DNA from: Clostridia bacterium
GTDB taxonomy: Bacteria > Bacillota > Clostridia > Christensenellales > Borkfalkiaceae
Direction of reading: 5' to 3'
Assembly: GCA_014805025.1 (NCBI GenBank)
Contig: JAAUYR010000081.1
Coordinates: 1 to 37,439, forward strand
DNA length: 37,439 bases
Shown here: in pieces, positions 1-37,439 of the stretch
Numbering within the stretch: position 1 is the first letter of the stretch
Layout of the letters: every line of letters starts with the position of its first letter
Position numbers and translations under genes: made by a program
The notes under the pieces: model-generated
Seen by the model: the letters and a program-made list of their open reading frames with translations, nothing else
What the model was told of the DNA's origin: nothing
The model's database searches: none

Positions 1-1
1 C

Positions 2-109
2 GAAATAGCGATTAGGATGAGATATGCTTTCCGTGAACTGAAAGCACAAGGTAAGCTACATCATGGTGCAGGAACTTTTAATTACGGCGATTGGGCGGTA
101 TGGTTATAA
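2..109 (+). CDS. C-terminal end of an unidentified protein (5' truncated by window edge)
   Basis: One reading frame is open from the left edge to a TAA at 107-109 and gives 35 residues. The visible part has a basic helix-like stretch (IRMRYAFRELKAQGKL) followed by HHGAG and a short tail ending in WAVWL. A helix, a glycine turn and a strand would fit the end of a winged-helix domain, but the piece is too short to assign. It uses AGG, AGA and TTA codons that the following genes use less often. No clear hairpin terminator separates it from the promoter at 147. It could also be chance reading, because only 35 codons are visible. Confidence 0.4.
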   Translation, partial: EIAIRMRYAFRELKAQGKLHHGAGTFNYGDWAVWL

Positions 110-146
110 GATAAATTTCAATTTAGCGTTCTGAATATTTAAAACC

Positions 147-175
147 TTGACAATGTTTTTCGCCGATATTATAAT
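147..175 (+). promoter_or_regulatory. Sigma-A promoter of the M18 aminopeptidase gene
   Basis: TTGACA at 147-152 and TATAAT at 170-175 are separated by 17 bases, which is a perfect vegetative consensus. Transcription would start near 182, giving a leader of about 24 bases that contains AAGGAG (193-198) before the ATG at 206. Confidence 0.9.
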
Positions 176-205
176 GTGATATGAAAAAAATCAAGGAGTA
201 AACAT

Positions 206-1582
206 ATGGATTTGAAGTATACAAGAAAAAACGTTTATAAAGAAGCCGACGGCAAACAGCTTGAAACAATTTACGAGTTTGCCGAAGGTTATAAAGAGTT
301 TTTGGATAATTCCAAAACCGAGCGCGACGCGGCGATAACGGCAAAAAAGCTTGCCGAAGAAAACGGCTTTAAGCCCTTCTCGTTTTCCGAAAAGCTCAAA
401 GCCGGCGACAAGCGTTATTTTATAAACCGTCATAAAAACGTATTTTTGATTAAGGTCGGCACGGAGGACGTTGCAAAGTGCGGCGTAAGAATTATGGTTG
501 CGCACGTTGATTCGCCCCGTCTCGATTTAAAGCCCAACCCCATGTTCGAGGACAGCGGACTTTGCTATCTTAAAACGCACTACTACGGCGGCATTAAAAA
601 ATATCAGTGGACGGCAATTCCGCTTGCGCTGCACGGCGTTGTTATGCTGCCCGGCGGCGAAAAGCGCGAAATCTGCGTAGGCGAGGACGAAAACGACCCC
701 GTATTCTATATAACCGATATTCTGCCCCACCTCGGCGCGGAGCAGGCCGCAAAACCGCTTTCCAAGGCTATCGACGGAGAGAACCTTAACGCGGTTATCG
801 GCGGACTTCCCTCGGTTGCGGCCGAAGGCGAGGAAGAGGAAAAAGAAGCCGTAAAAAGCGCAATTTTAAAACTTTTAAATCAGAAGTACGGTATGACCGA
901 AGTTGACTTGCAGTGCTCGGAGCTGTGCTTCGTGCCTGCCGGTAAAGCTCGCGACGTCGGCTTCGATAAGGCGCTTATTTCCGCTTACGGCCACGACGAT
1001 AAGGTCTGCGCATACCCCGAAATGCGCGCTATATTCGACTGCAATTCACCGCACACTTTGGTTGCGGTTTTCGCCGATAAAGAGGAAGTCGGCAGCGACG
1101 GTACGACCGGTATGCAGAGCAAGGTTATATCCGACGTTATAGAAACTATTGCCGCTTCTTTCAAGGCTAACCCCATTGAGGTTCGCTATAACTCCAAATG
1201 CATTTCCGCGGACGTTACGGCAGGTTACGACCCTGCATATGCCTCGGTTTTCGAAAAAAGGAACACAACGTTTATCTCATGCGGCGCTGCGATTTCCAAG
1301 TATACGGGCGCGCGCGGCAAGTCGGGCACTAACGACGCGGACGCCGAGTTCATGGGCTTTATCCGCGACATTTTCGAAAGAGACGGTGTGTACTGGCAGG
1401 TAGGCGAGCTTGGCGCTATTGACGTGGGCGGCGGCGGCACGGTTGCAAAATTTATTGCTAACCTCGGCATCGATACCGTTGACGTAGGCGTGCCCGTGCT
1501 TTCGATGCACGCGCCTTACGAGCTTATCTCAAAAGCCGACGTGTACGCGCTGTACCAGGCTTGTATGGCTTTCTGTAAATAA
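206..1582 (+). CDS. M18 family aminopeptidase (zinc metallopeptidase)
   Basis: A cytosolic aminopeptidase predicted to remove N-terminal residues from peptides, with two metal ions in the active site. The 458-residue length is usual for M18. Metal-site and catalytic motifs are visible: AHVDSPRLDLKPNP with His100, DKEEVGSDG with Glu293-Glu294, a SADVTAGYDP segment, and the C-terminal MHAPYELISKADVYALYQA with His435. The start is fixed by AAGGAG seven bases upstream of the ATG. The gene is monocistronic, with a perfect promoter in front and a strong bidirectional terminator behind. Clostridial M18 enzymes often prefer acidic or neutral N-terminal residues, but the preference cannot be read from sequence. 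Family assignment is secure. Confidence 0.95.
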   Translation: MDLKYTRKNVYKEADGKQLETIYEFAEGYKEFLDNSKTERDAAITAKKLAEENGFKPFSFSEKLKAGDKRYFINRHKNVFLIKVGTEDVAKCGVRIMVAHVDSPRLDLKPNPMFEDSGLCYLKTHYYGGIKKYQWTAIPLALHGVVMLPGGEKREICVGEDENDPVFYITDILPHLGAEQAAKPLSKAIDGENLNAVIGGLPSVAAEGEEEEKEAVKSAILKLLNQKYGMTEVDLQCSELCFVPAGKARDVGFDKALISAYGHDDKVCAYPEMRAIFDCNSPHTLVAVFADKEEVGSDGTTGMQSKVISDVIETIAASFKANPIEVRYNSKCISADVTAGYDPAYASVFEKRNTTFISCGAAISKYTGARGKSGTNDADAEFMGFIRDIFERDGVYWQVGELGAIDVGGGGTVAKFIANLGIDTVDVGVPVLSMHAPYELISKADVYALYQACMAFCK

Positions 1583-1590
1583 TAAAAAAC

Positions 1591-1625
1591 AGCCGCGCGG
1601 CAGTTGCCGCGCGGCTTATTTTTTT
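1591..1625. terminator. Bidirectional intrinsic terminator between convergent genes
   Basis: An 11-bp perfect GC-rich stem (1591-1601 with 1606-1616) encloses the loop AGTT. A T run follows on the plus side (1619-1625) and an A run precedes it (1585-1590), so it can stop transcription from both the aminopeptidase gene and the minus-strand gene that ends at 1628. Confidence 0.9.
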
Positions 1626-1627
1626 AT

Positions 1628-2872
1628 TTAACCGTTTTTAATGGGAATAAAGCTGTAAACGTTTTTAAGAATCTGTCTTACGAACGTGCGGTATTTTTTT
1701 GCGCCCGACTCAAACAGAACGTAAACTCTGTCGCCTGCAACGCACATACCCTCGCTCATGGACGGTATCGAGTAATCTTTTAAAAGGTTTGAGCTGTCAA
1801 CGTAGTAAACTCTTAAAATCGACTTGTCGGTGTTGTTGGTGGTGGCCTGTGCGCCGCTGGTAGTTTTTACTCCGTCGTACGCAAAGTATTCGCCGGAAAT
1901 TTCGTAGTAAGTCTTGCAGTAAGAGTCGGTGTAAGTGCCCGTATCTATCTTGTTCCAGTCGTAGAGATAGAGGTGCGAATTTTTCAGTCCGTAGCTCTGC
2001 GAAAGCACAAGCTTTCCGTCTGCCATACGGGCAAAGCCCTGAATTTCACCCGTAATGGAAAGTATCTTTTGAATTTTGGGAACGTCACCGCAGTCCGAAG
2101 AAATATAACTGGGGGATATGCACGAAAGCCCCGTTACGTTGCTTGACGAAGACGAGGTATTAATGCTGTACTCGTAAGCGAACGCCGTGTTGTTGTCGCC
2201 GGCAGGGGTAGTAAGGCGGTGTTTTTTATCCGTTTCGTAATTGCCCTTGCGGTAGAACTCGCCGACGTAAAGCTTGTCGCTTGAACTGGGGCTTGAAGTA
2301 GCACCGCCGTCCGCGTCGTAGTAATACAGGAAAGACGCGTTGCAGTTAGCCGCAAACGAGTAGTTAAACATAACCGTTTTATCGCTGTCGGTTGCCGCGG
2401 CTTTTTTAATTATTTCCTGCACGATGTTGCTGTACCCCGAACCCGAAGCGGTCTTTGCAACGAACACGGTATCGTCCGAAGACACCCAGAAAAAGCTTCC
2501 GTTAGTCGCAACTCCGCCGCAGTGCCCTTTATAGTCGCTGCCGTCGGTGTTTTTGAGATTTACGTAACCGATATAGCCGTCCTTTTCGCCCGTAACGTAT
2601 ATGCGCGAGGACTGGTTTTTAAAGTACGCGCTTATAAAAAAGAAGTTTTGGCTTGCGTATTTAACAGCGTTGTCCTCTTTGACTTCGGCCTTGAAGTTGG
2701 CTATTCCCTGCGGACAAGCTCCGTCGGGCAGACCCTGAATATCGAACTCCTGACGGAAGTCGTCAAAGTCCTTATATTCGTCGCCCCAGAACCATATCAT
2801 AATAAAAATTCCCAAAAACAGCAGTACGGAACCCACGACCGCTAACGAAATAATAAGTTTTTTACGTTTCAT
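1628..2872 (-). CDS. Membrane-anchored or exported beta-propeller-like protein, function unknown
   Basis: 414 residues. A basic N-terminus (MKRKK) is followed by one strong hydrophobic segment at about residues 7-29, which would act as an uncleaved signal anchor. The rest is predicted to lie outside the cell. It is rich in Ser, Thr, Tyr and Gly and made of short strand-like units (for example SRIYVTGEKDGYIGYV, GKLVLSQSYG, GDRVYVLFESG), as in beta-propeller proteins. A Ser-rich stretch (NTSSSSSNV) lies mid-protein. There is no catalytic motif, lipobox or sortase signal. I do not recognise a named family. The ATG has no Shine-Dalgarno sequence, but a promoter -10 box ends nine bases upstream, so initiation may be leaderless. 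It is transcribed separately from the minus-strand genes behind it. It could be a carbohydrate- or peptide-binding surface protein; this is a guess from fold type only. Confidence 0.75.
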   Translation of the reverse strand: MKRKKLIISLAVVGSVLLFLGIFIMIWFWGDEYKDFDDFRQEFDIQGLPDGACPQGIANFKAEVKEDNAVKYASQNFFFISAYFKNQSSRIYVTGEKDGYIGYVNLKNTDGSDYKGHCGGVATNGSFFWVSSDDTVFVAKTASGSGYSNIVQEIIKKAAATDSDKTVMFNYSFAANCNASFLYYYDADGGATSSPSSSDKLYVGEFYRKGNYETDKKHRLTTPAGDNNTAFAYEYSINTSSSSSNVTGLSCISPSYISSDCGDVPKIQKILSITGEIQGFARMADGKLVLSQSYGLKNSHLYLYDWNKIDTGTYTDSYCKTYYEISGEYFAYDGVKTTSGAQATTNNTDKSILRVYYVDSSNLLKDYSIPSMSEGMCVAGDRVYVLFESGAKKYRTFVRQILKNVYSFIPIKNG

Positions 2873-2881
2873 AGTTTCTAA

Positions 2882-2910
2882 ATTATATCAAAAGCCGCGG
2901 TAAAATGCAA
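2882..2910 (-). promoter_or_regulatory. Promoter of the propeller-like gene, lying inside the upstream terminator
   Basis: Read on the minus strand, TTGCAT (2905-2910) and TATAAT (2882-2887) are 17 bases apart. The -10 ends nine bases before the ATG at 2872, leaving a 5' leader of at most a few bases. The 17-base spacer is one arm of the terminator hairpin of the previous gene. Confidence 0.6.
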
Positions 2911-2928
2911 TAATTTACCGCGGCTTTT
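2882..2928 (-). terminator. Intrinsic terminator of the rqcH-linked minus-strand operon
   Basis: A 15-bp perfect stem (2890-2904 with 2914-2928) with a 9-base loop. In the minus direction the stem ends in TTTT followed by an AT-rich tail. The stop codon of the gene ending at 2927 is already part of the stem. Confidence 0.75.
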
Positions 2929-3286
2929 ATCCAAATATTCCTTTTAATATAAGACCGAAAACGAACGTAGCCAACGCGCCGATAAACGCAAGAAAAATTT
3001 TAAAGGTTATATCGCGCTGTTTTTGCTTTGCCGTGCGCTTGTATGCAAAGCCGCTTTCTTTAAGGTTTATGACGTACATTTTTTCGCCCTTGCGCTCCGA
3101 GGGAATTAAATCGAAATACCCGTCGCATTTCAGGGCGTTTAAAATATCGTCAAGCTTTTCTAAGCTTATTTTATGTTTTTCCGGCAGAATAGACAGAATA
3201 TCCAAAGGGGAGACAAGGCACCCGTCCGTGCCGTCGCACAGCGCGTATACCGCCGACATAACCTTGTCCTCGTATTTACTCAGCAT
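2927..3286 (-). CDS. Small winged-helix-like protein with C-terminal membrane anchor (paralogue B)
   Basis: 119 residues. Residues 1-75 look like a small winged-helix fold: a helix (YEDKVMSAVYAL), a second helical block (SPLDILSILPE), a recognition-like helix (LEKLDDILNALKCDGYFDLI) and a strand pair ending MYVINLKE. A basic linker leads to one hydrophobic segment at about residues 95-118. The same order is found in the gene just upstream, and the two share the pattern L..L...GY-D...MY.V..LK, so they are tandem paralogues. The ATG comes one base after the upstream stop codon, with no Shine-Dalgarno sequence, so translation is probably coupled. Function is unknown. A membrane-tethered DNA-binding or protein-binding regulator is the simplest reading. 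No family name is recognised. Confidence 0.7.
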   Translation of the reverse strand: MLSKYEDKVMSAVYALCDGTDGCLVSPLDILSILPEKHKISLEKLDDILNALKCDGYFDLIPSERKGEKMYVINLKESGFAYKRTAKQKQRDITFKIFLAFIGALATFVFGLILKGIFG

Positions 3287-3287
3287 T

Positions 3288-3662
3288 TTAAATCAGCGCA
3301 AATACCAAAGATATTATAAGACTGCCCAGCGCACCGCCCGCAAAAGCCGCTAAAAACGCTTTCAATTCCGTTTTGGGCTGTCTTTCCGGCTCAACCGGCT
3401 CGAATATTTCTTCAACCGGCTCTTCGGGCTCTTTCTCGTAATTTTTCAGCGGCGCAACGCAGTACATATCTCCGCCGCTGTACTTCATATCGATATACCC
3501 TTCCGAAATAAGCCCTTTAAGCGCTTTCCGAAGTTCGGTTTCGTTGCGTTCGGCTTCTTCGGGGAATACTTCCCAGAACTCGTCTTCGGAAATAACCACG
3601 TACCTGCCGAGGGGCGCAAGCGAGCAAATTTTTTCAAGAACGTTGCTGTAAATTCTGTCCAT
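3288..3662 (-). CDS. Small winged-helix-like protein with C-terminal membrane anchor (paralogue A)
   Basis: 124 residues from the ATG at 3662; a GTG directly in front is an alternative start and neither has a clear ribosome binding site. Residues 1-70 resemble a winged helix (helix LRKALKGLISEGYIDM followed by GGDMYCVAPLKN). Next comes an acidic, proline-rich linker of about 30 residues (repeated EEP and PVE units), then a hydrophobic segment at about 100-123 ending the protein. The architecture and key residues match the following gene, which starts one base after this stop codon, so the pair arose by duplication. Both follow rqcH and a small membrane protein on the same strand. The linker would hold the N-terminal domain away from the membrane, in the cytosol if the tail is inserted C-out. 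Function is unknown. Confidence 0.7.
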   Translation of the reverse strand: MDRIYSNVLEKICSLAPLGRYVVISEDEFWEVFPEEAERNETELRKALKGLISEGYIDMKYSGGDMYCVAPLKNYEKEPEEPVEEIFEPVEPERQPKTELKAFLAAFAGGALGSLIISLVFALI

Positions 3663-3696
3663 CACAATAATAATGGATATATTTGCGCAATTTTAT

Positions 3697-3960
3697 TCAG
3701 TTTATAGCGGAATAAATAAGTCCGCCCACAAAAAACGCGGTAAACGCAAACAGCAGAGCGTAAGATATTACCTTAACGTAAAACACTGCCTTAAAATTGT
3801 TTTTCTTTTTCTGCGTTGCAAGAAAGGACAGCGCCGCGATTTCAAGTACCACCGAGCCGATAAGCGCGTAAATTTTCAGAACGGTAAACGACAGCCCGAA
3901 CGAAACCGCGCCCAAAGCGCAGGCGGTAATACCCAAATAAAAAAATATTTTTTCTTTCAT
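3697..3960 (-). CDS. Small three-helix membrane protein, unknown function
   Basis: 87 residues with three hydrophobic segments at roughly residues 4-24, 28-46 and 58-84, separated by a basic loop (ATQKKKNNF). By the positive-inside rule that loop should face the cytosol. The ATG at 3960 is preferred over a GTG six bases earlier because GGAG (3968-3971 on the minus strand) is well spaced for it. The Shine-Dalgarno sequence lies inside the end of rqcH and the genes almost touch, so they are co-transcribed and probably translationally coupled. No conserved family is recognised. It may be related to small DUF-type membrane proteins common in clostridia, but nothing in the sequence gives a function. 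Confidence 0.7.
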   Translation of the reverse strand: MKEKIFFYLGITACALGAVSFGLSFTVLKIYALIGSVVLEIAALSFLATQKKKNNFKAVFYVKVISYALLFAFTAFFVGGLIYSAIN

Positions 3961-3962
3961 AA

Positions 3963-5627
3963 TCACTCCGCCGAAAGTTCCGCGTGCCCGTCCGGGGTTA
4001 CGAGGATAGTTTTAAATTCACTGTAAATTACAAAGCCCGCGTTTGTCTTTGGCGGTTTTTTAACGAACTTCCGCCTTGTGTAATCTACGGGTATTTTATT
4101 GCCCGAGCGCCCGTCCGAGTAGTAGGCGCAAATCTCCGCCGCAGCCTTTAAAACCCCGTCGGGCACTTCCTTGCCGTCGCATAGAATAACGACGTGAGAG
4201 GAGTGGTAGCCCTGCGTGTGCAGCCACAAATCGCCCTGAGAAACGCTCTTTAAAAGTCTGTCGTTTTGCAGGTTGTTGCGCCCTGCCAGAATTTTAAATC
4301 CGCCGAATACGAACTCGCGGAAGGGCGAGGTTTTAACGGTTTTCTTTTTGCCGCTTTGAGTATCCTTTATAAGCCCAAGGCTTTTAAGCTCTTCCTCGGT
4401 TTCTTCGAGGTCTAAAAGGTGTTCGGCCGCACATATGTGCGAGTTAATGCTGTTTAAGTACTCTAATTTATCCTCGGTTTCGCGCTTTTGTTCGGTAACC
4501 GAAATTAAAGTTCTTTTGAGTTTTGCGTATCTCTTATAATACTTCTGCGCGTTATCGGCAGGCGACAGCGTTTTATCGAGCGCAATCTTTATTTTAGCAC
4601 AGTTTTCGTCGTAATAATTTACCGCTTCAAAACTGTCCATACCCCGTTCAACGGCATATATATTGGCGGTAATCAGTTCGCCTTTAAGTTTTACGCTCTC
4701 CATATCGCGGCAGTCCAAAAGCTTTTGGTTGATGGTTGCAAGCCGCTTTTCAAGCTTTTTAACCGAAGATAAAAGCGCGCCTTGAAGCTTTCTTTTTTTA
4801 TCGTTAAAGTTCTGTTTTGAACAGATATATCCGTAATAAGCCGTCTGAGCCTTTAAAAGACTTTCGTAATTTTTTTTGGTTTTGTCCGCCGAGCGCACCT
4901 TGAAATCGTTCGGTTCGCCGTTCAAATAAGTTACGCAAGGCCGGCATTGCCCCCCACATATATAGCGGTTTACGTCGAATGCGGTCGGATTTTCGCCGAA
5001 AGTTTCAACTATATCGAGCGCGGTGGCGTAGGAAACGCCCTTAACGTTTTCCGAAATAAACTTGGCGCTGTCGCCCGATATGCGCTTGAAAACCTCGCAA
5101 AGCCCGTTTAAATTTTCGGCGTCGCATTTGTCCTGCGGCTCGGGCAAAGAATACTTCGCCCCCGAAAAAAGTACGCGCTTGGTGTTCTCGCCGATAGCGG
5201 TGGATTTCAGCGCGCCTAAAATTATTCCGCCGCTCGTCAAAACCGCGTTTGAGTACTTGCCCATCAGCTCGATATAAAGCCGCATATTTACGTTCTCGAA
5301 TTCCGAAGTGCAGTAAAAATCCAAGCAGACGATTCTTTCGCCGTCCACCTGAAAGATATCGCAAATTTCCGCGTTCTGCAAGTGCTTTCTCAGCAGCATA
5401 CAAAACCCCGGCGCAACCTGGGGCGCGGCTTTCTCGTTTTCGGCGATATTAATTCTGCAACCGCGTGCGGAAAGGCAAACTTCGAGTTTAACCGAGCCGC
5501 TTCGGGTGTATATAATAAATATCAGCAGTTCTTTTTCCGGCTGTGTTATTTTGGAAATTTTACCGCCCACGAGCAGGTTTTTAAGCTCGGCAGTGAGATA
5601 TTTAATTGTAAAAGCGTCCTGCGGCAT
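3963..5627 (-). CDS. rqcH: RqcH / NFACT family ribosome quality-control protein (fibronectin-binding-like)
   Basis: Bacterial RqcH binds the peptidyl-tRNA-blocked 50S subunit after ribosome splitting, brings in tRNA-Ala and directs C-terminal alanine tailing, which marks the chain for ClpXP and other proteases. The 554 residues show the full NFACT layout. The N-terminal domain runs to about residue 220 (MPQDAFTIKYLTAEL, LYIELMGKYSNAVL), then helix-hairpin-helix and long coiled-coil arms at about 270-430. The C-terminal NFACT-R domain has SPFREFVFGGFKILAGRNNLQN and LWLHTQGYHSSHVVI. The Asp-Arg pair needed for tRNA binding in B. subtilis (Asp97-Arg98) reads Glu97-Arg98 here. The ATG at 5627 has a GAGG site and a sigma-A-like promoter. 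It heads a minus-strand operon with three small membrane-linked genes and lies divergent from tig-clpP-clpX, which suits its role. Confidence 0.92.
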   Translation of the reverse strand: MPQDAFTIKYLTAELKNLLVGGKISKITQPEKELLIFIIYTRSGSVKLEVCLSARGCRINIAENEKAAPQVAPGFCMLLRKHLQNAEICDIFQVDGERIVCLDFYCTSEFENVNMRLYIELMGKYSNAVLTSGGIILGALKSTAIGENTKRVLFSGAKYSLPEPQDKCDAENLNGLCEVFKRISGDSAKFISENVKGVSYATALDIVETFGENPTAFDVNRYICGGQCRPCVTYLNGEPNDFKVRSADKTKKNYESLLKAQTAYYGYICSKQNFNDKKRKLQGALLSSVKKLEKRLATINQKLLDCRDMESVKLKGELITANIYAVERGMDSFEAVNYYDENCAKIKIALDKTLSPADNAQKYYKRYAKLKRTLISVTEQKRETEDKLEYLNSINSHICAAEHLLDLEETEEELKSLGLIKDTQSGKKKTVKTSPFREFVFGGFKILAGRNNLQNDRLLKSVSQGDLWLHTQGYHSSHVVILCDGKEVPDGVLKAAAEICAYYSDGRSGNKIPVDYTRRKFVKKPPKTNAGFVIYSEFKTILVTPDGHAELSAE

Positions 5628-5653
5628 AAAAAACCTCGCGTATTTCAGAGAGT

Positions 5654-5682
5654 ATTATAGCCTAAAAATTTTCAAAAGTAAA
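5654..5682 (-). promoter_or_regulatory. Promoter of the rqcH operon
   Basis: On the minus strand TTTACT (5677-5682) is 17 bases from TATAAT (5654-5659). The leader is about 20 bases and carries the GAGG site. It sits back to back with the tig promoter at 5704-5732. Confidence 0.7.
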
Positions 5683-5703
5683 TTTATTTGGGCTTTAAAT
5701 CGC

Positions 5704-5732
5704 TTTTCAAAACCGTTAAGTTATGCTACAAT
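5704..5732 (+). promoter_or_regulatory. Promoter of the tig-clpP-clpX-lon block
   Basis: TTTTCA (5704-5709), a 17-base spacer and an extended -10, TGCTACAAT (5724-5732). It lies 56 bases before the tig ATG. I find no CtsR-type or CIRCE operator here, so heat-shock control by those repressors is not visible. Confidence 0.6.
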
Positions 5733-5787
5733 ATGCTTTGCATAAAAATAAAATATCGGGGTATTCCCGTAAAATCAGGAGAAAGTT

Positions 5788-7134
5788 ATGAACTACACAC
5801 AGGCAGTCGGAGAAAAGAGTACGGTTAAGCTCACCATAAGCTTTACCGAGGAAGAATGGCAGGAGGCAAACTCCAAAGCATACTTAAAGACGCGCGGCAA
5901 GTATACCGTGCCCGGTTTCAGAAAGGGCAAAGCGCCCCGTCCGGTTCTCGAAAACTATTACGGCAAAGGCGTTTTCTTTGAGGAAGCTTTCAACATTCTT
6001 TATTCCGAGCATTACTTTAAAATTCTCGAAAACGAAAAGGATAACTTTACGGCGGTTGGCGAGCCTTCGCTGTCCGTTGAGGATATGACGGAAGGCAAGG
6101 GCGTAACGCTCGGCGCGGTAGTGCCCGTAAAACCCGAAGTAACAATCGAAGCATACAAAGGTTTAAAAATCAAAAAGTATGAGTATAATGTTACCGACGC
6201 CGACGTCGACAAGGAAGTTAAAAAGCTTTTGGAGCGCGGCGCAAAGGATATCGACGTTACCGACCGCGCCTGTGCGGACGGCGATACGGTGAATATCGAC
6301 TTTTCGGGCAGTGTTGACGGCGAAAAGTTTGCCGGCGGCACGGCGGAAGGTTACGACCTTGTGCTCGGCAGCGGCAGCTTTATTCCCGGCTTCGAGGCTC
6401 AGGTCGAGGGTATGAAGATAGGCGAGGACAGGGAAATTACCGTTAAGTTCCCCGAAGATTACCAGGCTGACGAGCTTCGCGGCAAGGACGCAAAGTTTGC
6501 AATTAAGCTCAACAAAATCACGGGCAAGGAGCTTCCCGAGCTCACCGACGAGTACGTTAAAACTCACGCCGGCGTAGAAACGGTTGAAGAGTACAAAAAG
6601 AATACTCGCGAAAGACTTATCAAAAACGCGGAAAACCGTTCGCGCGACGAAACGGAAAACAGCATAATTGAGGCTATCCGCAAAAATGCAAAGGCGGAAA
6701 TCCCCGACGCCATGGTCGAGAGCGAAATCGACAGAATGGTTCAGGAATTTTCGTACAGACTTATGTATCAGGGCGTAAAACTCGAAGATTACGTAAAATA
6801 TATGGGTCAGACCATGGAGCAGTTCCGTTTGCAGTTTACCGAGCAGGCTAAAACGCGCGTTATGTCGCAGCTTGTAATAGATAAAATCGTTAAAACGGAA
6901 AACTTCACCGCGGACGAGAAAGAGCTTGACGCTAAAATCGAAGAGCAGGCTAAATCGGTCGGCAAGACTTTGGAAGAGTACAAAAAGAATATCGACCCCA
7001 GACAGGTCGAATATATCAATAACGACATAATAATAACCAAGATGTTCGATTTCCTCAAAGCGAACAACGAGCTTTACGTTGAAGGCGCAAAGCCGGCTGC
7101 CGCAAAAAAATCGACCAAAACGACTAAAAAATAA
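5788..7134 (+). CDS. tig: Trigger factor, ribosome-associated chaperone
   Basis: Trigger factor binds near the ribosomal exit tunnel, shields nascent chains and has peptidyl-prolyl isomerase activity. The 448 residues carry the three domains in order. The N-terminal ribosome-binding domain includes the PGFRKGKAPRPVLENYYG loop at about residues 42-60, the family's ribosome-docking signature. The FKBP-like domain at about 155-245 has GDTVNIDFSGSVDGEKF and LGSGSFIPGFE. The helical C-terminal chaperone domain follows. The tail ends in a Lys/Thr-rich run. The start is set by CAGGAG about eight bases upstream. It is followed after 18 bases by clpP and then clpX and lon, the classic clostridial proteostasis order. 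Transcription starts at the extended -10 promoter upstream. Confidence 0.97.
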   Translation: MNYTQAVGEKSTVKLTISFTEEEWQEANSKAYLKTRGKYTVPGFRKGKAPRPVLENYYGKGVFFEEAFNILYSEHYFKILENEKDNFTAVGEPSLSVEDMTEGKGVTLGAVVPVKPEVTIEAYKGLKIKKYEYNVTDADVDKEVKKLLERGAKDIDVTDRACADGDTVNIDFSGSVDGEKFAGGTAEGYDLVLGSGSFIPGFEAQVEGMKIGEDREITVKFPEDYQADELRGKDAKFAIKLNKITGKELPELTDEYVKTHAGVETVEEYKKNTRERLIKNAENRSRDETENSIIEAIRKNAKAEIPDAMVESEIDRMVQEFSYRLMYQGVKLEDYVKYMGQTMEQFRLQFTEQAKTRVMSQLVIDKIVKTENFTADEKELDAKIEEQAKSVGKTLEEYKKNIDPRQVEYINNDIIITKMFDFLKANNELYVEGAKPAAAKKSTKTTKK

Positions 7135-7152
7135 TAAACGGAGAATAACTTT

Positions 7153-7743
7153 ATGGAACGCAACGCACTTGTGCCTTATATAGTCGAACAGACTTCACGC
7201 GGCGAACGCTCGTACGATATTTACAGCAGACTTTTAGAGGACAGAATTATATTTTTAAGCGGCGAGATTGACGACGCTGTTGCAAACACGGTAGTGGCTC
7301 AGCTTATTTATCTTGAAGCAAAAGACCCTTCAAAGGATATTTCGCTGTACATCAACAGCCCGGGCGGCTCGGTTTCGGCAGGGCTTGCGATTTACGATAC
7401 TATGAACTACGTAAAGTGCGACGTTTCCACTATCTGTATAGGTATGGCGGCATCGATGGGCGCGTTCCTTCTGTCGAGCGGACAGAAGGGCAAGCGTTAC
7501 GCGCTTCCAAACAGCGAGATAATGATTCACCAGCCCCTGGGCGGCGCGCAGGGTCAGGCAAGCGATATAAAAATCGCTGCGGAGCATATTTTAAAAACCA
7601 AGCAAAAGCTCAATACCATACTTGCGCAGAACTCCGGCAAGCCTCTTTCCCAGATAGAGCGCGACACCGACAGGGACAATTACCTTTCGGCACAGGAAGC
7701 GCAGGAGTACGGTCTTATCGATAAAGTTTTCTACAAAAGATAA
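7153..7743 (+). CDS. clpP: ATP-dependent Clp protease proteolytic subunit
   Basis: ClpP forms the double-heptamer serine protease chamber that ClpX and other Clp ATPases feed with unfolded proteins. At 196 residues it has the usual length. The catalytic triad is visible: Ser101 in GMAASMGAF, His126 in [10 protein letters not shown] and Asp171 in [12 protein letters not shown]. The conserved INSPGGSV loop is at about 68-75. The start ATG follows a GGAG site and lies 18 bases after tig, with clpX 39 bases downstream, so the three form one transcription unit. A short N-terminal propeptide as in other ClpPs may be removed. Nothing unusual is seen. Confidence 0.97.
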
Positions 7744-7782
7744 AATTAACGTGATTTTAATTTTATTTATAGAGGTGTTTTT

Positions 7783-9006
7783 TTGAGAGAAAAGAAGTAC
7801 TGCTCGTTCTGCGGCAAAACGGAGGACCTGGTTAAAAAACTCATAACGGGCAAAAACGGCGCGTGCATATGCGACGAATGTATTGAAATCTGCGGAGATA
7901 TGGTTCGCGAGGCCGAGGCGGAAACCGAAGCGCCCGTGCCTTTGAAAACTCCGGCCGAAATAAAAGACGAGCTTGATAAATATATCGTCGGCCAGCACGA
8001 GGCTAAAAAAGTGCTTTCGGTTGCGGTTTACAACCATTATAAGCGCATAAACCATCTTGCCGAAAACAAGGGAGATAGCGACGTAGAAATCGAAAAGAGC
8101 AATATTTTACTGCTCGGGCCTACGGGCTGCGGTAAAACCTTGCTTGCGCGCACGCTTGCAAAAATTTTAAACGTTCCGTTCGCATCGTCGGACGCGACCA
8201 CTCTGACCGAGGCCGGCTACGTCGGCGAGGACGTTGAAAATATACTTTTAAAGCTTATTCAGAATGCCGACTACGATATTCAGAAAGCTCAGCGCGGCAT
8301 AATTTATATCGACGAAATCGATAAAATCGCGCGCAAGAGCGAAAACGTTTCCATAACCCGTGACGTATCGGGCGAGGGCGTACAGCAGGCGCTTTTGAAA
8401 ATTATCGAAAGCACGGTTGCAAACGTTCCCCCTCAGGGCGGAAGAAAGCACCCTCAGCAGGAGTGCCTGCGGCTTGATACGACAAACATTCTGTTTATAT
8501 GCGGCGGCGCGTTCGTAGGGCTTGATAAAATAGTGCAAAAGCGCAAGGACGATACGACCCTCGGCTTCGGCGGCAACGTAAAGGAAACGGAGGAAAACGT
8601 TTACGAAATGCTTTCCGACGTAAAGCCTCAGGACTTGACCAAGTTCGGGCTTATCCCCGAGTTCGTCGGCAGAATTCCCATAGTCGTAAGCCTGCACCCC
8701 TTAAACGAGGACGCGCTTGTAAATATTTTAACGCAACCTAAAAATGCGATTATCAAGCAGTACCAGAAGCTCATTGCAATGGACGGCGTCAAGCTCACGG
8801 TTGAGGACGGCGCTGTTCGCGAAATCGCAAACACGGCTATCCGCTTAAAGACGGGTGCGAGGGGACTAAGGACTATTATTGAAAGCTTTATGACCTCGGT
8901 AATGTATAAAATCCCGTCCGAAAAGAACGTGGAAGAGATTATAGTTACCCGAGAGTGCGTAACCGACAAAGCCGAACCTAAAATTGTTTACAAGCGTACG
9001 GCTTAA
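7783..9006 (+). CDS. clpX: ATP-dependent Clp protease ATP-binding subunit ClpX
   Basis: ClpX is the AAA+ unfoldase that recognises tagged substrates, such as ssrA- or alanine-tailed chains, and threads them into ClpP. It has 407 residues. The N-terminal zinc-binding domain has Cys7, Cys10, Cys30 and Cys33 (CSFC ... CDEC). The Walker A motif GPTGCGKT is at 112-119, Walker B includes [10 protein letters not shown], and the sensor and C-terminal region carry [10 protein letters not shown]. The start codon is TTG at 7783: GAGGTG at 7772-7777 is correctly spaced, and the zinc-finger Cys would be lost with any later start. It is co-transcribed with clpP. RqcH across the divergent promoter makes the kind of tails that ClpXP degrades. 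Confidence 0.97.
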
Positions 9007-9028
9007 AAATATCAAAATTTCAGAGCGT

Positions 9029-9051
9029 CTTCCCTCCGTTACGGGGGGAAG
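9029..9051 (+). other. Stable hairpin in the clpX-lon spacer
   Basis: A 10-bp stem (9029-9038 with 9042-9051, including one G-T wobble) closes a 3-base TTA loop. It is not followed by a T run, so it is not a standard terminator. It may protect the clpX transcript end, act as a processing site, or partly reduce read-through into lon. Confidence 0.55.
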
Positions 9052-9079
9052 TCGTTACATAATAATATAAGGAAAACAT

Positions 9080-11389
9080 ATGGCAAGAAACATACCTCAG
9101 CGGTTGCCCGTGGTGGCGCTCAGGGACAGAGTACTGTTCCCCGATACGACAGTCAGTTTCGACGTCGGCAGACCCGTATCGCTCAACGCGGTAAAGGCGG
9201 CGACAGGCGGCGACTCGCGATTTCTGGTACTTACCCAAAAGAACGCGGAATTAGCGGAAGTTACTCCCGAAAGCGTATATACCGTAGGCACGGTTGTCCA
9301 GGTAAAGCAAATTGCGCGCTTACCGGGCGGCAGCATACGCATAACCGTGGAGGGGCTTACCCGTGCGGCGGTGCGTTCGGTTGAAATGCAGAACGACGCG
9401 CTTTACGCGGACGTGGACGAGCTTAAAACAATTCACGGCGAAAAATCACTTGAAGAGGCGTACTTCCGTACGGCTAAGGACATCGTGCACGAAATTTGCT
9501 CGTCCGAAAGCCGTATCCCCAAGGAAGCGGCAGCTCTGCTTGAAAAATGCGGCAATCCCGACGCGTTCGTAAATATAGCTGCCGGCAGTCTTTCCATCAA
9601 GACCGAGACCAAGCAGTCCATTTTGGAGTGCGCGCGCGTTGTGGACAGGCTGAGAATGCTCGATAAAATTCTCAACGACGAGCTTGAAATTATGCGTTTG
9701 GAGCGCAAAATCAACGCAATGGTGCGCACCAGCATAGATAAGAACCAAAAGGAATATTACCTCAGGGAACAGCTTAAAGCAATTCATACCGAGCTTGGCG
9801 ACGACGGCGAAGAGCACGACGAGCTTGAAAAGAAAATAAAGGAAAAGGGCATGCCGCAGGAGGTCGAGGAAAAGGCTTTAAAAGAGCTTTCGCGTATGAC
9901 CAGAATGCAGTCGTCCTCGCCAGACTATAACGTATTAAGAATTTATATCGACTGGCTTTTGGATTTGCCTTGGAGCGAAAAAACCGAGGATACCAAGGAG
10001 CTTAAAGACGCGGTAAAGGTCTTGAACGACGACCATTACGGTCTTGAAAAAATCAAGGAAAGAATAACTGAATACCTTGCCGTATTAAAGCTTACGGGCG
10101 GACTTAACGCGCCCATTTTATGCTTTGTAGGCCCTCCGGGCGTAGGTAAAACGTCAATTGCAAGTTCAATTGCGCGCGCGCTCGGCAGAAAGTTCGTAAG
10201 AATGAGCCTCGGCGGCGTCAAGGACGAATCGGAAATTCGCGGCCACCGCAAAACCTATATAGGCGCTTTGCCCGGCAGAATTATCGCCGGCATTAAGACC
10301 GCAGGCACTACCAACCCCGTATTCCTTCTGGACGAGATAGACAAGCTTTCCTCGGATATGCGCGGCGACCCCGCAAGCGCGCTTTTGGAGGTTTTAGACC
10401 CTGCGCAGAACTCAACCTTCCGCGACAGATACCTTGAACTTCCCTACGATTTGAGCAAGGTGCTGTTCATAACGACGGCAAACGGGATTGATTCCATTCC
10501 CCGTCCGCTGCTGGACAGAATGGAGGTTATCGAGCTCGGCGGCTATACGAGCGAGGAAAAGCGCGAGATTGCAAAGCGCTATTTAGTGCCCAAAAAGCGC
10601 GAAGTAAACGGGCTTGAAGCCGGTCTTACCTTTGAGGACGCGGCTTTGGACGAAATTATAACCGGCTATACTCTGGAAGCCGGAGTGAGAAATTTAGAGC
10701 GCGAAATAGACGCAATCTGCCGCAAGGCCGCTGTAAAGCTTGCCGACGGCGATACTTCCAAGAGCTCGCGCATAACGGTAAAAAAGGTTCACGAATACCT
10801 CGGCCCTCGCCGTTTCGACAGAGATAACGCGCTTGACGGCGACGAAGTGGGCGCGGCAACGGGCCTTGCCTGGACGGCGGTCGGCGGCACTACTTTGACT
10901 ATCGAAGTTTCGGCAATGCAGGGCAAGGGCGATATACTTCTGACGGGTAAGCTCGGTGACGTTATGAAAGAGAGCGCACGCGCGGCTATAAGCTATATCC
11001 GCTCCAACAGCGAGCAGTACGGGCTTGAAAACAAGCTGTTCGAAACCACCGACATTCACATTCATGTACCCGAGGGCGCAACGCCCAAGGACGGGCCGAG
11101 CGCAGGTATAACTATGGCTTGCGCAATACTTTCCGAGCTTACTGGCAAGCCCGTAAAAAAGAGCGTTGCCATGACGGGCGAAATTACCTTGCGCGGCAAA
11201 GTGCTGCCCATAGGCGGCTTAAAGGAAAAGGCGCTTGCAGCCTACCGCGTCGGCGTAACGGACGTAATTATCCCTGCGGATAACCAAAGGGATTTGAACG
11301 ACATACCCGAAAGCGTCCGCGAAAAGCTGAACTTTATACCGGTAACGGAAGTTTCGGCAGTATTCAAGACAGCAATAATCGGAATTTAA
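9080..11389 (+). CDS. lon: ATP-dependent protease Lon (LonA type)
   Basis: Lon is a cytosolic AAA+ serine protease that degrades misfolded and selected regulatory proteins. At 769 residues it has the LonA architecture: an N-terminal substrate-recognition domain (about 1-200, starting [14 protein letters not shown]), a helical linker, and an AAA+ module with Walker A GPPGVGKT at 351-358 and Walker [13 protein letters not shown]. The C-terminal protease domain has the Ser-Lys dyad at Ser674 ([12 protein letters not shown]) and Lys715 ([10 protein letters not shown]). The ATG follows AAGGAAAA. The gene lies 73 bases after clpX with a hairpin between, and ysxC begins two bases after its stop codon, the same lon-ysxC order seen in Bacillus. 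Confidence 0.97.
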
Positions 11390-11391
11390 AA

Positions 11392-11991
11392 ATGCTTAAA
11401 ATTACAAATGCCGAATTCATAACAAGCGCGGCTTCCGCATCGCAGTTTATAAAATCGGATAAGCCGATAATAGCCGTTTGCGGCAAATCGAACGTCGGCA
11501 AATCCAGCTTTATAAATATGCTTGCAAACCGCAAAAAGCTTGCAAAAGTATCCAAAGAACCGGGCAGAACGCGCCTTGTAAATTACTTCGATTTCGGGGA
11601 ATTTATACTTGCCGACTTGCCCGGCTACGGCTATGCCCGGGTATCGAGGGAGGAAAAGCTGAAATGGGCAAAGCTTTTGGACGGCTTTTTTGCCGATAAA
11701 GAAAACGCATCTCACGTTTTGGCGCTTGCGGATATCAGGCATCTTCCCACCGCGGACGACAGGCAGATGATAGAATACTTATACTACAATTTATTGCCGT
11801 TCACGGTTATTGCCACCAAGGCCGACAAAGTATCCAAGGCTCAGGCGGCCAAGGGCGTAAGGGAGATAGCCGCAACCTATAAGTGCGGCGCGGATAACGT
11901 TATTGCAACTTCCGCCGAAACCCGTCAGGGGCTTGATAAGGTGCTGGAAGTTTTGCAAAGCGTAATCGAAAGAGGAAAAGAAGATGCTTGA
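11392..11991 (+). CDS. ysxC: Ribosome biogenesis GTP-binding protein YsxC/EngB
   Basis: An essential TRAFAC-class GTPase that helps assemble the 50S ribosomal subunit. The 199 residues carry all G motifs: G1 GKSNVGKSS, a G2 Thr in GRTRLVNYF, G3 DLPGYGYA, G4 TKADK and G5 TSAETRQG. The ATG is two bases after the lon stop codon and has only a weak upstream GGA, so translation is probably coupled to lon. The end overlaps the next gene by eight bases. Position after lon is conserved in Firmicutes, which supports the call. Confidence 0.96.
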   Translation: MLKITNAEFITSAASASQFIKSDKPIIAVCGKSNVGKSSFINMLANRKKLAKVSKEPGRTRLVNYFDFGEFILADLPGYGYARVSREEKLKWAKLLDGFFADKENASHVLALADIRHLPTADDRQMIEYLYYNLLPFTVIATKADKVSKAQAAKGVREIAATYKCGADNVIATSAETRQGLDKVLEVLQSVIERGKEDA

Positions 11992-12706
11992 ATTTTTACA
12001 GTCCCCCGTAGGCGCGGCGGTGTTCGGCGTGCTTATTGCGGTAATATTAATCTTTTTAATCGAGCTTAATTACAGGTATTTTACAAAGCTTGTGCTCGAC
12101 TTTATCTTTGCGGTTCTTGCCGTAATTGTGCTTTCGCCCGTGTTTATAATATGCTCGGTCATATCCAAAAAACGTACGGGTCAAGTGCTCGAAGACAAGC
12201 TATATATGGGGGTCAAAGGCAAAATTGTCAAGCTTCATTCCTTTGCCGGAATAAACGGCGGCTTGAAAAATCTTCCGCGCATTTTCGATATACTTTCTGC
12301 AAAAGTCAGCTTTGTCGGCGTAAAGCCCATGGAGGTTGCCGACGTCGCGCTTATGGACGATAAGTATATGGAGCGCTTCAATGCCCGACCCGGCCTGATA
12401 AATCACTTGGTATTAAACGGCTTTGCCGAAATGACCTACGAGGAAACGTTTGTATCGGACGCGCGCTACGCTAAAAAGCGCGAGTTGTTCACGGATATTT
12501 TTATCGTAATTAAAAGTGCGGTTTCCGCAGTCCGCGGCGACGGCAAGTCGTATCTCGGCGAGGCGGCGGATAAAAGCTACGCACAGGCTCTGATAGAGCG
12601 CGGAACTATAACAAAAGAGGATATGGAGCGCGCAAACGAATACGCGCGCGAGGCAATAGAGGAGCAGGATAAACGTTCCGAGTTTAAAAAACAGCGGTAT
12701 AATTAA
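11984..12706 (+). CDS. Divergent bacterial sugar transferase-like membrane protein, catalytic pair missing
   Basis: Related to the bacterial sugar transferases that move a sugar phosphate onto undecaprenyl phosphate. The 240 residues begin with two hydrophobic segments (about 9-28 and 36-60), followed by a cytosolic domain with the expected order of family landmarks: a KLHSF segment, LKNLPRIFDIL (94-104), SFVGVKPM (109-116), FNARPGLINHLV, the ARYAKKRELFTDIFIV helix and a VRGDGKS end. In active enzymes the LDELPQL box supplies a catalytic Asp-Glu pair; here those positions read Lys95-Asn96. The VGPRP box is also altered to VGVKP. It may therefore be a non-catalytic relative with a binding or regulatory role. 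The C-terminal 45 residues are charged and helical. The ATG lies inside the end of ysxC. Confidence 0.8.
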   Translation: MLEFLQSPVGAAVFGVLIAVILIFLIELNYRYFTKLVLDFIFAVLAVIVLSPVFIICSVISKKRTGQVLEDKLYMGVKGKIVKLHSFAGINGGLKNLPRIFDILSAKVSFVGVKPMEVADVALMDDKYMERFNARPGLINHLVLNGFAEMTYEETFVSDARYAKKRELFTDIFIVIKSAVSAVRGDGKSYLGEAADKSYAQALIERGTITKEDMERANEYAREAIEEQDKRSEFKKQRYN

Positions 12707-12743
12707 TTCTGCGTAAAGCCATACTGTTACTAAGGAGACAGAT

Positions 12744-12983
12744 ATGGTAATAGCAAATATTATTTCTTACGTTTTAGTGCTTGTCGGCGCTCTTAACTGG
12801 GGACTTTTCGGCTTTTTCAACTTCAACCTTGTAAGCTGGATATTCCAGGGCCCCCGTACGGTAGGCTCAATAATAGTTTACAGCATAATTACGCTGGCTG
12901 CTGTCTGGCTTATCATTTCGCCGATTATCAGCGGACACGGTCTTCGCCTTAAAATGCGCGAACAGACTGCGGAAAATCAGTAA
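12744..12983 (+). CDS. DUF378 family small membrane protein
   Basis: 79 residues with two hydrophobic segments (about 3-22 and 43-63) joined by a short loop. The pattern LVLVGALNWGLFGFFNFNLVSWIF is the hallmark of DUF378 proteins, which are widespread in Firmicutes and have no known function. A good AAGGAG site lies seven bases before the ATG. It follows the sugar transferase-like gene after 37 bases with no terminator between, so it is probably the last gene of the tig-clpP-clpX-lon-ysxC transcription block, which ends at the strong hairpin just downstream. Confidence 0.9.
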   Translation: MVIANIISYVLVLVGALNWGLFGFFNFNLVSWIFQGPRTVGSIIVYSIITLAAVWLIISPIISGHGLRLKMREQTAENQ

Positions 12984-12987
12984 AAGC

Positions 12988-13034
12988 AAATTTAAGCGGC
13001 GCGAAGCTTTAAGCTCGCGCCGCTTAAATTTTTA
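12988..13034 (+). terminator. Strong intrinsic terminator after the DUF378 gene
   Basis: A 17-bp perfect stem (12988-13004 with 13015-13031) around a 10-base loop, ending in a T run (13029-13033). It separates the proteostasis block from the four-enzyme operon. Confidence 0.9.
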
Positions 13035-13052
13035 ATAAATAGCGTATAGTTA

Positions 13053-13081
13053 TTGCAATTCCCCTTATAATATGCTACAAT
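13053..13081 (+). promoter_or_regulatory. Promoter of the SGNH/hydrolase/ATP-grasp operon, likely leaderless
   Basis: TTGCAA (13053-13058), a 17-base spacer and an extended -10, TGCTACAAT (13073-13081). Only six bases separate the -10 from the ATG at 13088, so the transcript should start at or next to the start codon. A second TATAAT at 13066-13071 overlaps it but has no good -35 match. Confidence 0.65.
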
Positions 13082-13087
13082 TACAGT

Positions 13088-14236
13088 ATGTCTAAATGGG
13101 TAACCGTATGGGGCAACGCAACGTCGATAGCCGACCGCCGCCCCGAAACATACGCTAAGGATATAACGCTTCGCTACCCCGTAACCTGTGCGTTCGGCGG
13201 CAACGCAATAAGGCTTCATTTTTCCAACTTCTGCGGAACGGAAGCTATAACGCTTTCAAAGGTCTCGGTAGCTCAGGCGGTTTCCGACCGTGAAATTAAC
13301 TTGAAGGACGCGGCGCTCGTAACCTTCGGCGGAAGCGAAAGCGTAACGATTGCCGCTGGTCAGGAAATATTCTCCGACGAAATCCCCTTCCGCGTAAAGC
13401 CGCAAAGCAAAATTTCCGTAAGCGTGTATTTAAAAGATTATACGCTTATGCGCTCGGCGGTCGTAATAACGGGGCCGCTGTCAAGAGGCTTTTTCTCGGT
13501 AGGCGACTGCGTTTTCAGTTCGGTGCTTCCGCTTAAATTTACGCGCACGACTCAAACCTTTTATTTTCTGACGGGTATCGACCTGTTGACGGACGACAAC
13601 AACCGCTCGGTAATTTTATACGGCGATTCCATAACCGCGCAGAGCTGGGCGGACTACCTCGCAATAAAATGTATGTCCGACCCCTACAACAGGACGGCGG
13701 TTATCCGCAGAGCGGCGAGCGGCACGCGCGTTTTGCGCGAGTACGACTGCATTACGTACGAAAGCTACGGCCTTAAAGGCGAAAACCGTTTCACTCGCGA
13801 AATATCCACCGTAAGCGGCGCGGATACGGTAATAATTCAGCAGGGCATAAACGATATAATTCACCCTGTCGGCACGGATATAAACCCTTTCCGCCCGATG
13901 TCGGACTTACCAACCCTGGACGAGCTTGAAAACGGAATAATATATTACGTTGAAGAGGCAAAGCGTAAGGGCTTAAAGGTGCTGTTGGGCACGCTTCTGC
14001 CCATATACGGCTGGCGCACATACGCACCCTTCCGCGAGGAAATGAAAAACGGCTTCAACGCCTGGCTTAAAAGCTATAAGGGCGCGGACGGCTGTATCGA
14101 CTTTGATAAAGCTTTGCGCTCGGAAGAAAACCCCTGCGCTTTTAAAGACGGCTTCGACAGCGGCGACCATCTGCATCCTTCCGAGGAGGCATATAAGAAA
14201 ATGGCGGACGTCGCGTTCGAGTACATAAAAAACTAA
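13088..14236 (+). CDS. SGNH/GDSL hydrolase, probable carbohydrate or acyl esterase
   Basis: 382 residues with no signal peptide. An N-terminal beta-rich domain at about 1-165 precedes an SGNH hydrolase domain. That domain has the block I nucleophile Ser181 in LYGDSITAQS, block III with QQGINDI, and block V with Asp360 and His363 (GDHLHPS). The two-domain layout resembles carbohydrate acetyl-esterases and acyl hydrolases of gut bacteria. The substrate is not readable from sequence; without an export signal it would act on imported or intracellular molecules. The ATG has no Shine-Dalgarno sequence, and the promoter -10 ends six bases before it, suggesting leaderless translation. It is the first gene of a unit with two alpha/beta hydrolases and an ATP-grasp enzyme, spaced 13-23 bases apart. 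Confidence 0.9.
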   Translation: MSKWVTVWGNATSIADRRPETYAKDITLRYPVTCAFGGNAIRLHFSNFCGTEAITLSKVSVAQAVSDREINLKDAALVTFGGSESVTIAAGQEIFSDEIPFRVKPQSKISVSVYLKDYTLMRSAVVITGPLSRGFFSVGDCVFSSVLPLKFTRTTQTFYFLTGIDLLTDDNNRSVILYGDSITAQSWADYLAIKCMSDPYNRTAVIRRAASGTRVLREYDCITYESYGLKGENRFTREISTVSGADTVIIQQGINDIIHPVGTDINPFRPMSDLPTLDELENGIIYYVEEAKRKGLKVLLGTLLPIYGWRTYAPFREEMKNGFNAWLKSYKGADGCIDFDKALRSEENPCAFKDGFDSGDHLHPSEEAYKKMADVAFEYIKN

Positions 14237-14249
14237 AAAGGACAAGATT

Positions 14250-15164
14250 ATGCAAGATATTTTTTACCCTTCCAAAGACGGCAAAAACACAATTCACGCC
14301 TGCATATGGCGGCCCGAAGGCGAAATAAAAGGCTGTGTACAGATTATCCACGGCATGGCGGAGTACGCCGCAAGATATACGCCCTTTGCCGAGTTTTTGA
14401 ACTCGCACGGGTTCCTGGTTTACGCGGACGACCATCTCGGTCACGGACAGTCGGTGAAATCCGAGGAAGACTTCGGGTATATGGGCAAAAACTACGAAAC
14501 GGTTATCGCCGATATCCGCGAGCTTCAACTTACCGTGCAGAAGGAGGTAAAGGACGTACCGTTCTTTATTCTCGGTCACAGCATGGGCTCGTTCTTCTGC
14601 CGCAAGTATATCTCGCTGTACGGCAAGGACTTCAAAGCGGCGGTTATTATGGGCAGCGGCTTCAAGAGCAAGGCAACCTTAAATACCGCGCTGTTTGCGG
14701 TAAAGCTCAACGCGCTTTTCTGCGGCTGGCATCATAGGAGCAAAATTATAAAAAACCTTGCGTTCGGCTCGTACAATAAAAAGTTCAAGCCTGCGCGCAC
14801 GGCAAACGACTGGCTCTCCAAAAACCCCGAAAACGTCGACAACTACGAGGCGGACAAGCTCTGCGGCTTCGACTTTGCAAACGGCGGATATTACGTTCTA
14901 TTCTCGATAATAAAACAGGCCTGCTCCAAAAAGACTATTGAGGCAGTTCCCAAGGACTTGCCCGTATACTTCGTTGCCGGTCAGGACGACCCCGTCGGCG
15001 ATTACGGCAAGGGCGTTGAAAAGGCCGCGGCAAAATTCAAAAAGGCCGGCGTAAAGGAAGTAAGCCTTACGCTCTATCCCGACAGCCGCCACGAAATTTT
15101 AAACGACGACTGCAAAAATCAGGTATCGGAAGACGTTTTAAACTTTTATATTTCACACTTATAA
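14250..15164 (+). CDS. Alpha/beta hydrolase of the monoacylglycerol lipase (S33 / Hydrolase_4) type
   Basis: 304 residues, one cytosolic alpha/beta hydrolase domain. Visible features are the oxyanion strand and loop VQIIHGMAEYAARY, the nucleophile elbow GHSMGS with Ser111, a cap region at about 140-215, the acid Asp in AGQDDPVGD and His in DSRHEILND. The HGMAEYAARY segment is typical of monoglyceride lipase and lysophospholipase relatives. A Shine-Dalgarno AAGGAC lies before the ATG. It sits 13 bases after the SGNH hydrolase and 14 bases before the next esterase, so they are co-expressed. The likely reaction is hydrolysis of an acyl ester, but the exact substrate is unknown. Confidence 0.92.
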   Translation: MQDIFYPSKDGKNTIHACIWRPEGEIKGCVQIIHGMAEYAARYTPFAEFLNSHGFLVYADDHLGHGQSVKSEEDFGYMGKNYETVIADIRELQLTVQKEVKDVPFFILGHSMGSFFCRKYISLYGKDFKAAVIMGSGFKSKATLNTALFAVKLNALFCGWHHRSKIIKNLAFGSYNKKFKPARTANDWLSKNPENVDNYEADKLCGFDFANGGYYVLFSIIKQACSKKTIEAVPKDLPVYFVAGQDDPVGDYGKGVEKAAAKFKKAGVKEVSLTLYPDSRHEILNDDCKNQVSEDVLNFYISHL

Positions 15165-15178
15165 TCGGAGCTTTTTAA

Positions 15179-15949
15179 ATGGTTGAAAGATGGAACGTTA
15201 CTATACCCTCGCTGACGGGCGACAGACCGCGTAAAGCTTACGTGTATCTGCCCGTAGGGTACGAAGAGGAGACCGACAGGCGCTATCCCGTAATGTATAT
15301 GTACGACGGGCACAACCTGTTTTCCGACGAGGAGGCAACTTACGGCAAAAGCTGGGGGCTTGCCGATTATCTGGACTATACCGAAACCAAAGTTATAATA
15401 GCCGCGGTGGAGTGCAACACCGTAGGCCACGGCAGGCTTGAAGAGTACACCCCAGTAAGCTTTACGTTCAAGGACGGAACTTTTATAAACGCCAAGGGCA
15501 AAAAGTATATGGACTGGCTCGTCAAGGAGTTCAAGCCGTATATCGACGGGCATTACCGCACCCTGCCCGACAGGGAAAACACGGCGCTCGGCGGAAGCTC
15601 TATGGGCGGACTTATGACGCTTTACTCGCTTTTGAAGTACGGCAAGTACTTTTCAAAGGGCGCGGCGCTTTCGCCCAGCCTTTGGGTAAACGGCGGCAGC
15701 ACCGTTCAGGAGTTCTTGCAAGGCTGCACTCTGCGCAAAAATACATATATATATATGGACTACGGCAGTTGCGAATTCGACAGGCACCTGCCTCAGCGCC
15801 GAGCCTTTGCCGAAACCTGCGCCGAGCTTATAGAGCGCGGAGCTTTTGTTACCTCGCGCGTGGTTGCGGGCGGCACTCACTGCGAAGCCTCTTGGGAGAG
15901 GCAAATACCGTATTTTATGTCTGCACTCGGGTTTGACCCCGAAAAATAG
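15179..15949 (+). CDS. Putative esterase (enterochelin esterase / esterase D-like alpha/beta hydrolase)
   Basis: 256 residues. The protein starts with the beta-strand pattern of the putative-esterase family (KAYVYLPVGYEEETDRRYPVMYMYDGHN). The nucleophile Ser141 lies in GGSSMGGLM, and the C-terminal catalytic His is in GGTHCEASW, with an Asp/Glu acid in between. Members include enterochelin esterases, S-formylglutathione hydrolases and carbohydrate feruloyl or acetyl esterases; the exact activity here is not clear. No signal peptide is present. GGAG lies nine bases before the ATG. It is the third hydrolase in a row, with the ATP-grasp gene 23 bases downstream. The ester-cleaving trio suggests stepwise removal of groups from one compound class, which is inference. 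Confidence 0.9.
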   Translation: MVERWNVTIPSLTGDRPRKAYVYLPVGYEEETDRRYPVMYMYDGHNLFSDEEATYGKSWGLADYLDYTETKVIIAAVECNTVGHGRLEEYTPVSFTFKDGTFINAKGKKYMDWLVKEFKPYIDGHYRTLPDRENTALGGSSMGGLMTLYSLLKYGKYFSKGAALSPSLWVNGGSTVQEFLQGCTLRKNTYIYMDYGSCEFDRHLPQRRAFAETCAELIERGAFVTSRVVAGGTHCEASWERQIPYFMSALGFDPEK

Positions 15950-15972
15950 ATTTTTAATAAAAGAAGGTTATT

Positions 15973-17160
15973 ATGAAAAACTTTATCTTTGTTTCACCGA
16001 ACTTTCCCACAAATTACCGTAACTTCTGCCGCGAGCTGAAAAATAACGGCTTCCGCGTGCTCGGTATAGGCGATTGCGCTTACGACGAACTTTTACCCGA
16101 ACTTAAAAGCTCGCTTGAAGAATACTACAAGGTATCCACGCTTGAAAACTACGACGAGGTTTACCGCGCCGTTGCGTTTTTCACGTTCAAGTACGGCAGA
16201 ATAGATTACCTTGAAAGCAACAACGAATACTGGCTGGAACGCGACGCAATGCTGCGCACCGACTTCAATATACCGACGGGCTTCCATACCTGCGATATTA
16301 AGGGTATAAAGTATAAGTCGGAAATGAAAAAGTACTACAAAAAGGCCGGAGTCAAGGTTGCGCGCCATTACATAGTAAAAACCCTTGCCGGCTGTAAGAA
16401 GTTTATCGCCGAGGTCGGCTATCCCGTAATAGTAAAGCCGGATAACGGCGTGGGCGCTAACGATACCCACAAGCTTTCGAACGAAACCGAGCTTAAAGCC
16501 TTTTTAAAGAACAAGCTTCCCGTAACCTATATTATGGAAGAGTTTATCGACGCGGAGGTCAACTCGTACGACGCTATTATCGACGCAAACGGCTTCCCCG
16601 TATTCGAGTCTGGCAACATAACCCCCAAATCGCTTATGGACGTCGTAAACGAAAACGGCGAGTGCGTACTCTATATCGATAAAGAGCTGGCGCCCGACGT
16701 TCGCGACGTCGGCAGAAAGACGGTAAAGGCTTTCGGGGTTAAGTCGCGCTTCGTGCACTTCGAGTTTTTCAGACTGCTTTCCGACCAGCATATCGGCAAG
16801 AAGGGCGAGGTTGTTGCGCTCGAAGTGAATATGCGTCCGTGCGGCGGAATTTCTCCCGATATGCTCAACTACGCAAACAGCACCGACGTTTATAAAATCT
16901 GGGCGGATATGATAGCTTTCGGCGGAACTTCGGTTCAGCCCGGCGAAAAGTTCTATTGCGGATTTGTAGGCAGGCGCACGGGTAAGGAATACGTTTATTC
17001 CGAGCAGGATATTATCGATAAATACGGCGCTAATTTAAAAACCGTAGGCAAGGTGCCCGACGCGCTCTCCGGGGCAATGGGCAACCTGATGTATATTGCA
17101 AACTTCGAAACCAAAAAAGAGCTTGACGAATTTTATTCTGAAACGTTATTGGTTAAATAA
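15973..17160 (+). CDS. ATP-grasp domain ligase (carbamoyl-phosphate synthase-like fold), substrate unknown
   Basis: 395 residues. An N-terminal pre-ATP-grasp domain (about 1-105, beginning FIFVSPNFPTNYRNFCREL) is followed by an ATP-grasp core. YPVIVKPDNGVGANDTHKL is the nucleotide-binding strand and loop, TYIMEEFIDAEVNSYDAI is the adenine-binding hinge, and HFEFFRLL with ALEVNMRPCGG supplies the metal-binding Glu and Asn. Such enzymes activate a carboxylate as an acyl phosphate and join it to an amine, as in peptide or amino-acid ligases. The acceptor is unknown. AAGG lies about eight bases before the ATG. It is the last gene of the hydrolase operon and is followed by a strong hairpin. Confidence 0.88.
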   Translation: MKNFIFVSPNFPTNYRNFCRELKNNGFRVLGIGDCAYDELLPELKSSLEEYYKVSTLENYDEVYRAVAFFTFKYGRIDYLESNNEYWLERDAMLRTDFNIPTGFHTCDIKGIKYKSEMKKYYKKAGVKVARHYIVKTLAGCKKFIAEVGYPVIVKPDNGVGANDTHKLSNETELKAFLKNKLPVTYIMEEFIDAEVNSYDAIIDANGFPVFESGNITPKSLMDVVNENGECVLYIDKELAPDVRDVGRKTVKAFGVKSRFVHFEFFRLLSDQHIGKKGEVVALEVNMRPCGGISPDMLNYANSTDVYKIWADMIAFGGTSVQPGEKFYCGFVGRRTGKEYVYSEQDIIDKYGANLKTVGKVPDALSGAMGNLMYIANFETKKELDEFYSETLLVK

Positions 17161-17176
17161 TATATATAATGTAAAT

Positions 17177-17210
17177 AGCCGCCGGCGGAAAATTCCGCCG
17201 GCGGCTTTAA
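17177..17210 (+). terminator. Intrinsic terminator of the hydrolase/ATP-grasp operon
   Basis: A 14-bp GC-rich perfect stem (17177-17190 with 17193-17206) with a 2-base loop; the T stretch after it is short (CTTTAAATTT). Confidence 0.8.
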
Positions 17211-17292
17211 ATTTAAAAAAATTAAAAGTTCTAAAACGCGTTTAATGCAAATAAGTTATTATACACATAGTTTTAGTTTTGCGGAGGCGGTT

Positions 17293-18768
17293 ATGCTTGA
17301 ATACAACGTTTACGAGGACATTGCCGGAAGAAGCGGCGGAGATATTTATATCGGCGTGGTAGGCCCTGTGCGTACGGGCAAGTCCACGCTTATCAAAAAG
17401 TTTATGACGGAGCTTGTCATTCCCAACGCGGAAGCCGGCAACTTAAAAAACGTAATGGTAGACGAACTGCCGCAGTCGGCTTCTGGCAAGTCGGTCATGA
17501 CGACCGAGCCGAAGTTCGTGCCTGCAAAGGCGGCGGCGGTAAAAATTGAAAACGCGACCGCAAACGTGCGGTTTGCCGACTGCGTAGGTTTTATAACCGA
17601 AGGCGCGTTCGGCTTTGAAGAGGACGGCAAACCTCGCCTTGTCAACACGCCTTGGAGCGAAAAACCCCTGCCGTTTACCGAAGCGGCCGAGCTCGGCACG
17701 GATAAAGTTATATCCGAGCACTCGACGATAGGCATATGCGTAACGACGGACGGCAGCATTTCCGATATCGCCCGGGCAGGCTATGTGAACGCAGAGGAGC
17801 GCACGGTTGCGCGGCTTAAAGCTTCGGGTAAGCCCTTCGTTATAATTTTGAACTGCGTCGAGCCGGAAAAGGCGGCGGCTAAAAAATTAAGGGAAGACTT
17901 AGAGGCCAAGTACGGCGTAACGACAATCGCGGCAAACTGCGAAAAGCTCACGGCGGAAGGACTTTTGAACGTCTTAAAGGCAGTTCTTTTCGAGTTCCCC
18001 GTAACGAGTTTCAACGTGGATATACCCGATTGGATGCGCTTTCTGCCTCCCGACAGCACGGCGGTTTGCGAGCTTTTGGAAAGAATAAAAGCCACCTCGC
18101 AGAGCGTATGTAAAATGAAAGACTGCGACGCGTTCGATAATATGCTTTCCGACTGCAAGTTCTGGAAGGGCGAGGTTTCGACGTCTTTGGACCTTGCAAC
18201 GGGCAAAGCCACCGTAAAGGCATACGTTCAGGACGGAATATTCTTCGATATGCTTTCGGAGATTGCAGGCGACAGTATATCCGACGAATACACGCTTATG
18301 CGTTACGTTCGCGGTTCGTCCGACGCAAAGCGCAATTACGATAAAATCAAGGACGCGTTCGAGTGCGCAAAAATCAACGGCTACGGCATAGTCCAGCCCG
18401 ACGACAACGATATGAGTCTGGAAGAGCCCAAGGTTATCCGTCAGGGCGGCAGCGTGGGCATAAAATTAAAGGCGACCGCGCCCAGCTATCATATAGTTAA
18501 AATAGACGTAACCGGCGAGGTCAGCCCCATAATGGGAACGGCCGCTCAGAGCGAGGGTATTGTTCAGGGAATGATGACCGGCTTCGAGAATAACCCCGAT
18601 GATATGTGGGATACAAACGTATTCGGCAAGTCTTTAAGGGGTATGGTAAAGGAAGGTCTTGCGGGCAAGGTTACCTGTATGCACGACGACACCAAGGCCA
18701 AGATGCGCCGCGCCATAACCAGAATAGTAAACGAGGGCAGGGGCGGAGTTATCTGCATAATACTGTAA
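17293..18768 (+). CDS. spoIVA: Stage IV sporulation protein A, spore-coat base-layer ATPase
   Basis: SpoIVA polymerises on the forespore surface using ATP and forms the platform for coat assembly. The 491 residues match the usual length of about 492. The N-terminus MLEYNVYEDIAGRSGGDIYIG leads to Walker A GPVRTGKST at residues 24-32. The TRAFAC-like domain runs to about 240, and the conserved C-terminus ends GGVICIIL. The ATG at 17293 is chosen over an in-frame upstream ATG because GCGGAGG lies just before it and the family start aligns there. It is monocistronic between two terminators. A mother-cell sigma-E promoter is expected; TATACACA at 17260 is only a weak match, so control is not shown. 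Its presence is the main evidence that the host makes endospores. Confidence 0.97.
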   Translation: MLEYNVYEDIAGRSGGDIYIGVVGPVRTGKSTLIKKFMTELVIPNAEAGNLKNVMVDELPQSASGKSVMTTEPKFVPAKAAAVKIENATANVRFADCVGFITEGAFGFEEDGKPRLVNTPWSEKPLPFTEAAELGTDKVISEHSTIGICVTTDGSISDIARAGYVNAEERTVARLKASGKPFVIILNCVEPEKAAAKKLREDLEAKYGVTTIAANCEKLTAEGLLNVLKAVLFEFPVTSFNVDIPDWMRFLPPDSTAVCELLERIKATSQSVCKMKDCDAFDNMLSDCKFWKGEVSTSLDLATGKATVKAYVQDGIFFDMLSEIAGDSISDEYTLMRYVRGSSDAKRNYDKIKDAFECAKINGYGIVQPDDNDMSLEEPKVIRQGGSVGIKLKATAPSYHIVKIDVTGEVSPIMGTAAQSEGIVQGMMTGFENNPDDMWDTNVFGKSLRGMVKEGLAGKVTCMHDDTKAKMRRAITRIVNEGRGGVICIIL

Positions 18769-18788
18769 CAAAATCAGTTTAAAACCCG

Positions 18789-18892
18789 TATAATACAGTA
18801 GCAACGGGCGTTACCGGCGCTCAGTCTACGACGGTAACGATTTGCCGAAATTTACGGCGGCGGAAGCAAATGCTTCCGCCGCCGCCAATTTT
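18789..18892 (+). ncRNA. Candidate small RNA downstream of spoIVA
   Basis: TATAAT at 18789-18794, with a weak GTAACA -35 match 18 bases upstream (18765-18770), would start a transcript near 18801. The next 90 bases hold a perfect 8-bp stem (18809-18816 with 18832-18839, 15-base loop) and then the terminator hairpin at 18856-18883 with its T run. Promoter, one internal stem and a terminator in about 90 bases is the layout of a small RNA. No known family is recognised, and the hairpins could simply be the spoIVA 3' untranslated region. Confidence 0.3.
18856..18892 (+). terminator. Intrinsic terminator after spoIVA
   Basis: A 13-bp perfect stem (18856-18868 with 18871-18883) with a 2-base AA loop, followed by a T run (18889-18894) that overlaps the stop codon of the convergent small gene. 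Confidence 0.88.
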
Positions 18893-19057
18893 TTATTCGC
18901 CCTGTTTGTCTTTTTCTTCGTCCGCATAGCCCACAAAGGCGTCGGGAACGGAAAGGTCTCCGTTGGCGTTAAACAGCGCCGCGTCGTTTTTTAGCCCTGC
19001 AATATACTGCAAATACTGCTCGTCGGTTATCTTTTTAATCTTATTTTTTTTACCCAT
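18893..19057 (-). CDS. Small 54-residue protein, unknown function
   Basis: The ATG at 19057 is preceded by GGAGG six bases upstream, a strong ribosome binding site, and this supports a real gene despite its size. The 54-residue product starts with a Lys-rich segment (GKKNKIKKITDEQY), then an amphipathic helix (LQYIAGLKNDAALF) and an acidic polar end (EEKDKQGE). No Cys, membrane segment or known motif is seen. A longer in-frame version from 19102 has no ribosome site and is less likely. It is convergent with spoIVA. Small basic-then-acidic proteins of this kind occur in spore-forming clostridia without known roles; a link to sporulation is only suggested by position. Confidence 0.65.
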   Translation of the reverse strand: MGKKNKIKKITDEQYLQYIAGLKNDAALFNANGDLSVPDAFVGYADEEKDKQGE

Positions 19058-19223
19058 AAAAAGCCTCCGCTCGTTTTTAATTATTATGAGCGCGGCTCGC
19101 ATTTTTTATACAGATTACCGTTTTCAGTCGTAAAAATTACCAAAAAATGGACATTGCCCCCCGAATATATCGTATTTAACCCAAAAAATTTTTAAAAAAA
19201 CTTAAAAAATCTTTGTAATTGTA

Positions 19224-19252
19224 TTTACTTTTTTTATTTTTTGGTGTAAACT
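19224..19252 (+). promoter_or_regulatory. Possible promoter of the large repeat-protein gene
   Basis: TTTACT (19224-19229) and TAAACT (19247-19252) are 17 bases apart in a very AT-rich stretch (19160-19300), about 65 bases before the start. The -10 match is weak, so the exact site is uncertain. AGAGGTG (19309-19315) is the ribosome binding site. Confidence 0.35.
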
Positions 19253-19318
19253 ACTTAATGAGTTGTAATATTTTCGGCTTAAATTTTATGTGGGAATAAT
19301 ACTCAAAAGAGGTGTAAA

Positions 19319-22270
19319 ATGGCTTACGACCAGTACGATGATGAAAGAGTGGTAACCACCGTCCCCAAGAAGGCGGACATAATTTTAAGAATCGAGCAGG
19401 AAATCGCTGCAAAGCAGGACGAGCTTTCAACCCGTTCTCAGGCGTCTTCCGCACGCATTGAAGAGGCGCTCGAACAAATTGCAAAGACCCGTGAGGAAAT
19501 CTTGCATATTGCTCGTCAGAACGGTGAAATTTACGATTCCATCAGGAATGACTACACATCGTTCAAGCGTGAGTTCAAGTATATCGCCATACAGAACGAA
19601 AGCGTTTTCAAAATTTTCAGCGATAAGCTTGGACAGCTCGAAGAAGAAATCGCAAGGATAAAGACGGACGTAGAACCCGTAGTTACCGAAACGGGCGAGC
19701 TCGATTACGACGCGCTTGCCGACAAGGTTGCCGCGCGTATCCCCGCACAGGAAGTTGCCGTTGCATCGGCAGTACCCGTCGAGGCTGCGGAAATCGACTA
19801 CGACGTTCTGGTGGACAAGCTTGTTGCGCGTATGCCCGTACAGGAAACGTACGTTGCCGCGCCTCAGAGCGTTCCCGTAACGGCCGACCTTCAAATCGAC
19901 TACGACGCACTTGCGGACAAAGTTGCTTCACGCATACCCGCACAGGAAGCGGCAGTTACTTCTGCAATTCCCGTTGAGGCCGTGGAAATCGACTACGACG
20001 CGCTTGCGGACAAGGTTGCATCTCGCATACCTTCTTCCAACACGGTTGTTGCCGCAGCTCCCGTAACGGCTGACCTTGCACTCGATTACGACGAGCTTGC
20101 AGATAAAGTTATTTCCCGTATCCCCGTACAGGAAGCCGTTTCGGCAGATTACATTGCATCAAAAGTTGCCGAGCAGCTGGTTATCCCGACTGTCGGCACG
20201 GCTCAGATAGATTACGATACTTTGGCTGAAAAGCTTTCGGACGTTCAGCCCACTGCAACCGTTGCGGGCGAAATCGACTACGAAGCACTTGCAGACAAAG
20301 TTGCAGAGCGTATCCCCACACAGCAGGCCGTTGTTGCCGGCGAACCGGCTTCGGTTACGGTCAGCGCGGAAATCGACTACGACTTACTTGCGGATAAGGT
20401 TGCCGAGCGTCTGCCCGAGCAGCACTATACCGAAACAGTTACGGGCGTTGACGTTGACTACGATTTACTTGCAGAAAAGGTTGCGGCGCTTATCCCGGCA
20501 GTTCAGTCCGGCGCGGCGGTTATCGCAGCACCTGCAAACGTGGAAATCGACGAAGAAGACCTTGCAGACAGAATTGCGCTTAAAGTCGGCGCTATCAAGG
20601 CCGAAGACTTCGACATTATCGTTGACGACGACGGTTGCAATTCCATAAGCAAGGAGCTTGCTGAAAAGCTCGACTACGACTATATAGCAGCGGCAGTTGC
20701 CGAAAAGCTTCGTCCGGCTATCGTTGACGAAGAGGACGACGCGGAAATCGACTACGACGAGATGGCCGCACGCATCAGCGAAAAGATTACCGTTGCAGGC
20801 GTAAACGAAGACGCTATTGCAGATAAAGCTGCTGCGGCGCTTTCCAACTACCTGCCTGAAATCGACGCGGACGAAATTGCCGACAAGGTTGCAAGCCAGG
20901 TAATAAGCGCGCTTCCCGAAATCAACGTTGATACGGACTATATATCCAGTGCCGTTTCCGAAAAACTTATTGAGAACCAGGCTGACCACGATTACGATAT
21001 CGTGCTTGACGAAGACAACCTCGAAAGAGTTGCCGAGCGCATCAGCCAGAATATAAAGGTTGCAGGCGTTGACGAAGACGCTATCGCTCAGAAAGCGGCG
21101 GCAGTTCTTTCCGAATACGTTTACAATACCGACGAAATTGCCGACAAGGTTGTAGAGCGTATGCCCGTTCAGACGGCGGAACCCGTCGAAGTTCAAACGG
21201 AAATCGACTACGACGCGCTTGCCGACAAGGTAGCCGAAAGGGTGGTGGAATCTTTTCCATCGGAAAACGGTAACGAGGTTAATTATAACGAAGTAATTAC
21301 CGAAGTTACCGAAAGAGTATCCCAGAATTCCGACGAGCGTTTCGACGATATTGCAAAAGAAATTTCCGAAATAAAGGAAATGCTTACAAGCGGTGACTAC
21401 GTAGTACGCGAGGTTGTGCGCGAAGAAGCCGCTCCCGTAGAAGCTTACGAAGAACCCTACGTTGCAGAAGAATCACTTGTTACCGTCAGCGAAGTAGTTG
21501 CGGAGCAGGAAGCAGCGGAAGAAGAAGCCGTTGAAGAAGAGACGGTTGAAGAAATAGTAGAAGAAGCTCAGCCCGTTGAAGAGGTTGTTGAAGAGCCTCA
21601 GCCTGTTGAAGAGGTTGTAGAAGAACCCGAAACCGAGGAAGAGGTTACCGAGGAAGCCGAAGAAGAAGGCGAAACCGAGGAAGAAACTCTCGAAGAGTTC
21701 ACTTACGACGATTTAACTTCCGGCGTTGACGTTGAGAATATGTCCTACGAAGAGCTTGAAGCGTTAGAGCTGAAAGGCGGCGTAGACTTTGCAAACATGA
21801 TGCGTTACAACCGCAGCTTCATTGCAAGAATTATTCAAAGCTCGGACGACCAGAAAGGCTATTACGGTTCTGTAAGAAACGCGCTTTTAAGTTATAAAAA
21901 GGTAAACTCCAACATTGCCTGGGGTGCAGAGCGCTTCCACAAGGGCAGAGAAACTATTGCACGCTTCAAAATCCGCGGCAAGACGCTTATTCTGTATCTT
22001 GCGCTTGACCCTGCCGAACACGAGTACAGCGTTTACCACCATAAGGACGTATCCGACAACAAGTCCGTTGCCGGCACTCCGATGATGATAAAGGTCAAGA
22101 GCCCTCGCGGCGTTAAAAAAGCTATAAGACTTATCGACGAAATGCTTTTGGCTCGCGGCGGTGAAAAGAGAAACGTGCCCGAGCGTGATTACGCGGCGAT
22201 GTATCCTTACGAAACCATTAAGGAGCTTATCGAAGACGGGCTTGTAAAAGACGTACGAAAAGACAAATAA
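19319..22270 (+). CDS. Large acidic repeat protein with coiled coil and conserved C-terminal domain, function unknown
   Basis: 983 residues, very acidic, with no signal peptide or membrane segment. Four zones are visible. Residues 19-120 are predicted coiled coil (RIEQEIAAKQDELSTRSQ onward). Residues 127-667 hold about 21 imperfect copies of a 15-residue unit with consensus EIDYDALADKVAERI, spaced 15-45 residues apart by Pro/Ala/Val-rich linkers (PVQEAV, VPVTAD). Residues about 690-810 are Glu/Val/Pro-rich, including a tandem QPVEEVVEEP. Residues about 820-983 form a compact basic domain (MMRYNRSFIARIIQSSDDQ, LLSYKKVNSNIAWGAERF, KTLILYLALDP, MMIKVKSPRGVKKAIRLIDE). Similar C-terminal domains seem to occur in hypothetical proteins of other gut clostridia, from memory only. 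The gene stands alone between terminators. A cytosolic scaffold or filament is one possible role; this is unproven. Confidence 0.85.
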   Translation: MAYDQYDDERVVTTVPKKADIILRIEQEIAAKQDELSTRSQASSARIEEALEQIAKTREEILHIARQNGEIYDSIRNDYTSFKREFKYIAIQNESVFKIFSDKLGQLEEEIARIKTDVEPVVTETGELDYDALADKVAARIPAQEVAVASAVPVEAAEIDYDVLVDKLVARMPVQETYVAAPQSVPVTADLQIDYDALADKVASRIPAQEAAVTSAIPVEAVEIDYDALADKVASRIPSSNTVVAAAPVTADLALDYDELADKVISRIPVQEAVSADYIASKVAEQLVIPTVGTAQIDYDTLAEKLSDVQPTATVAGEIDYEALADKVAERIPTQQAVVAGEPASVTVSAEIDYDLLADKVAERLPEQHYTETVTGVDVDYDLLAEKVAALIPAVQSGAAVIAAPANVEIDEEDLADRIALKVGAIKAEDFDIIVDDDGCNSISKELAEKLDYDYIAAAVAEKLRPAIVDEEDDAEIDYDEMAARISEKITVAGVNEDAIADKAAAALSNYLPEIDADEIADKVASQVISALPEINVDTDYISSAVSEKLIENQADHDYDIVLDEDNLERVAERISQNIKVAGVDEDAIAQKAAAVLSEYVYNTDEIADKVVERMPVQTAEPVEVQTEIDYDALADKVAERVVESFPSENGNEVNYNEVITEVTERVSQNSDERFDDIAKEISEIKEMLTSGDYVVREVVREEAAPVEAYEEPYVAEESLVTVSEVVAEQEAAEEEAVEEETVEEIVEEAQPVEEVVEEPQPVEEVVEEPETEEEVTEEAEEEGETEEETLEEFTYDDLTSGVDVENMSYEELEALELKGGVDFANMMRYNRSFIARIIQSSDDQKGYYGSVRNALLSYKKVNSNIAWGAERFHKGRETIARFKIRGKTLILYLALDPAEHEYSVYHHKDVSDNKSVAGTPMMIKVKSPRGVKKAIRLIDEMLLARGGEKRNVPERDYAAMYPYETIKELIEDGLVKDVRKDK
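19697..21319 (+). repeat. Array of about 21 degenerate coding repeats (consensus protein EIDYDALADKVAERI)
   Basis: Each unit encodes (E/D/Q)-(I/L/V)-D-Y-D followed by an amphipathic helix A-D-K-V-A-x-R-I. The closest copies (units near 19697, 19893, 19986, 20269, 20369 and 21199) keep the DNA form GAAATCGACTACGACGC. Later units (20800-21130) have drifted to VNEDAIADKAAAAL or DADEIADKVASQV. Spacers vary in length, so this is not a CRISPR or a simple tandem repeat. Confidence 0.9.
21569..21628 (+). repeat. Tandem 30-bp coding repeat (QPVEEVVEEP twice)
   Basis: Two adjacent 30-base units (21569-21598 and 21599-21628) differ at only a few bases and lie in the Glu-rich low-complexity zone of the large repeat protein. 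This is a likely site of copy-number change between strains. Confidence 0.85.
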
Positions 22271-22288
22271 TAAAACGATTTATGCGTG

Positions 22289-22325
22289 GGGGGTTGATTT
22301 AATTTATCAACCCCCTGAATTTTTG
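22289..22325 (+). terminator. Intrinsic terminator after the repeat-protein gene
   Basis: A 10-bp stem (22289-22298 with 22306-22315) around a 7-base loop, followed by a short T run (about 22320-22324). It lies right before the RNase J ribosome binding site; since I see no promoter between, some read-through into rnj is likely. Confidence 0.75.
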
Positions 22326-22347
22326 AACAACTATTTGGAGAATGATT

Positions 22348-24147
22348 TTGGAAAACCAACAAGAAAACCGCAACTCACAAAAGGGCGCAAAAAACCGCAA
22401 ACCGCGAATGCCGCGCAATAACGAGTTCAAGCAGAATAAAAAATCAAAATCAAGCGGTAACGAAAAGCAGAACAAGCGCCCCCGTAACGGGCAACGCGGC
22501 GGCAAGCCCGTAAAAATAATCTTTCTCGGCGGCGTTGGCGAAATCGGCAAGAATATGACCGCCTTGGAGTGCGGCGACGATATCATAATAATCGATGCCG
22601 GCGCAATATTCCCCACCGAGGAAACCCCCGGCTTCGACCTTGTCGTGCCCGATATTTCCTATCTTTTGGACAACGCAAAAAAGGTTCGCGGTCTTATTTT
22701 AACGCACGGTCACGAGGACCATATCGGCGGCGTTCCCTATCTTTTAAAGGAGCTTAAAGTTCCCGTTATCGGCACAAAGCTCACTTTGGCGCTCGTCGAT
22801 AACAAGCTGCGCGAGCACCGCATAAATGACGTAAAGGAAATAACCGTAACCCCCAACCAGACCGTTCAGCTCGGCTGTTTTAAAGTGCGTACCGTCAACG
22901 TAAACCATTCAATTGCCGGCTCGCTTGCGTTTGCAATTCAGACCCCTCAGGGCATAATCTTTCACAGCGGCGATTACAAAATAGATTTAACCCCCGTTGC
23001 CGGCGAACCTATCGATTTAAAAACCATATCCGACGTCGGCTCTTCGGGCGTGCTCCTGTATATGGGCGAAAGCACGAATATCGAGCGCGCGGGCTTCACA
23101 ATGAGCGAAACCGTAGTCGGCACAACGCTGGACAGGCTTTTCGGCGAGAACATCAAGCGCAGACTTATCATTGCAACTTTTGCCTCCAATGTGCACAGGC
23201 TTCAACAGATTATCGACCTTGCCGTTAAATACAGGCGCAAGGTTGCGCTTTCGGGCAGAAGTATGCTGAACGTCATCGAGGCCGCCGAAAAGATAGGTGA
23301 AATTAAAATTCCCGACGACGTTCTCGTGGATATAACGCATATCAAGAATATGCGCGACAGCGAAATCGTGGTAATTTCCACGGGCAGCCAGGGCGAGCCT
23401 ATGAGCGCTTTAACGCGTATGGCAAACGGCGATAGCTCGTACGTTACCGTCGGCGCAAACGATACGGTCATAATTTCGGCTTCGCCCATTCCCGGCAACG
23501 AAAAACCCGTTTACCGCGTTATCAATAACCTGTACAGAAAGGGCGCGGACGTCGTTTACGAAAGTCTGCAAAACATTCACGTATCCGGCCACGCTTGCAG
23601 GGAAGAGCACAAAATAATGCACAACCTGTTAAAGCCCAAGTTTTTTATTCCCGTTCACGGCGAGTACAGGCATCTTAAAAAGCACGCTCAGCTTGCCGAG
23701 GAACTCGGTATGCCCGAAAACCGCATAATGATACCCGATATCGGCAACTGTATAGAGATTACCCAAAAGGGTATGCGCAGGGTCGAAAGCGTGCCCTCCG
23801 GCTCGCGCCTTATCGACGGCGAGGGAATAGAGGACGAAAAGGCCAGCACCGTCATAGAGGACAGAATTCAGCTTTCGGAAGAAGGTCTGTTTATAGTATC
23901 GGTTGCCGTCAGCGGCGGCGAGGTTGTCGGCGAGCCTGCAATCAATTCGCGCGGCTTCGTTTTCGATTTCCACCACGATTACGACAGAGAAATCCGCGCC
24001 GTAATCAAGCGCGCAATAGACGGCTACGACCTTTCGCGCGGCAACGTTGACGGGTTAAAGCGTGCAATAAAGCAGAGTTTAAGAAATTATCTTTTAAAGA
24101 AGACAAAGCAGTCGCCCATGGTTGTGCCTGTGGTCGTCGAGTTATAA
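22348..24147 (+). CDS. rnj: Ribonuclease J, metallo-beta-lactamase ribonuclease
   Basis: RNase J is a 5'-3' exo- and endoribonuclease central to mRNA turnover and rRNA maturation in Firmicutes. The 599-residue protein starts at TTG 22348: GGAG at 22337-22340 is seven bases from this TTG but only one base from an in-frame ATG at 22342. The first 50 residues are a basic, Asn/Lys-rich tail (KGAKNRKPRMPRNN), probably disordered and RNA-binding. The catalytic metallo-beta-lactamase core follows with HGHEDHIGG (His120, His122, Asp124, His125), then the beta-CASP domain (STGSQGEPMSAL, IHVSGHACREEH, PVHGEYRHL) and a C-terminal domain. It heads a tightly packed operon with tRNA-modification genes, aroA and dinB. 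Confidence 0.95.
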   Translation: MENQQENRNSQKGAKNRKPRMPRNNEFKQNKKSKSSGNEKQNKRPRNGQRGGKPVKIIFLGGVGEIGKNMTALECGDDIIIIDAGAIFPTEETPGFDLVVPDISYLLDNAKKVRGLILTHGHEDHIGGVPYLLKELKVPVIGTKLTLALVDNKLREHRINDVKEITVTPNQTVQLGCFKVRTVNVNHSIAGSLAFAIQTPQGIIFHSGDYKIDLTPVAGEPIDLKTISDVGSSGVLLYMGESTNIERAGFTMSETVVGTTLDRLFGENIKRRLIIATFASNVHRLQQIIDLAVKYRRKVALSGRSMLNVIEAAEKIGEIKIPDDVLVDITHIKNMRDSEIVVISTGSQGEPMSALTRMANGDSSYVTVGANDTVIISASPIPGNEKPVYRVINNLYRKGADVVYESLQNIHVSGHACREEHKIMHNLLKPKFFIPVHGEYRHLKKHAQLAEELGMPENRIMIPDIGNCIEITQKGMRRVESVPSGSRLIDGEGIEDEKASTVIEDRIQLSEEGLFIVSVAVSGGEVVGEPAINSRGFVFDFHHDYDREIRAVIKRAIDGYDLSRGNVDGLKRAIKQSLRNYLLKKTKQSPMVVPVVVEL

Positions 24148-24149
24148 CA

Positions 24150-24815
24150 ATGCAAGAATTTACTTACGCGCACAAAAATACTGAAAGCGGCGAAAGGATT
24201 ACCCCCACAGCGCAATTCAACCTTGTTAAAACCGATAAGCGTATCGAAGAACTGCGAAAATCCGCTTTCGCGCGCGAAATTCCCGTATCGGACAGCGAAA
24301 CTTTAAACTTTTTAACGACTTTTTTACAGGCTTTCAAGCCTCAAAACATTTTAGAGCTTGGCACTGCGGTCGGAATTTCCGGCGCGGTAATGCTCGATAT
24401 ATGCAAAACGGCTCACTTGACCACAGTTGAACGCGACGAAAATTTCTATAACGAAGCCGTCAAAAACTTTAAAAACCTCGGACTTTCCGAGCGTGTAACC
24501 GCAATTTATGGTGACGCCGCGGAAGAAACTTCAAAATTATCGGGCGAATACGACTTCATTTTTCTGGACTGCGCAAAGGTTCAGTATATAAAGCTTTTGC
24601 CCCGTTTGAAATCTCTTTTAAAGCGCGGCGGAGTACTTCTTGCCGACGACGTTCTGCTGTTCGGCTATATAACGGGCGAGGCGGAAGTACCTAAAAAGCG
24701 CAAAATGCTTGTCGAACACGTCAGGGAATATCTTAACGTGGTAACTAATGACAGTAGCTTGTCCACAACGGTTTTAAACCTCGGTAACGGACTTGCGCTG
24801 AGTGTAAAGAAATGA
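24150..24815 (+). CDS. trmR: SAM-dependent O-methyltransferase, TrmR-like (tRNA 5-hydroxyuridine methyltransferase)
   Basis: 221 residues of the class I methyltransferase family 3 (YrrM type). The SAM-binding motif I is ILELGTAVGISGA, motif II is TTVERDENF, and the metal/catalytic region includes DFIFLDCAKVQYIKLL and GGVLLADDVLLFG. In B. subtilis the family member TrmR methylates 5-hydroxyuridine at tRNA position 34 to 5-methoxyuridine and is encoded beside U32 hydroxylation proteins (TrhP). Here a U32 gene lies one gene downstream, which supports that role over a generic catechol-type methyltransferase. The ATG is two bases after the rnj stop codon, and the end overlaps the next gene by four bases (ATGA). 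Confidence 0.85.
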   Translation: MQEFTYAHKNTESGERITPTAQFNLVKTDKRIEELRKSAFAREIPVSDSETLNFLTTFLQAFKPQNILELGTAVGISGAVMLDICKTAHLTTVERDENFYNEAVKNFKNLGLSERVTAIYGDAAEETSKLSGEYDFIFLDCAKVQYIKLLPRLKSLLKRGGVLLADDVLLFGYITGEAEVPKKRKMLVEHVREYLNVVTNDSSLSTTVLNLGNGLALSVKK

Positions 24816-25546
24816 AAGCTCCATTTTTTAAATTAGAACATAGCGAGGAGTCCAAGGCGCTTGCAGACCTAATATTAAGTATGGAAACGCCGGCGCATTA
24901 TTCGCGAACTCGCGTTACCCCTGTACAATATTCGTGCAGACGCATCGGTAGCCGCATAAGCTATTGGACTATTCCCGACAGCCTTGCAAGAGACGTTTTC
25001 TTGAATACCGATAAGGTATTTCACCTTGACGAACTGTATATTGTATACGATGGAACGGGCGCGCCGCTATGCGTTTCCGTAAGCGATAAAAAAGCGCGTA
25101 TTTTGTATGGCGGCGAATACTTTGAAGTAACCGTAAAAAAGGTAAAACGCACGCAAAACCCACGCACGGTCTATCTTGCGTACCTTGATATGTTCCCACA
25201 GTCCGCGCTGAATATGTCCGACTACGTTCCCGAACGCAAGCAGTATTTTCTTGCCCCCGAAAACACCCTCTACGACAGTGTTACGGCAGTAGTTTCGAGT
25301 ATCGGTGAAAAAACTTGCCTTTCGTTAAACGCGATTCAATGCGGCGTTGGAGTCTGGAAATTACATAAAATTTTATTTGAACTCGATAAGGCAAGCGCCG
25401 TAAATACGGTGTATTCTTCCGTGGGCAAAACGCACTCGAAATATATGACAAAAGCAGAGCTTTGCGGTAGTACATCTAAGGAAGAAATCCTTTTTGCGCT
25501 AAAAAAATTCCCCACGGCGCAGAAAATAGTAGACGGAATAATATGA
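24812..25546 (+). CDS. Unrecognised protein wedged between trmR and trhP
   Basis: 244 residues that I cannot place in any family. The protein looks soluble. The N-terminal third is helical and polar (EHSEESKALADLILSM), the middle is strand-rich (DELYIVYDGTGAPLCVSVSDKKARILYGGEYFEVTVKKVKR), and the C-terminal third mixes helices and short strands (GVGVWKLHKILFEL, KEEILFALKKFPTAQKIV). No metal-binding, nucleotide-binding or SAM motif is visible. Its start overlaps the trmR stop by four bases (ATGA) and its end overlaps the trhP start by four bases, so it is translated with both. Codons such as GTA, CTA and ATA look more frequent than in its neighbours, which may hint at later acquisition. A role in tRNA wobble-uridine modification is inferred only from position. 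Confidence 0.75.
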   Translation: MKAPFFKLEHSEESKALADLILSMETPAHYSRTRVTPVQYSCRRIGSRISYWTIPDSLARDVFLNTDKVFHLDELYIVYDGTGAPLCVSVSDKKARILYGGEYFEVTVKKVKRTQNPRTVYLAYLDMFPQSALNMSDYVPERKQYFLAPENTLYDSVTAVVSSIGEKTCLSLNAIQCGVGVWKLHKILFELDKASAVNTVYSSVGKTHSKYMTKAELCGSTSKEEILFALKKFPTAQKIVDGII

Positions 25547-26736
25547 AACCTGAACTTTTGGCCCCTGCCGGCAACTTTTCAAAACTGAAAACGGCAATAA
25601 ACTTCGGTGCGGACGCGGTTTACGTCGGCGGAAAAGATTTTTCGCTCCGTTCGTTTGCCGATAATTTTTCGCGCGACGAACTTAAAAGCGCAATTAGCTT
25701 TGCGCACTCGCTCGGTAAAAAGATTTATGTTACTGTAAATATATTTGCGAAAAATGCCGATATGCCGCTTTTGGAAGATTACTTTAAATTTTTACAGGAA
25801 TCGGGCGCCGATGCCGCTATAATTTCCGACAGCGGAGTGGTTTACGCAGCCAAAAAAGCCGCACCCAAGCTTTGCCTGCATATATCCACACAGGCCAACC
25901 TTACCAACAAATACGCTGTTAAATTCTGGCGCGAGCAGGGCGCTCAGCGCGCAATTCTCGCACGCGAGCTTTCAATTGCCGAAATTTCCGAAATTCACTC
26001 GTTTGTTCCCGATATCGAGCTTGAAGCTTTCGTTCACGGCGCAATGTGCATTTCGTATTCGGGCAGATGCCTTTTATCCAACTATCTCGCAGGCAGGGAA
26101 AGCAACCGCGGCGAGTGCGTTCAGGCTTGCCGCTGGAACTATCAGATACGCAAGTCGGACGAAAAATCGGACAGCGGCTGGATGGATATAGAAGAGGATG
26201 ACAGGGGTACTTACATACTCAACTCAAAGGATTTGAATATGAGCGCTCACCTTACCGACTTGCAGAAAGCAGGAGTTTGCTCGTTTAAAATCGAGGGCAG
26301 AATGAAGTCCGAGTACTACCTTGCAACTGTCATAAACGCCTACCGCAGGTGTATAGACGGCGGCTTTACAAAAGAGGTCGAGCGCGAGCTTTTAACGGCC
26401 TTTCACCGCGACTACACAACGGCCTACGCGCTTGGCGGCAACGATAAAACCGTCAATTATACCGACAGCCAGGCCAAGGGCGACTGCGATTTTATAGGCG
26501 TTGTTACGGGCAGTGAAGCAGGCTTTGCAACCGTTGAAATGCGCGGCAGGTTCAAGGTGGGCGACAGTCTGGAAGTTTTAAGCCCTACGGAAAACTTCGG
26601 CAAAAGTTTTACCGTTACGAAAGCCTTTTTAAAAAGCGGCGAAGAAGTTGCCGACTGCAAGCTCGTTCAGGAAAACTACAAAATAAACTGCCCTTATTCA
26701 CTTAAAAGCGGCGACATTTTAAGAAGAAGAAAATGA
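25543..26736 (+). CDS. trhP: U32 family protein, TrhP-like (tRNA uridine-34 hydroxylation)
   Basis: 397 residues. It opens with the U32 signature KPELLAPAGNFSKLKTAINFGADAVYVGG. The conserved Cys cluster is present: Cys169 and Cys176 (MCISYSGRC), then Cys192 and Cys196 (NRGECVQACR), and a C-terminal barrel (FIGVVTGSEAGFATVEMRGRF) follows. In B. subtilis and E. coli, TrhP-type proteins support prephenate-dependent hydroxylation of uridine 34 in tRNA, the step before TrmR or CmoB. The linked trmR-like gene favours this over a peptidase role. The adjoining aroA gene belongs to the shikimate pathway that leads to prephenate, a notable link. It overlaps the genes on both sides by four bases. Confidence 0.88.
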   Translation: MKPELLAPAGNFSKLKTAINFGADAVYVGGKDFSLRSFADNFSRDELKSAISFAHSLGKKIYVTVNIFAKNADMPLLEDYFKFLQESGADAAIISDSGVVYAAKKAAPKLCLHISTQANLTNKYAVKFWREQGAQRAILARELSIAEISEIHSFVPDIELEAFVHGAMCISYSGRCLLSNYLAGRESNRGECVQACRWNYQIRKSDEKSDSGWMDIEEDDRGTYILNSKDLNMSAHLTDLQKAGVCSFKIEGRMKSEYYLATVINAYRRCIDGGFTKEVERELLTAFHRDYTTAYALGGNDKTVNYTDSQAKGDCDFIGVVTGSEAGFATVEMRGRFKVGDSLEVLSPTENFGKSFTVTKAFLKSGEEVADCKLVQENYKINCPYSLKSGDILRRRK

Positions 26737-27953
26737 ATATTCAGGTTAAAAATATTTACGGCAAGACCAACAATAAAAAAGTAACGGTAAGCGTGCCAGG
26801 CTCTAAATCGATAACGGCGCGCGCACTGCTTATTGCCGCAATGGCAAACGGCGAAAGCACGCTTTACGGCGCGCAGTTTTCAGACGACTGTCAGACCTTT
26901 TTAAACTGCGTAAAGGGCTTGGGTATTCCCGTTGAATGTGACGGCACAACCGTAAAAATTACGGGTTGCGGCGGCAGGCTTTCCGTAAAAGAGGCGGAAA
27001 TCAACGTCGGCAGTGCAGGCACTGCGGCGCGATTTTTGCCTGCGTTTCTGGCTTTTCAGAGCGGTAAGTTCACAATAAACTGCTCCGAGCAGATGAAAGC
27101 CCGTCCCATAGCACCGCTCATAAAAACGCTTAAAGCGCTCGGCGCAAAATTTACGTTTTTAGAAAAAGAAAATTCATATCCGTTTATAATCGAGGGTACT
27201 TCCGCGCCCTGCAACGAAGTAGAGGTGGACGTAACCGAAAGCAGTCAGTTTTTGTCCGCGCTTTTAATCTCGGCAGTATGCGCAAACAAACCCGTTAAAA
27301 TAATTCCTCGCGGCAGCCACGGCCTTGATTACGTCAATATGACCCTTAATATGATGTGGTCGTTCGGTGTAACGGCAACGGAGGAGGACGGCGCGTATAC
27401 GGTCTGCGGAAAGTATACCGCGAAAAAATACGATATCGAGCCGGACGTTTCCGCCGCTTCGTACTTTTACGCTGCAAACAAAATTTTAGGTACGCAAATT
27501 TCCGTTAAGGGCGTGCTTGCTCACAGTATGCAGGGCGATATAAACTTTATAAACTTGCTCAAAAATTTCGACGGCGGTAGGGTGGATATGCACGCGTTTT
27601 CCGACCAGGCTCTGACTTTGGCGGCTATTGCGCCGTATCTTTCAAAGCCGACGGAAATTTACGGTGTTGCGCATATCCGCAAGCAGGAGTGCGACAGAAT
27701 TTCTGCAATAGTACAAAACCTTACCGCTATGGGCGTTAAGTGCGAAGAGCGAGAGGACGGCGTTAAAATTTACCCTTCCGCGCCCAAGCCTGCGACGATT
27801 AAAACTTTCGAAGACCACCGCGTGGCAATGTCCTTTGCCGTTTGCGGACTTCGCGCCGACGGAATAATAATCGAAAACGCCGAGGTCTGCTCGAAAACCT
27901 TCAAAGAATACTTTACCGTTTTAAACGGAGTTTGCGACGAGCTTACATATTGA
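26733..27953 (+). CDS. aroA: 3-phosphoshikimate 1-carboxyvinyltransferase (EPSP synthase)
   Basis: AroA joins phosphoenolpyruvate to shikimate 3-phosphate, the sixth step to chorismate. The 406-residue protein shows the family motifs: VPGSKSITARALLIAA near the start, NVGSAGTAARFLPAF (PEP-binding glycine loop), MKARPIAPLI, DVSAASYFYAA, DQALTLAAIAP with the catalytic Asp, KQECDRISAI and FEDHRVAMSFAVCGL. The first motif has Ala where many enzymes have Asn (SKSITARAL). The ATG overlaps the trhP stop codon by four bases. No other aro genes are nearby. Its operon with trhP may link chorismate/prephenate supply to tRNA hydroxylation. Confidence 0.95.
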   Translation: MNIQVKNIYGKTNNKKVTVSVPGSKSITARALLIAAMANGESTLYGAQFSDDCQTFLNCVKGLGIPVECDGTTVKITGCGGRLSVKEAEINVGSAGTAARFLPAFLAFQSGKFTINCSEQMKARPIAPLIKTLKALGAKFTFLEKENSYPFIIEGTSAPCNEVEVDVTESSQFLSALLISAVCANKPVKIIPRGSHGLDYVNMTLNMMWSFGVTATEEDGAYTVCGKYTAKKYDIEPDVSAASYFYAANKILGTQISVKGVLAHSMQGDINFINLLKNFDGGRVDMHAFSDQALTLAAIAPYLSKPTEIYGVAHIRKQECDRISAIVQNLTAMGVKCEEREDGVKIYPSAPKPATIKTFEDHRVAMSFAVCGLRADGIIIENAEVCSKTFKEYFTVLNGVCDELTY

Positions 27954-29275
27954 TGGAACGTATTATAATTCATTCTGACCTCAATAATTTTTACGCTTCG
28001 GTAGAAAGAAAACTTCACCCCGAGCTTCGCGGAAAGCCCATTGCCGTCTGCGGCAGTAAGGAAGAGCGGCGCGGCATTGTGCTTGCAAAGAGCGAGGAAG
28101 CAAAGCGCTTCGGCGTTAAGACGGGCGATACTATCTGGCAGGCGCAAAAAAAGTGTAAGGACATAATCTGCGTGCCGCCGCACTTCGACGAGTACATGAA
28201 GCACTCGCGCGCGGTCAAGGCAATTTACGCGCGATATACCGACCTTATAGAAAGCTACGGCATAGACGAATGTTGGCTGGATTTAACAAAGTCGACGCGC
28301 ATTTTTCCCGAATACACCCCCAAGTATGTTGAAGTTAACGGCGAAAAGTACTTTTCGGATAAGTACCTGCAATTCCTCGGCGATACCATTCGCGAAGAGG
28401 TAAAACGCGAGATAGGCGTAACAGTAAGCTGCGGCGTTTCCTTTAACAAGGTCTTTGCAAAGCTCGGCTCGGACCTGAAAAAGCCGGACGGAACTTCGGT
28501 AATATCAAAACTCAATTATAAATCGGTTATAAACGGTCTGCCCGTGGAAGATTTGCTTTACGTGGGCAAAGCCACGCGCGAAAAACTGCGTGGAATGGGG
28601 CTCAACACCATAGGCAAGCTTGCCGCCGCAGACGAGGAGTATATCGTTAAAACTTTCGGCAAAGTCGGCGAAACTCTCTTGCGCTATGCGCGCGGCGAAG
28701 ACAGCGACGAAGTCAAGCATATGGACGAAAAACGCGAGTATAAATCGATAGGCAATTCATGCACTTACCCCGAGGATATCATCGATTTAACGCGTATTGA
28801 GCGGCTTTTATACGTGCTTTCGGAAAGCGTTGCGGCGCGGCTCCGCGAAACCGACCAGGGGCTTGCGGATACCGTGCATTTATGGGTGCGCGACAGCAAC
28901 TTGAACGACTTTTCCGTTCAGAAAAAAGTGCGCCATACCGCGCTTTGCAGCGAGATAGCAAAACACGCCTTTGACCTCTTTAAGTCCAACATATCCGCGC
29001 CCTTTTCGGTGCGGGCGCTGGGCGTTACGGTATCGGGCTTCGATAACGGAACTTCGCAGTTGACCTTAGACGAAACCTGCGGCAACTATAAAAAACTCGA
29101 AAAGGTGGAGCGCTGTGTTGACGAAATCCGTAAAAAGTACGGCTACGATAAACTTCAACGCGGAGTTGTTGCCGAAGAGCCGTCGCAGATGCGCAACGAT
29201 ATAAAAAACTCGCATCTCATAAAGCCGGCAAACTTCGAGGACAGAGCAAAGCAAAACGAAAAAGACGATAATTAA
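27953..29275 (+). CDS. dinB: DNA polymerase IV (Y-family, DinB)
   Basis: A translesion polymerase that copies past damaged bases with low fidelity. From the ATG at 27953, which shares its A with the aroA stop codon, the protein has 440 residues. The palm domain has Asp9 in IHSDLNNFYASVE and the catalytic Asp105-Glu106 in SYGIDECWLDL. Helix-hairpin-helix thumb motifs follow (YVGKATREKLRGMGLNTIGKLAA), then the little-finger domain to about residue 400. The tail after residue 420 is polar, and no clear beta-clamp motif was identified. A longer frame open to 27842 lies inside aroA and encodes an Arg-rich run, so it is not used. No SOS box is visible because the gene is read from the operon. Confidence 0.94.
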   Translation: MERIIIHSDLNNFYASVERKLHPELRGKPIAVCGSKEERRGIVLAKSEEAKRFGVKTGDTIWQAQKKCKDIICVPPHFDEYMKHSRAVKAIYARYTDLIESYGIDECWLDLTKSTRIFPEYTPKYVEVNGEKYFSDKYLQFLGDTIREEVKREIGVTVSCGVSFNKVFAKLGSDLKKPDGTSVISKLNYKSVINGLPVEDLLYVGKATREKLRGMGLNTIGKLAAADEEYIVKTFGKVGETLLRYARGEDSDEVKHMDEKREYKSIGNSCTYPEDIIDLTRIERLLYVLSESVAARLRETDQGLADTVHLWVRDSNLNDFSVQKKVRHTALCSEIAKHAFDLFKSNISAPFSVRALGVTVSGFDNGTSQLTLDETCGNYKKLEKVERCVDEIRKKYGYDKLQRGVVAEEPSQMRNDIKNSHLIKPANFEDRAKQNEKDDN

Positions 29276-29276
29276 T

Positions 29277-29305
29277 TTGACTATTTATTTTTAATGTCAT
29301 ATAAT
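29277..29305 (+). promoter_or_regulatory. Sigma-A promoter of glnN
   Basis: TTGACT (29277-29282), a 17-base spacer and TATAAT (29300-29305). The leader of about 27 bases carries AAGGAG (29326-29331) before the ATG at 29339. The same AATCAAGGAGTAAAC leader sequence precedes the aminopeptidase gene at 190-204. Confidence 0.88.
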
Positions 29306-29338
29306 TTCGGTGTAAGCAAAAAATCAAGGAGTAAACTT

Positions 29339-31420
29339 ATGAATGTACCCGAGATATTCGGCGAAAACGTTTTTAACGATTCTGTGCAGAAAGACACGTT
29401 ACCCAGCGAGGTTTACAAGGCCTTGCGCGCAACGATAGACGCGGGAAAAACTCTCGATACTTCAATTGCCGGCTCGGTTGCTTCGGCAATGAAAAAGTGG
29501 GCTATATCCAAGGGTGCAACGCACTATACGCATTGGTTTCAGCCCTTGACGGGACTGACCGCCGAAAAGCACGACAGCTTTATAGAGCCGGACGGCGATA
29601 AAGCCATAATGCGCCTTACGGGCAAAAGCCTTATTGTCGGCGAGCCGGACGCATCAAGCTTTCCCTCGGGCGGTTCGCGTGCAACTTATATGGCGCGCGG
29701 TTATACGGCGTGGGACCCGACCTCGCCGGCGTTTGTAAAGGACGGTACGCTGTACATACCGTCGGTTTTCGTATCGTATACGGGCGAAACGCTCGATAAA
29801 AAATCACCGCTGCTGCGCTCGATGACGGCGATAGATAAGCAGGCCAAAAGAATTTTGAAACTGTTCGGCATAGAGTGCAAAAAGGTTGCGACAACCGTCG
29901 GCCCCGAGCAGGAATATTTCCTGATTGCAGAGGACGAGTACGAAAGAAGGAAGGACTTGCGCCTGACCGGCAGAACGCTTTTCGGTGCGCCCGTAACTCG
30001 CGGACAGGAGCTTGAAGACCATTACTTCGGCGCAATAAAGCCGGCCATTGCCGCGTTCATGCGCGACTTGGACGCCGAGCTTTGGAGTTACGGCATATAT
30101 TCCAAGACCAAGCACAACGAGGTTGCGCCCGCTCAGCACGAAATGGCGCCCATATTCTCCACAACCAACGTTGCGGTAGACGGCAACATGCTTACCATGG
30201 AAATCATGAAGCGCGTCGCAAAAAAGCATAACCTTGTTTGCCTTCTTCACGAAAAACCCTTCCGCGGCATTAACGGCAGCGGCAAGCACAATAACTGGTC
30301 AATGTCTACAAATACCGGCTTAAACCTTTTAGACCCCGGCCCCGAGCCCGAAAACAACACGCTTTTCAAACTCGTTCTGGCGGCGGTAGTCAAGGCCGTT
30401 GACGAGTATCAGGGCGTATTGAGAGCCTCGGTTGCTTCCGCCGGAAACGACCACAGACTCGGCGCGGACGAAGCGCCCCCGGCGATTATGTCGGTTTACC
30501 TCGGCGACCAGATAGGCGCGCTTGTTGACAGCATAGTCAAGGGTGAAAGCTACACCACGGCAAAGGCGGCAGAGGGCGGCATAGGCGTGCCCGAAAGCCC
30601 CATCTTCCCCAAAGACGCAACCGACAGAAACAGAACCTCGCCGTTTGCGTTCACGGGCAACAAGTTTGAGTTCAGAAGCCTCGGCTCGCAGGCAAACGTT
30701 TCCGACGCGAATATCTGTTTGAACACTATTGTCGCGCAGGCGTTCCAGTGCTTTGCAGACGAGCTTGAAGGCAAAAAGGATATAGAAAAAGCCGCTAACG
30801 CGCTTATCGCTCGCGAGCTTAAAAAGCATTACCGCATAATTTTCAACCTTGACGGCTACGGCCCCGAATGGGAGCACGAGGCGGCAAAGCGCGGTCTTTT
30901 GAACAACAAGACCACCGCCGACGCAGTGCCCGTTTTGTACGAAGAAAAGAATTTGGAAGTTTACGTTCAGCAGGGCGTATTCACCAGGGCCGAGGCTATC
31001 GCCCGTGCGGATATCCGTCTTGAAAACTATAACAAGATAATCAATATCGAGGCGTTGACTATGGTTGAAATGGCAAGGCGCGATATTATTCCGGCGGTAT
31101 CCGACTTCATAGCCGAGCTGTGTCAGAACGTTGCCTCCAAGCAAGCGGTTTGCCAGGACATTCCGTACAACACGGAAAAAAATCTTATAAAGAAGCTTGC
31201 CGAGCTCAACGACAACGCAAGCGAAGCGGTTGAAAAGCTCGAAGCCGACTTAAAGAAAGTTGATATGTCAAAAATTACGGAGGCCGCTCAGGCAATGGCG
31301 CACGTAGTTATCCCCGATATGGAGGCGGTGCGCGGCTACGTTGACGAAATGGAAACGCTGACCTCTGCCGATTACTGGCCGTACCCGACTTACTTCGATT
31401 TACTTTACAGCGTAAAATAA
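29339..31420 (+). CDS. glnN: Glutamine synthetase type III (GSIII)
   Basis: Makes glutamine from glutamate, ammonia and ATP. The 693-residue length and the motifs THYTHWFQPLTGLTAEKHDSF, GSRATYMARGYTAWDP, HNEVAPAQHEMAPIFSTTN and FRGINGSGKHNNWSM are typical of the large GSIII class, common in Bacteroidetes and many Clostridia, rather than the 450-residue GlnA. The ATG at 29339 is chosen for its AAGGAG site; an in-frame ATG at 29294 overlaps the promoter -10 box and cannot lie on the transcript. The gene is monocistronic, with a strong promoter and terminator. No glutamine riboswitch or GlnR-type operator is seen. Confidence 0.96.
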   Translation: MNVPEIFGENVFNDSVQKDTLPSEVYKALRATIDAGKTLDTSIAGSVASAMKKWAISKGATHYTHWFQPLTGLTAEKHDSFIEPDGDKAIMRLTGKSLIVGEPDASSFPSGGSRATYMARGYTAWDPTSPAFVKDGTLYIPSVFVSYTGETLDKKSPLLRSMTAIDKQAKRILKLFGIECKKVATTVGPEQEYFLIAEDEYERRKDLRLTGRTLFGAPVTRGQELEDHYFGAIKPAIAAFMRDLDAELWSYGIYSKTKHNEVAPAQHEMAPIFSTTNVAVDGNMLTMEIMKRVAKKHNLVCLLHEKPFRGINGSGKHNNWSMSTNTGLNLLDPGPEPENNTLFKLVLAAVVKAVDEYQGVLRASVASAGNDHRLGADEAPPAIMSVYLGDQIGALVDSIVKGESYTTAKAAEGGIGVPESPIFPKDATDRNRTSPFAFTGNKFEFRSLGSQANVSDANICLNTIVAQAFQCFADELEGKKDIEKAANALIARELKKHYRIIFNLDGYGPEWEHEAAKRGLLNNKTTADAVPVLYEEKNLEVYVQQGVFTRAEAIARADIRLENYNKIINIEALTMVEMARRDIIPAVSDFIAELCQNVASKQAVCQDIPYNTEKNLIKKLAELNDNASEAVEKLEADLKKVDMSKITEAAQAMAHVVIPDMEAVRGYVDEMETLTSADYWPYPTYFDLLYSVK

Positions 31421-31424
31421 AATT

Positions 31425-31460
31425 AAAGCCCGTTTGTTCAAGCAAACGGGCTTTTCCTTT
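31425..31460 (+). terminator. Intrinsic terminator of glnN
   Basis: A 12-bp perfect stem (31425-31436 with 31443-31454), 6-base loop TTCAAG, followed by T-rich CTTTTCCTTTTT. It ends directly at the -35 of the next promoter. Confidence 0.9.
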
Positions 31461-31489
31461 TTGACTTTTTTCAAAAAACTTGCTACAAT
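31461..31489 (+). promoter_or_regulatory. Promoter of the CLC gene, likely leaderless
   Basis: TTGACT (31461-31466), a 17-base spacer and the extended -10 TGCTACAAT (31481-31489). Six bases separate the -10 from the ATG at 31496, so transcription should begin at the start codon. No Shine-Dalgarno sequence is present. Layout and -10 sequence match the promoter at 13053-13081. Confidence 0.78.
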
Positions 31490-31495
31490 AATAGT

Positions 31496-33118
31496 ATGCA
31501 GCAGAAGATTAAAAAGAATTTGAGATTATTTGCCGACAACGCTTTGAATATGGTTGCGCTCAGTATTTTGACGGGACTGTTTGCAGGCGTTGTTGTAACG
31601 TTTTATAATATTTTAATGGAGCTTGGCGAAAAGAATTCGGCCGTTTTGTATTCGCTTATCCGCGAAAATCCGGCGTTTATTCCCTTGCTGTTCGTGGGGC
31701 TTTGTGCAGGCGCAATAGTTATAGGCACGTTCGTAAGGTTCGTTCCAATGATTCGCGGCAGCGGCATTCCCCAGATAGAGGGCGCGGCGCGCGGAATTAT
31801 CCGCTTTAAGTGGTACGTAACGATGTGCTCGATGTTTGCCGCCTCGCTCGCGTGCGTGTTTATGGGCTATCCGGCAGGCGCGGAGGGCCCGTCGCTTGAA
31901 ATAGGCGGCTGCGCTGGTAACGCGGTTGGCACGCTTTTAAAGCGCAACAGTATGGTAAAGCGCTTACAGACGGCAAGCGGCGCAAGCGCAGGTCTTGCGG
32001 TTGCGTTCAACGCACCCGTTACGGGGCTTGTGTTCGCACTGGAAGAAGCTTTCCGCTCGTTTTCGCCGCAGGTGTTCATATGCGCGGCTATCAGCGTTAT
32101 AGTGGCGCTGTTTACCCGTAACGCAATCCGCCCCGCGCTCGGCTATTCGGTAGGTTTTTCATTCGATGACAAATTCATTTTTAAATTTGTTTTCGATTCA
32201 TCGGGAGCGCTGTTCTGCCTGTGGGTAGTGCTTGCGGCGGTTATAGTATCGCTTGTCGGCGTTGCCTTTTATTACTCGGTTTTCGCCTGCAAACGACTTT
32301 TTAAACATATCACTCTTTTAAAGGGCGCGTTCAAGTACGTTATACCGTTTTCTGTTGCCGGCGCGTTCGCGCTTATAACCGCATATTCCATAGGCGGCGG
32401 CCACGGGTTTATAGAAGCTCTTTCAACCCACGGCGGCGAGCACGAAATGCACCTTACTCAGGTTTTCGGTATAGGCCTTATCGCAAGCCTTGTAATCATA
32501 GTTATTTTCAGGTATATAACCAGTGTTCTTTCAATGAGCTGCGGCGTGCCCTGCGGCGTGTTCATACCCATGCTTGCAATAGGCGCGGGCCTCGGCGCGA
32601 TACTTTCGCTGCTGTTCCAGAAAGCCGGCATGAGCGCGGAATACAGCGACTATCTCGTAATTATCAGTATGGCTGCGTTTTTCACCTGCGTAGTAAAAGC
32701 GCCCATAACGGGCATAGTTATGGTGTTCGAGCTTACGGGTCAGTTCGCAAACTTTTTGCCGGCGCTGCTCGGAATAGCCGTAGGCTATCTTATAGGCAGT
32801 CTGTTCAAGACCGAAGCTATTTACGAAAAGAACCTTAAAGGCTATATCAAGGAAGAAAAAATCTACGAAAAGTTCAAAAAGGAGCGCGTTACGGTTACCG
32901 TCAAGCAGAATTCCAAGGCGGACGGCTCGGCGGTGCGCGCTATGGTCTGGCCGGCTAACGGGCTTGTGGTTACTTTAAAAACTTTGGACGGCAACGAGGT
33001 TGTTCCCGACGGCGAAACGGTCATGCACGCAGGTGAGCAAATCGTATTCGAGTGCGAAACGGACGACGAAAAGGAGCTTATGCAGTATCTTTATTCAATA
33101 GTCGGAAAGCCCGACTGA
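31496..33118 (+). CDS. CLC family chloride/proton antiporter with C-terminal TrkA-C domain
   Basis: A polytopic membrane protein (540 residues) of the CLC superfamily. The anion-pathway motifs are present: RGSGIPQIEG, GAEGPSLEIG with the gating Glu130, and CGVFIPMLAIG. Glu184 in FALEEAF lines up with the internal proton glutamate (Glu203 of E. coli ClcA), so it should be a proton-coupled antiporter rather than a passive channel. GSGIP also differs from the fluoride-type CLCs. A soluble C-terminal domain at about 460-540 (VKQNSKADGSAVRAMVWPANGLVV ... GEQIVFECE) is a TrkA-C regulatory module. It may serve in acid resistance or ion balance. The ATG appears leaderless. It is monocistronic between terminators. 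Confidence 0.93.
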   Translation: MQQKIKKNLRLFADNALNMVALSILTGLFAGVVVTFYNILMELGEKNSAVLYSLIRENPAFIPLLFVGLCAGAIVIGTFVRFVPMIRGSGIPQIEGAARGIIRFKWYVTMCSMFAASLACVFMGYPAGAEGPSLEIGGCAGNAVGTLLKRNSMVKRLQTASGASAGLAVAFNAPVTGLVFALEEAFRSFSPQVFICAAISVIVALFTRNAIRPALGYSVGFSFDDKFIFKFVFDSSGALFCLWVVLAAVIVSLVGVAFYYSVFACKRLFKHITLLKGAFKYVIPFSVAGAFALITAYSIGGGHGFIEALSTHGGEHEMHLTQVFGIGLIASLVIIVIFRYITSVLSMSCGVPCGVFIPMLAIGAGLGAILSLLFQKAGMSAEYSDYLVIISMAAFFTCVVKAPITGIVMVFELTGQFANFLPALLGIAVGYLIGSLFKTEAIYEKNLKGYIKEEKIYEKFKKERVTVTVKQNSKADGSAVRAMVWPANGLVVTLKTLDGNEVVPDGETVMHAGEQIVFECETDDEKELMQYLYSIVGKPD

Positions 33119-33130
33119 AAAGCATAAAAA

Positions 33131-33159
33131 AACGCGGACGGAAAGTTCGCGTTTTTTTT
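33131..33159 (+). terminator. Intrinsic terminator of the CLC gene
   Basis: A 9-bp stem (33131-33139 with 33145-33153, one G-T pair), 5-base loop, with an uninterrupted T run to 33159. Confidence 0.9.
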
Positions 33160-33167
33160 GGTAACGC

Positions 33168-33196
33168 TTGACTAAAATTGCAATATATTATATAAT
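33168..33196 (+). promoter_or_regulatory. Sigma-A promoter of purA
   Basis: TTGACT (33168-33173), 17 bases, TATAAT (33191-33196). The leader is about 25 bases with GGAGGG (33214-33219). No purine riboswitch or PurR-box pair fits in this short leader. Confidence 0.88.
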
Positions 33197-33227
33197 AATT
33201 TCGTTTGAAAAATGGAGGGATAAAAAT

Positions 33228-34508
33228 ATGCTGACAAGTATCTGCGGAATTAACTGGGGCGACGAAGGCAAGGGCAGAATGGTTGACCTGCTTTCCGAAA
33301 AATTCGACGTAGTTTGCCGCTATCAGGGCGGAAACAACGCAGGGCATACCGTCATAAACGAGAAGGGCAGATTTGTATTGAACCTGCTTCCTTCGGGCAT
33401 TCTCCGCGACGACGTCGTAAACGTTATGGGCCCGGGAATGGTTATCGATATAAAGCACCTTTGCGGCGAAATAGCAAAGCTCAGGGAAGGCGGCATAAAA
33501 ATCTCTCCCGAAAACCTTAAAATTTCCGATAAAGCCATAATCACCATGCCCTACAACGTTTTGCAGGACGTTATGGAGGAAGACCGTCTTACCAAGGCGA
33601 CGGGCAAACCCTACGGCTCGACGCGCCGCGGTATTGCGCCCGTGTATGCCGATAAGTATATGAAAAAGGCCTTCCGTATAGGCGAGCTTTTAAATACCGA
33701 GCTCTTATACAAGCGCCTCGAAGATATCGTTGCCTGGAAGAATATGACCATAAAGGCCTACGGCTTCGAGCCCGTAACCGTAAAGGAAATGATAGAGTAC
33801 TTCGAAACTTACGGCAAGCAGCTCAAAGATTACGTTACCGACGTCGGCATTTACCTTAACGAGGCAAACAAGTCCGGCAAAAACATTATGTTCGAAGCCC
33901 AGCTCGGCGCGCTTCGCGATATCGACTTCGGTATCGTTCCCTATACCTCGTCGTCATCGACAATTGCGGCGTACGCACCGATAGGCGCGGGCGTTCCCAA
34001 CTTAAAGCTCGATAATTCTATCGGCATTATGAAAGCTTATTCAAGCTGCGTCGGCGCAGGCCCTTTCACTTGCGAGTACTTCGGCGAGCAGGCCGAAAAA
34101 CTTCGCGAAGCCGGCGGCGAATACGGCGCGGCAACGGGCAGACCCAGAAGGGTTGGGCCTTTCGACGTGGTAGCCTCGCGCTACGGCATACGCTGCCAGG
34201 GCGCGGACGAAATTGCACTTACCAAGCTCGACGTTCTGAGCGGCTATAAAGAAATTGAAATCTGCACTCACTATCTTTTAAACGGCAAGCGTATTGACGA
34301 GTTTCCGTTTACCGACGTTCTCGATATGTGCAAGCCCGTATTTGAGAAAGTCAAGGGCTGGAACTGCGATATATCCAAGTGCAGAAAGAAGCAGGACTTA
34401 CCCAAGGCCGCGCTCGATTATATCAGTCTTTTGGAAAAGCTTTGCGACTGCAAAATCAAGTACGTTTCGGTCGGTGCGGAACGCGACGCTTACATAGAAA
34501 TGTACTAA
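33228..34508 (+). CDS. purA: Adenylosuccinate synthetase
   Basis: PurA forms adenylosuccinate from IMP, aspartate and GTP, the first committed step to AMP. The 426-residue protein has the phosphate-binding loop NWGDEGKGRMVDLL, the GNNAGHTV segment with the catalytic His, KPYGSTRRGIAPVYADK, ATGRPRRVGPFD and TKLDVLSGY. The start is the ATG at 33228, set by GGAGGG eight bases upstream; a longer in-frame start at 33168 would begin inside the promoter. The gene has its own promoter and is followed by a structured spacer of 190 bases before dapF. Confidence 0.96.
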   Translation: MLTSICGINWGDEGKGRMVDLLSEKFDVVCRYQGGNNAGHTVINEKGRFVLNLLPSGILRDDVVNVMGPGMVIDIKHLCGEIAKLREGGIKISPENLKISDKAIITMPYNVLQDVMEEDRLTKATGKPYGSTRRGIAPVYADKYMKKAFRIGELLNTELLYKRLEDIVAWKNMTIKAYGFEPVTVKEMIEYFETYGKQLKDYVTDVGIYLNEANKSGKNIMFEAQLGALRDIDFGIVPYTSSSSTIAAYAPIGAGVPNLKLDNSIGIMKAYSSCVGAGPFTCEYFGEQAEKLREAGGEYGAATGRPRRVGPFDVVASRYGIRCQGADEIALTKLDVLSGYKEIEICTHYLLNGKRIDEFPFTDVLDMCKPVFEKVKGWNCDISKCRKKQDLPKAALDYISLLEKLCDCKIKYVSVGAERDAYIEMY

Positions 34509-34510
34509 GT

Positions 34511-34683
34511 TCACAACTTTTTAAAGCTATTCTGCGCTTTAAAAAGTTCGTGATTTTAAGCGGCTCTGCCGCTCTTGGCGCAATCCTAAGGGCAAACTTA
34601 TTAAATAATTGCGCCAATTCACACTGCCGAGGTGCAGGTATGCACAAATTGTGTCTGCTGCACCAAAAGCGTGGTTTTGGTGC
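34511..34683 (+). other. Highly structured spacer between purA and dapF
   Basis: Several perfect stems fill this 190-base gap. They are 13 bp (34515-34527 with 34536-34548, extended by TCAC/GTGA), 6 bp (34559-34564 with 34568-34573), 10 bp (34575-34584 with 34608-34617) and 9 bp (34660-34668 with 34675-34683). The last competes with a 7-bp pairing of 34631-34637 to 34658-34664. The region is either a regulatory leader of dapF or a dispersed intergenic repeat. It does not match the lysine riboswitch core. The first hairpin may also end purA transcription. Confidence 0.7.
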
Positions 34684-34698
34684 GCAACGTAATTTTTT

Positions 34699-35532
34699 AT
34701 GAAATTCTATAAAATGCACGGCGCAGGCAACGATTATATTTATTTCGACTGTATGCGCGGTGAACTTAAAAACCCCGAACAGCTTTCAATAAAGCTTTCC
34801 GACAGGCACTTTTCGATAGGCGGCGACGGAATAATTTTAATTTGCAAATCGGATATAGCCGACTGCAAAATGCGTATGTTCAACGCCGACGGTTCGGAGG
34901 GCAAAATGTGCGGCAACGCAATTCGTTGCGTAGGCAAGCTCGTGCACGATTTGGGTTACGTTAATAGCGATATGTGCCGCGTTGAAACGCTTTCGGGTAT
35001 AAAAACTTTACAGCTCTATTTAGGTAAAGACGGCAAAGTTCAGTCGGCGAAAGTCGATATGGGTGCACCCGTATTAAACGGCAAAAAAATACCAAGCGTA
35101 TTCGACTGCGAGCAGGTAATAGACAGACCTCTCGAAGCGGACGGAGAAAAATATTCGGTCACGCTCGTATCCATGGGTAATCCGCACTGCGTGGTGTTTA
35201 AAGACCCAGACGATATCGAGCTTGAAAAGGTAGGGCCTAAGTTTGAAAACCATAAGGCGTTCCCCGACAGAATTAATACCGAGTTTGTAAAGGTTGTAGG
35301 CAAAAACCATTTAAAGATGCGCGTATGGGAGCGCGGAAGCGGCGAAACGCTTGCCTGCGGAACTGGCGCTTGCGCCTCGGCGGTTGCGGCGGTGTTGAAC
35401 GGGCTTTGCGATAAAAACAAGGAAATAACGGTTTCACTCCGCGGCGGAGATTTAAAAATTATATATACCGGTGAAACGGTGTATATGACTGGCGGAGCGG
35501 AGCTCGCATTTACGGGCGATATAGAAATTTAA
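34699..35532 (+). CDS. dapF: Diaminopimelate epimerase
   Basis: DapF converts LL-diaminopimelate to the meso form for lysine and peptidoglycan. The 277-residue protein starts MKFYKMHGAGNDYIYFD, typical of the family. The two active-site Cys residues are in NADGSEGKMCGNAIRCVG and ERGSGETLACGTGACASAV. The ATG has no clear Shine-Dalgarno sequence (it follows AATTTTTT), and a stable hairpin ends 15 bases before it, so translation may be controlled by RNA structure. pyrG begins 12 bases later and dapL follows, placing two consecutive steps of the aminotransferase DAP pathway around pyrG. Confidence 0.96.
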   Translation: MKFYKMHGAGNDYIYFDCMRGELKNPEQLSIKLSDRHFSIGGDGIILICKSDIADCKMRMFNADGSEGKMCGNAIRCVGKLVHDLGYVNSDMCRVETLSGIKTLQLYLGKDGKVQSAKVDMGAPVLNGKKIPSVFDCEQVIDRPLEADGEKYSVTLVSMGNPHCVVFKDPDDIELEKVGPKFENHKAFPDRINTEFVKVVGKNHLKMRVWERGSGETLACGTGACASAVAAVLNGLCDKNKEITVSLRGGDLKIIYTGETVYMTGGAELAFTGDIEI

Positions 35533-35544
35533 CAGGAGAAGATT

Positions 35545-37149
35545 ATGACAAAGTATATTTTCGTTACGGGCGGCGTAGTATCGGGCTTAGGCAAAGGCAT
35601 TACGGCGGCGTCACTGGGCAGACTTTTAAAGTGCAGGGGCTATAAGGTTGCTTCGCAAAAGCTTGACCCGTATATCAATATCGACCCGGGCACGATGAGC
35701 CCTTATCAGCACGGCGAAGTTTTCGTTACCGACGACGGCGCGGAAACCGACCTCGACTTGGGTCATTACGAGCGGTTCATCGACGAAAATTTAAATAAAT
35801 ATTCCAACCTTACCACCGGCAAGGTCTATTGGAACGTTCTGAATAAGGAAAGAAACGGCGAATACCTCGGACAAACCGTGCAGGTAATACCTCACGTTAC
35901 CAACGAGATTAAGTCGTTCATATACAACGTCGGCAAAACTACTGCTGCCGACGTAGTCATAACCGAAATCGGCGGCACTATCGGCGATATCGAAAGTCAG
36001 CCGTTTATAGAGGCTATCCGTCAGGTAGCGCGCGAGGTCGGCAGGGACAACTGCTGCTTTATCCACGTTACCTTAGTGCCCTATATTTCCGGCTCGGAGG
36101 AGTTCAAGTCCAAGCCCACGCAGCACTCCGTAAAGGAATTGCAGGGTATGGGTATCAACCCCGACATAATAATTCCGCGTGTAGACGCGCCCATGCCTGC
36201 GGACGTAAGGGCGAAAATTGCAATGTTCTGCAACGTAGAGCCCGAGTGCTGTATTGAGAATATGACTATGCCCGTTCTCTATCAGTGCCCCAGTATGCTT
36301 GAAGAAAGCCATTTTTCGGAAATCGTCTGCAAGCGGTTAAAGCTTGACCCTCGCGTTATCGATTTGACCGAGTGGAATAAAATGCTTCACCGCATAGACG
36401 CGCGCGACAAGACGGTAAAAATCGCGCTTTGCGGCAAGTACGTACAGCTTCACGACGCGTATTTATCCGTTGCCGAAGCTTTGGCGCACGCAGGTTACGA
36501 AAATTCCGCAAAGGTAGAAATTAAGTGGGTAGACACCGAAGAGCTTACCCGTGACAACTATAAAAAGATTTTAAAGGAAGTCGACGGCATAATCGTTCCC
36601 GGTGGTTTCGGCAACCGCGGAGTAGAGGGAATGATACTCTGCGCGGAATACGCAAGAGTAAACAACGTGCCTTACTTCGGCATATGCTTAGGTATGCAGA
36701 CAGCGGTTATAGAGTACGCAAGGAACGTTTTGAAGTACTCCGACGCAAACTCTTCGGAGTTCAACCCCGATTCCAAGCACTGCGTAATTGATTTAATGCC
36801 CGACCAGTACGGCGTGAAGATGGGCGGCACTATGCGCCTCGGCGCGTACCCCTGCAAGGTTCTGGGCAAAATAATGAAAAAGGCCTACGGCGAAAACGAG
36901 ATTTCCGAGCGCCACCGCCACAGATACGAGTTCAACAACGATTTCCGCGAGGCAATAGAAAAGGCAGGTATGCAGATTGCCGGCACCTCGCCCGACGGCT
37001 CGCTTGTAGAGGCGGTTGAAATCCCTGCGAACGACTTTTATATCGGCGTGCAGTTCCACCCTGAGTTCAAGTCCCGTCCGCAGTCTGCGCATCCCGTATT
37101 CAGAGAGTTCATAAAGCACGCAGTAAAATACAGCTCGTCTAAAAAATAA
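35545..37149 (+). CDS. pyrG: CTP synthase (glutamine-hydrolysing)
   Basis: PyrG aminates UTP to CTP using ATP and glutamine. The 534-residue protein has the synthetase domain at about 1-270 with the P-loop [21 protein letters not shown] and [13 protein letters not shown]. The glutamine amidotransferase domain follows with the nucleophile Cys in FGICLGMQ and the His-Glu pair in [11 protein letters not shown]. An AGGAG site is correctly spaced before the ATG. It lies 12 bases after dapF and 13 before dapL, so it is co-transcribed with them. Many Firmicutes control pyrG by transcript slippage at a G run near the promoter; no such site is seen here because the gene is internal to an operon. Confidence 0.97.
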
Positions 37150-37162
37150 ACGGGGGTAAGCT

Positions 37163-37439
37163 ATGAATTATAATCTTCACTTTAACGATATAGCCGAAAG
37201 CTATCTGTTTGCCGAGGTTGCGGCAAGGGTAGCAAAGTATTCTAAGGAAAACCCCGATAAAAAGGTTTTAAAGCTCGGCATAGGCGACGTAACCCTGCCG
37301 CTTGCGCCCGAGGTTATAAAGGCGCTCCATTCTGCCGTTGACGATATGGCGAATAAGGAAACCTTCAAAGGCTACGGCCCTTACGAAGGCTACGACTTTT
37401 TGAGGGAAAGTATTCAAAGCTACTACAAGTCCCACGGCG
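37163..37439 (+). CDS. dapL: LL-diaminopimelate aminotransferase, N-terminal part (cut by window edge)
   Basis: The first 92 residues are visible (MNYNLHFNDIAESYLF ... YKSHG). LKLGIGDVTLPLAPEVIKALHSAV and KGYGPYEGYDFLRESI are the hallmarks of DapL, a pyridoxal-phosphate fold type I aminotransferase that converts tetrahydrodipicolinate directly to LL-diaminopimelate. The next step is done by DapF, encoded two genes upstream, which strengthens the call over other class I aminotransferases. A GGGGG run lies before the ATG as ribosome site, 13 bases after the pyrG stop codon. The PLP lysine lies beyond the window. Confidence 0.88.
   Translation, partial: MNYNLHFNDIAESYLFAEVAARVAKYSKENPDKKVLKLGIGDVTLPLAPEVIKALHSAVDDMANKETFKGYGPYEGYDFLRESIQSYYKSHG

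Follow-up and report, generated by a model that had tools for sequence, protein, structure and literature searches.

What is the role of the long acidic repeat protein encoded between spoIVA and the RNase J gene rnjA in a clostridial genome of the family Borkfalkiaceae (order Christensenellales, assembly GCA_014805025.1)? The window analysed here comprises positions 1 to 37,439 of contig JAAUYR010000081.1 (37,439 nucleotides), and the frame in question, referred to below as gene X, is a real, protein-coding and lineage-conserved gene. Its product is best understood as a cytoplasmic multivalent scaffold (probability about 0.55), probably a lineage-specific one. The composition and conservation of the gene, the kinship of its C-terminal domain and the company that this domain keeps in other proteins are considered in turn, followed by the competing roles.

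Organization of gene X and its surroundings

The frame is open throughout and encodes 983 aa, of which 226 are Asp or Glu and 93 Lys or Arg. Composition and a unit profile agree with the layout described in the first-pass annotation, namely acidic units with variable linkers, a Glu/Val/Pro zone and a basic C-terminal domain (Table 1). The head is probably a coiled coil. Within the 115 residues of the acidic linker there are 47 Glu and a single Lys/Arg, and the C-terminal domain (hereafter the C-domain) holds 32 Lys/Arg versus 22 Asp/Glu. No transmembrane-grade segment was detected in the protein by hydropathy, the best 19-residue Kyte-Doolittle mean being 1.68.

Table 1. Features of the gene X locus, with coordinates of the window
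Feature	Position	Strand	Evidence
spoIVA, upstream neighbour, ATPase domain intact	17245..18768	+	TIGR02836 585.6 bits, cut-off 459.9
Terminator-like hairpin after spoIVA	18855..18884	+	13-pair stem, T tail
Gene X, acidic repeat protein, 983 aa	19319..22270	+	open frame, orthologues, composition
Head, residues 1-117, proline-poor	19319..19669	+	1 proline in 117 residues
First half of the array (residues 127-392), ten EIDYDALADKVAERI units joined by P/A/V linkers	19697..20533	+	unit profile
Conserved central block (residues 406-590), whose seven units have diverged but are mostly conserved	20534..21088	+	orthologue and unit comparison
Residues 591-700, last two units and helix-rich stretch	21089..21418	+	unit profile, orthologue identity
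Acidic Glu/Val/Pro linker, residues 701-815	21419..21763	+	composition
Basic C-domain, residues 816-983	21764..22267	+	orthologues, hhalign to DUF5655
Terminator-like hairpin after gene X	22287..22317	+	12-pair stem, weak T tail
RNase J (rnjA), downstream neighbour, basic N-terminal extension	22342..24147	+	TIGR00649 561 bits, cut-off 400

The gene had been described as isolated between terminators, and terminator-like hairpins do lie on both sides of it; 12 such sites were found in the scanned region versus 7.0 +/- 2.9 in shuffles, and the two that flank gene X have the longest stems. A small ORF of 69 aa lies on the opposite strand between spoIVA and gene X (18893-19102). Past rnjA, the window continues with a gene for a tRNA-modification-type O-methyltransferase and then one for a U32/TrhP-like protein, for which the TrhP model scored below its cut-off.

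The repeat array

A profile trained on gene X's own units recovered 19 units, each of 15 residues, from residue 127 to residue 642, with the exact consensus EIDYDALADKVAERI, versus a mean of 0.05 and a maximum of one in 500 residue shuffles of region 118-715. The units are short, of the form DYDxLAxKVA, and vary in number. Two further variant units, near residues 429 and 558, were recognized by eye only, and the original count of about 21 repeats in a 983-residue protein was thus a fair one. The spacing of the units is irregular, at 18-47 residues, which argues against a fixed-period solenoid, and a solenoid repeat was rejected on this ground. The amphipathy of the units is weak, with a mean helical moment of 0.312 versus 0.261 in shuffles, 80 of 2000 of which reached as high a value.

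A gradient from near-identical to drifted units had been reported along the array. The units of the first half are indeed more alike, with a mean pairwise identity of 0.56 versus 0.37 in the second half; however, the second half has not simply decayed. When compared with L070, a distant orthologue, six of its units (409, 450, 476, 494, 514 and 583) have a best match of 0.67-0.93, units 536, 601 and 628 are less well kept (0.53-0.60), and the first-half units reach 0.33-0.53 with the exception of unit 273 (0.80), all of these values being best matches anywhere in the orthologue irrespective of position. A reading that fits is that the array may combine core units that are old and fixed with a first half that can be renewed.

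The gradient had also been ascribed to ongoing expansion, which is unseen in the DNA of the window but seen in relatives. Tandem Repeats Finder (score 40) reported no array in the EIDYD region (19690-21240 of the window); within gene X its only array falls in the acidic zone, apart from short 15-nt pairs. This array is a 30-bp x 2.8 tandem repeat in the acidic linker DNA (21545-21627). The best pair of 45-nt unit DNAs in the window is 89% identical. Recent tandem expansion of the window copy was rejected, as the unit region lacks a tandem DNA array. The orthologue of the closest relative (L044) contains an 87 bp x 2.6 tandem repeat at 93%, and that of a sister-genus member (L127) a 54 bp x 11.5 repeat at 83%. 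The window-trained profile gave 0-24 units per orthologue and undercounts distant orthologues; the zero belongs to a contig-truncated copy.

Conservation and distribution of gene X

Gene X was identified in all 36 other genomes of the genus in a first sample and in five further ones in a second. As had been claimed, the C-domain is conserved, being present in 36/36 orthologues at 73.6-98.8% identity (median 80%). The central block is also found in all 36, at a median identity of 53%; region 118-405 and residues 591-700 each show a median of 33%, and the head gave a blastp match in only 25 of 36, with a median of 32%. Four of these 36 orthologues are cut at a contig edge, and one (G005) has a single in-frame TAA within the C-domain match. 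Orthologue length varies from 337 aa to 1715 aa; the shortest, from G194 of the second sample, has about two units by eye and a C-domain 63% identical to that of the window. Orthologues L055 and L142 carry additional long coiled-coil-like inserts.

Outside the genus, all six genomes of the sister genus g27 possess an X protein that bears the C-domain, its gene adjoining rnjA, with similar units and other linkers (as in L127). The same gene order, X-rnjA-methyltransferase-U32, was found on a contig from water deer caecum (L037). By contrast, the C-domain profile had no match in the 22 upstream regions of rnjA examined in genus g26 and other families of the order, three of which span less than 1.2 kb; as a control, the same profile matched 8/8 X loci.

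Kinship of the C-domain

The absence of a named family, as first reported, holds at curated cut-offs, as the gene X protein has no significant match in Pfam, NCBIfam or PDB sequences; however, profile-profile comparison revealed a new and remote relationship of the C-domain to DUF5655. Alignment by hhalign of 40 C-domains with 12 DUF5655 sequences gave a probability of 96% (P 4e-9, 101 columns, score 55.6), versus scores of at most 17.6 for 100 column shuffles and 12.9 for the reversed profile. The related part spans approximately residues 838-944 of gene X. In reciprocal searches, with Z set to 1000 and a threshold of E 0.01, the DUF5655 HMM matched 73 of 117 C-domains but 0/117 reversed ones, the domain of the window being matched at E 0.003, and the C-domain HMM matched 6 of 12 DUF5655 sequences at E 0.01. 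Pfam's own model (PF18899, cut-off 24 bits) matched 0/40 C-domains even at E 1, so that the C-domain is not a DUF5655 member by Pfam's rule. On the strength of these profiles it is a remote member, a divergent branch of the DUF5655 superfamily.

The C-domain alignment (A3) consists of the domain of the window and 39 sequences selected among the 48 representatives obtained by clustering 117 near-full-length domains. A first DUF5655 alignment of eight sequences (A4) yielded an hhalign probability of 27%, which rose to 88% when three rows of another subfamily were dropped. The final one (A7), with 12 sequences from a larger search, omits those three rows, two hits with in-frame stops, all hits below the cut-off and one short hit (60/109 positions) despite its being over the cut-off.

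The first-pass annotation had suggested profile comparison and AlphaFold modelling of the C-terminal region. The former led to DUF5655, and the latter produced two models of low confidence only (pLDDT 47 and 60); one shows two helices, five strands and a helix, an arrangement compatible by eye with the DUF5655 superfamily; fold searches with the C-domain model returned nothing reliable. No match to a characterized family of known function was obtained, DUF5655 itself having no known function, and no mention of DUF5655 or of PDC-S18, a phage-defence model considered below, was found in a literature search.

DUF1801 may be a cousin of the C-domain by profile, weaker than DUF5655. The in-register match is weak and by itself not significant (probability 19%, P 0.0012), with 0/60 shuffles as high, and the known-related pair DUF5655-DUF1801 itself reaches only 21% with these small profiles; the C-domain HMM matched 0/17 DUF1801 sequences at E 0.01. 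DUF1801/YdhG-like proteins have a frataxin-like fold (PDB 2OC6, 2I8D, 2KL4 and 9T2W), and YdhG superposes on frataxin (PMC10855754); this likeness suggests no iron or Fe-S role for the C-domain. Kinship with DUF3788, proposed from a shared GKTLC stretch, was rejected (profile probability 1.5%, with 1/60 shuffles scoring as high).

A search for the C-domain in other genomes, also proposed at the outset, found it in 82 of the 200 order genomes, from 33 of 102 genera, and in one of 298 others sampled across the phylum (G489). The latter hit is a DUF5655 protein above the Pfam cut-off, found independently with Pfam's model. L187, the DUF5655 protein that was read, is nuclease-like and of 305 aa, unlike the acidic repeat protein. 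Among the genomes sampled, the C-domain branch is nearly confined to the order.

Other proteins carrying the C-domain

The genome of the window encodes a paralogue of 420 aa (G000:C16, L002:1420-2682) in which an apparent membrane span at the N-terminus is followed by an acidic linker, the C-domain and, last, an L15-like domain (PF00828, 46.2 bits, cut-off 21.5); its gene lies near rnhB-, yraN- and rplS-like genes. An L15-like domain also ends the C-domain proteins L107:8144-13999 (-), at 40.1 bits, and L124:470-3181 (+), where its 20.8 bits fall just under the same cut-off of 21.5. In L109, L111, L115, L116 and L118 an apparent signal peptide, a large ectodomain and a membrane span, as judged by eye, precede the C-domain, which comes last. 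Two or three tandem copies occur in soluble or membrane proteins (L112, L113, L120, L122 and L123). The C-domain also follows other domains in L132, where an 834-aa protein (5012-7513, -) with no Pfam match combines a zinc-ribbon-like CxxC pair, recognized by eye, with two C-domains. In genus g42, which belongs to another family, three-copy C-domain proteins adjoin spoIVA in four of six loci, the contig ending nearby in the other two; in L226 and L227, aroB/aroD-type and metallophosphoesterase-like genes, named by eye, are also close. This spread of architectures suggests that the C-domain may serve as a module that binds targets of a shared kind in the cytoplasm.

A cytoplasmic scaffold as the preferred reading

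In the preferred reading, the head of X would self-associate, the units would be short helices that provide docking sites or form an adjustable spacer, and the acidic linker would keep the C-domain mobile and shielded. The C-domain in turn would hold a common cytoplasmic target, either protein or nucleic acid. Such a common target would explain why the domain forms the cytoplasmic tails of single-pass membrane proteins and occurs as tandem copies in soluble ones. The graded conservation, highest in the C-domain, lower in the central block and lowest in the array and head, is the pattern that an elastic array carrying a fixed binding domain would be expected to show. The variable unit number, the irregular linkers, the absence of a membrane segment and the recurrence of the C-domain were counted in favour of the scaffold, and the weak unit amphipathy and the low-confidence C-domain models against it. 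As an alternative, the acidic array may have a structural or storage-like role.

The C-terminal scaffold of RNase E is long, disordered and charged, bears short helices and is tied to a ribonuclease, and PopZ-type scaffolds are acidic and multivalent, with an acidic linker and short helices. X would resemble the PopZ type in its acidic linker and short helices. As an analogue, it may also share with the RNase E scaffold and with the Helicobacter pylori RNase J-RhpA degradosome a long disordered charged scaffold, short helices and a ribonuclease tie; it differs in being a separate gene.

Alternative roles

It is conceivable, though unlikely, that X is a partner of RNase J, that is, a lineage-specific degradosome or condensate organizer whose acidic array or linker holds the basic N-terminal tail of the enzyme. 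The adjacency of the two genes is constant: in 34 of 36 genus loci rnjA lies downstream of X in the same orientation, no more than about 0.7 kb away, the contig ending 47 and 164 bases after X in the other two, and it likewise follows X in 5/5 further genus genomes, 6/6 sister-genus genomes and L037. The next two genes, for the O-methyltransferase and the U32/TrhP-like protein, also concern RNA. In addition, all X lineages read have a basic N-terminal extension on RNase J, of approximately 55-62 residues in the window (22342-22520). Taken as upper limits, since the first possible start codon was used, the extensions have a median of 92.5 aa and a net charge of +18.5 in the genus (n=34), 112 aa and +17.5 in the sister genus (n=6) and 107 aa and +23 in L037, versus 16 aa and +4 in 19 lineages without X beside rnjA. 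There is a precedent in H. pylori (PMC10700544), where RNase J forms clusters with RhpA and starts with a disordered extension of 132 residues whose function is unclear. However, a basic extension (net charge at least +12) also occurs in five of the 19 lineages that do not have X beside rnjA, the X lineages are close kin, so that the association may be a single evolutionary event, and a terminator-like hairpin of its own lies between X and rnjA. Because of these five tails, the close kinship and the use of first possible start codons, the tie to RNase J is a lead only.

A second, doubtful possibility is that X acts as a cytoskeletal or filament protein of variable length, with a polar or morphogenetic role and with its units packing along the filament. 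The low-proline head, the repeated units and the long coiled-coil-like inserts of L055 and L142 would suit such a protein; however, the spacing of 18-47 residues is irregular, the linkers contain proline, the G194 orthologue manages with about two units, and no filament protein family was matched in Pfam or NCBIfam.

A role in sporulation together with SpoIVA is brought to mind by the upstream spoIVA gene of the window and by the three-copy C-domain proteins next to spoIVA in the four g42 loci, but it seems quite improbable. In several genus loci (e.g. L039, L040, L051, L052, L066, L069 and L071) the upstream flank that was retrieved shows no spoIVA. Gene X is retained by 12 genomes in which the SpoIVA match is missing the ATPase part and by three that gave no SpoIVA match, among fragmented assemblies; G024, one of these three, also gave no match to SpoVAC or SpoVAEB. 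A sporulation role is less likely because X persists where SpoIVA is partial or not found. As to the partial proteins themselves, 34 genus genomes gave a SpoIVA match, and in 12 of them the alignment begins no earlier than position 149-222 of the 492-position model, leaving the ATPase part unmatched. Two of the SpoIVA proteins, from G029 (L231:9335-10426, -) and G035 (L232:702-1850, +), have about 110 N-terminal residues without a P-loop, followed by the middle and C domains. A SpoIVA without its polymerizing ATPase would be surprising.

A far-reaching extension of the RNase J partnership, to which a low probability is likewise assigned, would make X an evolvable degradosome organizer, in which the array holds the RNase J tail, the C-domain anchors the assembly and array length tunes the number of clients, within an order-wide docking system built from a DUF5655-derived domain on membrane proteins and L15-like fusions. 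Finally, a derivation from, or a function in, phage defence, where DUF5655 occurs in a candidate defence nuclease, is very improbable: the sole C-domain profile match outside the order is a DUF5655 protein that is assigned to PADLOC PDC-S18 (E 7.3e-150) and whose N-terminus resembles NucS, below the cut-off, but X differs from mobile defence genes in being universal in its genus and syntenic there, PADLOC has no model that its C-domain matches (best E 0.028), and no viral contig relative was found.

Implications

For the order, DUF5655 provides a nameable origin for an unannotated domain that is widespread in a single order of uncultured clostridia, and, as this C-domain sits on many unrelated architectures, its ligand, once solved, would annotate many proteins. 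For the lineage, gene X provides a simple test of whether RNase J has a dedicated partner there. Its orthologues, of 337-1715 aa and with about two to over 20 units, form a natural series for the role of a length-variable acidic array.
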